From: Chitinophagales bacterium
Lineage (GTDB): Bacteria; Bacteroidota; Bacteroidia; Chitinophagales; Chitinophagaceae
Length of the DNA: 64,000 bases
Direction of reading: 5' to 3'
NCBI GenBank assembly: GCA_017303455.1
Contig: JAFLBM010000007.1
Span: forward strand, 62,001 to 126,000
A model generated the notes under the pieces. It was not told the DNA's origin, did no database searches, and was given only the letters and a program-made list of their open reading frames with translations. The translations under genes and the position numbers were made by a program. This document shows, one piece after another, positions 1 through 64,000 of the stretch (positions are counted from its first letter, which is position 1; every line of letters starts with the position of its first letter).

Positions 1-604
1 GCGCATTGTACATAATGCTGGCATGCGAATAGTTGAATCCTTCGTAAGCTTCCCGCAGGTCGCAATGCGCATCAATTTGCAGGATGCCAAAGTCGCTGTG
101 TTTTTCAGCGATGGCTTTAAAATAACCCAGGGGTGTGCTGTGATCGCCACCCAGTATGCCCACCAATTTACCCCTGTCCAACAGCGCTTTCGTTTGCTCA
201 TAGATCCATCCATTCAGGTACACCCCGCCTTCGTTTACTTCTTTCATGGTTTTACACATGAACTGGTTGGCAGCCACTTCCTGGCCTTGTGCTATATAAT
301 CAATATAGAGTTCGGCTTCTTTCCGCAGGTAATCACTTTTCATCAGGATCTTGCGGTCAACCGGGCGCATATAAAAACCCTGTTTCCATCCGTCCGGTAC
401 TTCAGGGTCAAAAAGATCCACCTGCATGCTGGCTTTGAACATGGCTTCCGGGGCACGGGCGGTGCCGGATCCATAGCTGACCGTTACCTCCCAGGGAACA
501 GGTAGAATGACCAGTTTTGCTTCTTCTTCATTGGAAGGAAGGCCAAAAATATTGTTGTTGGGATTACTGACACTGTTGGGGTCGTACGTACTCAGATCAA
601 ACAT
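1..604 (-). CDS. Agmatinase/arginase family ureohydrolase, partial (C-terminus beyond window)
   Basis: The minus-strand frame opens with ATG at 604 and stays open to the window edge, giving about 201 residues. The translation contains the ureohydrolase metal-binding signatures GGDHS, DAHCDLR and SHAS in the family order; these residues normally bind two Mn ions. Such enzymes hydrolyse a guanidino substrate (agmatine, arginine or similar) to urea plus an amine. The last conserved block of the family (SxDxDxxDP) would lie beyond base 1, so substrate class cannot be decided here. The N-terminal tail of about 30 residues before the first conserved strand fits Bacteroidota agmatinase-like proteins. 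A plus-strand ORF at 23-505 is the antisense shadow of this gene. Confidence 0.88.
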   Translation of the reverse strand, partial: MFDLSTYDPNSVSNPNNNIFGLPSNEEEAKLVILPVPWEVTVSYGSGTARAPEAMFKASMQVDLFDPEVPDGWKQGFYMRPVDRKILMKSDYLRKEAELYIDYIAQGQEVAANQFMCKTMKEVNEGGVYLNGWIYEQTKALLDRGKLVGILGGDHSTPLGYFKAIAEKHSDFGILQIDAHCDLREAYEGFNYSHASIMYNA

Positions 605-703
605 AACGGGTAATTGAAAAACGGTGCAAGTTAATTGGGATCAGCCGGGTGGCAAAATCATTGTTTGCACCGCAAATCTTTGTTTTTTGGCAGGTAAGGG
701 CTG

Positions 704-711
704 TATTTTCG
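704..711 (+). promoter_or_regulatory. Putative -7 box TATTTTCG close to the start codon
   Basis: The octamer resembles the Bacteroidota -7 consensus TAnnTTTG with one change. It ends four bases before the ATG at 716, so transcription would start at or next to the start codon, implying a leaderless or nearly leaderless mRNA. This is inferred from motif match only. Confidence 0.4.
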
Positions 712-715
712 GGCT

Positions 716-1312
716 ATGAACAGGGATGCGGATTCACCTCTTGATGAACAATTCTGGACCAATCGGTACCTGCAGGGGCAAACCGGCTGGGATATTGGTT
801 ATCCTTCAGTGCCATTGCAGGAGTATATCAACCAGTTAAGCAATAAAGAGCTCAAAATTCTTATACCGGGTTGCGGTAATGCCTGGGAAGCGGCTTACTT
901 ACTGGAGAAAGGGTTTAACCATATTACCATTCTTGATATATCCAAAGAACTGGTCAGCAGGTTAAAGAAACACTTTGCCGGGCAGCCTGTCAGGATCATT
1001 CACCAGGATTTCTTTCAACATGATGAGCAGTATGATCTTATCCTTGAGCAAACATTCTTCTGTGCGTTAGATCCGTCGTTAAGACGGGCTTATGTACAGC
1101 ATATGCATTCCTTGTTAAAACCGGGTGGCAAACTGGTTGGTGTTTTATTCAACCGCTCCTTTGAAGGGGGACCACCTTTTGGTGGCAGCAGGGAAGAATA
1201 CGAATTACTTTTTTCATCCCGGTTCAGTATAAAAAAAATGGAGCTGTGTTACAACTCCATTCCACCCCGAAGGGATACTGAATTATTTTTTATCCTGCAG
1301 AAGAACAACTGA
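716..1312 (+). CDS. TPMT-type SAM-dependent methyltransferase
   Basis: This is a 198-residue cytosolic methyltransferase of the thiopurine S-methyltransferase family (PF05724). The family opening FWTNRY with GWDIG is at residues 13-28, and the SAM-binding glycine motif LIPGCG is at 49-54, followed by an acidic strand end (ILDIS). Members transfer methyl groups to thiols, tellurite or halides; the real substrate is not evident. The gene stands alone and is convergent with the desaturase gene; their stop codons abut (1310-1312 and 1313-1315). Family assignment is firm and substrate is unknown. Confidence 0.87.
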   Translation: MNRDADSPLDEQFWTNRYLQGQTGWDIGYPSVPLQEYINQLSNKELKILIPGCGNAWEAAYLLEKGFNHITILDISKELVSRLKKHFAGQPVRIIHQDFFQHDEQYDLILEQTFFCALDPSLRRAYVQHMHSLLKPGGKLVGVLFNRSFEGGPPFGGSREEYELLFSSRFSIKKMELCYNSIPPRRDTELFFILQKNN

Positions 1313-2380
1313 TCAGCGATGGCTCAGGTGTTTTAAATAAGAAACGTGTGATGCTACGGCCATTCTCATTTTTGGATATTCTATATAAGGAATATTAAAA
1401 TCCGCACAGGCTTTCTTGATGATCTTGCTGATGGCAGGATAGTGCACATGCGAGATCTTCGGGAACAGGTGATGTTCGATCTGGAAATTCAGACCACCCA
1501 CCCACCAGGAGATCAACTTGCTTTTAGTAGCAAAATTGGCAGTTGTTTTCAACTGGTGCACCGCCCACTCATCTTCCATTTTACCGGTTTCAGGATTGGC
1601 AGCAGGGAAATGGGTATGCTCAACAGTGTGTGCTAACTGGAATACAATACTCAGGACAAAGCCCGCAAACAATCCGTAGATCAGGAATCCGATCAGCCAG
1701 GGAGTGAAGCCAAGCAGGTAAATAGGTAAGGCAACAAACAAAAAGGCATGTAATACCTTAAATGACCAGAAGGAAACATGGTCCATCGGGGTCATTTTTT
1801 TCAATGGCATCGGCCCGATCCTTTTCAGGAAATATTTTTTATAATCGGTTACAAACACCCACCAGATATAAAGCAATGAATAGGCTGCCCAAAAATACAG
1901 GTGCTGGTAACGATGGATCTTGTAGAATTTTTGTGTTTCGCAAAGACGCAACAAAGGTCTTGCTTCAATGTCATCATCCACGCCATCAATGTTGGTATAA
2001 GCATGGTGGATCACATTGTGTTTTGTCTTCCACATGAAATTATTGGCACCCAGGAAATTGACAGACAATGCTGCCAGGTCATTCACCCATTTATAACGGC
2101 TGAAACTTCCGTGGGCACCATCATGCATCACATTAAAACCAATGGCTGCTGTGAGGCCGCCCAGGATTAAACATTCGAGGATGGCTACCCAGGTTACCGG
2201 TGTAAAGAAAACCAGGTGAATATATACGAACAGGAAACTGATCACTAATAAAATAGCTTTTAACCAGAGGCTGTAATTACCGGTTGTGGATTTTCCCACC
2301 TGCTCAAAATAATCACTGATCCTTTTTTTCAGTTCAGTGTGAAAGGAGTGGGGAACATTGGAAAATTTAGGAATTGTCAT
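1313..2380 (-). CDS. Membrane fatty acid desaturase (acyl-CoA/linoleoyl type)
   Basis: This 355-residue integral membrane di-iron enzyme introduces double bonds into acyl chains. All three histidine boxes are present: HDGAH at residues 86-90, HNVIHH at 121-126 and QIEHH at 300-304. The glutamine in the third box is typical of front-end (delta-5/delta-6) and linoleoyl-CoA-type desaturases. Hydrophobic stretches at about 41-60, 66-84, 165-178 and 208-248 fit the usual four-helix layout. There is no fused cytochrome b5 domain, as expected for bacterial members. It probably adjusts membrane fluidity. Regiospecificity cannot be read from sequence. Confidence 0.92.
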   Translation of the reverse strand: MTIPKFSNVPHSFHTELKKRISDYFEQVGKSTTGNYSLWLKAILLVISFLFVYIHLVFFTPVTWVAILECLILGGLTAAIGFNVMHDGAHGSFSRYKWVNDLAALSVNFLGANNFMWKTKHNVIHHAYTNIDGVDDDIEARPLLRLCETQKFYKIHRYQHLYFWAAYSLLYIWWVFVTDYKKYFLKRIGPMPLKKMTPMDHVSFWSFKVLHAFLFVALPIYLLGFTPWLIGFLIYGLFAGFVLSIVFQLAHTVEHTHFPAANPETGKMEDEWAVHQLKTTANFATKSKLISWWVGGLNFQIEHHLFPKISHVHYPAISKIIKKACADFNIPYIEYPKMRMAVASHVSYLKHLSHR

Positions 2381-2485
2381 TAAAAATAAATTGTCTTAAA
2401 TAATGGGCAAAAGTAACTCAAAATCACGGAAATAAGTGTGTTGATTATCACAATACTGCTTTTGAGGCTGATTTGTTGTACAAAA

Positions 2486-3223
2486 TCATGTTTCCACCTG
2501 AACAAGGGCATCAAGATGGCGGATTCCGATCTTTTTTTCACTGATAAACCCTTCGGCATACTTTACACCGATACGTTTGCCAAACATTCTTGCCCGGGCA
2601 ATCACGGCATCTAAAAAGTCGGGTGTGGAGATATAAGTTTGAGGACCATCTGCATCACTGTCTGGTGTATGGAATTGTGTTGTATACGCTTCGATGGATT
2701 TCATCCGTTGTTCAAAAACATCGCTGATGTCTATTAACAAATCTGGTTCATGATACCAGTCCTGTATATAATGCAGCACATAAGACGGGCGCCATCTTGC
2801 CTGTGCAGTCCCCTCCTCATCTTTTGTTTCAATTTTTGCCAGGCCCGAAAGGAAACAGCAATCGGCAATCATATTTCCTGCACGGCCATGATCAGGATGA
2901 CGGTCATTCAATACGTTGGCAATAACAATATCGGGCTGGTACTTACGAATGGCAGTGATAAGTTTTAACTGGTGTTCTTCATCATTCCTGAAAAAGCCGT
3001 CTCTCATTTTCAGGTTCTCCCTTACCTGTACGCCGATGATCATCGCTGCATTCGCCGCTTCCTGGTAACGGGTTTCAACAGTGCCCCTTGTTCCCAGCTC
3101 TCCTTGTGTCAGGTCAAGAATACCGGCTTTTTTGCCTCTTTTTATTTCATTGATCAATACACCGGAACAGCCAAGTTCCACATCATCCGGGTGAACACCG
3201 ATGGCAAGTATATCTAGTTTCAT
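2486..3223 (-). CDS. bshB1: Bacillithiol biosynthesis deacetylase BshB1
   Basis: This 245-residue PIG-L/LmbE-type zinc hydrolase removes the acetyl group from GlcNAc-malate, the second step of bacillithiol synthesis. The zinc-binding motif HPDD is at residues 11-14, and the second metal/active-site motif DRHPDHGRAG lies near the middle. The start LDILAIGVHPDDVELG and the TQGELGTRG stretch are characteristic of the BshB1 clade in Bacteroidota. bshA and bshC are not in the window. The gene starts with ATG at 3223 and is separated by about 105 bases from the desaturase start. Confidence 0.93.
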   Translation of the reverse strand: MKLDILAIGVHPDDVELGCSGVLINEIKRGKKAGILDLTQGELGTRGTVETRYQEAANAAMIIGVQVRENLKMRDGFFRNDEEHQLKLITAIRKYQPDIVIANVLNDRHPDHGRAGNMIADCCFLSGLAKIETKDEEGTAQARWRPSYVLHYIQDWYHEPDLLIDISDVFEQRMKSIEAYTTQFHTPDSDADGPQTYISTPDFLDAVIARARMFGKRIGVKYAEGFISEKKIGIRHLDALVQVET

Positions 3224-3328
3224 ATTTCTTTTTAAAACGATTAGTAAGGAGTCCGAAGAAGATCATCCCTGATGATAAAGTTATGGAAATCGGGAAGAAA
3301 TTTTATGCAGGAGGAAGAGCAGGCGGTC

Positions 3329-4012
3329 TTATTTCCTGTAAGGATTATTATACCAGACGCCGTCTATCTCCACCACGAAGTTTTCGATCTGCCGGTCGGT
3401 CTTATCGGCGAGGTCCCAATCCTGTTTCAGGTTGCCACCTACAAAAAAAGCGATCGTCTGGTAAAGCCTTGCATTCACCCCACCTTTATATTCTTTTAAA
3501 ATTTCGTAGCAGTTATTACCGGTTTGGCGGTTGATGAGCTTCATCAATACTTTTCCCTGGTAAACAGAAAGGTTGGATAAAGGATCACCGAATTGTTTTT
3601 TTAATTCTTTCTCCCGTGATTTAATATAGGCCTTTCGTTCTTTTTTTGAACTGATATTCTCCAGGTTGGTATTGATATCATTAATAGTGGCACCGGCGAT
3701 CTTTGCATAAGGATAGGTAACATACACGGCATTTCTCAAACGGGTCCATTCCTTCACATACTTCTCTAATTTTTTGCCGGATAGATTGCCCACCCAAACC
3801 ATGCCCAGTTCTTTATAAGGCATCACCTCATTTTCATACACAATGGCATCCACGATGATGGTGTCATTGGAACCCCAGTTCCGGGCTACTTCATGCATGG
3901 AAGCTGTGCGGGGCTGTTGTTCAGACTGGCCAAAGGCAAAGGCACTTGCCAGGAGACAGACAACGGCGATAGCAAAATGAAACTGATATCGTAATAACGT
4001 TTTCACAGTCAT
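3329..4012 (-). CDS. Exported DUF4294 domain protein
   Basis: The product is 227 residues with a hydrophobic N-terminal segment ending in AFAFGQ that looks like a Sec signal peptide. The body contains the DUF4294 pattern of the Bacteroidota family (YENEVMPYKELGMVWV, then VYVTYPYAK, then a C-terminal VWYNNPYRK). Function is unknown; the protein should be periplasmic. It lies 68 bases downstream of ccmF on the same strand and may be cotranscribed with the ccmE-ccmF pair. Confidence 0.82.
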   Translation of the reverse strand: MTVKTLLRYQFHFAIAVVCLLASAFAFGQSEQQPRTASMHEVARNWGSNDTIIVDAIVYENEVMPYKELGMVWVGNLSGKKLEKYVKEWTRLRNAVYVTYPYAKIAGATINDINTNLENISSKKERKAYIKSREKELKKQFGDPLSNLSVYQGKVLMKLINRQTGNNCYEILKEYKGGVNARLYQTIAFFVGGNLKQDWDLADKTDRQIENFVVEIDGVWYNNPYRK

Positions 4013-4080
4013 TAAAAATACAAAATGCTTGCTGATAATGTACAGACAGGAAAACGGACCGAAACGCTGTACAAAGCAGG

Positions 4081-6687
4081 TTATATTTCCAGTTTTTCTG
4101 CTTTCAGCCGGTTGAGCTGGATACGTCGTACCATGCTGACCAGTATGCCAATAGCTGTAATAGCCACACCCAGCCAGAGCAAAATGATATAGGGAAATTT
4201 GTAAGCTTTTAATGTTACATATTTCATCACCGCATCTGATTCTTTTACGCCCAGTTCTATCGATTTGTCCGGGTTCACTTTCTGTAATTGCAGCACCAGG
4301 CTCTCCGCCAGGGTGGTGTCAGGGAGGGCCAGCAACTCTCCTTTTGCAATGGCCAGCCTGGGTACTTTTGTATAACTGGTGCCATTCTTTGAAAATATTT
4401 TGACAGAAGCTTCGTGCAACGATCCTTCTTTGCCAAAAAGATCTTCCGGCAAGTTTGTTTTAGCAACAACATCTTCCAGGATCATAAACCCGTTGGAGTA
4501 GAAAAGAGAATCACCGGGTTTCAGCACATTTGTTTTAAATGTAGTGGTGTCTTTTTTTTGTTGCTCGGGGTCGGGTAATGATGTGATATAGGTGAATACA
4601 TCATGATCAAGATAATGACGGGAAGAAGGGTTGGCCATCAGGCCTGCATTGCCTTTATAGTTAACAAAAGCATTGGGCTGTAAAATAAAATCTTCTTTTC
4701 CATCCTTGCGCTGAAAATGGATATTGTAATACCATTGCTGTTTTTTCGGGTGCATCGAATCGCTTTCATAGGTCACCCAGTATTTACCCATATCGGTTTT
4801 GATACCCTTAACCAGTGTCAGGTTTTCACCGGGATTTTCTTTGCTGCCTTCACCCAGTGGCACAAATATGCCGCTGGTATTCCTTGATAATATTTCTTTA
4901 TTAGAAGAAGAGATAAGAATAGCAAACAGCACCATTCCAAATCCAAAGTGGGCAATGGAACCGCCGGATAACTTCAGGCTTCCTTTTAATCCCAGCCAGA
5001 TATATGAGATATTGGCTACCATGGCATAGATGCTGCAAACAACAGCCAGCCAGATAGCACCCTGGAACATGGGCCCCTTTTTTGTATAGGTGATATCATA
5101 CATCGCAAACAAGGCCACCGATAAAATGGCCGTGATCACGGTTGGCGTCACGATCTTTTTCCAGAAATAAGAAGAGGGAGTGTTTTTATATTTCAAATAT
5201 TGTGTTACCGCAGTAAGTAAAGCCAGTATCACAGCTACATAGATCTGGATATTATTATAAGCAAATTCAGGATCCTCTGAAGGTGCTTTTTTGATAGCGA
5301 ACAATTGGTTGAATACGGGCAGGGATGTCTGCGTGATAATGACAATTGCCGACAAGAAGAAAACTAATGAGCCAATGAACATCCAGAATTCCCTGGAAGA
5401 AGTGGCTTCTTCTTTTTGAACAGTGGGCACCTGTGTTTGAATCTGATAAATAGTAAAACCAATACCTGTAAGTAAGGCTAATGAACCCAGCCATGCGATA
5501 TTAACATAGTTACTCAGCAGTGCCAGTACGGTTGCTATGGCCAGTACGCCCAGTATTGACCTGAGATTTTTTGCACCTATGATTCCTGCCAGCCATACAA
5601 AGGAATACATGAACAGGAATAATTGTTTATTCATGCCCAGGTCAGTAAAGGCGTGAACAGATGTTTCGCCCAATATGCCGCTCCGGGTGAGGAAGGTGGA
5701 ATACAATACAAAAAGGAAAGAGAGTATCAGGAACAGGTAAGCTGAACGCAATGAATGCCCGCTGTGTTTATAAATAAGTAAAGTGTGTAAGCCAGAAACC
5801 AATATCAGCCAGGGCACCAATGATGCGTTCTCTACAGGGTCCCAGGCCCAGTAACCACCGAAGGTTAGCGATTCATAAGCCCACATGCCGCCCATCATGA
5901 TACCCACGCCCAGAACAGCTGTGGCGAATAAGGTCCAGGGAATGGCTTGTTTTACCCAGTCACCAAAATTCTTTGTCCATAGGCCGGCAACAGCAAAAGC
6001 AAATGGAACAATGGTAGACGCAAAGCCAAGGAACAATACCGGTGGATGAATAACCATCCAATAGTTTTGAAGTAATGGGTTCAGGTCATTACCATCCCTG
6101 ATGGATAAAAGATAGTCAGGTTTCAGGGGCTGGGTTACATCAAGATCAATATGCAAAGCAGCTGCCCCATCCAGCACTCCGGAGTCTCTGAGTAACAGGA
6201 ACGGGTTGGAACCAATATTATGACCAAAAATATAAATACCGGCGATCATTGTTGCCAGCCAAACCTGTGCAAAACTGACCACGGTCATCACCGGGGCTTC
6301 CCATTTCTTGCTTGTTTTTATTAATATTAATCCCAGCACACAATGCCAGATACTCCACAACAGGAAACTACCTTCCTGACCTTCCCAGAAGCAAGCCAGC
6401 AGGTATTTGAACTCCAGCGATAAGCTACTGTGCTGCCAGGCGTATTTGTATTCAAAAAGATGATTGTAGATGATATAAAATAGAATACCAAAGATGGCAA
6501 ATACAGATATACACTCTGTGATGAAAGCAAAACGTCCCAGCCGTTTCCAATACCCGGCATCCTGTTCGGGTTTGGTGCGGGTGGCCATAAAGTAAGCAAA
6601 AGTCGCAACCAGGGAAGCGACTAACGAAAGAACGATAAAGAAATGTCCTAACTGGCCTGGTAAAAGGTGTTCGCCTGCGTAATCCAT
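4081..6687 (-). CDS. ccmF: Cytochrome c maturation heme lyase, CcmF/CcsA type
   Basis: This 868-residue polytopic membrane protein carries the tryptophan-rich heme-handling signature GGYWAWDPVENASLVPW near residues 280-296, and many transmembrane helices before and after it. The long soluble C-terminal region (about residues 610-820) ends in a final transmembrane helix, as in CcmF, which attaches heme from CcmE to apocytochrome c in the periplasm. ccmE lies directly upstream, with 12 bases between its stop and this start. Bacteroidota versions are often annotated simply as CcsA; the pairing with ccmE supports CcmF. No other ccm genes are nearby. Confidence 0.9.
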   Translation of the reverse strand: MDYAGEHLLPGQLGHFFIVLSLVASLVATFAYFMATRTKPEQDAGYWKRLGRFAFITECISVFAIFGILFYIIYNHLFEYKYAWQHSSLSLEFKYLLACFWEGQEGSFLLWSIWHCVLGLILIKTSKKWEAPVMTVVSFAQVWLATMIAGIYIFGHNIGSNPFLLLRDSGVLDGAAALHIDLDVTQPLKPDYLLSIRDGNDLNPLLQNYWMVIHPPVLFLGFASTIVPFAFAVAGLWTKNFGDWVKQAIPWTLFATAVLGVGIMMGGMWAYESLTFGGYWAWDPVENASLVPWLILVSGLHTLLIYKHSGHSLRSAYLFLILSFLFVLYSTFLTRSGILGETSVHAFTDLGMNKQLFLFMYSFVWLAGIIGAKNLRSILGVLAIATVLALLSNYVNIAWLGSLALLTGIGFTIYQIQTQVPTVQKEEATSSREFWMFIGSLVFFLSAIVIITQTSLPVFNQLFAIKKAPSEDPEFAYNNIQIYVAVILALLTAVTQYLKYKNTPSSYFWKKIVTPTVITAILSVALFAMYDITYTKKGPMFQGAIWLAVVCSIYAMVANISYIWLGLKGSLKLSGGSIAHFGFGMVLFAILISSSNKEILSRNTSGIFVPLGEGSKENPGENLTLVKGIKTDMGKYWVTYESDSMHPKKQQWYYNIHFQRKDGKEDFILQPNAFVNYKGNAGLMANPSSRHYLDHDVFTYITSLPDPEQQKKDTTTFKTNVLKPGDSLFYSNGFMILEDVVAKTNLPEDLFGKEGSLHEASVKIFSKNGTSYTKVPRLAIAKGELLALPDTTLAESLVLQLQKVNPDKSIELGVKESDAVMKYVTLKAYKFPYIILLWLGVAITAIGILVSMVRRIQLNRLKAEKLEI

Positions 6688-6699
6688 GCTGCGGGGTAA

Positions 6700-7155
6700 T
6701 TATTTTCCGTAAGTAGTATTGTTTTCGTTGGTATTTCCAGTAGCAGCATTATGCTGAATATTCTTTTGCGCTGCTTTCATATCGTCTTTGTATTTCGAAG
6801 GGCATTTTGTTTGTACTCTTTTGCACTCAAACTGGTTGGCTGCTGCATCGTAACGGCCTTCCAGCACCAGTTTTTCACTGATCTCCAGGTTCTCGATCTT
6901 TCCTTTCCGGTAGATCACTTTCATTTTTTCCCCGGTAGTGTCGTAAGCTATAAAACCTAAAAGGTTAGGGTCTTTCAGGTCATCATAATCCAATGGAACT
7001 GATTTATCGAGCTGGGCAGCTACATGTACAAATTTCCCGGGATTTGATTTTGCACCGGCAATCGTTTCATAGGTGGCTGTTGTATTCAGGAAACTGATCA
7101 AAACAGCTATCGCACCGGCAATCAGAACGAGCAGAATAATATGTATCTTTTTCAT
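6700..7155 (-). CDS. ccmE: Cytochrome c maturation heme chaperone CcmE, CxxxY variant
   Basis: The chosen start (ATG 7155, MKKIHI) gives 151 residues; an upstream ATG at 7185 would add ten residues before the membrane anchor and is less likely. A single N-terminal transmembrane helix (about residues 5-23) precedes a periplasmic OB-fold domain. The covalent heme site is normally HxxxY; here the matching segment reads TKCPSKY, with Cys118 and Tyr122. This is the CxxxY form known from some archaea and Desulfovibrio. CcmE passes heme to CcmF, encoded 12 bases downstream. A poorly ordered polar tail of about 28 residues follows the heme motif. Confidence 0.88.
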   Translation of the reverse strand: MKKIHIILLVLIAGAIAVLISFLNTTATYETIAGAKSNPGKFVHVAAQLDKSVPLDYDDLKDPNLLGFIAYDTTGEKMKVIYRKGKIENLEISEKLVLEGRYDAAANQFECKRVQTKCPSKYKDDMKAAQKNIQHNAATGNTNENNTTYGK

Positions 7156-7356
7156 AACCTGTTTCTTGGTTTTTTGCAACAGCAAATTTAGGCCAAATTA
7201 GATCATGCTATCCTGTTTTGTTTCAGTTTGCGGGCTGAGTAAGATCATGGCCAGCACGTTATAAGTTAGTCAGCAGTAAATTTCCTGGAAGCTCAATTAA
7301 CCGGGACCGGTTTATTCAGGCACTTCAAATTTTCTTTACCAACAGGGCTTTGCCCT

Positions 7357-7364
7357 TATATTTG
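7357..7364 (+). promoter_or_regulatory. Putative -7 box TATATTTG upstream of the acyl-CoA dehydrogenase
   Basis: This octamer matches TAnnTTTG exactly and ends 18 bases before the ATG at 7383, giving an expected leader of about ten bases. No clear TTG box at -33 is seen. Inferred from motif match only. Confidence 0.45.
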
Positions 7365-7382
7365 TGCAAATCTAACAAGCGT

Positions 7383-8540
7383 ATGTTATTTCAACTCACT
7401 GAGGAACAATTGATGATTCAGCAAGCGGCCCGGGATTTTGCCAGAAATGAATGCCTGCCCGGTGTTATTGAAAGGGACGAAAAACAACAGTTTCCCCGCG
7501 AACAGATCATGAAATTAGCCGATCTCGGTTTTATGGGTATGATGGTGAAGCCGGAATACGGTGGTGCCGGTATGGATACGATCAGCTATGTGCTGGCGAT
7601 GGAGGAGATTTCAAAAATTGATGCCAGTGTGAGTGTCTGTATGAGTGTGAATAACAGCCTTGTTTGTTATGGTCTGCAGGAATATGGGAATGAAGAACAA
7701 AAGCAAAAGTATTTAACACCATTGGCCCAGGGCAAAAAAGATGGTGAGTTATATATAGGGGCCTTTATGCTCAGTGAGCCGGAAGCGGGTAGTGATGCCA
7801 CTTCGCAACGCACCACGGCAGAAGATAAAGGCGATCATTATTTATTGAACGGTACCAAGAACTGGATCACCAATGGCGGTACGGCTTCAGTTTACCTGGT
7901 GATTGCACAAACAGATCCTTCCAAAGGATCAAGGGGCATCAATTGCCTGATCGTTGAAAAGAACTGGCCCGGCGTAACGGTCGCCGCTAAAGAAAATAAA
8001 CTCGGCATCCGGGGAAGCGATACCCATACGGTCATGTTCACTGATGTGAAAGTGCCCAAAGAGAATCGTATCGGCGAAGATGGCTTTGGTTTCAAATTCG
8101 CCATGAAAACTTTAGCCGGCGGAAGGATCGGTATAGCTTCACAGGCATTGGGCATTGCCAGTGGTGCTTATGAACTGGCGAAAGAATATTCCAAAACAAG
8201 AAAAGCATTTGGAACCGAGATCATGAATCACCAGGCCATTGCTTTCAAACTGGCGGATATGGCTACTAAAATTGAAGCCGCCCGTTTATTGTGTTTAAAA
8301 GCCGCCTGGGAAAAAGATAACCATCTTGATTATACATTGAGCTCTTCCATGGCCAAAGTATACGCATCTGAAACGGCCATGTGGACCACCGTAGAAGCCG
8401 TGCAGGTACATGGCGGATACGGTTTCGTCAAAGAATACCATGTGGAAAGGCTGATGCGGGATGCCAAGATCACCCAGATCTATGAAGGCACCAGTGAAGT
8501 ACAACGAATTGTTATAAGCAGGAGTATCCTGAAGGGCTGA
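7383..8540 (+). CDS. Acyl-CoA dehydrogenase (short-chain/butyryl-CoA type)
   Basis: With the ATG at 7383 the protein has 385 residues, the usual length for this soluble FAD enzyme of beta-oxidation. It converts acyl-CoA to trans-2-enoyl-CoA and passes electrons to ETF. Family signatures include AFMLSEPEAGSD, NGTKNWITNGG and the C-terminal QVHGGYGFVKEYHVERLMRD. The catalytic base is the glutamate at about residue 368 in IYEGTSEVQR, the position used by butyryl- and medium-chain enzymes. A further upstream start at 7350 would overlap the promoter and was rejected. Chain-length preference is inferred only. Confidence 0.93.
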   Translation: MLFQLTEEQLMIQQAARDFARNECLPGVIERDEKQQFPREQIMKLADLGFMGMMVKPEYGGAGMDTISYVLAMEEISKIDASVSVCMSVNNSLVCYGLQEYGNEEQKQKYLTPLAQGKKDGELYIGAFMLSEPEAGSDATSQRTTAEDKGDHYLLNGTKNWITNGGTASVYLVIAQTDPSKGSRGINCLIVEKNWPGVTVAAKENKLGIRGSDTHTVMFTDVKVPKENRIGEDGFGFKFAMKTLAGGRIGIASQALGIASGAYELAKEYSKTRKAFGTEIMNHQAIAFKLADMATKIEAARLLCLKAAWEKDNHLDYTLSSSMAKVYASETAMWTTVEAVQVHGGYGFVKEYHVERLMRDAKITQIYEGTSEVQRIVISRSILKG

Positions 8541-8582
8541 TTTGTTTTTGCAATATCTTAGCCTTTAAAAGATAATTCTTGT

Positions 8583-9860
8583 ATGAAATTTCTCTCTTTA
8601 ATGCTGGCATTATCTGTCAGTTTGTTGTTGCACTCCCAGGGTACAGAAAAGACATATTTGCTGAAAGTTGCCAAACTGTATGACAGTGAGAAAAACAGCT
8701 TCCTGAAAAACCAGGAGATACTGGTAAAAGGTAAGAAGATTGAAAAGGTGGGTACCAACCTCACCAAACCGGAAGGCGCTGAAGTGATCAACCTGCAAAG
8801 CTGTACGGTAACCCCCGGCCTTATAGATGCCCATACACATGTGCTTACCATTCAGAAAATGACTGATCCCCTGGAAACAGATCTTTTTGTGAATGGTGAT
8901 ATGGAAAGAACACTGCGTGCCGTTGGTATTTGTAAAAGTTTTTTAGAGGCAGGTTTCACTACGATCCGCGACCTCGGTAATTCCGGTCAGTTCCTTGATC
9001 TCAATCTTAAACGGGCCATCGGTAATGGATGGATGATTGGCCCCAGGATGGTTGTTTCGGGTCCTATATTAAGCCCGGAAGACGGACAATTCTTTAACCT
9101 CGCTTCGCATAACCGCTTTGTAATTGATAAAGAATACCGGGTGATCAAAAATGTGGAGGATGCCAGGCAGGCAGTAAAGGATCATATTTCCAAAGGGGCG
9201 GATGTGATAAAAGTGGTGATGGGCGATGGCCGCATCACCTTGCCGCTGGAGGAAGTGAAAATGATCGTAGAAACAGCACATTCATTCGGAATAAAAGTAA
9301 CTGCCCATGCCACCTATGATGCCGTGATTGACCGTGCTCTGGAAGCCGGTGTGGATGGAATAGAACACGGGTATGGTATCGCAGACAGTTTGTTGGATAA
9401 AATGGCCAGGAAAAAAATATATCTCGTTCCAACCATTGGGGATTATGATGCGTATATCCGGCTCTTTGCGGATAATGAAAGAAAAATCACTCCCGATGAA
9501 CTGAATGGCCTGCGTTCTTATGTCGCAGCCGGGGAAACCATTGTGAAGAAAGCAATCGAAAAGGGAGTGATGGTGGTGAATGGCTCTGATATGTATCTTT
9601 TTAATAAGATACCACAGGGGCAAGCAGCAAAAAATACACTGGATACTTATTTTGAAGCCTGTAATAACCCTGCTGATGTGTTGAAGACAGCTACCAAAAA
9701 TGCGGCCATCGCCTGCGGGGTGGATGGTTTTACAGGAGTGATAAAAGAAAATATGACGGCGGATATTGTTGCCTTTGAAGGTGACCTGGAAAAAGATTTT
9801 AAGAAGACTTTGTACAAGGTGAAATTTGTAATGAAAGAAGGACAGATATACGTACGGTAA
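8583..9860 (+). CDS. Exported amidohydrolase (imidazolonepropionase/prolidase-like)
   Basis: This is a 425-residue member of the metal-dependent amidohydrolase superfamily. The N-terminus (MKFLSLMLALSVSLLLHSQG) is a signal peptide, so the enzyme works in the periplasm or outside. Metal-ligand motifs are visible in order: DAHTH after the first strand, AHATYD, GIEHG, and NGSDM near residue 339. Close relatives are annotated as Xaa-Pro dipeptidase or imidazolonepropionase-like; the substrate cannot be named from sequence. The yggS gene follows after nine bases, suggesting cotranscription. Confidence 0.85.
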   Translation: MKFLSLMLALSVSLLLHSQGTEKTYLLKVAKLYDSEKNSFLKNQEILVKGKKIEKVGTNLTKPEGAEVINLQSCTVTPGLIDAHTHVLTIQKMTDPLETDLFVNGDMERTLRAVGICKSFLEAGFTTIRDLGNSGQFLDLNLKRAIGNGWMIGPRMVVSGPILSPEDGQFFNLASHNRFVIDKEYRVIKNVEDARQAVKDHISKGADVIKVVMGDGRITLPLEEVKMIVETAHSFGIKVTAHATYDAVIDRALEAGVDGIEHGYGIADSLLDKMARKKIYLVPTIGDYDAYIRLFADNERKITPDELNGLRSYVAAGETIVKKAIEKGVMVVNGSDMYLFNKIPQGQAAKNTLDTYFEACNNPADVLKTATKNAAIACGVDGFTGVIKENMTADIVAFEGDLEKDFKKTLYKVKFVMKEGQIYVR

Positions 9861-9869
9861 ATAAAAAAA

Positions 9870-10535
9870 ATGCCTGTCAATAAAAGCAATTACGAACGGA
9901 TACAAAAAGAACTGCAGGCTAAAGCAGTTACGTTAGTGGCGGTTTCCAAAACCAAACCGGTTGAAGATATTCTGGAGCTCTACGAACTCGGCCACCGTGA
10001 CTTTGGCGAGAACTATGTGCAGGAACTGGCGGATAAGCAGGCACAGTTGCCCAAAGATATCCGCTGGCATTTTATCGGGCATCTTCAAAGCAATAAAGTC
10101 AAATACATTGCTCCTTTTGTTCATCTCATCCATGGAGTGGATAGTTTTAAATTGTTGCAGGAGATCGGTAAACAGGCAAAAAAACAAAACCGTATCATTG
10201 ATTGCCTGCTCCAGGTATATATTGCTAAAGAAGAAACCAAGTTTGGCCTGGATGAAAATGAACTAGCTGAAGTGCTGATGAGTGAGCTGGTGAATGCCCG
10301 GGTTTGCGGATTAATGGGTATGGCTTCTTTTTCGGATGATATGGAACTGGTACGAAGTGAATTCAGGTATTTAAAGACGCTTTTCGATAAACACGCCAAA
10401 CCTCCAACTTCAAACCAGGCACTTCAAATCCTCTCCATGGGTATGAGCAGCGATTATAAAATTGCGGTGGAAGAAGGCAGCAATATGGTCAGGATCGGCA
10501 GCCTCTTATTCGGCGAACGCCAAAAACCGGTCTGA
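9870..10535 (+). CDS. YggS family PLP-binding homeostasis protein
   Basis: The 221-residue protein matches the YggS/PROSC (PLPBP) family, a small alanine-racemase-like TIM barrel that binds pyridoxal phosphate and buffers vitamin B6 and amino acid pools without known catalysis. Visible signatures are LVAVSKTKP (the lysine normally binds PLP), FGENYVQE, WHFIGHLQSNK and the C-terminal SMGMSSDYKIAVEEGSNMVR with RIGSLLFG. It begins nine bases after the amidohydrolase stop. Confidence 0.93.
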   Translation: MPVNKSNYERIQKELQAKAVTLVAVSKTKPVEDILELYELGHRDFGENYVQELADKQAQLPKDIRWHFIGHLQSNKVKYIAPFVHLIHGVDSFKLLQEIGKQAKKQNRIIDCLLQVYIAKEETKFGLDENELAEVLMSELVNARVCGLMGMASFSDDMELVRSEFRYLKTLFDKHAKPPTSNQALQILSMGMSSDYKIAVEEGSNMVRIGSLLFGERQKPV

Positions 10536-10601
10536 TACCCGCAACAGGGTAGATGGGTATTCGGTAAATAGTCGTATTTTTTGTGTTCGAATTCACCCAC
10601 C

Positions 10602-11078
10602 ATGCGAACCATTCTTGCAGCGATCTTTGTTTTTGCAACCCTTGCTGTTTCCGGGCAGCAAGAAAAGGATACGGTGCTGAGCCGTTGCCCGGTTTTTATC
10701 ACTGACACGGTCAGTGCTAATAATTTTTTCCTCGAACTGCAGCCGGCTACGGTTAAAGTATACCGGGATCATGGAAAATTAAGGGTGCAGGTGCAGCAAC
10801 GGGACCAATTCCTCACCGTCTTTTTCCGGGATAAAAAATTGAAATCAACAAAATACAGGATTACTGCTGCTGCTGATGGCAAGGATGAAGTGGAAGCTAA
10901 ATATTCTTTTCGCTCCGGTGGGTCTGCTTCCTTCGTTGCTCTTTCCAGCGGTATCGTTGAATCTGTTTTTGATGAATCCAAAGAACTTTGGAAGATAAAG
11001 ATCAATGGTATGCTGGCCAATATGGTGGAACGGGGTGTTACTTATTATAAAGTCAGGGCTGAGTTTTACATCCGCTGA
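10602..11078 (+). CDS. Exported protein of unknown function
   Basis: From the ATG at 10602 the product has 158 residues and starts with MRTILAAIFVFATLAVSGQQ, a signal peptide. An ATG-free extension to 10581 (MCSNSPT) is possible but would disturb the signal sequence. The mature part is beta-rich (for example VKVYRDHGKLRVQVQQRDQ) and ends in YKVRAEFYIR. I do not recognise the family. It is convergent with the dioxygenase gene with only two bases between the stops. Confidence 0.65.
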   Translation: MRTILAAIFVFATLAVSGQQEKDTVLSRCPVFITDTVSANNFFLELQPATVKVYRDHGKLRVQVQQRDQFLTVFFRDKKLKSTKYRITAAADGKDEVEAKYSFRSGGSASFVALSSGIVESVFDESKELWKIKINGMLANMVERGVTYYKVRAEFYIR

Positions 11079-11080
11079 TA

Positions 11081-11728
11081 TTAATGGGCCGGGTAACCTG
11101 GTATGTTTTTCCCAAGAACAATATTCCGTTCGGCGTAAAATCTCCCGTTCTTTTCTTTGATGAACAGTATGCCATTTCCGCCACGTTGTTCCTGCCGGCT
11201 TCTTTCTTCAGTTGTTAACAAAGGATCATTGTTAAACAGGAATTCATCAATGTAGTATTCACTCTTTCCGGGTTCTTTGATCACCGGGTGAATATGTTTG
11301 GGGTTCTTACTGTTGGGATAAGATGCCGGTACCAGGGTATAGAATTTATAAAAACCGGTTGCATCGGTTTTAACCCAGCCCCGGATATAGCCATGCCGCC
11401 GGGCCCATCCTTTCTCTGTTCCCTTTCGTGGATAAACACCAGCCTGGTCAGTATGATAAATATAAATGACCACACCCGCTGCTGCGGTTTTGCCATCTGC
11501 TTTGTAAACAGTACCACTGATCTCAATTTTAGGCCCGGGATCATTGAAGTCCGGCAGTGTATCCACTTCATTGAGCTGGTCGAAAGGAACAGGACATTCA
11601 TAAACGGCTTCGCAACCTTCACAGGGTCCTCCCACTTTTATATCAGGTTTATTTGTTGCGGCAGGCTGTGTGCAGGCAGGTATGGATAAGCTGCATAGTA
11701 ATGCAAGCAGGATAAATGATGGTTTCAT
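11081..11728 (-). CDS. Lipoprotein intradiol ring-cleavage dioxygenase-like protein
   Basis: The 215-residue product has a lipoprotein signal with Cys19 (SIPAC). The mature domain matches the protocatechuate/catechol dioxygenase fold: GTVYKADG opens the beta-sandwich, and the four Fe(III) ligands appear as the tyrosine in AGVYPR, the tyrosine in PASYP and the two histidines of KHIH. Cytosolic relatives cleave catechols between the two hydroxyls. An outer-membrane or periplasmic lipoprotein form is widespread in Bacteroidota and its substrate is unknown. An N-terminal CEGCEAVYEC stretch adds three cysteines. Confidence 0.85.
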   Translation of the reverse strand: MKPSFILLALLCSLSIPACTQPAATNKPDIKVGGPCEGCEAVYECPVPFDQLNEVDTLPDFNDPGPKIEISGTVYKADGKTAAAGVVIYIYHTDQAGVYPRKGTEKGWARRHGYIRGWVKTDATGFYKFYTLVPASYPNSKNPKHIHPVIKEPGKSEYYIDEFLFNNDPLLTTEERSRQEQRGGNGILFIKEKNGRFYAERNIVLGKNIPGYPAH

Positions 11729-11891
11729 ATCAACTGTTTTGCTAAAATTGCCCCGCTATTTGATTTTGGGCAAATGGATTACACAAACGGAAGCCAAAAC
11801 TTGACGAAATGGAATCTGTCTTTCGTCACGCCAATAGTGCCAATGATGTAATCGGCGAAGCCGCCGGGAATTTGTACATTTAATTTGCTTT

Positions 11892-12923
11892 ATGCACAAC
11901 AGAGAATTCTTTTTGAAGTATAAGCTGCATCACCTGTTTATCTGGATGCTGGTCTTTGGACTTTGGTTTTTTTTACGGCGTAACGATTACAGTAAGGAAA
12001 GCACTGCCTTCCAGGTCACACTGGTGAAAGTGGTTGACCTTGCCATTATGGTATATATCACGAATTATCTTTTACTGCCCAAACTGTTTTACAAAAAGAG
12101 ATATGCCGGCTTCATTCTTATTTTTTTGGGGATGATCATCGCCGGCAGTTTACTGAAGATGCAGGTACTGGGACGATTGTTAAATGCTCCTGCATTGCTG
12201 GATTTCAGTTCCGGCTGGCGAACCCGGATCTATGATAATATGATCCCGCATTTTTTCCTGGTCACGGCGGGTGCTGCTTTTAAGCTGATGTTTGATTATA
12301 CCAGAATGCAGCAGCGGCTGGCTGAAGTGGCGAAAGAAAAAGCAGAAACCGAATTGAATTTCCTGAAATCACAGATCAACCCGCATTTCCTGTTCAACTC
12401 CCTGAACTCCGTTTATTTCCTGATCAGGAAGGATAATGCGGAAGCCAGGGAAGCCCTGCATAAATTCTCTGAAATGCTGCGCTACCAGTTGTACGAAATG
12501 GGAGGGGATAAGATACCTATCGAAAAAGAGATACGTTATCTCCATGATTATGTGGACCTGCAGCACCTGCGAAAAGATGAGAATTATACCGTAAGCTTTC
12601 AGTGTGCACCGGAAGTAAAAGGTTTTTCAATTGAACCTTTACTATTAATACCCTTTGTGGAGAATGCCTTCAAGTATATTTCACATCACCAGGGTAAACC
12701 TAATTATGTAAAGCTGGCAATGAACAGGTCCAACGGGAGCTTCTCTTTCAGTGTGGAGAATTCAAAAGAGAATATGAGTTCTGCCCCGGCTGAAGAGAAA
12801 GGAGGGATCGGGCTTACGAATGTGAAGCGAAGGCTGGAACTTTTATATCCCGGGAAACACGAATTGACAATAACAGACAGCAACAACAAATTTTCAGTAC
12901 AACTTAATCTCAGCCTGTCATGA
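11892..12923 (+). CDS. LytS-type sensor histidine kinase
   Basis: The 343-residue membrane kinase has transmembrane helices near residues 13-28, 43-62, 71-89 and 117-134, then a His_kinase (PF06580) domain. The phospho-acceptor is His165 in QINPHFLFNSLN. An ATP-binding HATPase domain follows, with IPFVENAFKY as N box and GGIGLTNVKRRL as G box. There is no separate periplasmic sensor domain, so signal input is probably through the membrane helices. The stop overlaps the next gene by four bases (ATGA at 12920-12923), showing translational coupling. Confidence 0.93.
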   Translation: MHNREFFLKYKLHHLFIWMLVFGLWFFLRRNDYSKESTAFQVTLVKVVDLAIMVYITNYLLLPKLFYKKRYAGFILIFLGMIIAGSLLKMQVLGRLLNAPALLDFSSGWRTRIYDNMIPHFFLVTAGAAFKLMFDYTRMQQRLAEVAKEKAETELNFLKSQINPHFLFNSLNSVYFLIRKDNAEAREALHKFSEMLRYQLYEMGGDKIPIEKEIRYLHDYVDLQHLRKDENYTVSFQCAPEVKGFSIEPLLLIPFVENAFKYISHHQGKPNYVKLAMNRSNGSFSFSVENSKENMSSAPAEEKGGIGLTNVKRRLELLYPGKHELTITDSNNKFSVQLNLSLS

Positions 12924-13642
12924 GCATCAATTGCATTATCATTGATGATGAGCCACTGGCAAGAAAGGGCCTGAAGGAATATATTGCTGATACGGATTTT
13001 TTGCAGCTTGCCGGTGAATTTGATAATCCGCTGAAGGCTACAAATGCTATCAGTAATGGAGAAGCCCAATTATTATTCCTGGATATACAGATGCCAAAGA
13101 TCACAGGGTTAGAATTCTTCAGGACCTTAAAACAACCACCCCCGGTTATCTTCACGACCGCCTACCCGCAATATGCATTGGATGGGTTTGAAGTGAATGC
13201 CCTGGATTACCTCGTCAAGCCCATTTCTTTTGACCGTTTCCTGAAAGCGGCTTTAAAAGTGAAAGAATTTTATGAAGTAAGAGAAAAGAATTCGGTTTTA
13301 GTTTCTTCACCCGGGACGGATTATTTCTTTATCAAGGCAGATAATAAGCTGGTGAAGCTGGGTTATGAAGAAGTGTTATTTGCGGAGGCTTTACAGAACT
13401 ATGTTCTTATCCATACAAAGGATAAAAAATATATTACTTATCTCACTTTTAAATCGGTAGAGGATTACCTGCCGGCTGACCGTTTTATCAGGACACATAA
13501 GTCGTATATCGTGGCGGCTGCAAAAATTGACAGTATTGAAGGGAATGATATCACCATCGGGCAGCACCATATACCGATCAGCCGCAACCTGAAAGAGGAA
13601 GTCATGGAAAAATTATTGAAAGGGAAATTCCTGAAGCGGTGA
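12920..13642 (+). CDS. LytTR-family response regulator
   Basis: The 240-residue regulator has a receiver domain (residues 1 to about 118) with acidic pocket IIDDE, phospho-acceptor Asp55 in FLDIQMP and the conserved lysine in YLVKP. A C-terminal LytTR DNA-binding domain follows (about 135-235), with FIKADNKLVKLGYEEVLF and DRFIRTHKSYIV. It pairs with the upstream LytS-like kinase. Target genes are not evident from the window. Confidence 0.94.
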   Translation: MSINCIIIDDEPLARKGLKEYIADTDFLQLAGEFDNPLKATNAISNGEAQLLFLDIQMPKITGLEFFRTLKQPPPVIFTTAYPQYALDGFEVNALDYLVKPISFDRFLKAALKVKEFYEVREKNSVLVSSPGTDYFFIKADNKLVKLGYEEVLFAEALQNYVLIHTKDKKYITYLTFKSVEDYLPADRFIRTHKSYIVAAAKIDSIEGNDITIGQHHIPISRNLKEEVMEKLLKGKFLKR

Positions 13643-13644
13643 TC

Positions 13645-14061
13645 TTAATCGTATTCGGTTGTATCCACTATCAAGCCATAATTAACAAGCAACTCTTCCC
13701 CGGCTGGAATATCAGTTAAAGCTTCAAAGTATTCACCATCATTTACCGAAATGATATTGGGTGTGGAAGAGTGATTGAGATAGTTCACCATGTCCATCAC
13801 TTTAAAACCATAATCCGGGACATAGTAATGTTCTTCATCGTACAGACAATAGGTCTCTACGAGGTTGCGGGAATGGTCCGGCAATTTTTCAACATCAGCA
13901 ATCGGGAGTTTGATCCATTCCCCTACATTTTTTGAAAATATGGTCCGGCAGCCTTTGGGTATATCCTGCATCGCAAAAACACCGATGCCATGCACAGGCG
14001 ATGGCTTGAGCATGGCATACATTTCCTGGGATAATTCCCGCAGCAATTCTTCTTTAGTCAT
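13645..14061 (-). CDS. SET domain-containing protein
   Basis: The 138-residue protein is a compact SET domain without extra regions. Hallmarks are GIGVFAMQDIPKGC near the N-terminus, YLNHSSTPN (the NHS motif that shapes the pseudoknot and SAM site) and EELLVNYG near the C-terminus. SET proteins are usually lysine methyltransferases; bacterial free-standing forms are little studied and the target is unknown. The small basic protein gene at 14077-14232 lies 15 bases upstream on the same strand. Confidence 0.85.
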   Translation of the reverse strand: MTKEELLRELSQEMYAMLKPSPVHGIGVFAMQDIPKGCRTIFSKNVGEWIKLPIADVEKLPDHSRNLVETYCLYDEEHYYVPDYGFKVMDMVNYLNHSSTPNIISVNDGEYFEALTDIPAGEELLVNYGLIVDTTEYD

Positions 14062-14076
14062 AATGCGACAGGGAGA

Positions 14077-14232
14077 TCAGCTGCCTCTTTGTGAGCCGGT
14101 ATTTGATTGTTTACTTACAAAGCCGGTTGATTTAGGCTTCTGGATAAATTTGGAACCCTGGTTAGGGCCGGGAGGAGCTTTCTTGTTATCCTTCTTTTTA
14201 CCTTTCTTATTATTCTGGTTCAGTAATGACAT
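14077..14232 (-). CDS. Small lysine-rich protein (51 residues)
   Basis: A short frame opens with ATG at 14232 and encodes 51 residues, with a dense lysine run near the N-terminus (NNKKGKKKDNKK) and a Gly/Ser/Gln-rich tail ending QRGS. It has the composition of an unstructured, very basic protein that could contact nucleic acid. It sits 15 bases upstream of the SET gene on the same strand, and the pair could be one transcript. A longer frame to 14457 would overlap the divergent transglutaminase gene and is unlikely. No homology can be stated with certainty. Confidence 0.55.
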   Translation of the reverse strand: MSLLNQNNKKGKKKDNKKAPPGPNQGSKFIQKPKSTGFVSKQSNTGSQRGS

Positions 14233-14369
14233 AGGACTATATTTTTTAATCCCCGTAAAGATAAAGGATTCCGGCAAGCCGGAGAAGGGGTATCCCGGTT
14301 TTTTAGCTTGTAACAGGCACTGGGAAAACCTGGTAATTGTTATAACTTTATAGAGACCCAACCGGCAAC

Positions 14370-15389
14370 GTGAAAATTTACCTGACGATAAGCCTTGTTT
14401 GCGTAACCCTCTCAGTTTTCTCCCAACGGCAGTTGGGAAAAGCTGAAAGAGAAGCATACCATGAAACCGATCCGGCCAGGCTTTCTTTCCTGCTCACCAA
14501 GAGTTGCTCTACACAAACAGATAAAGTAAAAGCCATCTTCTCCTGGATCACGGATAATATCGCTTATCACCGGCCGGTGGCTAAAAACCGGAAGACAAAG
14601 AACAGGGTCATTTTTTTTGAGGAGGAGGGATTGGATGACAAAACATTGCCATCGCTGACCGACCGGGTAGCAACGAAAGTGCTGCAGGAAAAAACCGCTG
14701 TATGCGAAGGCTATGCCCGGCTCTTCCAATCACTTTGTGCACATGCAGGTATCAGGGCAGAGATCATTACCGGTTATGCCCGTACCGATGCGAATAAGGC
14801 TAATGCCAATTTCCGATCCAATCATACCTGGAATGCTGTCTATATTGACAGCAGTTGGTTCCTGCTCGATGTGACCTGGGCCAGCGGGTATATTTCCATG
14901 CCTTCCGGAGATTTTATTAAATATTATGACAGCGGGTATTTTTTGAGTTCACCGGCAAAATTTGTTCAGCATCACTACCCGGATGATACCCGGTGGACAT
15001 TGTTACCGGAAACGCCTGTGTTGGGCGAATTCCGTTTTATGCCTTACCGGCAACGATCTTATAGCAAGTATTCTATCACCTCCTATCTTCCATCAAAAGG
15101 AATAATTGAAGCTGTAGTTGGTGATACTATTCGTCTTGAACTTCAACTGGACCTGGCCAAACGGGATATGGAGGTTTCACCCGATTCTTTATCAGAGCTG
15201 TTAGTACAACAGGCCGTTCCCTCGTACGTTTATATTAAACCTGTTGCTGTAAACGGAGCCAGGGTGACTTACGATTTTCCGGTTAATAAAGAGAATACGC
15301 AATGGTTATATGTCATGTATAACGAAGATGTACTGTTGCGTTATAAACTGAATATCCGCAAAACAAAAGAGAGCATTGCAGCGAACTAA
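14370..15389 (+). CDS. Exported transglutaminase-like protein
   Basis: The 339-residue product uses a GTG start; no in-frame ATG exists upstream before a stop. The N-terminus (VKIYLTISLVCVTLSVFSQ) is a signal peptide. The papain-like triad of the transglutaminase core is visible: Cys112 in TAVCEGYARLF, His152 in NHTWNAVY and Asp167 in LLDVTWA. Bacterial members are usually peptidases or amidases acting at the envelope rather than true cross-linking enzymes. The C-terminal third is an uncharacterised beta-rich region. Confidence 0.87.
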   Translation: MKIYLTISLVCVTLSVFSQRQLGKAEREAYHETDPARLSFLLTKSCSTQTDKVKAIFSWITDNIAYHRPVAKNRKTKNRVIFFEEEGLDDKTLPSLTDRVATKVLQEKTAVCEGYARLFQSLCAHAGIRAEIITGYARTDANKANANFRSNHTWNAVYIDSSWFLLDVTWASGYISMPSGDFIKYYDSGYFLSSPAKFVQHHYPDDTRWTLLPETPVLGEFRFMPYRQRSYSKYSITSYLPSKGIIEAVVGDTIRLELQLDLAKRDMEVSPDSLSELLVQQAVPSYVYIKPVAVNGARVTYDFPVNKENTQWLYVMYNEDVLLRYKLNIRKTKESIAAN

Positions 15390-15413
15390 TGCTAATAAAT
15401 ATCCGGGTAAACA

Positions 15414-16439
15414 CTACGGAGTTTTAATGACAGGCGCACCAAGAAAAGCAGCATACTGTTCTATGCTGTGCTGATAGCCTGCTTCTGCAAACCAGCTGCT
15501 GATATTATGCGAATTATTTTTCCCCGATAAAGGGATATTGATCAGCTCGCCGTTGCCATTTGTCTGTGTATACGTGGAAAATCCATTGACCAGTTCAATA
15601 CCCCTGACGGCAATACTGATAAAATCAAAAACAGAACTTAACGGAACGGTGGCGTTGTTATATCCCACTTCAATCTTTGCAGCAGCCGGAATGGAATCAT
15701 ATAATTTGCTCAATGTTTCAATCTTGTCGGCCACCGGGAATTTAGGAACGATATCATTTTTATTTTCAAAGCGGACAGACTGCGGGAATTTTTTATCAAA
15801 ATCCTGCGCAAAATTTTTATTGCCTGCTGCCGGTGCGGCAAAACTGATCACATTGATATGCTCATTCAGCTTACCGGCAGTTTCAAAATGGGTATATAAC
15901 CAGGAAGCATATACCGTAGCGAGATTGCCACCCAAACTGTGACCGGTAATTAAAATGGGTGTTGTGGTTGTTGTCGTACTATCCAAGAATTTTTCAAGGC
16001 TTTGTCCTGTTTTTATATCTTTCATTGCCGAGAGATTCTCCCAGCCATCATAAGTGCCTTCTGAAATTTTAGCCCCGCTGGCACTGTCTGTGTAAGGCCA
16101 TTTTTTCTGCACGGCCACATGCAGGTCCTGGTAGATCCAGTTATTCAGTGCATCCCTGTTAAAATCCATAACAGAGCCACGGATGGCAATCGCATAATTA
16201 TATCCGTCTGTGGCAACAAAAGCATAATTGCCATTGACAGATGCAGGATGCCATACAATAGTCCAGCCGGGTAAATACTTAGTGAGAGAGTCCTGTGGCT
16301 GGCTGCAATAACTGATCTCTGACAGGGTGCAGGCCGTAACGGCCGTTGCAGGTGGTTTTGTTTCGGGATGATTTTTTGTATTGTTAGTACAGGATGTGAT
16401 GGAAAGAATAGCAAAAAGAAAAAGCAGCGGGTATTTCAT
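15414..16439 (-). CDS. Lipoprotein lipase family (alpha/beta hydrolase, class 3)
   Basis: With ATG at 16439 the protein has 341 residues and a lipoprotein signal ending SITSC (Cys17). A class 3 lipase fold follows, with the nucleophile Ser168 in TGHSLGGNLA, preceded by YAIAIRGS (oxyanion strand) and followed by VISFAAPAAGN and NKNDIVPKFP carrying the likely aspartate. It probably cleaves ester lipids at the cell surface. An upstream in-frame ATG at 16529 would put 30 residues in front of the lipobox and is unlikely. Confidence 0.87.
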   Translation of the reverse strand: MKYPLLFLFAILSITSCTNNTKNHPETKPPATAVTACTLSEISYCSQPQDSLTKYLPGWTIVWHPASVNGNYAFVATDGYNYAIAIRGSVMDFNRDALNNWIYQDLHVAVQKKWPYTDSASGAKISEGTYDGWENLSAMKDIKTGQSLEKFLDSTTTTTTPILITGHSLGGNLATVYASWLYTHFETAGKLNEHINVISFAAPAAGNKNFAQDFDKKFPQSVRFENKNDIVPKFPVADKIETLSKLYDSIPAAAKIEVGYNNATVPLSSVFDFISIAVRGIELVNGFSTYTQTNGNGELINIPLSGKNNSHNISSWFAEAGYQHSIEQYAAFLGAPVIKTP

Positions 16440-16525
16440 AAGCTTGTTTGGATAAAGATAAAAAAGAGATGCTTCAAAAAGCATCCCTTTATACAAACAG
16501 TCCGGATAAAAATAAATTGGATGGA

Positions 16526-17344
16526 TCAACTGTTTAATTTAGCTGCCTGCACATGCATCCAGTCGTAGTTGCGTTGCCGGCCAAGACTTACCCAGCCTTC
16601 TTTTTCCCAGCATTCCCACCATTTGATATAATCGGGTTTGGCAAAAAGTGCCCGGTCCCGTCCCCATTTCAACTGGTTGTTCTCAGGATCAAAGTCAAGG
16701 GCAATACCCCAGGAATGCGTACTGAGTTGCGTACCACCCCGCATCAACCGGTAATTAAAACAGCCGCCGAAATAATGGAGACGCAAAGCCCTGATCTTTT
16801 CAATACCGTATTCATCAAATACATTCGTGAGTACTTTGATAATACTGCCTTTTACTTTTTTATGGCAGGTGATCTTGGTAATTGTTTTAATGGGGTCCCA
16901 GGCAATTACCATCGGGTAAGGCAGGTTCATACTGGTAAGGTTAGGATTCCCCGTGGCCATTGCGGGTCCGTAAAACGCATTCATCGCCGCCTGTGTCTGA
17001 AGCGGCCAGTTATTAGGATTGGTAGTGATCGTTGTTTCTTCAGGCCGCCAGGGATCTTCGGTATGACCAAACAACAACTGGTGTTTCAGTTGATCATAAG
17101 CTTCCTGGGTGCGTTGCCCCCAGAGCCCGTCAATATCACCGGGGTCGATACCACGGCCTTTGGCATATAATTGAATCAGGCCGGTGATCTTTTTTTCCAG
17201 GCTCCAGCTTTTGGGGAGATCATTTACTTTGTTTAAAGCAGCCGCTGTACTATTGCCGGCAATGCCATCAATATCGCCTGCATGATGCCCTTTTTCATTC
17301 AAAATGCTTTGGGCCATTTTGATGATCTCAACAGAAAGTGCCAT
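16526..17344 (-). CDS. M15 family peptidoglycan peptidase with two N-terminal PG-binding-like repeats
   Basis: The 272-residue protein has two related 60-residue helical modules (cores HAGDIDGIAGNSTAAAL at about 21-37 and DPGDIDGLWGQRTQEAY at about 67-83) resembling peptidoglycan-binding domain 1. A C-terminal M15 D-Ala-D-Ala carboxypeptidase/endolysin-like domain follows, with zinc ligands His210 and Asp217 (THSWGIALDFD) and His264 (WMHVQ). No signal peptide is evident, which resembles phage endolysins, but no other phage genes are near. Likely activity is cleavage of cell-wall peptide stems. Confidence 0.83.
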   Translation of the reverse strand: MALSVEIIKMAQSILNEKGHHAGDIDGIAGNSTAAALNKVNDLPKSWSLEKKITGLIQLYAKGRGIDPGDIDGLWGQRTQEAYDQLKHQLLFGHTEDPWRPEETTITTNPNNWPLQTQAAMNAFYGPAMATGNPNLTSMNLPYPMVIAWDPIKTITKITCHKKVKGSIIKVLTNVFDEYGIEKIRALRLHYFGGCFNYRLMRGGTQLSTHSWGIALDFDPENNQLKWGRDRALFAKPDYIKWWECWEKEGWVSLGRQRNYDWMHVQAAKLNS

Positions 17345-17590
17345 GGTTCGTGGGGTTTGGTGAATAATAAAAGCTACTAAAGGTAACCCCGCTGCCAGCC
17401 GGAGTCAATTCCCACTTCGTGGTATTTTCCGGGAACCGGGGAAGGACAATTCATCCCGGTAACCCCTCAGCCTGTCCAACCGAAACTATTTTTCATGCTT
17501 AAATAGGGGTAAACGGTAGTTTGGGTGTTATAGTAAAAAGTACTTTTGGGCGCAGCTTTAATAGCAGAACAAGGACTCAGGGCCATCAGC

Positions 17591-18160
17591 ATGGAATTGC
17601 AGGAGCACACCCTTACGGCACAGCTGGCGAAGAGAGATTCGTCCGCTTTCGAGGAGGTTTTTAAAACATATTTTAAAAACCTGCACGCCTATGCCTGCAC
17701 GATACTGAAAGATGAGGCCGATGCAGAAGAGGCCGTACAACAGGTGTTTTTTAAATTATGGGAAAGAGCGGAGCACCTTTCTTTCTCCGGTTCAGTGGCG
17801 GCTTATTTATACCGGGCCGTTCATAACCAATGCCTGAACCAGTTGAAGCACCAGAAAGTAAAAGCGAATCACCAGTTACATGTGGCGTATAGTATGAAGA
17901 ACGAATCTGTAAACGGACCGGTAAAAATGATCAGCAAGGAGCTGGAACAAAAGATCAGGGAAGCATTGAATGAGCTGCCCGAGCAATGCCGTACTGTTTT
18001 CCAGCTCAGCCGTTTTGAAGAGATGAAATACCGGGAGATCGCTGATCATCTGGATATTTCCATAAAGACCGTCGAAAACCAGATGGGCAAGGCGCTCAAG
18101 CAACTGCGTCTCAAACTGGTTGATTTTTTAACCCTGCTGTTTTTAATTATTCATTTTTAA
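17591..18160 (+). CDS. ECF RNA polymerase sigma factor
   Basis: The ATG at 17591 gives 189 residues, normal for the Bacteroidota FecI-like sigma-70 group; a TTG start at 17546 would add 15 residues. Region 2 (RDSSAFEEVFKTYFKNLHAYA, with DAEEAVQQVFFKLWE) recognises the -10 element, and region 4 (LNELPEQCRTVFQLS with EMKYREIADHLDISIKTVENQ) recognises -35. It is followed by fecR and outer-membrane genes, the standard arrangement in which FecR holds the sigma factor until a surface ligand binds. Confidence 0.93.
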   Translation: MELQEHTLTAQLAKRDSSAFEEVFKTYFKNLHAYACTILKDEADAEEAVQQVFFKLWERAEHLSFSGSVAAYLYRAVHNQCLNQLKHQKVKANHQLHVAYSMKNESVNGPVKMISKELEQKIREALNELPEQCRTVFQLSRFEEMKYREIADHLDISIKTVENQMGKALKQLRLKLVDFLTLLFLIIHF

Positions 18161-18209
18161 TACCAACACCCTGGAAGAAAAATTCTACCATATTAACGAT
18201 GACCTGCTG

Positions 18210-19154
18210 GTGAAGCAACTGCTGGGGGAGACCAATGCTGCTGAACAGCAACTGGTGCAGCAATGGATGAGTGAAGATCCGGCTAACCAGGCTTATTACG
18301 ACCAGTTGAAACGAATTTGGGAAAGCAGCCGGCAACTGGCAGCTATATCCACAGTGGATACGGATAAGGCCTGGGAAAAATTTCAGCAGCGTATCAATAA
18401 AAGTGAAGAGGGTAAGATAACAGAACAACGCAGCCGTTTCTCCTGGATGAAAGTGGCGGCAGCTGTTATCGTATTGGTTAGCCTGGGATGGCTGGGCTAT
18501 AGTTTATTCAATACGGATGCACCGGTGAAAGAATTATTGGTACAGGCACAACAGCAGGTAGTAAATGATACTTTGTCTGACGGATCGGTAGTAGTGCTGA
18601 ATAAAAATTCATCGATCAGCTATCCGTCAAAATTTAAAGGAGATAAGAGAAAGGTTAATTTAAAAGGCGAAGCTTTCTTTAACGTGACTCCCGATAAGAA
18701 AAAACCTTTTGTAATTGATGTGAATGATGTAGAGGTGACAGTAGTGGGTACTTCTTTCAATATTAAAAGCCATAATGATAAAACAGAAGTGCTGGTGGAA
18801 ACCGGTATAGTAAGAGTTACTAAAAATGGCAAAACGGTTGAACTGAAGGCCGGGGAAAAAATACTGATCGGTGCTGCTGATACAGCGATGGCGGAGAAAC
18901 AGGTGGTCAGCGATCAACTCTATAATTATTACCGCACCAAAGAATTTGTATGTGATGGTACGCCACTCTGGAAACTGGTGGAGGTACTGAATGAAGCTTA
19001 TGGAACCCATATTGAAATCGGGAGAGCTGAACTGAAGAACCTGCCGATGAATACCACTTTTGTCAATGAATCATTGGACCAGGTGCTGGAAGTGATCCGG
19101 CTGACCTTTAGTATTAAGGTTACAAAGACCGGCGATAAAATAATCCTTGAATAA
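18210..19154 (+). CDS. FecR family anti-sigma regulator (N-terminus probably longer)
   Basis: From GTG at 18210 the product has 314 residues: a cytoplasmic DUF4880-like helical part (QQLVQQWMSEDPANQAYYDQL), one transmembrane helix near residues 80-100 (WMKVAAAVIVLVSLGWLGY), the periplasmic FecR domain (DTLSDGSVVVLNKNSSISYP) and a DUF4974 tail. The frame stays open upstream to 18147 and encodes EEKFYHINDDLLVKQLL, which closely resembles the normal N-terminus of this family, so the true start may be a non-ATG codon such as CTG at 18171. It should transmit signals from the STN-domain protein to the ECF sigma factor. Confidence 0.88.
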   Translation: MKQLLGETNAAEQQLVQQWMSEDPANQAYYDQLKRIWESSRQLAAISTVDTDKAWEKFQQRINKSEEGKITEQRSRFSWMKVAAAVIVLVSLGWLGYSLFNTDAPVKELLVQAQQQVVNDTLSDGSVVVLNKNSSISYPSKFKGDKRKVNLKGEAFFNVTPDKKKPFVIDVNDVEVTVVGTSFNIKSHNDKTEVLVETGIVRVTKNGKTVELKAGEKILIGAADTAMAEKQVVSDQLYNYYRTKEFVCDGTPLWKLVEVLNEAYGTHIEIGRAELKNLPMNTTFVNESLDQVLEVIRLTFSIKVTKTGDKIILE

Positions 19155-19167
19155 TTCAATAAGAGTG

Positions 19168-20994
19168 ATGAGATACGGTAAGTTTTTGGGAGTGGTAGTT
19201 CTTCTTTTTGTGAGCCTCGGTTGTTTGGGGCAAAATCTTTTAGGTAAAAATATTTCCCTGGAGGTAAACCGGCAGCGGTTAGATAATGTGCTGGAGATAC
19301 TCAGCAATAAAGGCGATTTCTATTTTTCTTACAACTCAAATATTATAAAGAAAGACAGCCTGGTAACAGTAAATGCCCGTAACAAAACCGTAAAAGAGAT
19401 ATTAAGTCTCCTCTTCAATACGGCGTACGAATTCAGGGAAAGTGGGAACTATATCATTATCCGCCGGGCACCGATACGAATGACCATTGTAACGAATAAA
19501 GCGGTGACAGAAGAAAGAATCTATGCTGTAAGCGGCCATGTGTATGACGAACAATCAGGTACAGCCATCAATGAAGCCAGTGTGTATGAAAAACGACAAT
19601 TAGTTTCTGCATTAACCGATCCCGAAGGTTTTTTTAAACTCAAACTGAAAAGCAGTAAAGCCAGTACGGCCACGCTAACGATCAGCAAAGAATTTTACGA
19701 GGATACTTCCATTGTCATTCAACCCCGGCACAGCCAGGAACTGACCATTACCATGATGCCGGTAGACAGGGAGCAGGACCGGGTTATTATCAGCCCGGAA
19801 GATTACCTGCTCACCGATTCGGTGCAGGAGATAAAGCCAATCGACACAATTAATAATATCGTCAAAAGAGATTCGATCAAAGTGGAACGCACCGGTATGG
19901 GAAGGTTTTTGTTATCTGCCAAGCAAAAAGTACAAAGCCTGAACCTGAAAAAGTTCTTTACCACCCGTCCCTTTCAGTTCTCCTTTGTTCCCGGTTTGGG
20001 GTCACATGGCCGGATGGGCGGACAGGTCGTCAACAATTTTTCACTGAATGCATTGGGTGGTTATACGGCAGGTACCAACGGCATGGAGATTGGGGGCTTG
20101 TTTAACATTAATAAGAATGAAGTAAAATATTTCCAGGCCGCCGGTTTGTTCAATGCCGTAGGTGGTGAAGTAAAGGGCGTGCAGATCGCCGGTATCAATA
20201 ACATGGTGCTGGATTCGGTGAAAGCTTTCCAGGCTGCCGGTGTCAATAACGTTGTGAAAGGTAATTTCACCGGGTTCCAGGTGGCAGGTGTTTATAACCA
20301 TGTTACCGATAGTGTAAAAGGGGTGCAGGTAAGTGGTGTGGGAAATTTCTCCCGGAAAAAAGTAAGCGGCGTACAGATCGCCGGGGTGCTTAATTTCAGT
20401 AATAAAGAGATCAACGGGGTGCAGATATCAGGTGTGTTCAACTATACAAAAAAATTGAAAGGCGTCCAGTTTGGTCTCATCAATATTTGCGATACATCAG
20501 AAGGATATAGTATCGGGCTGATCAATATTGTACTGAAAGGTTATCATAAGCTCAGCTTCTCCACCAACGAAGTGCTGAATGTGAATGCAGCTTTTAAAAC
20601 CGGTAACGCTAAGTTATACAGTATCCTGATGGCAGGCGTAAATGTGAGTGATTCAGCCAAAGTGTACAGTTTCGGTTATGGCCTGGGCAGCGAACTTGCG
20701 TTGAATAAAAGAAAATCGCTTACCCTGAACCCGGAGCTGAGTTCGCAGTACCTCTATCTCGGTTCCTGGAATTATACCAATATCCTTAATAAGTTTCAGT
20801 TGAACCTGCATGTGAAGCTGAATAAATATGTTTCGTTTTTTGCCGGACCTTCCTTTAATGTATATATATCCGATCAGTCAACAGCAATAAGCGGTTATCG
20901 TTTCCCGGTTCCGCCATCCGGGTATAATACATATAAATTCAGTGATCAGGTAAAAGGCTGGTTTGGCTGGAATGCCGGTATCAACTTCTTCTAA
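19168..20994 (+). CDS. STN and CarboxypepD-regulatory-like protein with 16-residue GVQVAGVxN repeats
   Basis: The ATG at 19168 gives 608 residues and a signal peptide (KFLGVVVLLFVSLGCLGQ); a TTG at 19147 overlaps the fecR stop and is less likely. Domain order: an STN (secretin/TonB short N-terminal) domain at about 25-95, a carboxypeptidase-regulatory-like beta-sandwich at about 118-200, a linker, then about nine tandem repeats of 15-17 residues with core G(V/F)Q(V/I)(A/S)GVxN at about 298-450, and a beta-rich C-terminal domain. STN domains normally sit on TonB-dependent receptors and touch FecR. Here the domain is on a non-receptor protein, so this is probably the signalling partner of the upstream FecR. 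The repeats resemble surface-repeat proteins of unknown role. Confidence 0.82.
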   Translation: MRYGKFLGVVVLLFVSLGCLGQNLLGKNISLEVNRQRLDNVLEILSNKGDFYFSYNSNIIKKDSLVTVNARNKTVKEILSLLFNTAYEFRESGNYIIIRRAPIRMTIVTNKAVTEERIYAVSGHVYDEQSGTAINEASVYEKRQLVSALTDPEGFFKLKLKSSKASTATLTISKEFYEDTSIVIQPRHSQELTITMMPVDREQDRVIISPEDYLLTDSVQEIKPIDTINNIVKRDSIKVERTGMGRFLLSAKQKVQSLNLKKFFTTRPFQFSFVPGLGSHGRMGGQVVNNFSLNALGGYTAGTNGMEIGGLFNINKNEVKYFQAAGLFNAVGGEVKGVQIAGINNMVLDSVKAFQAAGVNNVVKGNFTGFQVAGVYNHVTDSVKGVQVSGVGNFSRKKVSGVQIAGVLNFSNKEINGVQISGVFNYTKKLKGVQFGLINICDTSEGYSIGLINIVLKGYHKLSFSTNEVLNVNAAFKTGNAKLYSILMAGVNVSDSAKVYSFGYGLGSELALNKRKSLTLNPELSSQYLYLGSWNYTNILNKFQLNLHVKLNKYVSFFAGPSFNVYISDQSTAISGYRFPVPPSGYNTYKFSDQVKGWFGWNAGINFF

Positions 20995-21074
20995 AATTTT
21001 GTTAACGGGTAGGGGTAGGAATTACTTCAGTTGTTGTAGTATAAAACCATTAATCAACTACAACAAAGAAGAAC

Positions 21075-23405
21075 ATGAAGATCCGTTTTTTGATTGCCTT
21101 ATCCTTTTTAACACTGGTCACAAAAGCCCAGTTCACCCAACAACTCAGGGGCACCATCACTGACCAGGTTTTGCAACAACCGCTGCAGGGTGCCACAGTT
21201 ACGATCGGTGATCAATCAGTGATCACAGATGTTAACGGAAGCTTTCGTTTTAAGAACCTGTCTGTTGGCACCTATCGTATTACAATCAGCTTCTCTGGCT
21301 TTAAGGAAGCCATACTGGACAATATTGTTATTAATTCCGGCAAGGAAACAGTATTGACAGTACCACTGGAAGTATTGGTGCGAACAGAAAGGGAAGTGGT
21401 CATTAAAGCCAGTAACAAAAAGAATAAGCCACTCAATGATATGAGTGCCGTCAGTGCAAGGGCCTTTACCGTGGAAGAGACACAGAAATACGCAGCGGCT
21501 GTAAATGATCCTTTACGTATGGCAGCTTCTTTCCCTGGCGTAATGGCCAACGATGATGGCAACAACAATATTATTATCCGCGGCAATTCCCCCACCGGTT
21601 TGTTATGGAGAATGGAAGGCATGGATATTCCTTCGCCGAACCATTTCAGCCAGCCCGGATTAAGCGGTGGCGGTATCTCTATTCTCAGTTCGCAGTTATT
21701 GGCGAATTCAGATTTTGTGACCTCTGCTTTTGCAGCGGAGTATGGAAATGCACTGAGTGGTGTGTTTGACCTGAAACTGAGAAAAGGGAATAATGAGAAA
21801 AAAGAATTTTCCCTGCAGGCAGGTGTACTGGGATTGAATGCTTCTGCGGAAGGTCCCTTCTCCAAAAACTACAAAGGTTCCTATCTCATCAATTACCGGT
21901 ATTCAACACTTTCATTACTGGGAAAGATCGGGGTGCTGCCCAATGATAACATGACCAATTTCCAGGATCTTTCGTATAATATTTTTCTTCCCACTAAAAA
22001 AGCAGGCAGCTTTACCCTCTTTGGCTTTGGTGGCTTGAGCGACCAGGATTACCAGCCGGAAAAAGATTCTTCCAAGTGGGAAAGCCGGGGAGACCGCTAT
22101 GTTTCCACATTCATTTCCAATACGGGAATGAGCGGCATTAACCACTCGCTGTTGGTGGGCAGTAAATTAAAGATCAATACAGGTGTCGGAGTTTCCACGA
22201 CCAAAATTGCCTATGACGAAGATTTTACAGAAGATGATTTCTCATTAACCACCTCTCACCGGGAAAAATTTATAACCAGGAATCTTTTATTCAACATCAC
22301 GGCCAATTATCAATTCAGTAAGCGGCTGAACCTGCGGGCAGGATTTATTAATAAAGAGATCAATTACAAATTTTACAGGTTATCAGCCGACAATGATGGT
22401 GATCCGCTCGAAGAAAAACTGAACAGCAGGGGCAGTACCGCCACCAGACAGGCATTTGCCCAGTGGCAATATAAACCATCGAATGAAGTGGCCCTGACAG
22501 CAGGACTGCATTACGTGGGGCTGGCGCATAATAACACCTCTTCCGTTGAACCAAGATTCTCAGCTAAATGGAATATGAGTAACCGTAGCAGCCTGGCAGC
22601 GGGCTATGGATTGCACAGCCAGGTGCAGACACTCAATGTTTATTTTGCGCAAACAACTTCTCCAGCGGGTGAAATAGGAATGCCTAACAGGAATTTAGAC
22701 CTGACCCGTTCGCATCATTATGTGCTGTCGTACAGTTACCGGCTGGCAAAGAATATGCAGTTGAAAGCAGAAGTATATTACCAGCAGTTATTCAATGTAC
22801 CCATTGCAACGCATGACAGCAGCACCATTTCCACCCTGAACATTGAATATGATTATATCACTGATCCATTGGTGAATAAGGGGAAGGGAAAGAATTATGG
22901 AGTTGAATTGTCATTGGAAAGATACCTCCAGGATCATTTCTATTTCACACTCAGTAATTCTTTCTACCAGTCAAAATATACCGCAGCGGATGGTAAAGAA
23001 AGAAGTACAAGATTCAACGGGAACTATATCATTACCCTGATCACCGGGAAGGATTTTGTGAATGAGCGAAAAGCAAAAACGATCGGGCTTAACCTTCGGA
23101 CAATTGCTGCGGGAGGATTACGCACAACACCTATTGACCTGGCTGCATCCAGGTCGGCCGGCTATACCGTATTCAAAGAAAAGGAAGCCTACAGTTTACA
23201 AAACCCTGCCTATTTCAGAACGGACCTGCGGGTAAGCATCAAATGGAACCGCAGACGGATGACGAGCACTTTATCACTCGATATACAGAATCTCACCAAC
23301 CGGCTGAACCTTTTCAACCAATATTACGATAAAGACAAAGAACAAATCAAGAACCTGTATCAAACCGGTATCATTCCCGTATTGAATTACAAAGTGGAAT
23401 TCTGA
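21075..23405 (+). CDS. TonB-dependent outer-membrane receptor
   Basis: The 776-residue product has a signal peptide, a carboxypeptidase-regulatory-like domain (TITDQVLQQPLQGATVTIG), a plug domain (NNIIIRGNSPTGLLWRMEG) and a C-terminal beta-barrel ending in phenylalanine, as expected for BAM insertion. It lacks its own STN domain. It lies 80 bases downstream of the STN-domain protein and is probably controlled by the same ECF sigma/FecR pair. Substrate is unknown; there is no SusD partner gene next to it, which argues against a typical glycan-uptake pair. Confidence 0.92.
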   Translation: MKIRFLIALSFLTLVTKAQFTQQLRGTITDQVLQQPLQGATVTIGDQSVITDVNGSFRFKNLSVGTYRITISFSGFKEAILDNIVINSGKETVLTVPLEVLVRTEREVVIKASNKKNKPLNDMSAVSARAFTVEETQKYAAAVNDPLRMAASFPGVMANDDGNNNIIIRGNSPTGLLWRMEGMDIPSPNHFSQPGLSGGGISILSSQLLANSDFVTSAFAAEYGNALSGVFDLKLRKGNNEKKEFSLQAGVLGLNASAEGPFSKNYKGSYLINYRYSTLSLLGKIGVLPNDNMTNFQDLSYNIFLPTKKAGSFTLFGFGGLSDQDYQPEKDSSKWESRGDRYVSTFISNTGMSGINHSLLVGSKLKINTGVGVSTTKIAYDEDFTEDDFSLTTSHREKFITRNLLFNITANYQFSKRLNLRAGFINKEINYKFYRLSADNDGDPLEEKLNSRGSTATRQAFAQWQYKPSNEVALTAGLHYVGLAHNNTSSVEPRFSAKWNMSNRSSLAAGYGLHSQVQTLNVYFAQTTSPAGEIGMPNRNLDLTRSHHYVLSYSYRLAKNMQLKAEVYYQQLFNVPIATHDSSTISTLNIEYDYITDPLVNKGKGKNYGVELSLERYLQDHFYFTLSNSFYQSKYTAADGKERSTRFNGNYIITLITGKDFVNERKAKTIGLNLRTIAAGGLRTTPIDLAASRSAGYTVFKEKEAYSLQNPAYFRTDLRVSIKWNRRRMTSTLSLDIQNLTNRLNLFNQYYDKDKEQIKNLYQTGIIPVLNYKVEF

Positions 23406-23532
23406 TACCAACAGTTCAGTAACACAACAGTTCAGTTCATGACAAATGACTTTGACTGAAACTCAATCACCAGTGAATTTTGTAACAACTAAATAACATA
23501 TAGACCTTATCAATTATCAAAAACAACAAACC

Positions 23533-24249
23533 ATGAAAAAGACAAGTATTGTATTAGCAGCAGTTCTTTCCGCATTATTCTTTAGTTCCTGCGAGAAGGT
23601 AGTGGGAGAGGGGCCCGTGGTAACACAAACAAGAAGTGTTACCGGTTTCAAAGCTGTATCCGTCAGTATCAGCGGGAGAGTGAATTACAGGATCGATCCT
23701 GTATATAAAGTGGAAGTGCAGGCACAGCAGAACATCCTGGATATTTTGGAAACGAATAAAGTAGGTGATGAACTGGTCATCAAGATCAAAGATGGCAAGC
23801 GGGTCAAATCACATGAAGATATTACCGTTACAATCAGTGCACCTTTTGCTGATATGGTCAATCTCAGCGGTTCCGGGAATTTCTTTATGACCGGCAGCCT
23901 GAGTGCCACTACCTGTAACCTTCGTGTCAGCGGATCGGGCAGCATCAATGCGGATCATATCAGTTTAACCGATAAACTCACGGCTACGGTCAGCGGATCT
24001 GGCGATATCAAAGTAGCGAGTGGTCTTATTAAGGAGCAATCACTGCGGATCAGTGGCAGCGGGAAGATCGACCTGGCAGGGGTGGTATCGGATAAAGCAA
24101 TTACCGAGACCAGCGGCTCCGGCGACATCTGGGTCAATCTCCTGCAAAGCCTGGAAGCCCGGATATCCGGCAGTGGCTCTGTTCATTACAGGGGTACACC
24201 GGCCATCACCACGCATATATCAGGCTCCGGCAGGGTACAACCTTTTTGA
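23533..24249 (+). CDS. DUF2807 (head GIN domain) lipoprotein
   Basis: The 238-residue protein has a lipoprotein signal with Cys20 (FFSSC) followed by the DUF2807 putative autotransporter adhesin head domain. The domain is a right-handed beta-solenoid-like stack with repeated SGSG turns (LSGSG, VSGSGSIN, VSGSGDIK, ISGSGKID, TSGSGDIW, ISGSGSVH). The opening SVTGFKAVSVSISGRVNYRI is typical of the family. Role is unknown; such proteins are abundant in Bacteroidota and sit at the envelope. It is encoded just after the TonB receptor. Confidence 0.9.
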   Translation: MKKTSIVLAAVLSALFFSSCEKVVGEGPVVTQTRSVTGFKAVSVSISGRVNYRIDPVYKVEVQAQQNILDILETNKVGDELVIKIKDGKRVKSHEDITVTISAPFADMVNLSGSGNFFMTGSLSATTCNLRVSGSGSINADHISLTDKLTATVSGSGDIKVASGLIKEQSLRISGSGKIDLAGVVSDKAITETSGSGDIWVNLLQSLEARISGSGSVHYRGTPAITTHISGSGRVQPF

Positions 24250-24389
24250 TGGTTGAGATGATGGTATGCAGCAGCCCCGGTAATGACCGGGGCTTTATTT
24301 TTAAATTAATTTTCAGAAAATATTGAAAATATGGAAAACACGATTATCTTTGAATTGTCAAAGGGATTGTATCACGCCAACACACTGCT

Positions 24390-24770
24390 ATGAACACCCT
24401 CACTTATATTCTCTACTTACTCATCACCTGGTTTATTACCGTTCATGTCGGGTTCGTTTTCTACCGCAATGGCCGCTTGTATATTCTCCGCTTATTAAAA
24501 GGCGATGAAAAGCTGACCGGTTTTATCAATAAGGCATTGCTGGTGGGGTACTACCTGCTCAACCTGGGTTATGCTGCCCTGATGATCCGTTCCTGGAAAA
24601 CGATCCACACCTGGACAGAAATGCTGGTGAGTATAACCCATATGACGGGTAAGATCATGCTGACACTGGCTGTGATCCATTTTATAAACATGGCCGTTAT
24701 TTTTCTTTTCAGTCAAAAGCAAACTCATTCCTTACACCATAAATCATACGATCATGAACAACTCACTTAA
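24390..24770 (+). CDS. Small membrane protein, first of a paralogous pair
   Basis: The 126-residue protein has three hydrophobic segments (about 4-22, 52-66 and 83-107). Core features are FYRNGRLYILRLLKG and KALLVGYYLLNLGYA, both mirrored in the next gene. No known family is recognised. The end overlaps the following gene by 17 bases (24754-24770), so the two are translated as a unit. Confidence 0.7.
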   Translation: MNTLTYILYLLITWFITVHVGFVFYRNGRLYILRLLKGDEKLTGFINKALLVGYYLLNLGYAALMIRSWKTIHTWTEMLVSITHMTGKIMLTLAVIHFINMAVIFLFSQKQTHSLHHKSYDHEQLT

Positions 24771-25161
24771 CTTCATCGCCTATCTTATTTATCTCCCCAT
24801 TGTTATTGTACTCACCTGGTATGTGGCGCATACCCTCTTCCGCAACAGCCGTACTTTTATGCTGGATATTTTTCACGGGCGGTCGGATATTGCTTTATCC
24901 ACCAACAAACTTTTTGAAACCGGCTTTTATTTACTCAATCTTGGTTTTGCCCTGGTGATCATGGAAGTGACCTCCGAAATTTTTGACAGCCGCAGTATGC
25001 TGGAGATACTCAGCACCAAGATCGGGGGATTCAGTATCTATCTTGGTATCATGCTTTTCTTTAATCTCTACCTTTTCTTCCGGGGCCGGAGAGTTTCCAA
25101 AGAAAGAGCCAGCCTGGCAGAAGCTTTAAAAAAGATCCCCGGTGCTGCTGAAGTCAAATAA
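24754..25161 (+). CDS. Small membrane protein, second of a paralogous pair
   Basis: The 135-residue protein resembles the preceding one in layout and motifs: TLFRNSRTFMLDIFHG and KLFETGFYLLNLGFA replace the equivalent segments. It has three hydrophobic segments and a basic C-terminal tail (FRGRRVSKERASLAEALKK). The pair probably arose by tandem duplication and may form a heteromer. Function is unknown; the location downstream of the DUF2807 lipoprotein gene gives no clear hint. Confidence 0.72.
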   Translation: MNNSLNFIAYLIYLPIVIVLTWYVAHTLFRNSRTFMLDIFHGRSDIALSTNKLFETGFYLLNLGFALVIMEVTSEIFDSRSMLEILSTKIGGFSIYLGIMLFFNLYLFFRGRRVSKERASLAEALKKIPGAAEVK

Positions 25162-25182
25162 TTGATATGGTCCGGCCTTAAG

Positions 25183-25222
25183 GTCCGTGGTTTGGAGCGG
25201 GTTACAGGCTTAAGCCACGGAC
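25183..25222 (+). terminator. Hairpin after the membrane-protein pair
   Basis: GTCCGTGG (25183-25190) pairs with CCACGGAC (25215-25222), followed by a short T-rich stretch. The loop is long, so termination is only likely. Confidence 0.4.
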
Positions 25223-25312
25223 TTTTCATTTCCAGCCGCCCGGCAGGCAATTTTCCGGCTTTTTAACCGTTACAGTAGAGTCCAAATCCTGATAAAACCA
25301 ATATCCGTTCGT

Positions 25313-25564
25313 ATGAACAAGCTATACCACAACGACCAGGCATATATTGCCGATCAATTTTTATTTGAAGATGACCATATCGCCCAAACCGCCCGTTTGG
25401 CCCACTTCAAGATCAATTCCTATAAACTATCATTGGTGAACGCCGCATTCTGCAAGAGCCGGCAGGAGCTGAGCAGTATTATTAAGAATACCCTGCTCAA
25501 TTATAAGGCACCATCCTCTATTCTTTACGAAATGGGATTTTTCAGTTCAGAATTCGATAACTGA
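25313..25564 (+). CDS. Small protein of unknown function
   Basis: An 83-residue frame from ATG 25313 ends four bases before the convergent adenosine deaminase stop. The sequence (for example LVNAAFCKSRQELSSIIKNTLLNYK) is soluble and probably helical. I do not recognise a family. Position between two well-defined genes without overlap and balanced composition support a real gene, but evidence is limited. Confidence 0.5.
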   Translation: MNKLYHNDQAYIADQFLFEDDHIAQTARLAHFKINSYKLSLVNAAFCKSRQELSSIIKNTLLNYKAPSSILYEMGFFSSEFDN

Positions 25565-25568
25565 TACA

Positions 25569-26561
25569 TCATCCGTTCTTGTAAGCTGCCAGCAGTTTTT
25601 CTTTCACTGCTGTTTTTGTTGCATGATTGCAGAAAGCATGTTCAATAGCTGCCAGGTTGCAGTCCAGGAAATGTTTTTTTGTCCACTGAAAATATTGTTC
25701 CAGCAGGTCATATTCACGGGTAAGTGTGGTATCAGAGATCGTACGGGCATCCGTATTGATGCTCATGGAAATCCCGCTTTGATAAATTTTATCAACCGTA
25801 TGTTCTTTGATGGTATCAAAAATATTGGTCTGCACATTGCTCGTCGGGCAAACTTCTAAGTGGATATTTTTTTCTTTCAGGAAATCAACCAGTTTTTTAT
25901 CCTCGTAGCTTCTTACTCCATGCCCGATACGGGAAGGATGAAAATGCGCTATCGTTTCCCAGACACTATCGGCACCCCGTGCTTCACCGGCATGGGCCGT
26001 ACAGGGAATATTGCTGGCATGAGCATATTCAAAAGCTTTGATATGACTACTAACCGGGAAACCCGCTTCGTCACCGGCAATATCAAAGCCCACCACGACT
26101 GTATTTTTAAAAGCCGCTGCTAATTGCACCGTTTCCAAACTTTGTTCTTCTGTGTGATGACGGAGTGTGCAAAGTATCAAGCCTGCCATCACACCTGTTT
26201 GCTCTATGGCTTCAGCCGCGGCATCATTGATCGTTTGCACCACTTCTGTTGGAGTTAATCCTTTGGCAATATGCAGCAGCGGGGCAAAGCGTATCTCGGC
26301 ATAAATAATATGATCTCTTTTCAACTGCTCAAACAGATCGAGTGTCACTAACCGTAACTGTTCTTTGGTTTGCATCAGTTCAAACCCTTTGATGGCCCGC
26401 AGCAGGTAGTCTTTCAGGTCGGTGCATTTGGGTGGTGCCACAAAAGATTCCCGGTATTCATCAAAACTGATAGCAGGGTTGATCTGGCTGACCACTTCGT
26501 AACTAAGACTGCAATCCAGGTGCAGATGCAGTTCTACTTTAGGGAAATTTGCGTAGTTCAT
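25569..26561 (-). CDS. add: Adenosine deaminase
   Basis: With ATG at 26561 the enzyme has 330 residues. It is a cytosolic zinc TIM-barrel enzyme that converts adenosine to inosine in purine salvage. Metal and catalytic motifs are present: VELHLHLD near the N-terminus, TAHAGE with the catalytic glutamate, RIGHG, and SINTDAR carrying the last zinc-binding aspartate. The usual DD pair is TDA here, as in a subgroup of bacterial enzymes with NTDxR. An ATG five codons upstream (26576) is also possible. Confidence 0.9.
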   Translation of the reverse strand: MNYANFPKVELHLHLDCSLSYEVVSQINPAISFDEYRESFVAPPKCTDLKDYLLRAIKGFELMQTKEQLRLVTLDLFEQLKRDHIIYAEIRFAPLLHIAKGLTPTEVVQTINDAAAEAIEQTGVMAGLILCTLRHHTEEQSLETVQLAAAFKNTVVVGFDIAGDEAGFPVSSHIKAFEYAHASNIPCTAHAGEARGADSVWETIAHFHPSRIGHGVRSYEDKKLVDFLKEKNIHLEVCPTSNVQTNIFDTIKEHTVDKIYQSGISMSINTDARTISDTTLTREYDLLEQYFQWTKKHFLDCNLAAIEHAFCNHATKTAVKEKLLAAYKNG

Positions 26562-26891
26562 AATAAGGAGCTGCAATTTAAGTGCTTAAATGCTTCAAAC
26601 TTGTACAAACGGCAGGATAATTTATTACTGATAAGGCTTGTGTTTTCCGGAAAGAGGTACTAACTTTAAGTAACATTAAGCCAACTCCCATCCTTCCAAC
26701 TACTCCTCTCTGAAACCGGCTTATATCCATTATCATACATTTTATTGTTATTGAAATTCACTTGTTCAGCTACGCTGTGGTACTGACCAGTAAAAAAGCT
26801 ATATAAAGCCGAATCCATCCTTTCCGAAATGCCTCCGCATTCATATCTCTGATCAACCGGGTTATTTATTTAGTCATCTAAAACCTGAGGC
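26562..26891. other. Intergenic stretch between add and the T9SS protein
   Basis: These 330 bases separate divergent genes and should hold both promoters. I see no open frame of note, no strong hairpin and no repeat shared with the rest of the window. Confidence 0.5.
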
Positions 26892-27848
26892 ATGAAAAAA
26901 GTTTATTTATTACTGTTTATTGCCGTTACTGCAATAAATGTACAGGCGCAGGAAAATCCCTGCCCGACCGTTTCTGGTATTCGCAAGACGAATGTTGTTA
27001 ATAACGGTAATGGCACCTGTACCGGAACAATCAGTATGAACATACTGAACGATGTTTCCAACTCCAATCCCAAAAGTGTCCGTGTGGAAGTAATCCCCGG
27101 GGGATCTACTTCCGTTGCAGTAGTTGACCAGTGTTTCCAGGCATCTACCGTAGCCGGGGGAGCTACCTATACAACAACTCCTTTCACTGTTCCTTGCGGA
27201 TCTGTTATTACTGTAAGAGTGACCCGCCACACAGCCAGTAATGGTGTTTGCCAGGGAGGCACCTGTGGTAATACGATCATCATCCAGGAATCACCGTTGC
27301 CGGTTGTCTTTGCTTCTTTTACTGCACGCCGTAACGGCGCTGCGGTACTATTGAACTGGCAAACTTCCAGTGAGCAAAATAATTCCGGGTTTTCTGTTGA
27401 ACGCTATGCCAACGGAAGCTGGCAGGAAGTGGGCTATGTTGCTTCGCAGGCACAGGCGGGTAACAGCGATGCTGTACTGAGTTATACTTTTACAGATCCT
27501 AATATCATTAAAGGAATATCCCAGTACAGGATACGGCAGGTGGACCTGGACGGAAGATCAAAAGCCAGTGATATCCGTATCGTAAGGGGAGAAGGGGTGC
27601 TGGGTAAAACTGTCATCTATCCTAATCCAAGTCTGGATGGAAAAGTGAATGTGGTTTTTGAAGATGCCACTACGGCCCGGGATGTGACCGTGGTGGATAT
27701 GACCGGTAAACTGGTGAAACAATGGAGGGGAGTTACCGGCAACAACCTGCAGGTGGAAAACCTCCCGGCAGGTATTTATAGTTTACGGATCATCGCTGTT
27801 GAAACTGGCGAGCAGACCGTAGAAAAATTTGTGATCAACAAGCATTGA
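26892..27848 (+). CDS. T9SS type A sorting-domain protein
   Basis: The 318-residue product has a signal peptide (MKKVYLLLFIAVTAINVQAQ), an N-terminal domain of about 120 residues with six cysteines that I do not recognise, a beta-sandwich linker (PLPVVFASFTARRNG, then LLNWQTSSEQNNSGFSVER) common before sorting domains, and a C-terminal T9SS type A domain (VIYPNPSLDGKV, LPAGIYSLRI, VEKFVINK). It should be secreted through the outer membrane by the type IX system and anchored or released there. Confidence 0.9.
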   Translation: MKKVYLLLFIAVTAINVQAQENPCPTVSGIRKTNVVNNGNGTCTGTISMNILNDVSNSNPKSVRVEVIPGGSTSVAVVDQCFQASTVAGGATYTTTPFTVPCGSVITVRVTRHTASNGVCQGGTCGNTIIIQESPLPVVFASFTARRNGAAVLLNWQTSSEQNNSGFSVERYANGSWQEVGYVASQAQAGNSDAVLSYTFTDPNIIKGISQYRIRQVDLDGRSKASDIRIVRGEGVLGKTVIYPNPSLDGKVNVVFEDATTARDVTVVDMTGKLVKQWRGVTGNNLQVENLPAGIYSLRIIAVETGEQTVEKFVINKH

Positions 27849-27864
27849 TGCTCAGGGTTTATGT

Positions 27865-27908
27865 TTCACATACAAAGCAGGTGGTTGACTACCTGCTTTG
27901 TATGTGAA
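27865..27908. terminator. Bidirectional 18-bp perfect hairpin
   Basis: Bases 27865-27882 are a perfect inverted repeat of 27891-27908 with an 8-base loop, located between two convergent genes. It lacks a long T tract, but position and stability suggest a terminator for both. Confidence 0.65.
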
Positions 27909-27929
27909 TGAGCAACCGGCTATCGCCAT

Positions 27930-28409
27930 TTAATTATCCCTGTTCTTTCGTCTTTTCTTTTCCTCTTCAATTGTAAACGTAACCGGTTGTTTACGGTAAG
28001 CTTTTACGAATCGGCCGAATTGCATAGCCGGTTTCCAGGCCGGGGATTTCCGGATGATGCGCATGACTTCGGCTTCCATGCCGTATCCATGATTACTCAG
28101 TGCTTTGATATCCGATACATTCCCGTTCTTATCAACAACAAACTGGATCCATACTGTATAAGTACCCGCCTTTGCCCCTTTGTTTACAGGTACGGCCGGG
28201 TTCAGATTTTTCTCAAGATACTTCCTCCATGCAGCTTCACCGCCGGGGAAAGCGGCTTCAGTTTCCACTTTCTCAAAAATAACACTGTCTGCTGATTGCT
28301 CTGAAGCAGCAGGTGGCGGGGGTGGTGGCTCCGGAACCGACTGGCTGTTACCTGCCAGCGGCAGGAGTAATAACCCGGTTAATGCAATAAAAAAAGAGTG
28401 AATTTTCAT
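27930..28409 (-). CDS. Exported TonB C-terminal domain protein
   Basis: The 159-residue protein has an N-terminal signal or anchor (FFIALTGLLLLPLAGNS), a short proline run (PEPPPPPPAASE) and a TonB C-terminal domain (AFPGGEAAWRKYLEKNL, VWIQFVVDKNGNVSDIK, SPAWKPAMQ). TonB domains transfer energy to outer-membrane receptors, but this protein is small and is cut at a signal-like sequence, so it may be a free periplasmic form. Many Bacteroidota genomes carry several such genes. Confidence 0.85.
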   Translation of the reverse strand: MKIHSFFIALTGLLLLPLAGNSQSVPEPPPPPPAASEQSADSVIFEKVETEAAFPGGEAAWRKYLEKNLNPAVPVNKGAKAGTYTVWIQFVVDKNGNVSDIKALSNHGYGMEAEVMRIIRKSPAWKPAMQFGRFVKAYRKQPVTFTIEEEKKRRKNRDN

Positions 28410-28490
28410 AGCTGCTAATTTACGGCAAGCTACTTAAGTTATAAAATACTATATCGCCCGGTTCGGTGTTTTGTTTGTATATGATTCAGT

Positions 28491-28523
28491 AAAAAATCCC
28501 CGTCGCTTTGGTGCAACAGGGAT
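28491..28523 (-). terminator. Terminator of the DUF4407 gene
   Basis: On the minus strand an imperfect 11-bp stem (28496-28523, six-base loop) is followed by six T residues, 20 bases beyond the DUF4407 stop. Confidence 0.65.
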
Positions 28524-28543
28524 ATTTAAGAATTTCCATCCGG

Positions 28544-29806
28544 TCAGAGCAGGTTATCTTCCTTGTACTGGTATTGTTCTTTGATCTTCCGCATCACTTC
28601 ATCCATGCTGGCCCGGTGATCTTTCGGGTTCCATTCACCCCGTTCCCATTGATCCAGTTCCTTATCAATATGCTTTTGTTGTAAGGTTGTCATTTTTTCC
28701 ACCAGCTGGTCCGACATTTCTTTTTGTTTCTGGTAGAAGATCTTCTTTTTCTGGTACCCGTTCTCTTTATCTTTCCGGATATCATTTTCATCAGACGCCA
28801 TCTGGATCAGTTCTTCTTTGGCCAATGCAATATCATAAGGCCCCACCGGCATCATGAGCTTGGAAAGGATCGGCCCGATCTCAATTAAGATGATAAGAGA
28901 GGACAATAATAAACTGGTCCACCATACACTGCTTTCTTCCATACTGAGATCGGATAAAGCTTTGTTCCGTTCCAGGAAACCCATATTCGCCAATGCCGCC
29001 ACTTCATATTCTTTTCGTTTTCCTTCCAGTCCTGCTTTGGCGGTACTGATGATACTGTCCTGCTGCCCGATAGAAGAAGATAAAAGAGCTAACTCGGGCC
29101 GGTATTGCAGTACTGCGTTCTGGTAAGCCGCTTGTTTCAGCCGGGTTAAATTATCAATGCCTCTTTGCCCCGAGCCGCCCGTGCCATCTGCTTCCTGGAT
29201 ATAACTGGTCTGCAACCGTTGCAGGGTGTCTTCTATCGCCAGCTTGCGGTTGGTGAGTCTTAGCCGTTCTGTTTCTGCCGCGGCCATCAATGCTTTATTT
29301 TCTATTTGCAGTAAACTGTCATTGCGCTGCACTTTTTTATGCAGGTTCTCCGTCATCTTTACATTGATCTCTTTTTCAAAGATCTTCAGCTCTAATGGTC
29401 TTGCAATAGTAAGGCCAATCAGCAGGGCCAGCCCGATCCGGGGCACGGCCATCCAGATCTGTTTGCGTTTACTGACCCCATACTTACGCATGGTGGAAAC
29501 CAGGAAACGGTCGAAGTTGAAAATGATGAGCCCCCATATCAATGCAAACGCAATGGTCCATACCCAGTTGCCAAATACACTGTACACAGCATAACCGGCA
29601 GATAAGGTAGCGAGTACAAAGGTGGCTAACAGTACACCGCCCAGCCCGGCATACTTGGTATGCTCTGATGGAAGCGGTTTCAGTAATTGCTGGTGGGCAC
29701 CGGCGCACCACCATAAAAAATTAGGGGACGATCGTTGTGCAGGTGTGCCGCTGAAGGAGTCATAGGTATATAACCCTTCCTCCCGGCCTGGGTTGGTTTC
29801 AGCCAT
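28544..29806 (-). CDS. DUF4407 membrane protein
   Basis: The 420-residue protein matches DUF4407: FLWWCAGA near residue 31, transmembrane helices at about 55-72, 79-100 and 128-142, a long coiled-coil central region (about 150-270), a further helix near 292-312 and a charged helical C-terminus. The motif FNFDRFLVSTMRK is typical. Function is unknown; topology suggests two membrane hairpins separated by an extracytoplasmic coiled coil. The first 25 residues are polar and poorly conserved-looking. Confidence 0.87.
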   Translation of the reverse strand: MAETNPGREEGLYTYDSFSGTPAQRSSPNFLWWCAGAHQQLLKPLPSEHTKYAGLGGVLLATFVLATLSAGYAVYSVFGNWVWTIAFALIWGLIIFNFDRFLVSTMRKYGVSKRKQIWMAVPRIGLALLIGLTIARPLELKIFEKEINVKMTENLHKKVQRNDSLLQIENKALMAAAETERLRLTNRKLAIEDTLQRLQTSYIQEADGTGGSGQRGIDNLTRLKQAAYQNAVLQYRPELALLSSSIGQQDSIISTAKAGLEGKRKEYEVAALANMGFLERNKALSDLSMEESSVWWTSLLLSSLIILIEIGPILSKLMMPVGPYDIALAKEELIQMASDENDIRKDKENGYQKKKIFYQKQKEMSDQLVEKMTTLQQKHIDKELDQWERGEWNPKDHRASMDEVMRKIKEQYQYKEDNLL

Positions 29807-30443
29807 GGTCAGTGATTTACAGTAATAAAATCGGTTATGTAAAAATGGGTTGAAGGAGGACGCCTGTATAACGGGAAGTTGAATTCGAAAGTATGGAGAA
29901 ACTAGTTAAGGAAATAATAAAAGGGGTACTGTTTTCCTGCTGTTGTTTTTTGGGGCTCCGTGTTCAGTAAGTACGCCGTTGCTGGTATCCTGAGCCTGTC
30001 GAAGGGCTCACCAGCAACACGAACTATAGAGTTATTTCAATTTTCTTATTTACTTTTTGGCATTGCCCCAAAAAGTAACAAAAAGGTCTAGGTAAAACGA
30101 ATGCCTCCGGCCGTTTTACCTGCCCACGCACCTTTGTTGTGACAGGAAACGGAAACATAGTTTGCATTCGTATCGTGAGATGCAAGCGGGAAGATACAAA
30201 GGCGTGGCTGGCAGGAACTCCGGTGGCGCTGTGTTCCGTCCTGCTCTCTTTATAATTGTTGGAATCTGAAAAACGGACGGAACAAGGCGCTGCAATTCAT
30301 TTTGTTTGCCGCCGTGTTTTTAGCCCACGGCCTTCAGCCGTGGGATGCTGTATGTAAGGAAAGGTGGGGGATTGGTTTTAACCAATTACCATTGTTGTGA
30401 TAACAAAAGGATTTTTTTTTCGTTTTGGAGGAAATCAGCACTT
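29807..30443. other. Hairpin-rich non-coding block
   Basis: This 637-base stretch has no convincing gene. From 29974 on it carries at least six inverted repeats, several nested: 29978-29986/30010-30018, 30050-30060/30068-30078, 30090-30099/30112-30121, 30124-30137/30196-30207 (one bulge, enclosing 30162-30167/30180-30185), 30233-30241/30275-30283 and 30324-30331/30337-30344. The first is a partial copy of the repeat found at 33245 and 33873. The last (CCCACGGC/GCCGTGGG) looks like a REP-type palindrome. Confidence 0.6.
29974..30040 (+). repeat. Accessory-region repeat, partial copy A
   Basis: This copy contains the first hairpin (GTTGCTGGT/ACCAGCAAC) and the following conserved stretch to GTTATTTC, matching copy B at 33245 closely by eye. 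It also includes the common bacterial interspersed word GAGCCTGTCGAAGGGCTC. The second half of the element is absent. Confidence 0.7.
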
Positions 30444-31325
30444 ATGCGGTTACTGTCTTCTGCCTGTTGGCTACTTTGCGTAGCCATTTTTTCATCCTGT
30501 AAAACCGAAAAAGCAAATGAGTTGTATGCAACTTTGGAACAGAGCCTCGGTAGTTCTGATAGAACACTGGATCGTTATACAGCTTCCGTATTGTTTGAAT
30601 TAGACAAAAAGTTGAACGAGGCATTTTCGCAAGAAAAGGCTGGCTTTTGGTACCCCAAAGCAATAAGGATAAATGAGATTTCTAAAAAGACCTATGTATA
30701 TATCGAGACGCTAAAGGGTGCAAAGGATAAGCAACCGGTAATAATTAACAGAGCATCGTCCGACGAGCTTTTTGCTAAGCTTATTGAATACAGGGACAGT
30801 ATGTTGGGCACTGACCCAAAAATCAACGAAGTTTTTAAAGAGCAAGAATTTTTGATTATAAAGGAGATGAATACTTCTGAGAATAATAAAGAGAATTTTT
30901 ATAAATCTTTTTTTCAGGAAAAGAAAGCCGGGGAAATTTCTCTTTTCTTAAGCACTCTTCAAAACAGAATAAAAATTTTTGAGAACAAATTGGTTATTTT
31001 CTGCAATGAACATGTCGGTGGAATGAATGACTGGTTTGATTCATACTCTGCTATTATTGGACAAAATAAAGCACAATTATTACCCGGGCAATTCATCGAA
31101 ATAACAGCCGGGGTGGGGGCATTCAGTGTAAAAGCAAAACCTGTGATAAGTATAAAGAAAAAGCTTCAGGAGATAAGCGAAGATGGTGCGGTGCATTATA
31201 AAGCCAGAGTTCCTTCGACTCCCGGTAATTACTTTATTCCGGTTGAGATTTCTTTTATAGATGAATTCGGAAAACAACAGACCATTTCAAAGAGTATAGA
31301 ATATAAAGTTGTAAAACCTCAATAA
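30444..31325 (+). CDS. GldM-like lipoprotein
   Basis: From ATG 30444 the product has 293 residues; GGAGG at about 30427-30431 is an unusually strong ribosome-binding site for this phylum, and the start places a lipobox (AIFSSC, Cys19) correctly. The mature part is helical (about 25-190) and ends with beta-rich domains. Segments SLFLSTLQNRIKIFENKL and YSAIIGQNKAQLLPGQF resemble the end of the helical domain and start of the second domain of the gliding/T9SS motor protein GldM. GldM itself has a transmembrane helix instead of a lipid anchor and is about 520 residues. Function here is inferred only; no other gld genes are near. Confidence 0.65.
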   Translation: MRLLSSACWLLCVAIFSSCKTEKANELYATLEQSLGSSDRTLDRYTASVLFELDKKLNEAFSQEKAGFWYPKAIRINEISKKTYVYIETLKGAKDKQPVIINRASSDELFAKLIEYRDSMLGTDPKINEVFKEQEFLIIKEMNTSENNKENFYKSFFQEKKAGEISLFLSTLQNRIKIFENKLVIFCNEHVGGMNDWFDSYSAIIGQNKAQLLPGQFIEITAGVGAFSVKAKPVISIKKKLQEISEDGAVHYKARVPSTPGNYFIPVEISFIDEFGKQQTISKSIEYKVVKPQ

Positions 31326-31331
31326 ATGAAC

Positions 31332-31364
31332 AGGGTTGCCAGCTTTTAAAAAGCTGGCAACCCT
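31332..31364. terminator. Bidirectional terminator hairpin
   Basis: A 14-bp perfect stem (31332-31345/31351-31364) with a five-base loop lies between the convergent GldM-like and GNAT genes; short A and T runs flank it. Confidence 0.75.
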
Positions 31365-31383
31365 TTGTGTTCCCTCTTGTTCT

Positions 31384-31953
31384 TTATGACCCGGCCTTCT
31401 GCTGTTTTAATTGCAGCCATTCGCTTTTCAGCATAGCGAACTGGTATTCGCTTCCCCATTGACCTTTAAAGAAAATGTTTTCGATAAAATGTCCTTCCTG
31501 CCGGAAGCCGGTACTTTTCAGCAGTTGGATGGAGGCGATGTTGTCGGCATCTACCGTTTCGGTGACCCGGTGAAAGCCGGGAAGGCTGAATAGAAAATCC
31601 AGGATAGAAAGAAGCGTCTCTTTGGCATAGCCTTTTTGTTGTTCGGCCGGTGCAATGGTTATACCGATCTCCGCCAGCCGGGTATCGTTGCCATCCAGTT
31701 TGACCGCACAGTCACCTATTAACCGGCCGGTGCTTTTGTTTTCAATAGCATACTGCACCCATTCGCCGGGGGTGCCAAATTCTTTATTGGTTTGTTCGTT
31801 GATGAAATCTTCTGCCTGCTGCAGTGAAAAAACATCAAAGCCCTGGTATTTGGTTACTTCGGGGTTGGAGCGGTAGGCATGGAAATCCGTAAGGTCTGCT
31901 AATCTTAGATTCCTTATCAACAGGCGTTCGGTATGTAATATCAATTTATTCAT
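31384..31953 (-). CDS. GNAT family N-acetyltransferase
   Basis: With ATG at 31953 the protein has 189 residues of the RimJ/RimL-like (Acetyltransf_3) group. Signatures are LHTERLLIRNLRLADL at the N-terminus, GRLIGDCAVK, the acetyl-CoA pyrophosphate loop APAEQQKGYAKETL, and NIASIQLLKSTGFRQEG near the C-terminus. The acceptor is unknown; ribosomal protein or small-molecule amines are common targets in this group. Confidence 0.87.
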   Translation of the reverse strand: MNKLILHTERLLIRNLRLADLTDFHAYRSNPEVTKYQGFDVFSLQQAEDFINEQTNKEFGTPGEWVQYAIENKSTGRLIGDCAVKLDGNDTRLAEIGITIAPAEQQKGYAKETLLSILDFLFSLPGFHRVTETVDADNIASIQLLKSTGFRQEGHFIENIFFKGQWGSEYQFAMLKSEWLQLKQQKAGS

Positions 31954-31972
31954 TGCTACTGTAAAATTCACA

Positions 31973-32611
31973 CTAATTTATTTCGTCAATACTTATGTCA
32001 AGTAACTGCCCGTTTACAGGGTAAACTCCTTTTTTCCATATTTCTTTGTCAAACGGAGGTAATGTTTTTTCCTCCCTGAAATATTGTCCTGATGTTTTAA
32101 AGTCAATGAACTCTTCGCTCCCAATCTTTCTGATAAATTCAAACTCGGTGTTGGGAAATGTTTTTTCGTCTTCAAGTATGTCCAGGTACTGCCCCCATAA
32201 AAAAAGCGTCTTTTGTTGTCCTTTCTCCGTTACTGAAACATAGTAAGCAATTCCGAAGTCCTCAAAATCTGCTCTTTTTACAGCCCTGGTTGTTTGCACT
32301 TTTACAACTTCAACTTTTCCTGTTTGTATTGCGTGTATTTGTTTTGCGTTTGAAAATCCGCCTTCAAACTTCTTTGTTATCCAAAGTGCAATAGCAACTG
32401 CAAGGATCATGATAATGATACAATAGATTGCCTGGGTGCCGGATGCTACTGGTCTGAAATAATCATAAATAAGCAGTGGGGCAAGCAGAATCATGGCAAT
32501 TACTATCAGTTTCAAAACAAAATGTTCAAACCGCTTATAAAGCCCCGGTAACCGCTTTATTTGTTGTTTTTTTTCGGCTTGGGTAAATTCTCTGATGGTT
32601 GATGTGATCAC
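31973..32611 (-). CDS. Membrane protein of unknown function
   Basis: The 212-residue product has two transmembrane helices (about 31-50 and 62-78) followed by a soluble C-terminal domain of about 125 residues (KQIHAIQTGKVEVVKVQTTR, then FGIAYYVSV and FLWGQYLDIL). No family is recognised. It starts 19 bases upstream of the GNAT gene on the same strand, so the two may be cotranscribed. Confidence 0.65.
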   Translation of the reverse strand: MITSTIREFTQAEKKQQIKRLPGLYKRFEHFVLKLIVIAMILLAPLLIYDYFRPVASGTQAIYCIIIMILAVAIALWITKKFEGGFSNAKQIHAIQTGKVEVVKVQTTRAVKRADFEDFGIAYYVSVTEKGQQKTLFLWGQYLDILEDEKTFPNTEFEFIRKIGSEEFIDFKTSGQYFREEKTLPPFDKEIWKKGVYPVNGQLLDISIDEIN

Positions 32612-32643
32612 TTAATTATTTTTTTTCTCTATCAGGTTTGTTT

Positions 32644-32699
32644 TGAAATTTATAGATGCAAATTAGTAACTAATCGCCTTATAATATTGCGGTGGATGC
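32644..32699 (+). repeat. Accessory-region repeat, decayed copy D
   Basis: This 56-base stretch aligns by eye with the central part of copies B and C (from GAAATTT through GCAAATTA and TAATCGC to TGCGGT), with roughly three quarters of positions matching. Flanking hairpin arms are lost. It sits between two minus-strand genes, as copies B and C do. Confidence 0.6.
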
Positions 32700-32710
32700 C
32701 GGCTGTTGTT

Positions 32711-33226
32711 TTACTTATGCAAAATCCTATGCAATTTTTCATAGTCTCCATCCTGCCCGAAATCATTTGTGTTGGCAATTGTTCCGGTTATGTGGTGTTG
32801 CATACACTCAAAGCAGATCTTAGCCGTTCCAATAACTTTATTTTGCACTTTGAATATCAGGATATCACGAAAAATAGGGATGCAGGCTGTGGTAATACCT
32901 TCCTTGACTTTCTTTTCAATGAATATGTTATCAATGGCTTCAAATTCAGATTTGTCAACAGTTTTCTTTGTATACCCGATCTCTTCCAGTTTGTCAATAA
33001 AATATAAATCCTGGTTGTCTTTTGGGATATACCCGCTAATGACACTTAATTTCAGAGAATCAATTACAGACAGGTGCTGGTTTTCACTTAAAGCCTGAAG
33101 TTTGGATCCGTGAAAATCAATTGAGTAGTGTGTAATCTCATCGTAGGTAAAGAATTTTTTGCCTTTCTTTTCCCGGCAACTGGTCAAAGCCAGGCTTAGT
33201 AGTGTAACAAAAAGAATTTGTCTCAT
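32711..33226 (-). CDS. Lipoprotein of unknown function
   Basis: The 171-residue product starts with a lipoprotein signal (LLSLALTSC, Cys17) and continues as a soluble domain with two further cysteines in KICFECMQHHITG. No family is recognised. It is bounded by repeat copy B upstream (18 bases before its start) and decayed copy D downstream. Confidence 0.65.
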   Translation of the reverse strand: MRQILFVTLLSLALTSCREKKGKKFFTYDEITHYSIDFHGSKLQALSENQHLSVIDSLKLSVISGYIPKDNQDLYFIDKLEEIGYTKKTVDKSEFEAIDNIFIEKKVKEGITTACIPIFRDILIFKVQNKVIGTAKICFECMQHHITGTIANTNDFGQDGDYEKLHRILHK

Positions 33227-33244
33227 TTACTTGTATGTTTTTTG

Positions 33245-33435
33245 CGCCGTTGCTGGTATCCTGTGCCTGGCGAAGGGCTCACCAGCAACACGAACTGCCG
33301 GGTTATTTCGAAATTTTATAGTCTGCCAATTATTGATTAATCGCTTTACAAAAGTGCGGTTGGTGATACTTCGGCAAGTTCAGTATTTACCAACCCCGGC
33401 GTGTTGGCTATTAGAAGACTAACAAAGGCTGAAAT
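33245..33435 (+). repeat. Accessory-region repeat, full copy B
   Basis: About 190 bases. Hairpin 1 is formed by GTTGCTGGT and ACCAGCAAC near the left end; hairpin 2 by GGTTGGT and ACCAACC near the right end; between them lies a conserved AT-rich spacer. Copy C at 33873 has the same order of parts. It fills the space between two minus-strand genes. Confidence 0.8.
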
Positions 33436-33455
33436 CTTATTTTTTCTTAGAATTA

Positions 33456-33806
33456 TTATAGTTCCTTTAATTCAAGTAAAGCTTCCAGTTTTTTATTTCT
33501 TTCATCCGTTAATTCTTTGAGGCAAGTGTATAATAGTAAAGGCTGCATAGAGCCTCCTTCTGCATCATTACTCTCTAACTTGCAATGAGTCTCTTTATAC
33601 TTAATCCAAGCTCTCTGTGCTTCCAGTAGTAACTTTTTTCCCACCGCATTCTCCTTGGCCATAAGTTTTTTGTAATTGGCTGCCATGATTTTATCAGACG
33701 CCATAAACTCCTTCTGTGCCTGTTCATTCATTTCTGCTTGCGTTTGGGCAAATGAAGAATTTCCAAAAACAATTAAAAAAGCTAAGATTCCCGATGATTT
33801 AAACAT
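33456..33806 (-). CDS. LprI-like (DUF1311) exported protein
   Basis: The 116-residue protein has a signal peptide ending NSSFAQ and a lysozyme-inhibitor LprI N-terminal (DUF1311) domain: EMNEQAQKEFMASDKIMAANY, then LLLEAQRAWIKYKETHCKLE and LYTCLKELTDERNKKLEAL. The two cysteines of the domain are kept. Family members bind lysozyme in some species; the role here is inferred. The gene is enclosed by repeat copies B and C. Confidence 0.85.
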   Translation of the reverse strand: MFKSSGILAFLIVFGNSSFAQTQAEMNEQAQKEFMASDKIMAANYKKLMAKENAVGKKLLLEAQRAWIKYKETHCKLESNDAEGGSMQPLLLYTCLKELTDERNKKLEALLELKEL

Positions 33807-33872
33807 GTAGTATAGATTTTAAAATAATAGTTTACAAGCCTAATGCAGATGAGTGTGTTGTTTTGGTTTTTA

Positions 33873-34030
33873 CGCCGTTGCTGGTGTTTCTCACCAGCAA
33901 CACTAGCTGTCGGGTTATGTCGAAATTTGTAGTTTGCAAATTATTGATTAATCGCTTTACAAAACTGCGGTTGGTGAAAAACACCAACCTCGGCGTGCTG
34001 GCTATTGGAAGACCAACAAAGGCTGAAATG
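33873..34030 (+). repeat. Accessory-region repeat, full copy C
   Basis: About 158 bases, same architecture as copy B but with shorter hairpin loops: GTTGCTGGT/ACCAGCAAC around 33877-33899 and GGTTGGTG/CACCAACC around 33969-33988. The right end (CAACAAAGGCTGAAAT) matches copy B. Confidence 0.8.
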
Positions 34031-34064
34031 ATGTTATTTTCATAATTGTGAAGTGTCAGTTTTG

Positions 34065-34123
34065 TGTTACCGCTATAGGTAACAGATTTGAATTCGGTAG
34101 GATTTTTCAAATGTCCTACCGAA
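34065..34123. other. Two adjacent perfect hairpins
   Basis: TGTTACC/GGTAACA (34065-34071/34078-34084) and TTCGGTAGGA/TCCTACCGAA (34093-34102/34114-34123) follow repeat copy C in the gap before the zincin gene stop. Either could end transcription, though no T tract is present. They may belong to a larger or different repeat. Confidence 0.45.
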
Positions 34124-34282
34124 CGTTGCCAATGATTAAAGTTACAAAAGATGGAAACATTTTGCTACTCATTTGTATAGCATTGAGCTTGATATGCAGC
34201 TGATAATACTACAAAAGCTGAGGCTTAGCCTCCGCCAGCAGGGAAATGTAACTTATTGTTTTAAGACAAACCTATCAAAATA

Positions 34283-35515
34283 CTAATCGAATCTAATTGC
34301 CTTTCCTACTTTTATTAATTTATAATTGATAATTGAGCCGGATGGATTTCTGATTGGTCTCCTTACCATAATTGTTCCATTTGATAAAACGTGATAGGTG
34401 ACATGTGTAGTACTGAACTCCCATTCAACGCCTGCAAATCTTGGTTGTTTGGCATGTCCAATATGAACATATTCGCCATTCAAAGGGCTTACAGCTAGTA
34501 TTCTACTTTTAGTTGTCACTACATATGATAGGGGTATTGTGTCGTTTTCAATAATACATTGCGTTTTTATCATCTCTTGTCCAGAAAATGACCCTTTGAA
34601 AATTTTATTTTTCGGGTAAAATGTAATTCCTGCTGTACTAACTGATACTTGATCGTTGAAAATTAAATCGCCCTTTTCATTAGCTTCTTTTTCTATGCTG
34701 CCCCCTAAATCTTTTAAATAGTCATATGCAAATTTTGCCACTCGCCCTTCCCTGCCATATTGTTCAACATGCATTACTTCGTGGCCCCACCACCATGAAG
34801 CTTGTTTAAAGGTGGGTGGTTGGGCATTAAAAACAATTATATTGTCTACAACAACAGCATAATGGTCTCCCATAAATTTTTTTGTCTGACCAATTGCATT
34901 TGGCAATGTAATTTCAACACTACCTACCGTATATCTTGCACGATTTAATACTTCCGCACTAAAGTAATTCTGTAATCCGGTTTTTACATCATCTGGTAAA
35001 GGTTGTGCTACATCTTTATATTTATTTACGGCGACTTCGATTGCGGTAGCAAGAGGGGCACCCAATACAATAAATGGATTTTCATCCTTTAAAGCCACAG
35101 CGAGAGCTTCAGTCGAGGTAGGGGCAAGCTGATTATAAAATCTCTGGCTAAAAGTCATTAAATCAAATACAAACTCACCTTTCCGCCCAAGTTTTTTTGC
35201 AACAAACGCTTCAGCTTTTTGATACATGATTTCTTGAGGTGCAGCTATAAATGCTACTACCGGCTGAATTTTTTGCAACATTTCTCCTGCATGGGCACTT
35301 TTTGCAATATCCTTATATGGTTGAAAAATTTCTTGAGGCTTACTTACTCCTCTGACAACTTCAACCGTTTTTATTACAGTTTCGGTCGGGGCTTTTGCAA
35401 TGTTAATGCCTGTTTCAACAGCACGTTTGACATACTTCCATGGCTTTTTGAAAGGCTGAGCATTTGTAGAGGTTAACAAAATGGTCAGAAAGGAAAGCAA
35501 AATTATCTTTTTCAT
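34283..35515 (-). CDS. Exported DUF4157-like zinc peptidase
   Basis: The 410-residue product has a signal peptide (KIILLSFLTILLTSTNAQ). A helical N-terminal half leads to a zincin motif HEVMH at residues 245-249, followed by EQYGREG and a downstream EKEAN that supplies the likely third ligand, the pattern of DUF4157-like metallopeptidases. The C-terminal 130 residues are beta-rich and end IKVGKAIRFD. The gene looks richer in A+T than the flanking core genes, consistent with transfer. Substrate is unknown. Confidence 0.7.
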   Translation of the reverse strand: MKKIILLSFLTILLTSTNAQPFKKPWKYVKRAVETGINIAKAPTETVIKTVEVVRGVSKPQEIFQPYKDIAKSAHAGEMLQKIQPVVAFIAAPQEIMYQKAEAFVAKKLGRKGEFVFDLMTFSQRFYNQLAPTSTEALAVALKDENPFIVLGAPLATAIEVAVNKYKDVAQPLPDDVKTGLQNYFSAEVLNRARYTVGSVEITLPNAIGQTKKFMGDHYAVVVDNIIVFNAQPPTFKQASWWWGHEVMHVEQYGREGRVAKFAYDYLKDLGGSIEKEANEKGDLIFNDQVSVSTAGITFYPKNKIFKGSFSGQEMIKTQCIIENDTIPLSYVVTTKSRILAVSPLNGEYVHIGHAKQPRFAGVEWEFSTTHVTYHVLSNGTIMVRRPIRNPSGSIINYKLIKVGKAIRFD

Positions 35516-35652
35516 AAATTTTGTTTTGGTTAAATAAATTATTATGATTGCTTAGGAAGTATTTAACTCTTTTTATGGGAAGTCAAACGCTTAGAAATCT
35601 CATGACACACAACACATAAATTTGAAACCCTCATGGCTTCCTTTCACGAAAA

Positions 35653-35769
35653 CTAACCTTCGATTTTCAAATACTTGCCCCTCGGCGTTTCAGGTGTTAG
35701 TGTCACAATCCATCGTTTGGGATATTTCTTCGCCATCGAAATTGTTTTAAACCAATATCTCGCTGCCAT
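35653..35769 (-). CDS. Possible very small basic protein (38 residues)
   Basis: A minus-strand frame runs from ATG 35769 to TAG at 35653, with an in-frame stop just upstream. The peptide is basic and contains KKYPKRWIVTLTPETPRGKY. The regular charged/hydrophobic pattern makes it worth recording, but it could be chance or a gene fragment. Confidence 0.25.
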   Translation of the reverse strand: MAARYWFKTISMAKKYPKRWIVTLTPETPRGKYLKIEG

Positions 35770-36033
35770 TTAATTTTCATTTTGTCATGTTGTTGCCTGT
35801 TGTCCATGCCTTGTAGAAGTGATTAATGGGAACTATCAGGCTTTACAAGTGTTACAGATATAATGTTGCTTTGCCTAGCAAGTGTACAATTCTTATTTTA
35901 ATTCTTTATCCGTTAAAAGACGGAATTTTTGATGGTCCCTGCACCAGATGCTGCGCATTGATTCCAGGTACGGCAGCCGAAAAGTAAGGAAGGGAAGATT
36001 CCTCGTGCCTCGGAATGACAGAGACAGGAATGA

Positions 36034-36065
36034 CCCTGAATTATATGCTTCGCATGAATTCAGGG
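36034..36065. repeat. Interspersed palindrome
   Basis: CCCTGAATT (36034-36042) pairs with AATTCAGGG (36057-36065), with an inner ATGC/GCAT stem. It looks like a small mobile-type palindrome rather than a terminator, since no gene ends nearby. Confidence 0.4.
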
Positions 36066-36165
36066 CAGGCGCAAGAGGCGTTGCCATCTGCACTGCAGCT
36101 GGCTAACCCCTTAAAATCCCAGTTTTTACAGTTGTTTCCCGTATCTGCCTTCGGGCTTCGTTTCG

Positions 36166-36173
36166 TATCTTCG
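36166..36173 (+). promoter_or_regulatory. Putative -7 box TATCTTCG before glnS
   Basis: One change from TAnnTTTG; it ends seven bases before the glnS ATG at 36181, so the mRNA leader would be almost absent. Motif-based inference. Confidence 0.35.
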
Positions 36174-36180
36174 CTGGCCT

Positions 36181-37857
36181 ATGGCAGAAGCAATTAATAA
36201 AGAAGAACGCAGCCTCAATTTCCTGGAGGAGATCATTGAAGAGGACCTGCAGGCCGGCAGGTACCAGCAGATCATTACCCGTTTTCCGCCGGAGCCGAAT
36301 GGCTACCTGCATATCGGTCATGCCAGCAGCATCTGTCTCAATTTCGGGCTCACCAAAAAATACCCCGGCTATACCAACCTGCGGTTTGATGATACCAACC
36401 CCGTGACGGAAGAAACTGAATACGTGGAGAGCATCAAGGATGATATCCGCTGGCTGGGCTTTACCTGGAAGCATGAACTCTATGCTTCGGATTATTTTGA
36501 CAAGCTGTATGAATTTGCCGTGGCACTGATCCAGAAGAACCTGGCCTACGTGGATGACAGTACATCAGAAGAAATAGCGGCGATGAAGGGCACACCCACG
36601 GAGCCGGGCAAAGACAGTCCCTACCGCAACCGTTCCGTGGAAGAGAACCTGGAACTGTTTGCCCAAATGAAGGCCGGTGCATTTCCCGATGGCAGCCGCA
36701 CCCTGCGGGCCAAAATAGATATGGGGCATATCAATATGCTGATGCGGGACCCCATCCTGTACCGCATCAAACATGCCCATCACCACCGCACGGGTGATAA
36801 ATGGTGCATCTACCCGATGTATGATTTTGCCCACGGGCAAAGCGACAGCATTGAAAATATCACTCACTCCATTTGTACGCTGGAGTTTGTGCCGCACCGG
36901 GAATTGTATGACTGGCTGATCGAAAAATTAGCTATCTATCCTTCGCACCAATACGAGTTTGCCCGCCGAAACCTGAACTATACCGTGACCAGCAAACGGA
37001 AATTGCTGCAATTGGTGAATGAGAAACATGTGGTGGGCTGGGATGATCCGAGGATGCCGACGATCAGTGGGATGCGCCGCCGGGGTTATACCCCCGAAGC
37101 GGTCCGGGAGTTTTGTGACCGGATCGGTATTGCCAAAAGAGAGAACACGGTGGATATTGGTTTGCTGGAATTTTTTGTGCGGGAACATCTGAACAGGATC
37201 GCCCTGCGGAGAATGGTGGTGTTTGACCCGGTGAAGGTGGTTATTACCAATTACAGCGGTGATGAAGAAATACTGACCAGCGAGAATAACCCCGAAGACC
37301 CGAACAGCGGGATGCGGGATATTCCTTTCTCGAATGAACTGTATATCGAACGGGAAGATTTTATGGAGAACCCGCCGAAAAAATATTTCCGTTTGGCCCC
37401 GGGGCAAATGGTGCGTTTGAAAAGTGCTTATATCATCCAATGCAATGAAGTGATCAAAGATGCGGAGGGCAACGTAACGGAACTGCGCTGCACCTATATC
37501 CCGGAAAGTAAAAGCGGGCATGATACTTCCGGCATTCATGTAAAAGGTACGCTGCACTGGGTGAGTATGAAGCATGCGATCAACGTGGAAGTAAGAGAGT
37601 ATGACCGCCTGTTCAAAGTGGAAGATCCGACGGATGAAGAAGGCGATTTTAAAGAGTACCTGAATCCCGATTCGTTGAAAGTGGTGACAACAGCGTTTGC
37701 AGAACCGGCATTAAAGACTGCGAAGTTTGATGAACGTTACCAGTTTCTGCGCAAAGGTTATTTCTGTCTCGACAGGGACAGCAGCCCGAGCGGGTTGATC
37801 TTTAACCGGACCGTGGGATTGAAAGATGCGTGGGCGAAGGAGAGTAAAAAGAGTTAG
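36181..37857 (+). CDS. glnS: Glutaminyl-tRNA synthetase
   Basis: The 558-residue class I synthetase charges tRNA-Gln with glutamine in the cytosol. HIGH is at residues 44-47 within PPEPNGYLHIGHAS, and the KMSKS equivalent appears as TSKRKLL. The C-terminal half is the beta-barrel anticodon-binding domain. Length equals that of typical bacterial GlnRS. Presence of GlnRS means this organism need not rely on the GatCAB route for Gln-tRNA. Start at ATG 36181 gives MAEAINKEERSLNF, the usual short N-terminus. Confidence 0.96.
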   Translation: MAEAINKEERSLNFLEEIIEEDLQAGRYQQIITRFPPEPNGYLHIGHASSICLNFGLTKKYPGYTNLRFDDTNPVTEETEYVESIKDDIRWLGFTWKHELYASDYFDKLYEFAVALIQKNLAYVDDSTSEEIAAMKGTPTEPGKDSPYRNRSVEENLELFAQMKAGAFPDGSRTLRAKIDMGHINMLMRDPILYRIKHAHHHRTGDKWCIYPMYDFAHGQSDSIENITHSICTLEFVPHRELYDWLIEKLAIYPSHQYEFARRNLNYTVTSKRKLLQLVNEKHVVGWDDPRMPTISGMRRRGYTPEAVREFCDRIGIAKRENTVDIGLLEFFVREHLNRIALRRMVVFDPVKVVITNYSGDEEILTSENNPEDPNSGMRDIPFSNELYIEREDFMENPPKKYFRLAPGQMVRLKSAYIIQCNEVIKDAEGNVTELRCTYIPESKSGHDTSGIHVKGTLHWVSMKHAINVEVREYDRLFKVEDPTDEEGDFKEYLNPDSLKVVTTAFAEPALKTAKFDERYQFLRKGYFCLDRDSSPSGLIFNRTVGLKDAWAKESKKS

Positions 37858-37873
37858 TCTGGAGTCTTGAGTC

Positions 37874-37956
<83 letters not shown>

Positions 37957-37978
37957 TTGCAGTGAGTAAATATAATTG

Positions 37979-38006
37979 AAGCGTCTTTAACGGGACGCTT
38001 TTTTTT
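37979..38006 (+). terminator. Rho-independent terminator of glnS
   Basis: AAGCGTC (37979-37985) pairs with GACGCTT (37994-38000) and runs into eight T residues. Confidence 0.85.
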
Positions 38007-38110
38007 GGGTTAGCGGCAGGAGGAAAATCAGGCAGTAAGCTCTTTTTTGCTGATATTAATCATAGGGGCAATTTGGTGGAGTCATTAGCTTCGGATAAAA
38101 CTTATCAATC

Positions 38111-38491
38111 ATGAGCTACACAAGTATCACCAAAATGGAGAACCTGCACGACGAAGCGCTGCGGGGATTGAGCTTTTATAAAGAAGATCTTGATATACTG
38201 GAAAAACGATTAGTGGAAGTGGCCGCTAAGAACAGCAGTTTTGAAGCCCGACAGGATATTGAGCATTTTCAAAACCAGTTTTTAGTGCAGCAAAACAATA
38301 TCAGTACCCTGAAACACAAAATCAAAAGTCATGTACATGAATTGAGTGTACAAAGCTCAACGCATGGTGGCCGGGTGGAAACGGAAAAATTAGGTATTGA
38401 AAAAGAATTAGCGGATGAATACCAGGACCTGGAAAAAGTGATCAATGAAATGCGGCATGAGTTCAACCGCTTTCTCAGCAAGTGGATGTAA
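38111..38491 (+). CDS. Helical (coiled-coil) protein of unknown function
   Basis: The 126-residue soluble protein is almost entirely charged helix with heptad-like spacing (YKEDLDILEKRLVEVAAK, then ELADEYQDLEKVINEMRHEF). There is no signal peptide. I do not recognise the family; it could be a small cytosolic scaffold. A strong terminator follows at 38535-38568. Confidence 0.7.
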   Translation: MSYTSITKMENLHDEALRGLSFYKEDLDILEKRLVEVAAKNSSFEARQDIEHFQNQFLVQQNNISTLKHKIKSHVHELSVQSSTHGGRVETEKLGIEKELADEYQDLEKVINEMRHEFNRFLSKWM

Positions 38492-38534
38492 GTAAGGCAA
38501 ACCAAAATAGATATACAAGAACACTGGCTATTAA

Positions 38535-38568
38535 AAAGGGGTGATGAATTTTATTTCATCACCCCTTT
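38535..38568. terminator. Bidirectional terminator hairpin
   Basis: A 14-bp perfect stem (38535-38548/38555-38568), six-base loop, lies between the convergent coiled-coil and mutase genes with A and T runs on both sides. Confidence 0.85.
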
Positions 38569-38590
38569 GTTTATTTATGATCCGGGAACC

Positions 38591-40156
38591 TTATTTGTAT
38601 TCACCAAAGATTTCCCGGAAGGTATCAGCGATCTCACCCAGGGTGCATTTATTTTCCACGGCATCCACCACGGCGGGCATAATATTCTCACCGCTTACGG
38701 CACGGTCATTCAGTTCCTGCAGGCATTGATCCACTTTGGCATGATCCCGGTTATTTTTCAGGCGGTTTAATTTTTCCACCTGTACTGCCCTGATACTGTC
38801 ATCCACTCTCATCATGGGTATATGGGCCTCGTCTTTTACCTGGAATTTATTAACGCCGACAATGATCTTTTCGCCGGTCTCGATATTGCGCTGGTATTCG
38901 TAAGCACTGTGGGCAATCTCATCCTGTATAAAGCCCTGCTCAATGGCGGATACACTGCCACCCATGGCATCAATCTTCTGGATCAATTGCCAGGCGGCGG
39001 CTTCCACTTCGCTGGTTAAACTTTCAATAAAGTAAGAACCGGCTAAAGGATCCACGGTATCCGGTGCACCACTTTCAAAAGCCACGATCTGTTGTGTACG
39101 CAAAGCGATCCTTGCCGCTTCTTCAGTGGGTAGGCTCAATGCTTCATCATAGCCATTGGTATGTAAGGATTGGGTGCCGCCCAATACGGCAGCTAAGGTT
39201 TGTATCGTAACCCTTGAAATATTATTGAGTGGTTGTTGTGCTGTCAGTGTACTGCCGCCGGTTTGTGTATGAAAGCGGAGCATCATCGCTTTTTCATCGG
39301 TGGCGCCGAGGTCTTTCATCATCTTAGCCCACATTCTCCTCGCAGCCCGGAATTTGGCCACTTCTTCAAACAAATTATTATGGGCATTGAAGAAGAAGGA
39401 GAGACGTTTTCCAAATACATTAATATCTAATCCTTTTTTCAGTGCAGCTTCCACGTAGGCTTTACCATTGCTAAGTGTGAAAGCAATTTCCTGTACGGCA
39501 GTGGAACCGGCTTCCCGGATATGATAACCGGAAATAGAAATGGTATTCCACTTCGGTACTTCCTTGCTGCACCATTCAAAAATATCGGTGATGATGCGCA
39601 TGGAAGGTTTGGGCGGATAGATATAGGTTCCCCTGGCAGCATATTCTTTTAAAATATCATTCTGGATGGTGCCGGAAATTTTTTTCAGGTCAGCACCCTG
39701 TTGTTTGGCCAGTGCCACATAAAAAGAGAGCAAAATAAATCCTGTTGCATTAATGGTCATGGAGGTACTGACCTCTTCGAGTTTAATACCGTTGAACAGG
39801 GTCTGGATATCTTCAATGCTGTCGATGGCCACACCCACTTTTCCCACTTCGCCTTCGGATAAAGCATGGTCACTGTCGTACCCAATTTGTGTAGGAAGAT
39901 CAAAGGCCACACTCAGGCCACTGACACCCTGTGATAATAAATAGTGATAGCGTTTATTACTTTCTTCTGCCGTGGAGAAGCCGGCATACTGGCGCATGGT
40001 CCAGAGTTTGCCGCGGTACATATCGGGCTGCACACCCCGGGTGAACGGAAATTGACCAGGTAATTCAGTTTGTAGTTGGTGGTTGGCAGTTGGTGGTTCT
40101 GTATAAAGCGATTTTATTTCGATTCCGCTGTCGGTGTAAATTTTTTTCTCTTCCAT
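38591..40156 (-). CDS. Methylmalonyl-CoA mutase catalytic (large) subunit, no B12 domain
   Basis: With ATG at 40156 the protein has 521 residues and comprises only the TIM-barrel substrate domain of the mutase family ([48 protein letters not shown]). The discriminating residue is tyrosine in [13 protein letters not shown], as in true methylmalonyl-CoA mutases, rather than phenylalanine as in isobutyryl-CoA mutases. The cobalamin-binding domain must be supplied by another gene outside the window. A start at 40195 would read into the flanking inverted repeat and is rejected. It interconverts succinyl- and methylmalonyl-CoA. Confidence 0.87.
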
Positions 40157-40168
40157 ACTGTTAGTTTT

Positions 40169-40613
40169 GTCCATTGACCATGGACCATTGTCCATCGGTC
40201 AGCAGGATGAGTCAATCATGGTAATGAATCCCTGAATTTTGTGATCATCCGGCAAAGATGATCGTATTCATCATAAAGCCGTTTATATGTTTCTTCGTCC
40301 AGGTATTTTCTTTTCCGGGCCAACATCAGGCAGCCGACTACTTCAATAGCCGAACGCAGGGAAATATTCAGAAATCTTGCAAACTCTGCATTTGACAGAC
40401 CGGTACTGCCTTCGCATATATTTAATACCACCGAATCAGCTGCTCTTTTTATTTGCGAACAAAGACTGAATAGTTCAATTTTCGGGAATTGTAATGCACA
40501 GGCATGAATGTCATCACTGAGGTCAAAAGCTTTTTGCCAGATCTTTAAATTTTCAAATTTAAACGGCATGATCAATTGTTTAAGCGATGGACAATGGTCC
40601 ATGGTCTATGGAC
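40169..40613. mobile_element. Small element with 29-bp terminal inverted repeats around a four-helix-bundle gene
   Basis: The ends 40169-40197 and 40585-40613 are inverted copies that agree at 28 of 29 positions by eye. Each end is itself built from short words such as CCATGGACCATTGTCC. The 445-base unit holds one gene and sits between two core-type genes, 12 bases before the mutase start. No transposase is inside, so it would be non-autonomous. Its mobility is inferred from the end structure. Confidence 0.65.
40216..40569 (-). CDS. Four-helix-bundle protein (23S rRNA intervening-sequence type)
   Basis: The ATG at 40569 gives 117 residues (MPFKFENLKIWQKAFDL), the standard N-terminus of the S23/IVP four-helix-bundle family. 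Conserved NICEGSTGLSNAEFARFL and the C-terminal MITKFRDSL are clear. A start at 40602 would be encoded by the inverted repeat and is rejected. Family members are encoded in 23S rRNA intervening sequences and scattered through Bacteroidota genomes; function is unknown. The whole gene lies inside the inverted-repeat unit. Confidence 0.9.
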   Translation of the reverse strand: MPFKFENLKIWQKAFDLSDDIHACALQFPKIELFSLCSQIKRAADSVVLNICEGSTGLSNAEFARFLNISLRSAIEVVGCLMLARKRKYLDEETYKRLYDEYDHLCRMITKFRDSLP

Positions 40614-40623
40614 TCTTTCTCCC

Positions 40624-41136
40624 TCACCTCATCATCTTCTTCGCTTCAAAATTCAATGCTTCCATTACGATCTCATGCAAAGCACCCTTCTTACTCGCCA
40701 TCATAAATTCCAATAACCGCCTGTTCATATCCAAACCACTGGCTTCGGCCGGTAAGCTGGCACCCACCTGGTTTATGATCAGCATATTCTGGTCTTTCAG
40801 GTTCTTGACGGCTTCCCAGGCAGTGGGGCTGACATAGATCTGCTGCGTGGTATTGTATTCGTATTCCTGTTTGACACTGTCGATCAGCAGGCGTTGCATT
40901 TGCCGGGCATCCAGGCCGGGTTGGTTGGCACGGCTTACTAAGTTGGGAATGGCAATGCGTTCTGCCAGCATCACCAATCTTTCATAAGCTTGTAATTGCA
41001 AAGGCCGGCTGGTAAATCCATCTGCCGGTTCGCTGCTGGCTTTTTTCTTTTTTAATTCATTCACGAGGTAGAAACTGTAGAGGGCAATCAGCAAGGCAAC
41101 GATGGCGGTCAAAAAAGTGATCATGTTCAGATCCAT
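40624..41136 (-). CDS. Membrane-anchored protein of unknown function
   Basis: From ATG 41136 the product has 170 residues: one N-terminal transmembrane helix (MITFLTAIVALLIALYSFYLV), then a soluble helical domain (LQAYERLVMLAERIAIPNLV, YVSPTAWEAVKNLKDQNM). I do not recognise a named domain. It is divergent from the IscA-like gene, with about 140 bases between their starts. A longer start at 41262 overlaps that gene and is unlikely. Confidence 0.75.
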   Translation of the reverse strand: MDLNMITFLTAIVALLIALYSFYLVNELKKKKASSEPADGFTSRPLQLQAYERLVMLAERIAIPNLVSRANQPGLDARQMQRLLIDSVKQEYEYNTTQQIYVSPTAWEAVKNLKDQNMLIINQVGASLPAEASGLDMNRRLLEFMMASKKGALHEIVMEALNFEAKKMMR

Positions 41137-41266
41137 AGGAAATGTATTTGTGTTGCAGCAAAAATAGGGAAGGAAAGGCGAGTGGCAAGTGATGGCTGTC
41201 AGCGGGCCAACCGTTAAAATTCCTGAACCCGGAAACCGGGGGATTCTTTTCCTTGGAATCATTGGT

Positions 41267-41274
41267 TATTTTTG
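41267..41274 (+). promoter_or_regulatory. Putative -7 box TATTTTTG before the IscA-like gene
   Basis: An exact TAnnTTTG match ends four bases before the ATG at 41279, again implying a leaderless or near-leaderless transcript. Motif-based inference. Confidence 0.45.
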
Positions 41275-41278
41275 CCCT

Positions 41279-41623
41279 ATGGAAATGACAATGACCAACC
41301 CGGTAACACTGACAGCAGGCGCTGTGGCAGAGATCAGGAAACTGATGGCGGCAGATAATTTTGATACCACCCAGGTATTAAGAGTGGGAGTAAAAGGAGG
41401 CGGCTGCTCCGGCATGACCTATGTGCTCGGCTTCGACCAGCAAACGGATAATGATATGACCTTTGACGTGGAAGGGATCACCTGTGTGATGGACAAAGCT
41501 CACCAGATTTATCTTTATGGTATGCTGGTGGACTGGCAGGATGGATTGAATAACCGGGGCTTCACATTCAAGAACCCCAATGCCAGCAGTACCTGTGGCT
41601 GCGGAACCAGTTTTGCCGTATAA
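41279..41623 (+). CDS. A-type iron-sulfur carrier (IscA/SufA/ErpA family)
   Basis: The 114-residue protein carries the three conserved cysteines of A-type carriers: Cys43 in GGGCSGM and Cys106/Cys108 in TCGCGTSF. These hold an iron-sulfur cluster for delivery to client proteins in the cytosol. ATG at 41279 starts MEMTMTNPVTLT, and the second ATG at 41285 is an equally possible start. No other isc or suf genes are in the window, so the exact subgroup cannot be given. Confidence 0.9.
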   Translation: MEMTMTNPVTLTAGAVAEIRKLMAADNFDTTQVLRVGVKGGGCSGMTYVLGFDQQTDNDMTFDVEGITCVMDKAHQIYLYGMLVDWQDGLNNRGFTFKNPNASSTCGCGTSFAV

Positions 41624-41646
41624 GAAATAATACCGCTGACAAATCA

Positions 41647-41676
41647 TAAGCTTCCTTCCCGGGAGCTTTTTTATTT
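41647..41676 (+). terminator. Terminator of the IscA-like gene
   Basis: AAGCTTCC pairs with GGGAGCTT (one mismatch) and leads into a run of six T residues. Confidence 0.65.
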
Positions 41677-41697
41677 TGATTACTGCAGGGAAATAAA

Positions 41698-41724
41698 AAA
41701 GCCTGTTCATTAAGAACAGGCTTT
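41698..41724. terminator. Hairpin terminator of secDF
   Basis: An 11-bp perfect stem (41698-41708/41714-41724) with a five-base loop follows the secDF stop by 20 bases; on the minus strand it runs into T residues. Confidence 0.85.
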
Positions 41725-41743
41725 CGGTATAAAGATTCTTTTA

Positions 41744-44700
41744 TTATGCTTTTGTTTCAGCAGGCTTCGCTGCTACTGCTGCTTTCTTTCCTTTGGGCGT
41801 ACCTAAGTCAACCAGGATAGGTGCTGCCACAAAGATTGAAGAGTACGTACCCGTGATAACACCGATCAGCATCGCAAAGGCGAAACCTCTTGTTACCTCA
41901 CCACCAAAGATGAAGAGGATCAGGATGGTTAAGAATACTGTCAGTGATGTCATGATGGTACGGCTCAGGGTCTCATTGATCGCCCTGTTGATCGTATCAC
42001 CCAATGCGGCGGAAGGATACAGTTTCCTGTCTTCCCTGATCCGGTCAAATACGATCACGGTATCATTCATCGAGAAACCGATCACCGTCAAAACTGCTGC
42101 GATAAAGTGCTGGTCAATTTCCAGCGGGAACGGTACGATAGCCCTCGCAAAAGAGAAGACGATCAGGGTTACCAATACGTCGTGCAACAAAGCGACGATC
42201 GTTCCGAGTGAATATCTCCAGTCGCGGAAACGGATGAAGATATAGAGGAAGATAGCTAACAGGGCAAAGAGTGTTGCCTGTACAGCTCCTTTCTTCAGGT
42301 CATCCGAGATAGTAGGTAATACTTTCTTGGATGCGATCTTGTATTTCGTACTGTTGGCAAACTGGTCATAGGTCATACCGGCAGGCAGGTGATTCTTCAA
42401 ACCTGTCATTAAGGTGGTCATTACCACGGAGTCAACATTCTGACCAGATGTCTGGTTGGTCTCATCGATCAGGTAAGCGGTTGTGATATCCAGTGTTTTG
42501 GTATCGCCAATGGTTTTAATGACCGGGCTTTCATTGTTAAATGCAACGGTCAGCTCTTTACGAACCTGCTCTACATCCACTTTATTATCAAACCGAACGG
42601 TGTAACTGCGTCCCCCGTTAAATTCCACACCATAATCAAAACCGTTGAAGAAGGAAGCGATACCTAATCCCAGTATCACGAACGATATTCCGTAAGCTAT
42701 CTTCCTGTATTCAATGAATTTGAATTTAGCATGCTGGAATACTTTGCGGCTGATACCGGTGAAATATTGCAGGTGACGTTTCTTATTGGTGAAGATATCG
42801 CTGATCCAGCGGCTCACGAGGATACCACAGAACAAGGATAAAAGGATACCGAGGATCTGCGTGGTGGCAAAACCTTTTACAGGGCCCAAACCAAAGTAGT
42901 AAAGAATGATCGCTGTTAACAGGATGGTGATGTGACCATCCAGTACAGGCGGTAAGGAGCGTTTATATCCTTCATTAATAGCCGGGATATAACCTTTGCC
43001 TTTTGTGAGTTCTTCCTTGATACGTTCGTAAATGATTACGTTCGTATCCACGGCCATACCGATGGTGAGTACCAAACCGGCAATACCCGGTGCGGTTAAG
43101 GTTGCACCAAGCCCGGTCAATACACCTACGGTAAAGAGCAGGTTTAAGATCAGCGCAATATTAGCGATCCATCCGCTGGTATTATAATAGACCAGCATCA
43201 GGAGGAAGATCACGATAAAAGAAATAAAGAATGCCATCGCACCACCGTTGATTGCTTCTTTACCCAGTGTTGGGCCCACTTCCTGGTCTTGTAATATTTT
43301 GGCAGGAGCTGATAATTTACCTGACTTCAGGATGTTCGCCAGATCCTGTGCTTCCAGTACGGTGAAATCGCCGGTGATCCTGGAACGGTCGCCGAGTTTT
43401 TGTTCTGCAACAGGCGCAGAATAAACAATACCATCCAGTACGATAGCAATGGGAATACCGGCGAAGGTTGGGGTTTTCTTGGTTTTATCGGTCAGGTTGC
43501 CCCAGTCAATTGCACCCTGGCTGTTCATTTCGAGGGAAACAATCGGGTTAGCATTATCATAATCCTGGTAAGCATCACTGATCGCCTCTCCTTCCATCGG
43601 TGCTTTTTCCCGGTTGTACGTTCTTAAAACATACAGGGGTACCATTTTCTTATCTGCTTTAGAAGGAATACCAAAAGCGAAACGGGCATCCGAAGGGAAA
43701 TTCTTACTGATCAGCGGCGAGGTTAAAATCTTACGTACTTCAGCAGAGTCTTTATCTGCGTTCACAAGGCCAATTCCACCCTGTGCCGGGGAGAACTGGA
43801 TCAGTCTATCTAGGCCGGGTTTGCCCTCGTCTGTTTTTGCTGTTTCTGCAGTTGCAGGTGAATCAATTCCTACCTGTTCGGACAATTTATCTTTCGCAGA
43901 ATCAACAGGAGTCTTTGCAACAGGTGGAACGGAATCAGTTGCTGTTGCAACGGTGCTGTCTGTCTTAATGCCTTTAATGAAATTATTGTAGTCGGTGATT
44001 GATTTAACGATGGCGGGTTGCAGATCATCCAACCGGTAAGTTTCCCAGAATTGAAGATTGGCAGTTGACTGCAATAATTTTCTTACCCTTTCCTTGTCTT
44101 TGATACCGGGGAGTTCTACTGTGATAGTACCACGGTCGGGGTTGGGGTTGATGGAAGGTTGCGCCACACCAAACTGGTCAATACGGTTATTCAATACCCG
44201 GAACGTATTATCGAAAGCGTCTTTGGCATTTTTGCGAAGTACAGATACCACTTTATCATCACTGTCGCCGATCCTGATGTCTTTTGGATTGGCTGCAAAG
44301 AAAAGGGCGGCCATTTTTCCTTCACCGGCCAGCTTTTTATATTCGGTGGTAAACAGGGTCACAAAATCTGCATCACTGTTTGCTTTTTGTTTTTCCGCAT
44401 TGCTTAAGGCGGCCAGGAAGGCGGGGTCTTTGGAGTTGCTGGCTAATGTTCTCAGCAGCCCGGTCATTTCCACTTCCAGGGTCACGTTCATACCACCCTG
44501 CAGGTCGAGACCCAGGTTCAGTTCTTCTTCTTTGGCTTTCTGGTAGCTCACCGGTCCTGTGATACCATAGGTCAGTGTTTCATCTTTGGTGCTGGCTAAT
44601 AAACGCTTCAGTTCTTCATCATACACTGTTTTCAAGGAATCCGGAAGATCATCCGCTCTTGTAAATTTCTTTGCATCAGCATGATTGGCTTTTACAAACG

Positions 44701-44821
44701 TAAAAGCTTTGGCTTCCATTTTCTTTTCATGGTTTTTTACAAACCAGGTAAATGACAGTTGGTAAAGAGAGTAGATAATCAGCAGGATCGCAAAAAATCT
44801 GACCAGACCTTTGAATTGCAT
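41744..44821 (-). CDS. secDF: Fused protein translocase subunit SecDF
   Basis: The 1025-residue inner-membrane RND protein uses the proton gradient to pull secreted proteins through SecYEG. The SecD half holds the first helix, a periplasmic P1 domain (NLGLDLQGGMNVTLEVEM, FRVLNNRIDQFGV, RITGDFTVLEAQDLANIL) and five helices with the proton-relay aspartate in GMAVDTNVIIYERI. The SecF half follows, with FNGFDYGVEFNGGRSY and GFSMNDTVIVFDRIRED. An insertion rich in Pro/Ala/Thr at about residues 285-345 is not in E. coli SecD. Fusion of D and F is normal in Bacteroidota. A SecD-like paralog lies upstream. Confidence 0.96.
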   Translation of the reverse strand: MQFKGLVRFFAILLIIYSLYQLSFTWFVKNHEKKMEAKAFTFVKANHADAKKFTRADDLPDSLKTVYDEELKRLLASTKDETLTYGITGPVSYQKAKEEELNLGLDLQGGMNVTLEVEMTGLLRTLASNSKDPAFLAALSNAEKQKANSDADFVTLFTTEYKKLAGEGKMAALFFAANPKDIRIGDSDDKVVSVLRKNAKDAFDNTFRVLNNRIDQFGVAQPSINPNPDRGTITVELPGIKDKERVRKLLQSTANLQFWETYRLDDLQPAIVKSITDYNNFIKGIKTDSTVATATDSVPPVAKTPVDSAKDKLSEQVGIDSPATAETAKTDEGKPGLDRLIQFSPAQGGIGLVNADKDSAEVRKILTSPLISKNFPSDARFAFGIPSKADKKMVPLYVLRTYNREKAPMEGEAISDAYQDYDNANPIVSLEMNSQGAIDWGNLTDKTKKTPTFAGIPIAIVLDGIVYSAPVAEQKLGDRSRITGDFTVLEAQDLANILKSGKLSAPAKILQDQEVGPTLGKEAINGGAMAFFISFIVIFLLMLVYYNTSGWIANIALILNLLFTVGVLTGLGATLTAPGIAGLVLTIGMAVDTNVIIYERIKEELTKGKGYIPAINEGYKRSLPPVLDGHITILLTAIILYYFGLGPVKGFATTQILGILLSLFCGILVSRWISDIFTNKKRHLQYFTGISRKVFQHAKFKFIEYRKIAYGISFVILGLGIASFFNGFDYGVEFNGGRSYTVRFDNKVDVEQVRKELTVAFNNESPVIKTIGDTKTLDITTAYLIDETNQTSGQNVDSVVMTTLMTGLKNHLPAGMTYDQFANSTKYKIASKKVLPTISDDLKKGAVQATLFALLAIFLYIFIRFRDWRYSLGTIVALLHDVLVTLIVFSFARAIVPFPLEIDQHFIAAVLTVIGFSMNDTVIVFDRIREDRKLYPSAALGDTINRAINETLSRTIMTSLTVFLTILILFIFGGEVTRGFAFAMLIGVITGTYSSIFVAAPILVDLGTPKGKKAAVAAKPAETKA

Positions 44822-44968
44822 ACGTTATGGGTATTTACTTTTATAAGCCTTATCCGGCCATCGTTAAGCAGGTAAAGGCTTTGCCTAAAATTTAAGGACG
44901 GCCCGCCCGAATTTTCCATCCTTAATTTTACCGGAAAATTATTTTTTCGGAACGGGCGGGCAAAGATA
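44822..44968 (-). promoter_or_regulatory. secDF promoter and structured 5-prime leader
   Basis: On the minus strand TATCTTTG (44968 to 44961) is an exact TAnnTTTG box. Transcript bases directly after it read GCCCGCCCG (44961-44953), which pair perfectly with CGGGCGGGC (44909-44901); an inner AATTTTCC/GGAAAATT stem extends the fold. The leader to the ATG is about 135 bases. The same arrangement precedes the ABC-F gene at 62273. Confidence 0.6.
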
Positions 44969-45032
44969 GGGTTTTCAGGCAGAACCCGAAACTGCATTTC
45001 AGGGGCTTTTTGAGGAGGCCGGGGGCCTTTTT

Positions 45033-46199
45033 TCAGGTGGATTTCAGGCTGTTAAGGATAAAGAAAGTGGCGGCGGCCCCAATGACGAATGCCAGCAGGC
45101 TGACGAGTAGCTTTTTGCTTTGGGGTGCCTGCTCTTTCCGGATTTCAGCGCTGAGAATTGTTACATCGGCCGGTAAGGCAGCCCCGCTGATGAGAAGGGC
45201 CAGTTCCTGCGTTTCGTTTACTGTAAAATCACCTGTTATCATTGATGTAGATCCCAAGCGTTGTTGGGGGGCGGGTGCAGTCAACAGGAAATTGTCAAAA
45301 AGCATCGCAATAGGTTTACCAATATTGTTTTCGGTGAGATTTCCCCAGGCATAAGTACCGGCTTCTGTAAATTCCATGGTAACGACCGGCTTTCCGTTTT
45401 TAAAACTACCTGTTGCGCTGGCAATGTCTTCGTTTTCTATCACTGCTTTTTCATGGCCTCTTGTCCTGATAAAATAAAAGCCGAGTTGTTGTTCCCCGGA
45501 TTCGCTTGGACCCCGAAAAGTTTTTCCAAAACAATACTGTGCATCGGAGGGCAGGCTGTAGATCAGTTCTTTTCTTCTGAACAATTCTCCCAGCCTGGCG
45601 GTGTCTTTGATCTTTACTACTCCCAGTTCAGCAGGAGAATAAGATACCTGTAGTAAAGAACTGATGCCTTTACTGCGCTGCAGTTCTTGTTGTTCAGAAA
45701 AGTTCATACTGTCCAGCAAAGCTTTTACTTCAGGTGATATGGCTGCAACCGTATCAGCCGTATTTATTTCTTCCGAACCAGCGTTTTCAGCTTGCAAAAT
45801 AGAGTCAGCAAGATTAATAGCGGGTAAGATTTCCTGCGGGGTATACATTTCCCGGAATTGAAGAAGCCCCCGGCTGGTCAGCCATTCTTTTATGCGGCTG
45901 CTGTCGTCCAGGTTGCTGATCCTGACATCAAATAAAGTTCCACCTTCTTCCGTATTCGCTACTGCTGAAATAGAATGTTTATACATAGCTGCTGTCAGCC
46001 GGTTGGCTATTAGCTGAACGGTTGCAGCAACCGGGTTGCCAGTCACCTGGCTTTTCCTGCTGGTATCCTCTGTTACACGGATACGGTAAGTGGCGGAATA
46101 CAGGGTTTCTTTTTTGGGTGCGAAAAAAAGATCATAGGCAAACCAGCTCAGTCCTGCAAGGAGACTTCCTGCTATGATTGTTACCAGCCAGCGATTCAT
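45033..46199 (-). CDS. Orphan SecD P1-like periplasmic protein
   Basis: The 388-residue protein has one N-terminal helix (WLVTIIAGSLLAGLSWFAY), a large extracytoplasmic region, and one C-terminal helix (LLVSLLAFVIGAAATFFIL). The middle aligns with SecD P1: PVVTMEFTEAGTYAWGNLT and MITGDFTVNETQELALLISG match PIVSLEMNSQGAIDWGNLT and RITGDFTVLEAQDLANILKSG in the adjacent SecDF. The RND membrane domain and SecF half are absent, so it cannot pump by itself. It may assist or regulate SecDF, or be a decaying duplicate; the intact frame and anchors favour function. Confidence 0.8.
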   Translation of the reverse strand: MNRWLVTIIAGSLLAGLSWFAYDLFFAPKKETLYSATYRIRVTEDTSRKSQVTGNPVAATVQLIANRLTAAMYKHSISAVANTEEGGTLFDVRISNLDDSSRIKEWLTSRGLLQFREMYTPQEILPAINLADSILQAENAGSEEINTADTVAAISPEVKALLDSMNFSEQQELQRSKGISSLLQVSYSPAELGVVKIKDTARLGELFRRKELIYSLPSDAQYCFGKTFRGPSESGEQQLGFYFIRTRGHEKAVIENEDIASATGSFKNGKPVVTMEFTEAGTYAWGNLTENNIGKPIAMLFDNFLLTAPAPQQRLGSTSMITGDFTVNETQELALLISGAALPADVTILSAEIRKEQAPQSKKLLVSLLAFVIGAAATFFILNSLKST

Positions 46200-46374
46200 T
46201 GAACAGTTATTTTAGTTGTATGAAAATACGATTTCATAAAGTTTTTTGCATAACGGGATTTAACTGATCATTTATTGCTGCAGCTATACCGCCGGCAGAA
46301 CAGGTGTTAGTCATGACTTTTATCAATACTCTTTTTTTCATTGTATTTCCTGCGGCTGCTTTTTTTCAAATTCC

Positions 46375-46382
46375 TACATTTG
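46375..46382 (+). promoter_or_regulatory. Putative -7 box TACATTTG before the aminotransferase
   Basis: Exact TAnnTTTG match, 47 bases before the ATG at 46430. Motif-based inference. Confidence 0.45.
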
Positions 46383-46429
46383 CAACGCCTTGCCATTCTC
46401 TTTATCTTTTGATTCATTAAACAACAAAC

Positions 46430-47620
46430 ATGGAATTATCTTCTTTATTGCAGCGTTTCAGTGAACCGGAAACTTTGAAAATGGCAAAGCTGGGTCGTGA
46501 ACTGAGGGCCAAAGGAATTGATGTGATCGATCTGAGTTTGGGTGAACCTGATTTTGATACACCGGAACATATCAAAGAAGCGGCGATCAAAGCGATCCAT
46601 GATAACTTCAGTCACTACACACCGGTGGCCGGTTATACTGATCTGCGGGAAGCGGTGTGCACCAAATTCAAAAGAGATAATAACCTGGAGTATAAACCGG
46701 AAAATATTGTTACATCAACCGGTGCCAAACAAAGTTTAGCGAATACAATACTGGCCCTGGTGGATGAAGGCCAGGAAGTGATCATCCCTACACCTTATTG
46801 GGTTACGTACAGTGAACTGGTGAAAATTGCAAGAGGGAAAGTGGTGGAAATTCATACCACACCGGAAAGTGGTTTTAAGATCACGGCAGCACAATTAGAA
46901 GCAGCGATCACCCCGAAAACAAAAGTATTCCTGTTCTCTTCACCCTGCAACCCCAGTGGTGCAGTCTATAGTAAAGAAGAGTTAGCGGCACTGGCAGCAG
47001 TGTTTGCCAAACACCCGCAGGTCTATATCATTTCGGACGAGATCTATGAGTATATCAATTTTGTAGGCAAACACGAAAGCATTGCACAGTTCAGCGCCAT
47101 CAAAGACCGTGTTATTATCGTGAACGGGTTGAGCAAAGGTTTTGCAATGACCGGGTGGAGGCTTGGTTATATTGCTGCGAATGTTGATATCGCCAAAGCC
47201 TGTGAAAAATTACAGGGACAGTTTACCAGCGGCACCTGCTCGATAACACAGAAAGCAGCGGTGGTGGCATTGACCACGGATCTGCGTCCTTCCTTGAAAA
47301 TGGTGGAAGAATTTACCCGCAGAAGGAAAAGAGTGATGGAACTGGTGCGGGATATTCCGGGTATCAAATGCGGTGAGCCCGAAGGAGCTTTTTATATTTT
47401 CCCGGACGTGAGTGCTTACTATGGCAAATCCGATGGAACGAATACGATCACTAATTCCGGTGATTTTTGTATGTACTTATTAAATACAGCCCATGTATCT
47501 TCTGTGATGGGAGAAGCCTTTGGTGAACCGGCCTGTGTCCGTTTTTCTTTTGCCAACAGCATGGAAAAAATTGAAGAAGGCTGGAAGCGTATCAGGGCAG
47601 CTTTAGCCAACCTGAAATAA
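46430..47620 (+). CDS. Class I pyridoxal-phosphate aminotransferase (aspartate aminotransferase type)
   Basis: The 396-residue cytosolic enzyme belongs to fold-type I, aminotransferase class I subgroup I-gamma-like. The PLP lysine is Lys236 in NGLSKGFAMTGWRLGY; other landmarks are SLGEPDFDTP at the N-terminus, TPYWVTY, SPCNPSGAVYS and ISDEIYEYI. Most likely reaction is aspartate plus 2-oxoglutarate to oxaloacetate plus glutamate. It is convergent with the TlpA-type gene with one base between the stops. Confidence 0.93.
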   Translation: MELSSLLQRFSEPETLKMAKLGRELRAKGIDVIDLSLGEPDFDTPEHIKEAAIKAIHDNFSHYTPVAGYTDLREAVCTKFKRDNNLEYKPENIVTSTGAKQSLANTILALVDEGQEVIIPTPYWVTYSELVKIARGKVVEIHTTPESGFKITAAQLEAAITPKTKVFLFSSPCNPSGAVYSKEELAALAAVFAKHPQVYIISDEIYEYINFVGKHESIAQFSAIKDRVIIVNGLSKGFAMTGWRLGYIAANVDIAKACEKLQGQFTSGTCSITQKAAVVALTTDLRPSLKMVEEFTRRRKRVMELVRDIPGIKCGEPEGAFYIFPDVSAYYGKSDGTNTITNSGDFCMYLLNTAHVSSVMGEAFGEPACVRFSFANSMEKIEEGWKRIRAALANLK

Positions 47621-47621
47621 T

Positions 47622-48368
47622 TTACTGTGCAGCAACAGCTTCCTCTTTCTTGGGGAGCTGTTGTTTTAAATCTTCTATTGATTTGCTGATCCAGTGAACA
47701 GTGCTCATGCCGAAACCGGAGGAGTGGAAATATACTTTTCCTTCCGGTGATACCACCACGTTGGTGGGATAGGAGTTGATGCTGTACTGGTTGCTGATAT
47801 AACGGCCATTATCCACGATGCGGTAACCAAAGGGATGTGTTTTCAGAAATGCACGGATATCTGCAGCCTGGTCCAGTGCGACTGCAATAAAAACAACGGA
47901 GCTGTCTGCTTTGTATGATTCAGCTAATTTATGCAGCTCCGGTATTTCTCTTACACAGGGCGGGCAGTTGATGAACCAGAAGTTGAGTACTATAATTTTA
48001 CCCGCAAGATTCTTCGTATTGATCTTATTGCCGTCAATATCGGTTGTTTTAAACGAAGAGAACTTACTGCCGGTTTTAAAATACTTGCTTTCCGGTGGTT
48101 TGGGAAGAGAGTTAATTCGTTTTGCATAGTCTTCATCTGACAGGCGGATAATAAAAAATGCCGTGTTGGGGTCAGCCGGTTTTTCGGGTTTGATCGTATA
48201 ACGTCCGGTGGTCATTAACTGCTGCCAGATGGTATAAGGGTATTCCGTACCGGTTGTATCTTTTACAACGGAGTTTTCTGTAAGCCTTACCGGGGCATTG
48301 GTTGTGTGTTGTGCATATAATTTCAGCAGGGAGAAAGTGAGTAAGAAAGCAATGACTATTTTTTTCAT
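47622..48368 (-). CDS. TlpA-family thiol-disulfide oxidoreductase
   Basis: From ATG 48368 the product has 248 residues with a signal peptide (IVIAFLLTFSLLKLYAQ), an N-terminal domain of about 80 residues of unknown type, and a thioredoxin fold with redox pair Cys135-Pro-Pro-Cys138 (FWFINCPPCVREIPEL). Later VFIAVALDQ and SINSYPTNVVVSPEG (cis-proline) complete the fold. It probably acts in the periplasm as a reductase, for example for apocytochrome c or other cysteine proteins. Confidence 0.9.
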   Translation of the reverse strand: MKKIVIAFLLTFSLLKLYAQHTTNAPVRLTENSVVKDTTGTEYPYTIWQQLMTTGRYTIKPEKPADPNTAFFIIRLSDEDYAKRINSLPKPPESKYFKTGSKFSSFKTTDIDGNKINTKNLAGKIIVLNFWFINCPPCVREIPELHKLAESYKADSSVVFIAVALDQAADIRAFLKTHPFGYRIVDNGRYISNQYSINSYPTNVVVSPEGKVYFHSSGFGMSTVHWISKSIEDLKQQLPKKEEAVAAQ

Positions 48369-48424
48369 ACCATAATGTTTAGCCACCTGAAAATACAAAG
48401 GAGTGCGGTGAAATTAAAATGGCT

Positions 48425-49006
48425 TTATTTTTTCAGCAACTGTTCATGCAAAGCCAGCACCTGCGGGGTTAACAGTTCCTGTTCGTTATTGACAAGTACA
48501 AAATCGCAGAGTTTCATTTTCATATCCTCGCTGAGCTGGCGGTCAATTCTTTTTTGTACTTCCTCTGCGCTGATTTGGTCCCGTTCCATCACCCGTTGAA
48601 TGCGCAATGGTTTGGGTGCAGACACCCCGATCACATAATCAAGATTTTCGGCTGAGCCGCTTTCAAAGATCAGTGCTGCTTCTTTGATGACATAGGGAGT
48701 GGTTTGCTGCTGCATCCAATCATTGGCATGACGAATAGTGGCCGGATGGGTGAGTGCATTCAGCAGATCCAGTTTTTCTTTATCATTAAAAACAATGGAA
48801 GCGATATACGGACGGTTCAACCGGCCGTTGCTGTAGCTTTCTTCCCCGAAGTGTTTGATGATCTCTTTTTTCAGTGCTTCATCCGTATTCATCAGTTGCC
48901 GGGTAGCCTCATCGGCATAATAAACAGGAATGCCGAGTACTTCAAATACCCGGGCCACGGTGCTTTTGCCGCTGCCAATGCCGCCTGTTAGTCCAACCCG
49001 TATCAC
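48425..49006 (-). CDS. coaE: Dephospho-CoA kinase
   Basis: The 193-residue cytosolic kinase makes the last step of coenzyme A synthesis, phosphorylating dephospho-CoA on the ribose 3-hydroxyl. The P-loop GGIGSGKST is at residues 8-16, followed by VYYADEATRQLM (substrate aspartate) and HPATIRH. Length is normal for bacterial CoaE. It begins 49 bases beyond the yajC terminator. Confidence 0.95.
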   Translation of the reverse strand: MIRVGLTGGIGSGKSTVARVFEVLGIPVYYADEATRQLMNTDEALKKEIIKHFGEESYSNGRLNRPYIASIVFNDKEKLDLLNALTHPATIRHANDWMQQQTTPYVIKEAALIFESGSAENLDYVIGVSAPKPLRIQRVMERDQISAEEVQKRIDRQLSEDMKMKLCDFVLVNNEQELLTPQVLALHEQLLKK

Positions 49007-49054
49007 AGTTACGATTGTTTTAGCTGAATAAATAATTGCTGCTGCTAAAATAGA

Positions 49055-49084
49055 AAAAGCGCCTGATAAAGGTCAGGCGCTTTT
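49055..49084 (-). terminator. Terminator of yajC
   Basis: A 12-bp perfect stem (49055-49066/49073-49084) with a six-base loop; on the minus strand it ends in five T residues, 28 bases after the yajC stop. Confidence 0.85.
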
Positions 49085-49112
49085 AACGAATCCTGTTCCG
49101 TTAAATAACGGT

Positions 49113-49451
49113 TTATTTCTTGTCGGCTGCAGCCGGCTTGTTCAGGGCAGCAGTCCAGTCCATACTGATGGCCGATTTTTCAATTTTGATATAGCTGCCG
49201 GGGCTTACTTCGATGCTTAAGGTACCGTCTTCGTTTACTTTATTAATAGTACCGTGGATACCGGCAATGGTCACGATCTTTTCGCCTTTACCTAATTCTT
49301 CAATGAATTTTTTCTGGTTCTTGGCTCTTTTCGCCTGCGGGCGGATAAAGAACAGCCAGAAAACGAGGATCATTAACCCGAGGAAAACGAACTGGAACCC
49401 GCCGAAACCACTTTGCGCAGCTTTTTGCTGTAATAAATAGATCTGGAACAT
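49113..49451 (-). CDS. yajC: Preprotein translocase subunit YajC
   Basis: The 112-residue protein has one transmembrane helix (FVFLGLMILVFWLFFI) followed by the invariant RPQAKRAKNQKKF and the small YajC beta-domain (GEKIVTIAGIHGTINKVNEDG). YajC binds SecDF in the Sec holotranslocon; secDF is encoded about 4.3 kb away in the same window. The gene follows the DUF1573 gene after 27 bases and ends the nusB-DUF1573-yajC operon. Confidence 0.94.
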   Translation of the reverse strand: MFQIYLLQQKAAQSGFGGFQFVFLGLMILVFWLFFIRPQAKRAKNQKKFIEELGKGEKIVTIAGIHGTINKVNEDGTLSIEVSPGSYIKIEKSAISMDWTAALNKPAAADKK

Positions 49452-49478
49452 GCTGTATTTGATTGTTTGTATAAAAAG

Positions 49479-49946
49479 TTATTTAATGACTTCTACATGA
49501 AAATTCAGTTCATGTCTGGTATTGGGTGTGGTATTTGCCATTACTGCCACTGATTTGTTAGCCGTACCCACCCGGTCTTTGCTGTCAAATGTAGCTTTGA
49601 TCACTCCTTCTTCACCGGGCATAATAGGTTGTTCCGGTTTTTCAGGAACGGTGCAACCACAACTGGCAGATACACTGGCTATCACTAATGGCTTGCTGCC
49701 GGTATTTTTAAACTTATACGTTACTTCCACAACTTTGCCTTCTTTTACGGTACCCAGTTCCTGTAAAGTGCTGTCGAGCCATTGAAGGGTGGTAAAGTTG
49801 GCAGAATCGGCCAGTTGTTTATTCAATGCTTCCTGTTTTGCAACCAGGTCTTCTTCCGTCAGTTTTGCGGCTTCTGCTTTTTTATCACCGGTTTTGCAGG
49901 CAAGCAGTGTTGCTGCGAGTGTAAGGGTCAAAAAAAATGTTTTCAT
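49479..49946 (-). CDS. DUF1573 lipoprotein
   Basis: The 155-residue protein has a lipoprotein signal with Cys17 (ATLLAC) and a C-terminal DUF1573 Ig-like domain (EVTYKFKNTGSKPLVIASVS, ASCGCTVPEKP, MPGEEGVIKATFDSKD). The CGC motif is typical. Function is unknown. It is the middle gene between nusB (44 bases upstream) and yajC. Confidence 0.9.
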   Translation of the reverse strand: MKTFFLTLTLAATLLACKTGDKKAEAAKLTEEDLVAKQEALNKQLADSANFTTLQWLDSTLQELGTVKEGKVVEVTYKFKNTGSKPLVIASVSASCGCTVPEKPEQPIMPGEEGVIKATFDSKDRVGTANKSVAVMANTTPNTRHELNFHVEVIK

Positions 49947-49990
49947 GCGCTGCGATTTTTAGAACTGCAAATGTAAGGTGATTTCAGGGA

Positions 49991-50917
49991 TCAGGCTTTT
50001 TTGTAGTCGGTCTTCTGCATTTTGCCCTGCTGCACCAGTTCTTTGTGAATATTATCAAGGATCCCGTTCACAAACTGGCCGCTTTGCTGGGTACTGTATT
50101 CTTTGGCCAGGTCAATGTACTCGTTGATGGTTACTTTAGGCGGGATGGTTTCAAAGTACAGGAATTCGGAAACTCCCATTTTCATGAGGATCATATCCAG
50201 CAGGGCGATCCGCTCCGGGTCCCAGTTCTTCAGTTTCGGAACGATCAGTTCCTGCAGGTATTCATTTTTATCCACCACCGTTTGCAGCAGTTCTTGGGCA
50301 AACTGTTCTTTATCCGGTGTGGCTATCTGTTTGAAATTGCAGCTGCCGGGTTTTTGAATATAACTGGCCAATAACTGCACCAGCATTTCGCCGTCATCAT
50401 CCCAGTTGCTGAAGTTCTCTTCAATATGCGAGACAAATAATTCATTGGCCAGCATCAGGTCGTTCAGGATGAACTCCATGATCTTTTTCTCTTCAGCTTT
50501 TTCCCGGGTCTGCTGGTTGATATATGTTTTATATTCTGTTGTTTCAACCAACTGGTGATAGGTCTTCCGGATCAGTTCTTTGTCGGCAATACGTTCAGGT
50601 TTCTGGGCAGCAAATTGTTCCTTTAATGCAGGGTCTTCTAAAATTTTCCAGAGCAATTCATTGCCGGCTATTTTCGTATTCACATTGAGATCGTCTGAAG
50701 TGGGGAGGTGTTTACCGGCCCGCTGGTGTGAATCTTTTTCTGCGTAGCGGGTTACTTCGGTCAGGAACCAGATCAGGTAAACCAGCAGGCTGCGGCTTTC
50801 ATCAAAATGCTGTTGTAAAATCTTGCGGGGCCCGCTGCTTTTCGCCTCATTTTCCAGGGTGGCTATTGTGTAAAGGGTCTGCATCACTTTCACCCTGATA
50901 TTTCGTCTGCTGATCAT
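49991..50917 (-). CDS. nusB: Transcription antitermination factor NusB
   Basis: ATG at 50917 gives 308 residues, starting MISRRNIRVKVMQTLY. Bacteroidota NusB is about twice the length of E. coli NusB because of a long N-terminal extension; the C-terminal half contains the classical helical core (ALLDMILMKMGVSEFLYFE, PPKVTINEYIDLAKEYS, FVNGILDNI). It binds boxA RNA with NusE for rRNA antitermination. A longer start at 50947 lies inside the promoter. Confidence 0.93.
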   Translation of the reverse strand: MISRRNIRVKVMQTLYTIATLENEAKSSGPRKILQQHFDESRSLLVYLIWFLTEVTRYAEKDSHQRAGKHLPTSDDLNVNTKIAGNELLWKILEDPALKEQFAAQKPERIADKELIRKTYHQLVETTEYKTYINQQTREKAEEKKIMEFILNDLMLANELFVSHIEENFSNWDDDGEMLVQLLASYIQKPGSCNFKQIATPDKEQFAQELLQTVVDKNEYLQELIVPKLKNWDPERIALLDMILMKMGVSEFLYFETIPPKVTINEYIDLAKEYSTQQSGQFVNGILDNIHKELVQQGKMQKTDYKKA

Positions 50918-50944
50918 ATTTGAACTAAGAACTTTTTGAAGCAG

Positions 50945-50952
50945 CAAAGATA
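50945..50952 (-). promoter_or_regulatory. Putative -7 box TATCTTTG of the nusB operon
   Basis: Exact TAnnTTTG on the minus strand, 27 bases before the chosen nusB start at 50917. Motif-based inference that also supports that start over 50947. Confidence 0.5.
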
Positions 50953-50993
50953 AGGAAGCAACCCCGCATTATCGTTACTGTATTTGCCAAATG

Positions 50994-51024
50994 AAAAGCC
51001 TGCCGGGATTGTCAGCAGGCTTTT
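50994..51024 (-). terminator. Terminator of the M43 protease gene
   Basis: A 10-bp perfect stem (50994-51003/51015-51024) ending in T residues on the minus strand, 22 bases after the stop. Confidence 0.8.
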
Positions 51025-51046
51025 AAAACCAGTTGGTTACAGGCTA

Positions 51047-54000
51047 TTATTCTTTTATGAAGCGTAGCAATTCCGTTCCGGCAGCACTGGTTAGCCGTAC
51101 AAAGTATACCCCGGCTTTCAGGTGACTGACAGGGATCTGTTTTTTGATCATGGCACCGTTTACCTGTTCCTGGTGGACTGTTTTCATGTCGGCCGCAAAT
51201 ATTTCTATTGAATACCTGTTGATCACGGTACTGAAATTAATTGTTATGATATCAGTGGCCGGAACAGGATAGAGGAAAGCATTGGTTTGTCCTTTTTGGA
51301 TCTGCACATTTACAATGCGGCTGTATTTATAATTATCATCCAGGTCGGTTTGTTTTAACCGGTACCAGGTAGTTCCTGTTGCCGGTTTGATATGCAGGTA
51401 TTCATAGGTTTGCAGGGACGTTGAATTTCCTTTTGATGCAATAGTTGCCAGCGGCGCAAAATTTCTTCCGTCGGTACTTATTTCAATAATGAAATCCCGG
51501 TTATTCTGTTCAAAAGAAGTAGCCCATTTCACCAGGGTGTTTTGCTGGCTGGTTGCCACTGCCGTAAAATCTGTTAGTGATACCGGAAGTGTGGCTCCTG
51601 CATCCACAAGGAAAAAGCGGGAGAAGCCGGTGAAGGGAGCCGTGAAAACGGTGGTGCCCGAACCCAGGGTGGTAACCGTTGGGGTCATGAATTGTGTATT
51701 TGTGGCATTCGCAGCAGCAGCAGAGGCGGCTGTTGTTTTTGCAATACGTAAAGTAGCCGGGTTCTTGCCGCCCAGTTCTGCATTCTCAAAATACAGGGAA
51801 ATGGAGTAGCCTGTTGTTGCTACGTTGGTAGTCGGAGTAATAGCAAAAACTTTGGCAGAACGTTGCCCGCCCAGTGCATTTACCCAGGCAGTGCCGCCTG
51901 CTTCGAGTGTGGCATTAACGCAGCCTAAGGAAGCAGTCACACTGTTTAGCCTGAAAAGAAGGCGGTTATTATTTGAATAAAAATAATCATTACTGCCTGT
52001 TGCAATATGATTGGCTGCAACAGAAGTGGCTACTGTTTCAATGGGTGTACCCGTGGTGGAAACATCCAGCCGGATGACGGGTTTTATCCCGGTGCCAAAA
52101 TAACTTACAGAGCTGAATGAACCCGAACAATTAATTCCGTTCTGGTAGAACATATTTCCCTGGGAGGCAAGTCCGCCATCGGAGTAAGCTTCAACGAGGT
52201 CGGCCGCATTACCTGCATCGGCTGTACCGTTATCGTAACAAATTTCAATCGCCAGGTTGCTGGTTCCATTCCAGTTAAAGGGCGATGAGAGAGTAAAATT
52301 ATTCCAGCCTGCCGTGGTGGAAACGGATGCTGATGAATATACAGTTATCATCCCTCCAATAACAGTTACCGATCCGTCCACCAGGTAAGTTGTACTGGTA
52401 TGGGCCATCCTGATGGAGAAACTGGTAAAAGGTCTTGTACTTAGTTTGGAATTGATAAAAAGCTGGAGGGAAGTGATGCTTCCTGCAGAAACCCCGGCAG
52501 CAAGCAGTTCACTTGCTTTATAGAGATACTGGCCACGCTGCCGTTGTTGTCTTGCATCAAAGGGAGCGGAAGAGATCAGGTTGGTCGCCGATCCGATGGA
52601 ATAGGTGCCGTTTGATGTTCCTGCCGGTGCCTGGTCATTATCAGCAAGTGTAATAGTCAGTGTGGGGGCAGCCGTTCCTTCGGACGCATTTCCGCCGCCA
52701 TTGTTCACGGTGAAATCGAGAATGATCGTTTCTGCCGGTTCCACATTCGCATCATCGTATACCCGTACTGTAAAATTTTGGGCGGTGGTGGATCCGCTGT
52801 TAAAAGTTAATACATCGCTGGGGCTGCTGAAATTTCCATTTGTTGTTACGTCATAATCCAGTCCCCTGGTAGCTGTTCCTCCATAAGTAAGTGTAGCGGT
52901 GGCCGTGGCAGAAGGGCCTGCACCAATGGTCATCTGGTAGGTATAGTCTGTGTAGCGGCGGCAGCCACTCAGTGTGCCTGCAATATTTTCTGTTTGTGAA
53001 GAACTGGCCGTACTGAAATTGATCGTTGTTCCGCAGGGTACCAATGCCAGGTTGCCCGGATCGGCCAGGCTGGCCCGGGAAGGTAATAACATGGCAGCCT
53101 GTGCTCTTGCTTTTTGTCCATTGGTAAATAAGGTATAGCAATTTGTATAGCTCATAAAATTGCTCTCGGTATTGATCGTATAGTTATTGGGAGCAGCGCA
53201 GGTGTTGGCACCCGTGCGGCAGGCAAAACTATAAACACCGGTACCTGCATTAAAATTATTGAATATAGGATCAGTATCACAAACACGGTCACCATCCGTG
53301 CTGCAGTCAGCATTCACAGGGCATTGGGTGTTATTGGCTGAGCCCTGGAATGGATGGTACAGGTTCAGTGCATGACCGATTTCATGGGGCAGTGTTTTTT
53401 CACCGGCCACCATTTGCGTGGCAAGCATCACTGTTCCGTCTAACGAAGAAGAAGCACCCGGGAAATAAGCAAAGCCTGCTATGAACTGGCCGGAAGTGCC
53501 ATCTGCGCCATCCAGCCGGTTAACGATCCATATATTATAGTAATCGGAAGTGTTCCAGCGGGATAAATTTTTCATGGTCAATTCCGGGCAACCGGAAGAG
53601 GTCTGCACATTTACGCCATTGCTCACATAGTTGGGAAGAGAAGAAGCATCCACCCGGTTAATGCCATTGGTGGCTCCGCAGGAAGGGGTTCTTTGCGCCA
53701 GTGCAAATTGTACTTCCATATCCACAATACCACCTCCTTCCACCGGTGCTGTCATACCCGGGTAAGTACCGGCAAATACCTGGTTCAGGTAATTGATAGC
53801 CCCGATGATCTGGGCATCGGATGGATTATAGATGGTACCAACAGCGCCACCGGTATGCATCACATGCACCACAACCGGTATAGTGTACAGGGCACCGGGA
53901 CGGGCTGTGCGGTTGGCTGGCCGGGGATGTGTTTCGATGTAGTGGCGGATTGATTGCTCATTCAGTTCCACCTGCCTTGCATATGCAGGGTCTTTACCCA

Positions 54001-54106
54001 GTAAACGGGTGTGCAGGTCATCAAAACCACAGGGTGGCTGGGCATTCAGTACTGTAGAAATGGCAATTGAACAAATAAGAAAAAGGAGTAGAGCTTTTCT
54101 TCTCAT
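51047..54106 (-). CDS. Secreted M43 (pappalysin-like) metalloprotease with T9SS sorting domain
   Basis: From ATG 54106 the product has 1019 residues. After the signal peptide comes a protease domain with extended zinc motif HEIGHALNLYH (His241, Glu242, His245, His251) and Met-turn region NFMSYTNC, as in M43 cytophagalysins. A Calx-beta-like domain (GLDYDVTTNG, VRVYDDANVEPAETIILDF) follows, then beta-sandwich modules, and a C-terminal T9SS type A domain (FLYPVPATDIITINF, LKAGVYFVRLTS). It should be exported by Sec and then type IX secretion. Target proteins are unknown. Confidence 0.92.
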   Translation of the reverse strand: MRRKALLLFLICSIAISTVLNAQPPCGFDDLHTRLLGKDPAYARQVELNEQSIRHYIETHPRPANRTARPGALYTIPVVVHVMHTGGAVGTIYNPSDAQIIGAINYLNQVFAGTYPGMTAPVEGGGIVDMEVQFALAQRTPSCGATNGINRVDASSLPNYVSNGVNVQTSSGCPELTMKNLSRWNTSDYYNIWIVNRLDGADGTSGQFIAGFAYFPGASSSLDGTVMLATQMVAGEKTLPHEIGHALNLYHPFQGSANNTQCPVNADCSTDGDRVCDTDPIFNNFNAGTGVYSFACRTGANTCAAPNNYTINTESNFMSYTNCYTLFTNGQKARAQAAMLLPSRASLADPGNLALVPCGTTINFSTASSSQTENIAGTLSGCRRYTDYTYQMTIGAGPSATATATLTYGGTATRGLDYDVTTNGNFSSPSDVLTFNSGSTTAQNFTVRVYDDANVEPAETIILDFTVNNGGGNASEGTAAPTLTITLADNDQAPAGTSNGTYSIGSATNLISSAPFDARQQRQRGQYLYKASELLAAGVSAGSITSLQLFINSKLSTRPFTSFSIRMAHTSTTYLVDGSVTVIGGMITVYSSASVSTTAGWNNFTLSSPFNWNGTSNLAIEICYDNGTADAGNAADLVEAYSDGGLASQGNMFYQNGINCSGSFSSVSYFGTGIKPVIRLDVSTTGTPIETVATSVAANHIATGSNDYFYSNNNRLLFRLNSVTASLGCVNATLEAGGTAWVNALGGQRSAKVFAITPTTNVATTGYSISLYFENAELGGKNPATLRIAKTTAASAAAANATNTQFMTPTVTTLGSGTTVFTAPFTGFSRFFLVDAGATLPVSLTDFTAVATSQQNTLVKWATSFEQNNRDFIIEISTDGRNFAPLATIASKGNSTSLQTYEYLHIKPATGTTWYRLKQTDLDDNYKYSRIVNVQIQKGQTNAFLYPVPATDIITINFSTVINRYSIEIFAADMKTVHQEQVNGAMIKKQIPVSHLKAGVYFVRLTSAAGTELLRFIKE

Positions 54107-54256
54107 AGATATTGGTTTATTGGAATTTAAAACTGTCATACCGGCAATTCCGGTGATTTACTAATACGCCACAATATGTGAAAAATTGTCCAATATGTCT
54201 TGTAAAATGTAATTTTTTCAGCCGCTATTTCAGCCTGAAATGAAAAAATGGCTTTT

Positions 54257-54290
54257 TTGACCTGCTGGCATAGTATTTCCTGTACCTTCG
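54257..54290 (+). promoter_or_regulatory. Putative groESL promoter
   Basis: TTG at 54257-54259 and TACCTTCG at 54283-54290 resemble the Bacteroidota -33 and -7 boxes with 23 bases between. A short GTCC/GGAC hairpin lies right after the expected start. No CIRCE element was found. Confidence 0.45.
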
Positions 54291-54346
54291 CCGTCCCTTA
54301 GTAAAAAGGACAGCTTCTTATCAAAAAACTCAAAATCAATACAACT

Positions 54347-54628
54347 ATGGCTAAGAAAGTCAATGTTACCCCGCTTCACGACAGGGTAATTGTGAAAGCA
54401 GCAGCAGCTGAAGAAAAAACTGCCGGTGGCATTATTATCCCCGATACGGCAAAGGAAAAACCACAGCGTGGTACGGTGATAGCTGCCGGTCCTGGTAAAA
54501 AAGATGAACCGGTAACTGTCAAAACAGGCGATACCGTTTTATATGGCAAATATGCCGGTACAGAGATCCAGATCGATGGGGAGGATTTCCTGATCATGCG
54601 GGAATCGGATATACTGGCGATAGTATAA
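54347..54628 (+). CDS. groES: Co-chaperonin GroES
   Basis: The 93-residue GroES caps the GroEL cavity during ATP-driven folding. Landmarks are [11 protein letters not shown] at the N-terminus, the mobile loop [18 protein letters not shown], and [11 protein letters not shown] with the C-terminal [10 protein letters not shown]. It forms the standard pair with groEL 105 bases downstream. Confidence 0.97.
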
Positions 54629-54733
54629 GAAAGCGGCGGGTTGTGAGCCGTGAGCTACGGGTTGAAATCTCATAGCCCGAAGCTATAACCTTATAGCTAA
54701 ACTAATTTTAAATAAACTTCAAACTAAAATACA
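54629..54733. other. groES-groEL spacer with palindrome
   Basis: The 105-base spacer holds a word pair (GAGCCGTGAGCTACGGG) that looks like a small interspersed repeat, and AGCTATAA/TTATAGCT (54681-54688/54691-54698), a perfect 8-bp palindrome with a two-base gap. It could attenuate or process the bicistronic mRNA. Confidence 0.45.
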
Positions 54734-56368
54734 ATGGCAAAGCAAATCTTCTTCGACATTGAAGCAAGAAACAAGATGAAGAAAGGCGTGGACACATTAG
54801 CCAACGCCGTGAAAGTGACATTAGGTCCTAAAGGCCGTAATGTAGTGATCGAGAAAAAATTTGGTGCACCACAGGTAACGAAAGATGGTGTGACCGTTGC
54901 AAAAGAAATTGAACTGGAAGACCCCATTGAGAACATGGGAGCGCAGATGGTGAAAGAAGTAGCTTCCAAAACTGCTGATATTGCAGGTGATGGTACTACT
55001 ACGGCCACTGTTCTTGCACAGAGCATCATCAGCGAAGGTTTGAAAATGGTGGCAGCAGGTGCCAACCCGATGGACCTGAAACGTGGTATTGACAAAGCGG
55101 TTAGCCTGGTGGTTGAAAACCTGAAAGGGCAGTCACAGACTGTTGGTAACGACAGCAAAAAAATTCAGCAGGTAGCTACCATCTCTGCGAATAACGATGA
55201 AACGATCGGCAAGCTGATTGCAGAAGCGTTTGCCAAAGTGGGTAAAGAAGGGGTGATCACTGTTGAAGAGGCAAAAGGTACGGATACTACCGTTGATGTG
55301 GTGGAAGGTATGCAGTTTGATCGTGGTTATATCTCTCCTTACTTCGTTACGAACAGTGAAAAAATGGAAGCTGAATTACAGAATCCCTACATCCTGATCT
55401 ATGATAAGAAGATATCTGCGATGAAAGATATTCTCCATATCCTGGAGAAAGTGGCACAAAGCGGCCGCCCCTTACTGATCATTGCTGAAGACCTGGAAGG
55501 AGAAGCACTGGCAACATTAGTAGTGAACAAACTGCGTGGCACTATTAAAGTAGCGGCTGTAAAAGCTCCCGGTTTTGGTGACAGGAGAAAAGAAATGCTG
55601 ACTGATATTGCGATCCTGACTGCCGGTACGGTGATCAGCGAGGAATTAGGTCACAAACTGGAAGGTGCTGACCTGACTAGTTTAGGACAAGCTGCTTCCG
55701 TAACTATTGACAAAGACAACACGACTATCGTTGGTGGTAAAGGCAAGAAAGCGGATATCACGGCCCGTGTGAACCAGATCAAAGCACAGGTGGAGAACAC
55801 CACTTCTGATTATGATAAAGAAAAATTACAGGAACGCCTGGCTAAATTAGCCGGTGGTGTGGCTGTATTATATATCGGTGCGGCTACAGAAATGGAAATG
55901 AAAGAAAAGAAAGACCGTGTTGACGATGCTTTACACGCAACAAGAGCGGCAGTGGAAGAAGGTATCGTTCCCGGTGGTGGTGTGGCTTATATCCGTGCCA
56001 TCGAAGCACTGGATCCAAAAGTAAAAGGCCAGATTGCTGATGAGCAAACCGGTATGGCGATCGTTCGCCGTGCACTGGAAGAGCCCGTTCGCACCTTAAC
56101 TGCTAATGCAGGTATTGATGGTTCTATCGTGGTACAAAAGATCAAAGAAGGCAAAGGTGATTATGGCTTCAATGCAAGATCTGAAGTTTATGAGAACCTG
56201 TTCAAAGCCGGTGTAATTGATCCTACTAAAGTGAGCCGTGTGGCGTTAGAGAATGCAGCTTCTATTGCCGGTATGCTGTTGACCACTGAAGCCGTGGTGG
56301 CGGATAAGCCCAAGAAGGAAGAGCCCCATACACATGGTGCCCCTGATATGGGTGGTATGGGTTACTAA
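54734..56368 (+). CDS. groEL: Chaperonin GroEL
   Basis: The 544-residue chaperonin shows all expected blocks: [27 protein letters not shown] (ATP binding), [15 protein letters not shown], and a Gly/Met-rich C-terminus reduced to PDMGGMGY, preceded by EEPHTHGA. It forms the double-ring folding chamber with GroES. A clear terminator follows. Confidence 0.98.
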
Positions 56369-56401
56369 TCAGGTACGAACAAATCAATACGAAATACTCA
56401 G

Positions 56402-56432
56402 TCCCGCTTCTGTAAAGAAGCGGGATTTTTTT
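56402..56432 (+). terminator. Terminator of groESL
   Basis: A 9-bp perfect stem (56402-56410/56417-56425) with a six-base loop is followed by seven T residues. Confidence 0.92.
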
Positions 56433-56586
56433 GTGCCAGGAACTTGCCCATCTACAGCACATAGTTATTTTTTCTATACAATAACCCTTACAAAACGGGT
56501 ATGCAAACCATTAGTTTTTGATCTTTTCATATTTCGGTAATAGCGGTTTTTAGAATAAAACTTAAGTTCAGTAAAACCTTTTTAAT

Positions 56587-57558
56587 ATGAAGCAAATAAA
56601 AACCATTACCGGGCTCCGGCCATTCTATCTGATTCTTTTACTTATCCTCTTTGCTGTGGGATGTAAAAGAGATACGACCACTCAAAACCCAAGAAGCAGT
56701 GAGTTGCCGGCTGTATCTTCCGGAAAGAATTCTTCAACTGTTATATACAGGGCAACTGAGCAGCAGGTAGCTGCCGCAAGAAATGCATGGTTACAAAAAG
56801 CAAGGGCACAAAAGGGGAATACAGCAGCAAGAGGCGGGTGCGGAGAACATATTTCTGATATGATCTATATTCTGGAGGTCACCGGCTCAGCATGTTCAGT
56901 GAGTTCTTGGGATATAAAATACTTGATTTATTCGTATGATTATGTGGGAAGCGGGTATGAACTTGCCCCGCAGTCAGTTAGTTTTACTGATATGTACTTT
57001 GGTTCTCCAATCAGTGCTACGTTAATCAGTAGCAGTGAAAGATTAGTAGATCCTGATTGTAAAGACTGGCAGTGGGATGGTTATTGTGAAATGGAGAGAG
57101 TATATGAATACCAGCTTACGAATGTACCTGCTCCCTCTTCAGCCTGGCCTGCAGATATTGGTAACTTCAGTCTTGATCTGCTTTCCGGTTTTTCAAACAA
57201 CTGCACGCCGATAACGGTATCGGGAGATATGAAAGGCGGTTTTTCGGCAGCAGAATATGCATCTTCGCCTGCTAGAGTATCAGTATTGCCTGCCGGAGGG
57301 TCCGGTAGTATTTATGTCAGTACAGATTGTTCAATTTTATGTCCGCCACCTACCATTGTATGCCCCACTGGTGGTGTGCTCCAATATTGGCCGCTGAGTA
57401 ATCCTTCAAATATTACAACCGTAGCAATTGCCTCAAACGGAAATTTTGTCAGCTCAATACCTACAGGTGTAACATATGGTTACAGCTGTGTATTGAATTA
57501 TGTTATCGGCGGCGTACCTATAAGTTCATTGCCGCAAACAGGAACGTTTACCTTGTGA
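56587..57558 (+). CDS. Lipoprotein of unknown function
   Basis: The 323-residue product has a lipoprotein signal (LLILFAVGC, Cys26). The mature part has paired cysteines (GGCGEHIS, SACSVSSW, DPDCKDWQWDGYCEME) and a C-terminal stretch with CPPPTIVCPTGG followed by a beta-rich end. No domain is recognised. It may be a surface lipoprotein; the next gene encodes a secreted protease, but a strong hairpin separates them. Confidence 0.7.
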   Translation: MKQIKTITGLRPFYLILLLILFAVGCKRDTTTQNPRSSELPAVSSGKNSSTVIYRATEQQVAAARNAWLQKARAQKGNTAARGGCGEHISDMIYILEVTGSACSVSSWDIKYLIYSYDYVGSGYELAPQSVSFTDMYFGSPISATLISSSERLVDPDCKDWQWDGYCEMERVYEYQLTNVPAPSSAWPADIGNFSLDLLSGFSNNCTPITVSGDMKGGFSAAEYASSPARVSVLPAGGSGSIYVSTDCSILCPPPTIVCPTGGVLQYWPLSNPSNITTVAIASNGNFVSSIPTGVTYGYSCVLNYVIGGVPISSLPQTGTFTL

Positions 57559-57605
57559 TAATAATTCCTTATGAACTGTCTGGAACTTACCCGGCCAGTT
57601 CAGGA

Positions 57606-57642
57606 ACAGGAAAGGATTGCCGAAACGGCAATCCTTTCCTGT
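57606..57642. terminator. Long perfect hairpin
   Basis: A 17-bp perfect stem (57606-57622/57626-57642) with a three-base loop lies 48 bases after the lipoprotein stop. No T tract follows, so termination or mRNA end protection are both possible. Confidence 0.6.
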
Positions 57643-57828
57643 CAGGTAAAAAACCGATCCCACTGAAAGGAAGGCTTTTAGCAATTTTCAGGGGAGACTT
57701 ATAGTACTCCATTCATGCTTATTGCTGATTCAACAATAAATCCTACATTTAATGGCATTTTTAACGGGGCAACAATATGCTCCGGAATTTCGATTTACCA
57801 AGCATTGTTACTTACCAAAATTATCTGT

Positions 57829-60800
57829 ATGAGGAAATTTACACTCACCTTATTTACTTTTCTGTTTGTTTCATCCGGCTTGTTTGCACAAAACAATTTT
57901 TTTACGGATGCAGGAGCAAACAGAACATTACCATCTTCAGGTCAGCGTGTTGTCATACCGCAGAAATTCAGAACGGCAACGGCTGATGTTCAGGCATTAA
58001 AAAACTTTCTATGGTCATTGCCGTCTGAGAATGCCATACTTTACCGCCGTGCTCAAACTCCGGTAATACAGCTTCCTATGCCAGACGGAAGTGTGGCAAG
58101 GTTTCATATTTGGGAGAGCAGTATCCAGGAGCCCGGGCTACAGGCAAAATTTCCAAACATACGGACATTTGCCGGACAGGGGATAGATGACCCTTATGCA
58201 AGTATCCGGCTTGATTTTAGTCCTGATGCCGGATTTCACGGGCAGATACTTTCGGATGTAAAAGGGCGGGTATTTATTGACCCCTACGCAAGGGGTGATG
58301 TAAATAATTATATCTCTTACTTTGCCAGCGATTATGGATCAAGGGCTCCCTTTAATTGTGAAGTAACGGTAATTGCAGAGGCTCTGCCAAGGGTTGCTGC
58401 AGGGCCATGCAGGGGTACACAATTATATACCTATAGGTTAGCTGTGGCCAATACAAACGAATATGCAGCTGCAGTAGGGGGAACAACAGACGCTTTGCTT
58501 CATGCAGCCATTGTAACTGCAGTAAACAGGGTGGTTGGTGTGTATGAAAAGGAAGTTGCAATCCGGTTAGTTTTAGTGGCTAATAACGATCTGATTGAAT
58601 TTACAACGGCAGAGCCCGATCCATTTAATGGGAATAACAGTGCGGGTACTTTAATTAATGAAAGTCAAACGCAGATAACAAATATTATCGGGAGCGGCAA
58701 TTATGATATTGGTCATACATTTAGTACCGGTGCCGGTGGCCTGGCAGGTCTGGGAGTAGTTTGTAATAATACAAATAAAGCAAGAGGTGTAACAGGTCTT
58801 AGCAACCCGGTTGGTGATGTATTTTACATCGATTTTGTTGCGCATGAAATGGGACATCAATTTCGAGGCAACCATTCTTTTAACGGTCAAATAGGCAATT
58901 GCAGCGGTGCTAATAGAAATGGAGGCACTGCTTACGAGCCCGGAAGCGGAACAACCATCCAGGCTTATGCCGGTATTTGTGGCAGTGATGATATTCAGCC
59001 AAATAGCGATCCATTCTTTCATACCATAAGTTTTGATGAAATAAGCAATTTTGTTACTACCGGAGGCGGAGCCGGTTGTGCAGTAATTACTCCAACAGGG
59101 AATGGCATTCCTGTAATTACCGCTATGGACAATGCTGGAGTAAGTATACCGCCTAGTACACCTTTTACATTGACAGGGTCAGCTACTGATCCCGATAGTG
59201 ACCCGCTTACTTATTCGTGGGAACAATGGGATCTGGGTCCGCAGGGAGCATGGAATAGTGGTGCGACAAGCACTACTGCCCCAAATTTTAAATCAAGACA
59301 GCCTAAGACAACCGGAAGCAGAACATTCCCGGATATGGCTGTTATCCTGGCTGGTTTTCCAGCAAATCCTGCTGCAACTATGGGAGGGTTAAAAGGCGAG
59401 ACACTTCCAACTGTAGCCCGTGTCATGAAATTCAGACTTACGGTAAGGGATAATAGAGCAGCAGGGGGTGGAGTAACAACTGGTGGTGATGGCTGTGGTA
59501 CTTTCTCTCCTGTATTCCAGGTAAATGTGGTAGGAACAACACCATTTGCTGTAACAGTACCTAATGGAGGCGAGAGCTGGGCAGGCGGTACTTCACAAAC
59601 CATCACCTGGAACGTGGCAGGTACTGACCAGGCACCCATTAATGTGGCCAATGTTCGTATCTTATTATCTACTGATGGCGGATTGACCTATCCAACTGTA
59701 CTGGCTGCAAGTACTCCCAATGATGGCAGTGAGTCGCTGAATATTCCCGGTCCTGCCACTACTACCGCAAGAGTGAAAGTAGAAGCGATCGGCAATATCT
59801 TCTTTGATATTTCCAATGCCAACTTTACAATTACTGCACCGGTATCCAGTTTTAGTTTCAACAGCCCGGCACCGGTTACTACAGCTTGTCCTGCCGGAGC
59901 AACTATGCAGGTATCGCTGGGTACGATTTCCAATGGCGGTTTCAGCAACCCGATCACCTTGTCGGCAACTGCGGGTGTGCCGGCGGGAACGAACGTAACC
60001 TTCGGCACTAACCCTGTAACACCGGGTGGCAGTTCTATCGTTACATTAAATAATACCAATACCCTGGCAGCAGGTACTTATGTTATTACTATTACGGGTG
60101 TTGCAACCGGAGCACCGAACCAGACAAGGGACCTGACCTTTACGATCACAGGAACAGCAGGTCCTGCTATCACCACACAGCCATCGAACTCGGCTATATG
60201 TGTTACTGGAAATACATCATTTAGTATTGCTGCCGCCACAGCGACTGCGTTCCAATGGCAGATCAGTACGGATGGCGGAGCTACTTACAGTAATGTAACG
60301 AATGCAGGTGTTTACAGCGGAGCTACAACAAATACTTTAACGATCACCGGAGCAACTATAGGTTTGAACAATAACCGGTATCGTTGTATTGCCTCCACGC
60401 AGTGCGGCAGCAGTACTTCGAATGCGGGTATACTGACTGTGAATGCGGCACCTGCTGTAACGGGGCAACCTCAGGATATTACGTTGTGTGCAGGCAGCAA
60501 TCATACATTTAGTGTTACTGCAACAGGTGCTGGCTTAGGCTACCAGTGGCAGTTGAGCACTGATGGTGGTGGTACTTATAATAATATTACCAATGGCGGA
60601 ATTTACAGCGGTGCAACAACAAGCAGCCTCACATTAACGGGTCTTACTGCTGGTTTGAGCGGTAACCGTTACCGTTGTGTTGTTACGGGCAGTTGTCCTC
60701 CGGCAGCGAATTCAAACGGGGCGATACTGACCGTAATAACATCTGTTGCAGTAACAACGCAGCCAACTGATGCTACTGTATGCGAAGGCAGTAACAGCAG

Positions 60801-62148
60801 CTTTACAGTAGCAGGCAGCGGAGCAGGTATCATTTATCAATGGCAGGTAAGTACAGATGGTGGCACCACGTATACTAACGTGGCGAATGGCGGTGTTTAC
60901 AGCGGAGCTACTGCTGCAACATTGAATATTACCGGTGCAACATTTGCGATGAATACCTACCGTTACCGTTGCCAGTTATCGAATGCGACCTGTACAACAC
61001 CGGGAGTATCGAATGCAGGTATCCTTACGGTGAATACATTGCCTGCTGTAACCGGCAACCCGGCTAACTCAACAATATGTTTGGGTGGTGGTACAGCGTT
61101 CAGTGCAGCAGCAACAGGAACCGGTATCGGTTACCAGTGGCAGGTGAGTACGGATGGTGGTACAACGTATACGAATATTACGAATGGTGGTGTATATGCA
61201 GGAGCAACCACCACTACGTTAACGATCACCGGAGCAACAGCAGCGATGAATAACTATCGTTACAGGGCTGTAGTGAGCGGAACCTGTGCACCGGCAGCCA
61301 ACTCAACAGGAGCTATTTTAACAGTGATCAATCCTGTTGCCATTACAGCGCAACCGGTGAACTCAGAAATATGTTCAGGAAGTAATACTTCGTTCAGTGT
61401 AACGGGAAGCAGTACACAAACAATCATTTACCAGTGGCAGGATAGTACTTCAGCTCATACATGGCAAAATATAAATGGAGCAAATGCTGCTACTTTGAAT
61501 CTTGCAGCTGTAACAACTGGAATGAATGGTAATAAATACAGAGTTGTATTATCTAATGCCACTTGTTTTGGAGCTAATCAAACCACATCAGGTGCTGCGG
61601 TCTTAACAGTACGCCAGTTACCCACTGTAGCTTTAGCCGCAGCGCCGTTGACTGCATTGTTGCCCGGCCAAAGTACTACGCTGACAGCCACACCAAGTGC
61701 ATCAACAGGTGGTGTACTGACAACGAGCTGGTTCTTTAATACCAACCCGGTTGCTAATACCGGTAATACAAGAGCGGTGAATGTAGAACAGGTGGGAGAT
61801 TACCAGGTACGTATCCAGGAAACCTGGCCGAGCACACTGGTATGTTCCAACCAGTCAGCGGTAGTGGCTATTACTGCACAGGCCAGCGAAAGGTTGTTCA
61901 TCTTCCCGAGCCCGAATAACGGAACATTCCAGGTAGCTTATTATAACAGTACCGGTGCAGCATCTTCCCGTACCATTACGATCTATAATGCGGCGGGCTC
62001 CAAAGTGCATCATGAGAAGTTTGCGGTATCGGGTTCTTATACCCTGCTGGATATAAATCTTCCAACTGCAGCCAAAGGATTGTATTACGTGGTGGTGGGC
62101 GATGTATCCGGTAAGCGTATTGCCAAAGGCAATGTGCTGATCCAGTAA
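57829..62148 (+). CDS. Very large secreted reprolysin-like metalloprotease with Ig-like repeats and T9SS domain
   Basis: ATG at 57829 (MRKFTLTLFTFLFVSSGLFAQ, a signal peptide) gives 1439 residues; the frame's earlier ATG at 57715 is not followed by a signal sequence. An N-terminal propeptide-like region precedes a metzincin domain with HEMGHQFRGNH (His339, Glu340, His343, His349). A PNGGESW beta-domain is next, then five Ig-like repeats of about 95 residues (YQWQVSTDGG, NGGVYSGATT, YRCVV patterns), a sixth variant repeat, a further beta-module, and a T9SS type A domain (IFPSPNNGTFQV, AAKGLYYVVVGD). It should be a surface or released protease. Confidence 0.92.
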   Translation: MRKFTLTLFTFLFVSSGLFAQNNFFTDAGANRTLPSSGQRVVIPQKFRTATADVQALKNFLWSLPSENAILYRRAQTPVIQLPMPDGSVARFHIWESSIQEPGLQAKFPNIRTFAGQGIDDPYASIRLDFSPDAGFHGQILSDVKGRVFIDPYARGDVNNYISYFASDYGSRAPFNCEVTVIAEALPRVAAGPCRGTQLYTYRLAVANTNEYAAAVGGTTDALLHAAIVTAVNRVVGVYEKEVAIRLVLVANNDLIEFTTAEPDPFNGNNSAGTLINESQTQITNIIGSGNYDIGHTFSTGAGGLAGLGVVCNNTNKARGVTGLSNPVGDVFYIDFVAHEMGHQFRGNHSFNGQIGNCSGANRNGGTAYEPGSGTTIQAYAGICGSDDIQPNSDPFFHTISFDEISNFVTTGGGAGCAVITPTGNGIPVITAMDNAGVSIPPSTPFTLTGSATDPDSDPLTYSWEQWDLGPQGAWNSGATSTTAPNFKSRQPKTTGSRTFPDMAVILAGFPANPAATMGGLKGETLPTVARVMKFRLTVRDNRAAGGGVTTGGDGCGTFSPVFQVNVVGTTPFAVTVPNGGESWAGGTSQTITWNVAGTDQAPINVANVRILLSTDGGLTYPTVLAASTPNDGSESLNIPGPATTTARVKVEAIGNIFFDISNANFTITAPVSSFSFNSPAPVTTACPAGATMQVSLGTISNGGFSNPITLSATAGVPAGTNVTFGTNPVTPGGSSIVTLNNTNTLAAGTYVITITGVATGAPNQTRDLTFTITGTAGPAITTQPSNSAICVTGNTSFSIAAATATAFQWQISTDGGATYSNVTNAGVYSGATTNTLTITGATIGLNNNRYRCIASTQCGSSTSNAGILTVNAAPAVTGQPQDITLCAGSNHTFSVTATGAGLGYQWQLSTDGGGTYNNITNGGIYSGATTSSLTLTGLTAGLSGNRYRCVVTGSCPPAANSNGAILTVITSVAVTTQPTDATVCEGSNSSFTVAGSGAGIIYQWQVSTDGGTTYTNVANGGVYSGATAATLNITGATFAMNTYRYRCQLSNATCTTPGVSNAGILTVNTLPAVTGNPANSTICLGGGTAFSAAATGTGIGYQWQVSTDGGTTYTNITNGGVYAGATTTTLTITGATAAMNNYRYRAVVSGTCAPAANSTGAILTVINPVAITAQPVNSEICSGSNTSFSVTGSSTQTIIYQWQDSTSAHTWQNINGANAATLNLAAVTTGMNGNKYRVVLSNATCFGANQTTSGAAVLTVRQLPTVALAAAPLTALLPGQSTTLTATPSASTGGVLTTSWFFNTNPVANTGNTRAVNVEQVGDYQVRIQETWPSTLVCSNQSAVVAITAQASERLFIFPSPNNGTFQVAYYNSTGAASSRTITIYNAAGSKVHHEKFAVSGSYTLLDINLPTAAKGLYYVVVGDVSGKRIAKGNVLIQ

Positions 62149-62178
62149 GAACAGCTTAAAACCAATTGCTTATACTTC

Positions 62179-62212
62179 AATCCCGTTCAGTATTACTGAA
62201 CGGGATTTTTTT
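62179..62212 (+). terminator. Terminator of the large protease gene
   Basis: A 12-bp perfect stem (62179-62190/62196-62207) with a five-base loop runs into seven T residues. Confidence 0.92.
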
Positions 62213-62272
62213 GCTGCCAAAACCCCACTTGCCGATGGGGAAAAACGCTGTGACAGATCGGCTGGTAAGCCT

Positions 62273-63989
<1,717 letters not shown>

Positions 63990-64000
63990 GGGGTGGAGAA

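Follow-up and report, generated by a model that had tools for sequence, protein, structure and literature searches.

The closest described relatives of the repeats presented here belong to systems built around RAYT proteins. TnpA-REP (RAYT) subclass 2.6, in the portion of PMC6006769 that treats it, is found mostly in Bacteroidetes, together with atypical REPs that lack GT[AG]G. REPINs, as the relevant part of PMC3116915 presents them, consist of two REP hairpins inverted around a spacer, form one closed fold and are tied to a RAYT. The passages of PMC3733652 on TIRtrons and TIRYT genes describe RAYT-like genes enclosed in non-GTAG inverted repeats, possibly with small dispersed families; some of the TIRs are reported there to carry a GGGGWSAS motif. 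Integron cassette arrays with their attC sites resemble our locus in a different respect, as gene-repeat-gene arrays with gene turnover.

The window is a stretch of 64,000 nucleotides of a Chitinophagales genome (contig JAFLBM010000007.1, positions 62,001 to 126,000). We label this genome G000 and its sister species G091. The first-pass annotation had reported several copies of one repeat, and they proved to be real. E1 and E2 are 80% identical over 158 aligned bases (33873-34030 against 33245-33435, E 1e-36). E4, a solo left end on the plus strand (29973-30044), matches the left hairpin of E2 from 29974 to 30044 (89% over 73, E 1e-21). The decayed remnant E3 (32645-32693, minus strand) matches within the spacer only (80% over 50 bases, E 3e-6); it is weak but real, because the same decayed spacer lies at the equivalent position in the sister species (L050 10675-10720, 74% over 46).

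As the annotation had placed them, and as the ORF list shows, E1, E2 and E3 occupy consecutive intervals between four minus-strand ORFs. The first (34283-35515, 410 aa) had been called a zincin: it does carry an HEVMH motif, but Pfam and NCBIfam searches returned no family match for it. The LprI label of the second (33456-33806) was borne out by a PF07007 match. For neither of these two genes was a DNA match found in the sister species. The third, a 171-aa lipoprotein-like ORF (32711-33226), is common to G091 and lies beside E2 there. The fourth, a 212-aa membrane protein-like ORF (31973-32611), is absent between the GNAT gene and E3 in G091.

E1 (33872-33996, minus strand) is supported by its similarity to E2, by its fold and by ends that it shares with RAYT elements described below. 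It is composed of a left hairpin (33877-33901), a spacer and a right hairpin (33968-33988), with an ACGCC foot at each outer end. E2 (33244-33402, minus strand) has an orthologous copy in the sister species. The originally described plan of two palindromes joined by a spacer holds for both, but not the extent, as GGCGT (33996 in E1) closes the element proper. Past GGCGT follows a conserved extension of about 35 bases (33997-34030 in E1, 33403-33435 in E2, both on the minus strand), common to E1, E2 and copies in G091, G133, G284 and G086. It resembles one half of another hairpin, in E1 a half-REP on the minus strand with foot, arm and loop and no second arm. Its stem reads TTAG-AAGA-CTAA in E2 and TTGG-AAGA-CCAA in E1, which is a compensatory change. 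Folding of both strands, proposed at the outset, gave for E1 on either strand two hairpins and an outer ACGCC/GGCGT stem closing both (z -5.33 and -5.25; none of 200 shuffles was equally stable). Taken one at a time, the two E2 hairpins fold less stably (z -2.06 and -2.41, with 7 and 5 of 200 shuffles equally stable); the hairpin of E4 is strong (z -4.14). Loops of both E2 hairpins and of E4 contain a CCTGAGCCTGTCGAAGG-type palindrome. An Rfam scan of 29500-35000 yielded four matches, all far under gathering scores, and a known RNA family was rejected accordingly.

The same ends occur at seven more places in G000, on two other contigs, and the window genome holds about ten matches. Among them are 172-aa RAYT genes on C9 and C45, framed by end hairpins of the window type. 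The right end of E1 agrees with the C45 element at 31/31 positions, with a C9 deletion derivative at 32/32 and with the intact C9 element at 31/32. The left end is identical to the RAYT elements at 32 of 34 positions, with one compensatory change of a C-G to a T-A pair. The framed ORFs score above the 80-bit cut-off of NCBIfam NF047646 (REP_Tyr_transpos; 96.5 bits for C45, 89.1 for C9 and 92.9 for the G091 protein), and their best solved relative is E. coli TnpArep 4er8 (E 1e-4). The protein has an HUH motif (HLH at 56) and a conserved tyrosine, Y132, aligned to 4er8, which we take to be the catalytic one. One RAYT element of G000 is internally deleted (L009 9015-9317, on C9). An origin of E1 and E2 by such internal deletion was considered and rejected: spacer similarity stayed at shuffle level in seven of eight comparisons, and the eighth was reached by 35 of 2000 shuffles.

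The pairing of hairpins with RAYTs extends well beyond this genome. We surveyed 80 RAYT loci of Bacteroidota and their kin; 15 were omitted for short flanks. In 37 of the 65 testable loci one hairpin family stands inverted on both sides of the gene, against 0 of 54 control windows. Feet ending in GCC make up 27 of 74 in the paired loci, and a hairpin consensus with GCC foot and YTTGTTGGTG arm recurs through Bacteroidota. A second RAYT is present in 8 of the 80 loci, so RAYT-gene-RAYT arrays are uncommon. Because the same hairpins frame RAYT genes in this genome, and because such pairing is so frequent across the surveyed loci, E1 and E2 are REP doublets (REPINs), that is, two inverted REP hairpins around a spacer. 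The alternative which the annotation had kept beside its cassette idea, a REP/MITE family, was the right one, its owner being the RAYT framed by the same hairpins.

Compared with the REPINs of PMC3116915, as far as they are characterized there, the elements differ by their CGCC foot in place of GTAG/GGAG, a longer spacer, a low copy number in the window genome and an extra half-REP on one side. They differ from the TIRs in the TIRtron account of PMC3733652 in being clear hairpins with a common arm. Neither of the canonical foot tetranucleotides, GTAG or GGAG, occurs, as the foot of E1 and E2 is CGCC. This bars them from the canonical REP class only, since REPs of subclass 2.6 are themselves reported, in its description in PMC6006769, to lack GT[AG]G. 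Likenesses to that subclass, as sketched in the same source, include a HUH protein of RAYT type from Bacteroidota, hairpins on its flanks that are free of GT[AG]G, and further genomic copies. What sets our family apart from that sketch is one foot-and-arm consensus across several Bacteroidota orders, and arrays with gene turnover, which do not figure in the account of subclass 2.6 given there. We consider E1 and E2 probably close to this Bacteroidetes subclass as PMC6006769 describes it.

The array had at first been compared with integron gene cassettes. In such a reading the repeats would be diverged attC sites on which the integrase of an integron carries out recombination. One repeat does recur between non-homologous co-directional genes in the window, at G091 C8 (L051) and in G288 (L246), and genes do turn over beside it. 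The genome search for integron integrase TIGR02249, however, reached at best 96 bits against a cut-off of 265, and its nine sub-threshold stretches have counterparts in all 14 control genomes. The core boxes GTTRRRY and RYYYAAC, which the annotation could not find either, are absent from both strands of E1-E4. With no integrase over cut-off and no core boxes in four copies, the repeats are not attC. Mixed orientation across the family and a RAYT framed by the same hairpins also argue against cassettes, and we regard an integron as extremely unlikely. Of the two observations named beforehand as contrary to cassettes, lack of an integrase and lack of gene turnover, only the former was made, since genes beside the repeats do change between related species.

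Family-wide, the elements form a dispersed intergenic multicopy family. A model of the right hairpin plus extension, built from 10 copies that are themselves among its matches, was matched in 101 of 294 family genomes, with up to 17 matches per genome, this maximum coming from genomes with 17 scored candidates. Relative to gene direction, 23 elements run with the gene, 26 against it and 5 have no ORF on that side. These 54 of 83 rows, many of them from related genomes and hence not independent, comprise 50 of the 56 rows of at least 45 bits and four lower ones (L243 4467, L244 2163, L244 3854 and L050); four RAYT-element ends (L009, L010, L096), L231 1185-1246 and L228 33-101 were omitted. Fixed, cassette-like orientation is seen in the window, at L051 and at L246, where three copies lie between unrelated co-directional ORFs, and is absent from the family as a whole. 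The three ORFs found between copies at L244 (G044) are relatives of one another, and thus represent tandem gene copies. TTT precedes the left end in 12 of 17 copies (the eighteenth, L101, fell outside the search pattern and was unscored), which is no more than suggestive of a T-rich target.

Among co-directional copies, 13 of 23 start at most 40 bases past a stop codon, compared with 3 of 26 in opposite orientation. This, along with the stability of the hairpins, would fit domesticated RNA or DNA elements, whose main role behind genes would be to end transcripts or stabilise mRNA and whose link to RAYT would be historical. We find this improbable, given that just as many copies (26) are oppositely oriented and that E2 of G091 has kept its place despite loss of the upstream LprI gene.

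Repeats sit where genes differ between related species. The turnover that a cassette-like array implies was indeed found: all seven evaluable element sites border on a segment not shared with the sister species, against a baseline of 16 of 53 window junctions touching a synteny break. Turnover between repeats occurs at C9/C5:378-388k, C45, C8:145k and C13. At the first of these, flanking genes and RAYT elements are conserved between C9 of G000 and C5:378-388k of G091, and the cargo genes, three and four in number, have none in common. In G000 a 137-base copy of the DUF1801 start contains GACAGTTT, after which a left end is joined, and the gene that comes after the element is a different one. 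The segment around E4 (467 bases, 29925-30391) is specific to G000 and absent from G091; it also holds another repeat, so that it is no clean element insertion. At the other element sites whole gene segments differ between genomes. The search for clean empty sites covered loci of G091 and G000 as well as two further genera, and none was clean. The motif GCTAACAT, present at C9 cargo boundaries and searched in nine loci, occurs too few times to mean anything.

These observations might point to a more active part of RAYT. Acting from one element end, it would take the neighbouring gene along, so that gene-element units would be swapped at fixed sites, cassette-like and with no integron involved. 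The C9 cargo, the DUF1801 junction and the seven sites all speak for such exchange. Nevertheless, turnover is common in the region anyway, homologous recombination through flanking identity accounts for the duplicated DUF1801 start as well, no unit came to light that had both ends defined and an empty site, and one C13 cargo gene is common to G000 and G167 (96%). We therefore hold exchange of this kind to be unlikely. Equally doubtful is its mechanistic form, a REP-type single-tyrosine HUH transposase running a cassette-like system in which elements stay fixed and the adjacent gene is swapped by one-ended single-strand transposition. If true, REP/RAYT pairs would be engines of accessory-gene exchange in Bacteroidota and not passive intergenic debris.

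We favor the reading of the repeats as REP doublets with RAYT-matching ends, which likely came to be dispersed as non-autonomous passengers that this RAYT mobilised in trans; it is the ends shared with the RAYT element of the same genome that suggest passengers. In single-stranded form, the hairpins and their CGCC foot would be bound by RAYT, which would then cut the element and rejoin it between genes. The gene array is probably a recombination hotspot where such repeats gather, and where accessory genes probably come and go by ordinary recombination. Being alike in several places, the repeats may serve as homology in this process. The window copies are old, since E2 and E3 are common to the sister species, and need not be active now. 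Several observations count against RAYT passengers: the missing clean empty site, a spacer of E1/E2 not derived from the RAYT element interior, about ten copies in the window genome where classic REPs number hundreds, a foot of CGCC and not GTAG, and 28 of 65 RAYT loci in which the same test found no matching hairpin pair.

Taken together, an apparent integron-like array has become a REP/RAYT family that has a name, can be tested and shows a clear hairpin consensus. It also provides a caution, as turnover in a gene-repeat-gene array does not require an integron. Finally, PMC6006769 still asks, in the part that addresses it, how RAYT genes persist. The RAYTs described here are located at sites whose flanking genes are not the same from one species to another, and this offers something definite to test.

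The repeats announced in the first-pass annotation are present in the window. E1 (33873-34030) and E2 (33245-33435), two REP doublets, align at 80% (E 1e-36), E3 (32645-32693) is a remnant of the spacer between the hairpins (80% over 50 bases), and E4 (29974-30044) is the left half, 89% identical to E2. The ORF map bears out that E1, E2 and E3 occupy consecutive gaps between minus-strand ORFs. Folded as single-stranded DNA, each strand of E1 makes two hairpins, which an ACGCC/GGCGT stem closes (z -5.33 for one strand, -5.25 for the other), and none of 200 shuffles was equally stable; the hairpins of E2, folded singly, are weaker than E1 (7/200 and 5/200 shuffles equally stable). Within the loops of their hairpins, E2 and E4 contain a CCTGAGCCTGTCGAAGG-type palindrome (29974-30020, 33245-33292 and 33356-33403), found in the E2 orthologue of the sister species G091 too; it looks as if one REP were nested in the loop of another. 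E4 is joined to a second repeat (AAAAAGTAACAAAAAGG ... GGACGGAACAAGGCGCTG, 30041-30310), a pairing that recurs in G167 C23 (L052) and G219 C338 (L054) and, judged by eye, in G091 C2 and G219 C510.

With E1 as query, the genome to which the window belongs (4.55 Mb, 50 contigs) yielded nine places: the window holds two, contigs C9 and C45 the other seven. These seven have only the end hairpins in common with E1, and there the hairpins (left end ACGCCGTTGTTGGTGTTTCTCACCAACAAC, right end GCGGTTGGTGAAAAACACCAACCTCGGCGT) frame an ORF of 172 aa. The right end of E1 is identical to that on C45 (31/31) and to that of a deletion derivative on C9 (32/32), and differs by one base from the intact C9 element (31/32); its left end agrees with C45 at 32 of 34 bases, and the two changed ones together make one compensatory stem pair. 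The framed ORFs match Y1_Tnp (C45 29.1 bits, C9 25.2 bits; cut-off 23), a domain with nine matches in this genome in total, and they pass the model for REP-associated tyrosine transposases (RAYTs), NF047646, as does that of G091 (C45 96.5, G091 92.9, C9 89.1 bits; cut-off 80). The best solved relative of the C45 ORF is TnpArep of E. coli (4er8); the ORF has HLH at position 56, and its tyrosine 132, which we take to be the catalytic residue, aligns to the DYI tyrosine of 4er8. At loci L104 and L264 there is another REP-like family, GCTGCGGAACTT..AGTTCCGCAGC, whose hairpin is GCCTTTGGCGATG; it flanks the RAYT on contig C4 (L104 862-931 and 1485-1545), and three more copies stand among accessory genes, between one gene and the next, on C11 (L264 7104-8429).

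Such pairing of hairpin and RAYT extends to other genomes. RAYT relatives are encoded on 154 stretches of the genome collection searched; among the best 80 of these, which were retained, the closest is DGQP01000001.1 of Chitinophagaceae bacterium UBA4411. In 37 of the 65 loci with 320 bases available on either side of the ORF, one hairpin stands inverted on both sides of the RAYT, as judged by a common 7-mer in the 5' arm, against 0/54 control windows taken 1.5 kb further out. In the paired loci, YTTGTTGGTG is the arm seen most often, and GCC closes 27 of 74 feet. E1 and E2 further share about 35 bases past the right end; the RAYT elements of the window's genome lack this extension, which also follows the hairpin in G091, G133, G284, G086 and others. 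Its minus strand, GCC-TTTGTTGGTCTTCC, has the foot, the arm and the loop of the family hairpin and no second arm; the arrangement is apparently a half-REP, then a whole REP. Searched at E 0.01 with a model that covers the right hairpin and the extension and was made from 10 copies, 101 of 294 family genomes give a match, training genomes included; the earlier DNA search, with two candidates scored per genome, had matched 22 of 294. On the hairpin side of 3 of 54 copies (L243, L254, L256), the nearest ORF lies 124-158 bases away and carries the RAYT motif; two of these ORFs score above the RAYT cut-off (88.8, 80.1) and that of L256 below it (74.5).

The first-pass annotation likened the array to integron gene cassettes with attC sites and named a REP/MITE family as the main alternative. 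No match to the integron-integrase model reaches its cut-off, E1-E4 contain no attC core boxes, and there is no fixed orientation to genes: the ORF on the extension side is co-directional in 23 of 54 copies and opposed in 26, with no ORF in five. Integron cassettes are rejected on these three results. Copies starting at most 40 bases behind a stop codon make up 13/23 of the co-directional ones vs 3/26 of the opposed.

Gene turnover beside the repeats is nevertheless seen. Between window and G091, 53,152 of 64,000 bases are syntenic; E2, the lipoprotein gene, E3 and the GNAT gene are common to both (88% in DNA), the membrane gene 31973-32611 is missing in G091, and synteny ends at 33429, beside the end of E2. 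Among the 40 of 82 G091 candidates scored, none matched the LprI or 410-aa gene in DNA; up to GlnRS, where the match resumes, G091 instead carries other sequence of about 17 kb, which includes, in the position of these two genes, genes for Cas9 (TIGR01865), Cas1 (TIGR03639), a DNA-methyltransferase-like ORF and Cas2 (TIGR01573) (L274 217-7478, i.e. G091 C5:140217-147478). Comparison of C9 with G091 C5:378-388k shows that the RAYT elements are conserved, as are the peptidase and DUF1801 genes on the flanks, and no cargo ORF is common to the two (three in the window's genome, four in G091; all-against-all blastp, E 1e-3). The element adjoins unshared segments at C45, C8:145k, C13 and C8:484k as well; one C13 cargo gene is common to the window's genome and G167 (96%), so turnover is incomplete.

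Altogether all seven evaluable sites, from ten known in the two genomes and not a random sample, adjoin an unshared segment. The segment at E4 is gene-free and 467 bases long; at the other six it holds genes or the site is at a break beside genes. Outside the seven stand C8:293k (right flank) and C11:327k (both flanks), unmatched in the window's genome, and C2:2659, which lay outside the comparison. As a baseline, 16 of 53 gene junctions in the window touch a synteny break, counting 11 breaks hand-listed from the synteny comparison, some of them element sites themselves. Because this baseline is not low, the association of elements with gene turnover is suggestive, not proven.

Genes between copies are mutually unrelated at E 0.01 in the window (4 tested), L051 (3) and L246 (3), and related to each other in L244 (3). 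In L246 (2382-4713) of G288, another genus, three copies in the same orientation each lie directly behind a different co-directional ORF; this is a second array like that of the window. At separate loci (L051 8467-9831, L096 2677-4188), G091 has two serine-hydrolase genes of the beta-lactamase family (PF00144) with 32% identity to each other, each with an element copy on either side.

On C9 of the window's genome, a 137-base copy of the DUF1801 start runs up to GACAGTTT and is joined there directly to a left end, that of the deletion derivative (9015-9317); beyond the derivative's far side lie a different gene and then the full DUF1801. A left end at a T-rich site with the other side resolved by homology would be the expected trace of one-ended transposition, although unequal recombination could also have produced it. 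One of the three C9 cargo ORFs is fused in frame to the DUF1801 fragment. A single open frame of 467 codons (L009 8006-9409) runs through the fragment, the deletion derivative and the next gene, and the element may in this way have fused two proteins.

Related systems have been described: TnpA-REP subclass 2.6, mostly from Bacteroidetes, whose atypical hairpins do not have GT[AG]G and which has further copies at other places in the genome (PMC6006769), TIRtrons, RAYT-like genes framed by non-GTAG inverted repeats (PMC3733652), and REPINs, doublets mobilised by RAYT (PMC3116915). Hotspots of rapid gene turnover are known in general (PMC5635113). A tie between RAYT and exchange of neighbouring genes was not found in titles and abstract openings, with few subscription journals among them, which is weak evidence of absence. 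The best-supported reading is that the repeats form a REP-doublet family that belongs to a Bacteroidota RAYT and has gathered in hotspots of accessory genes.
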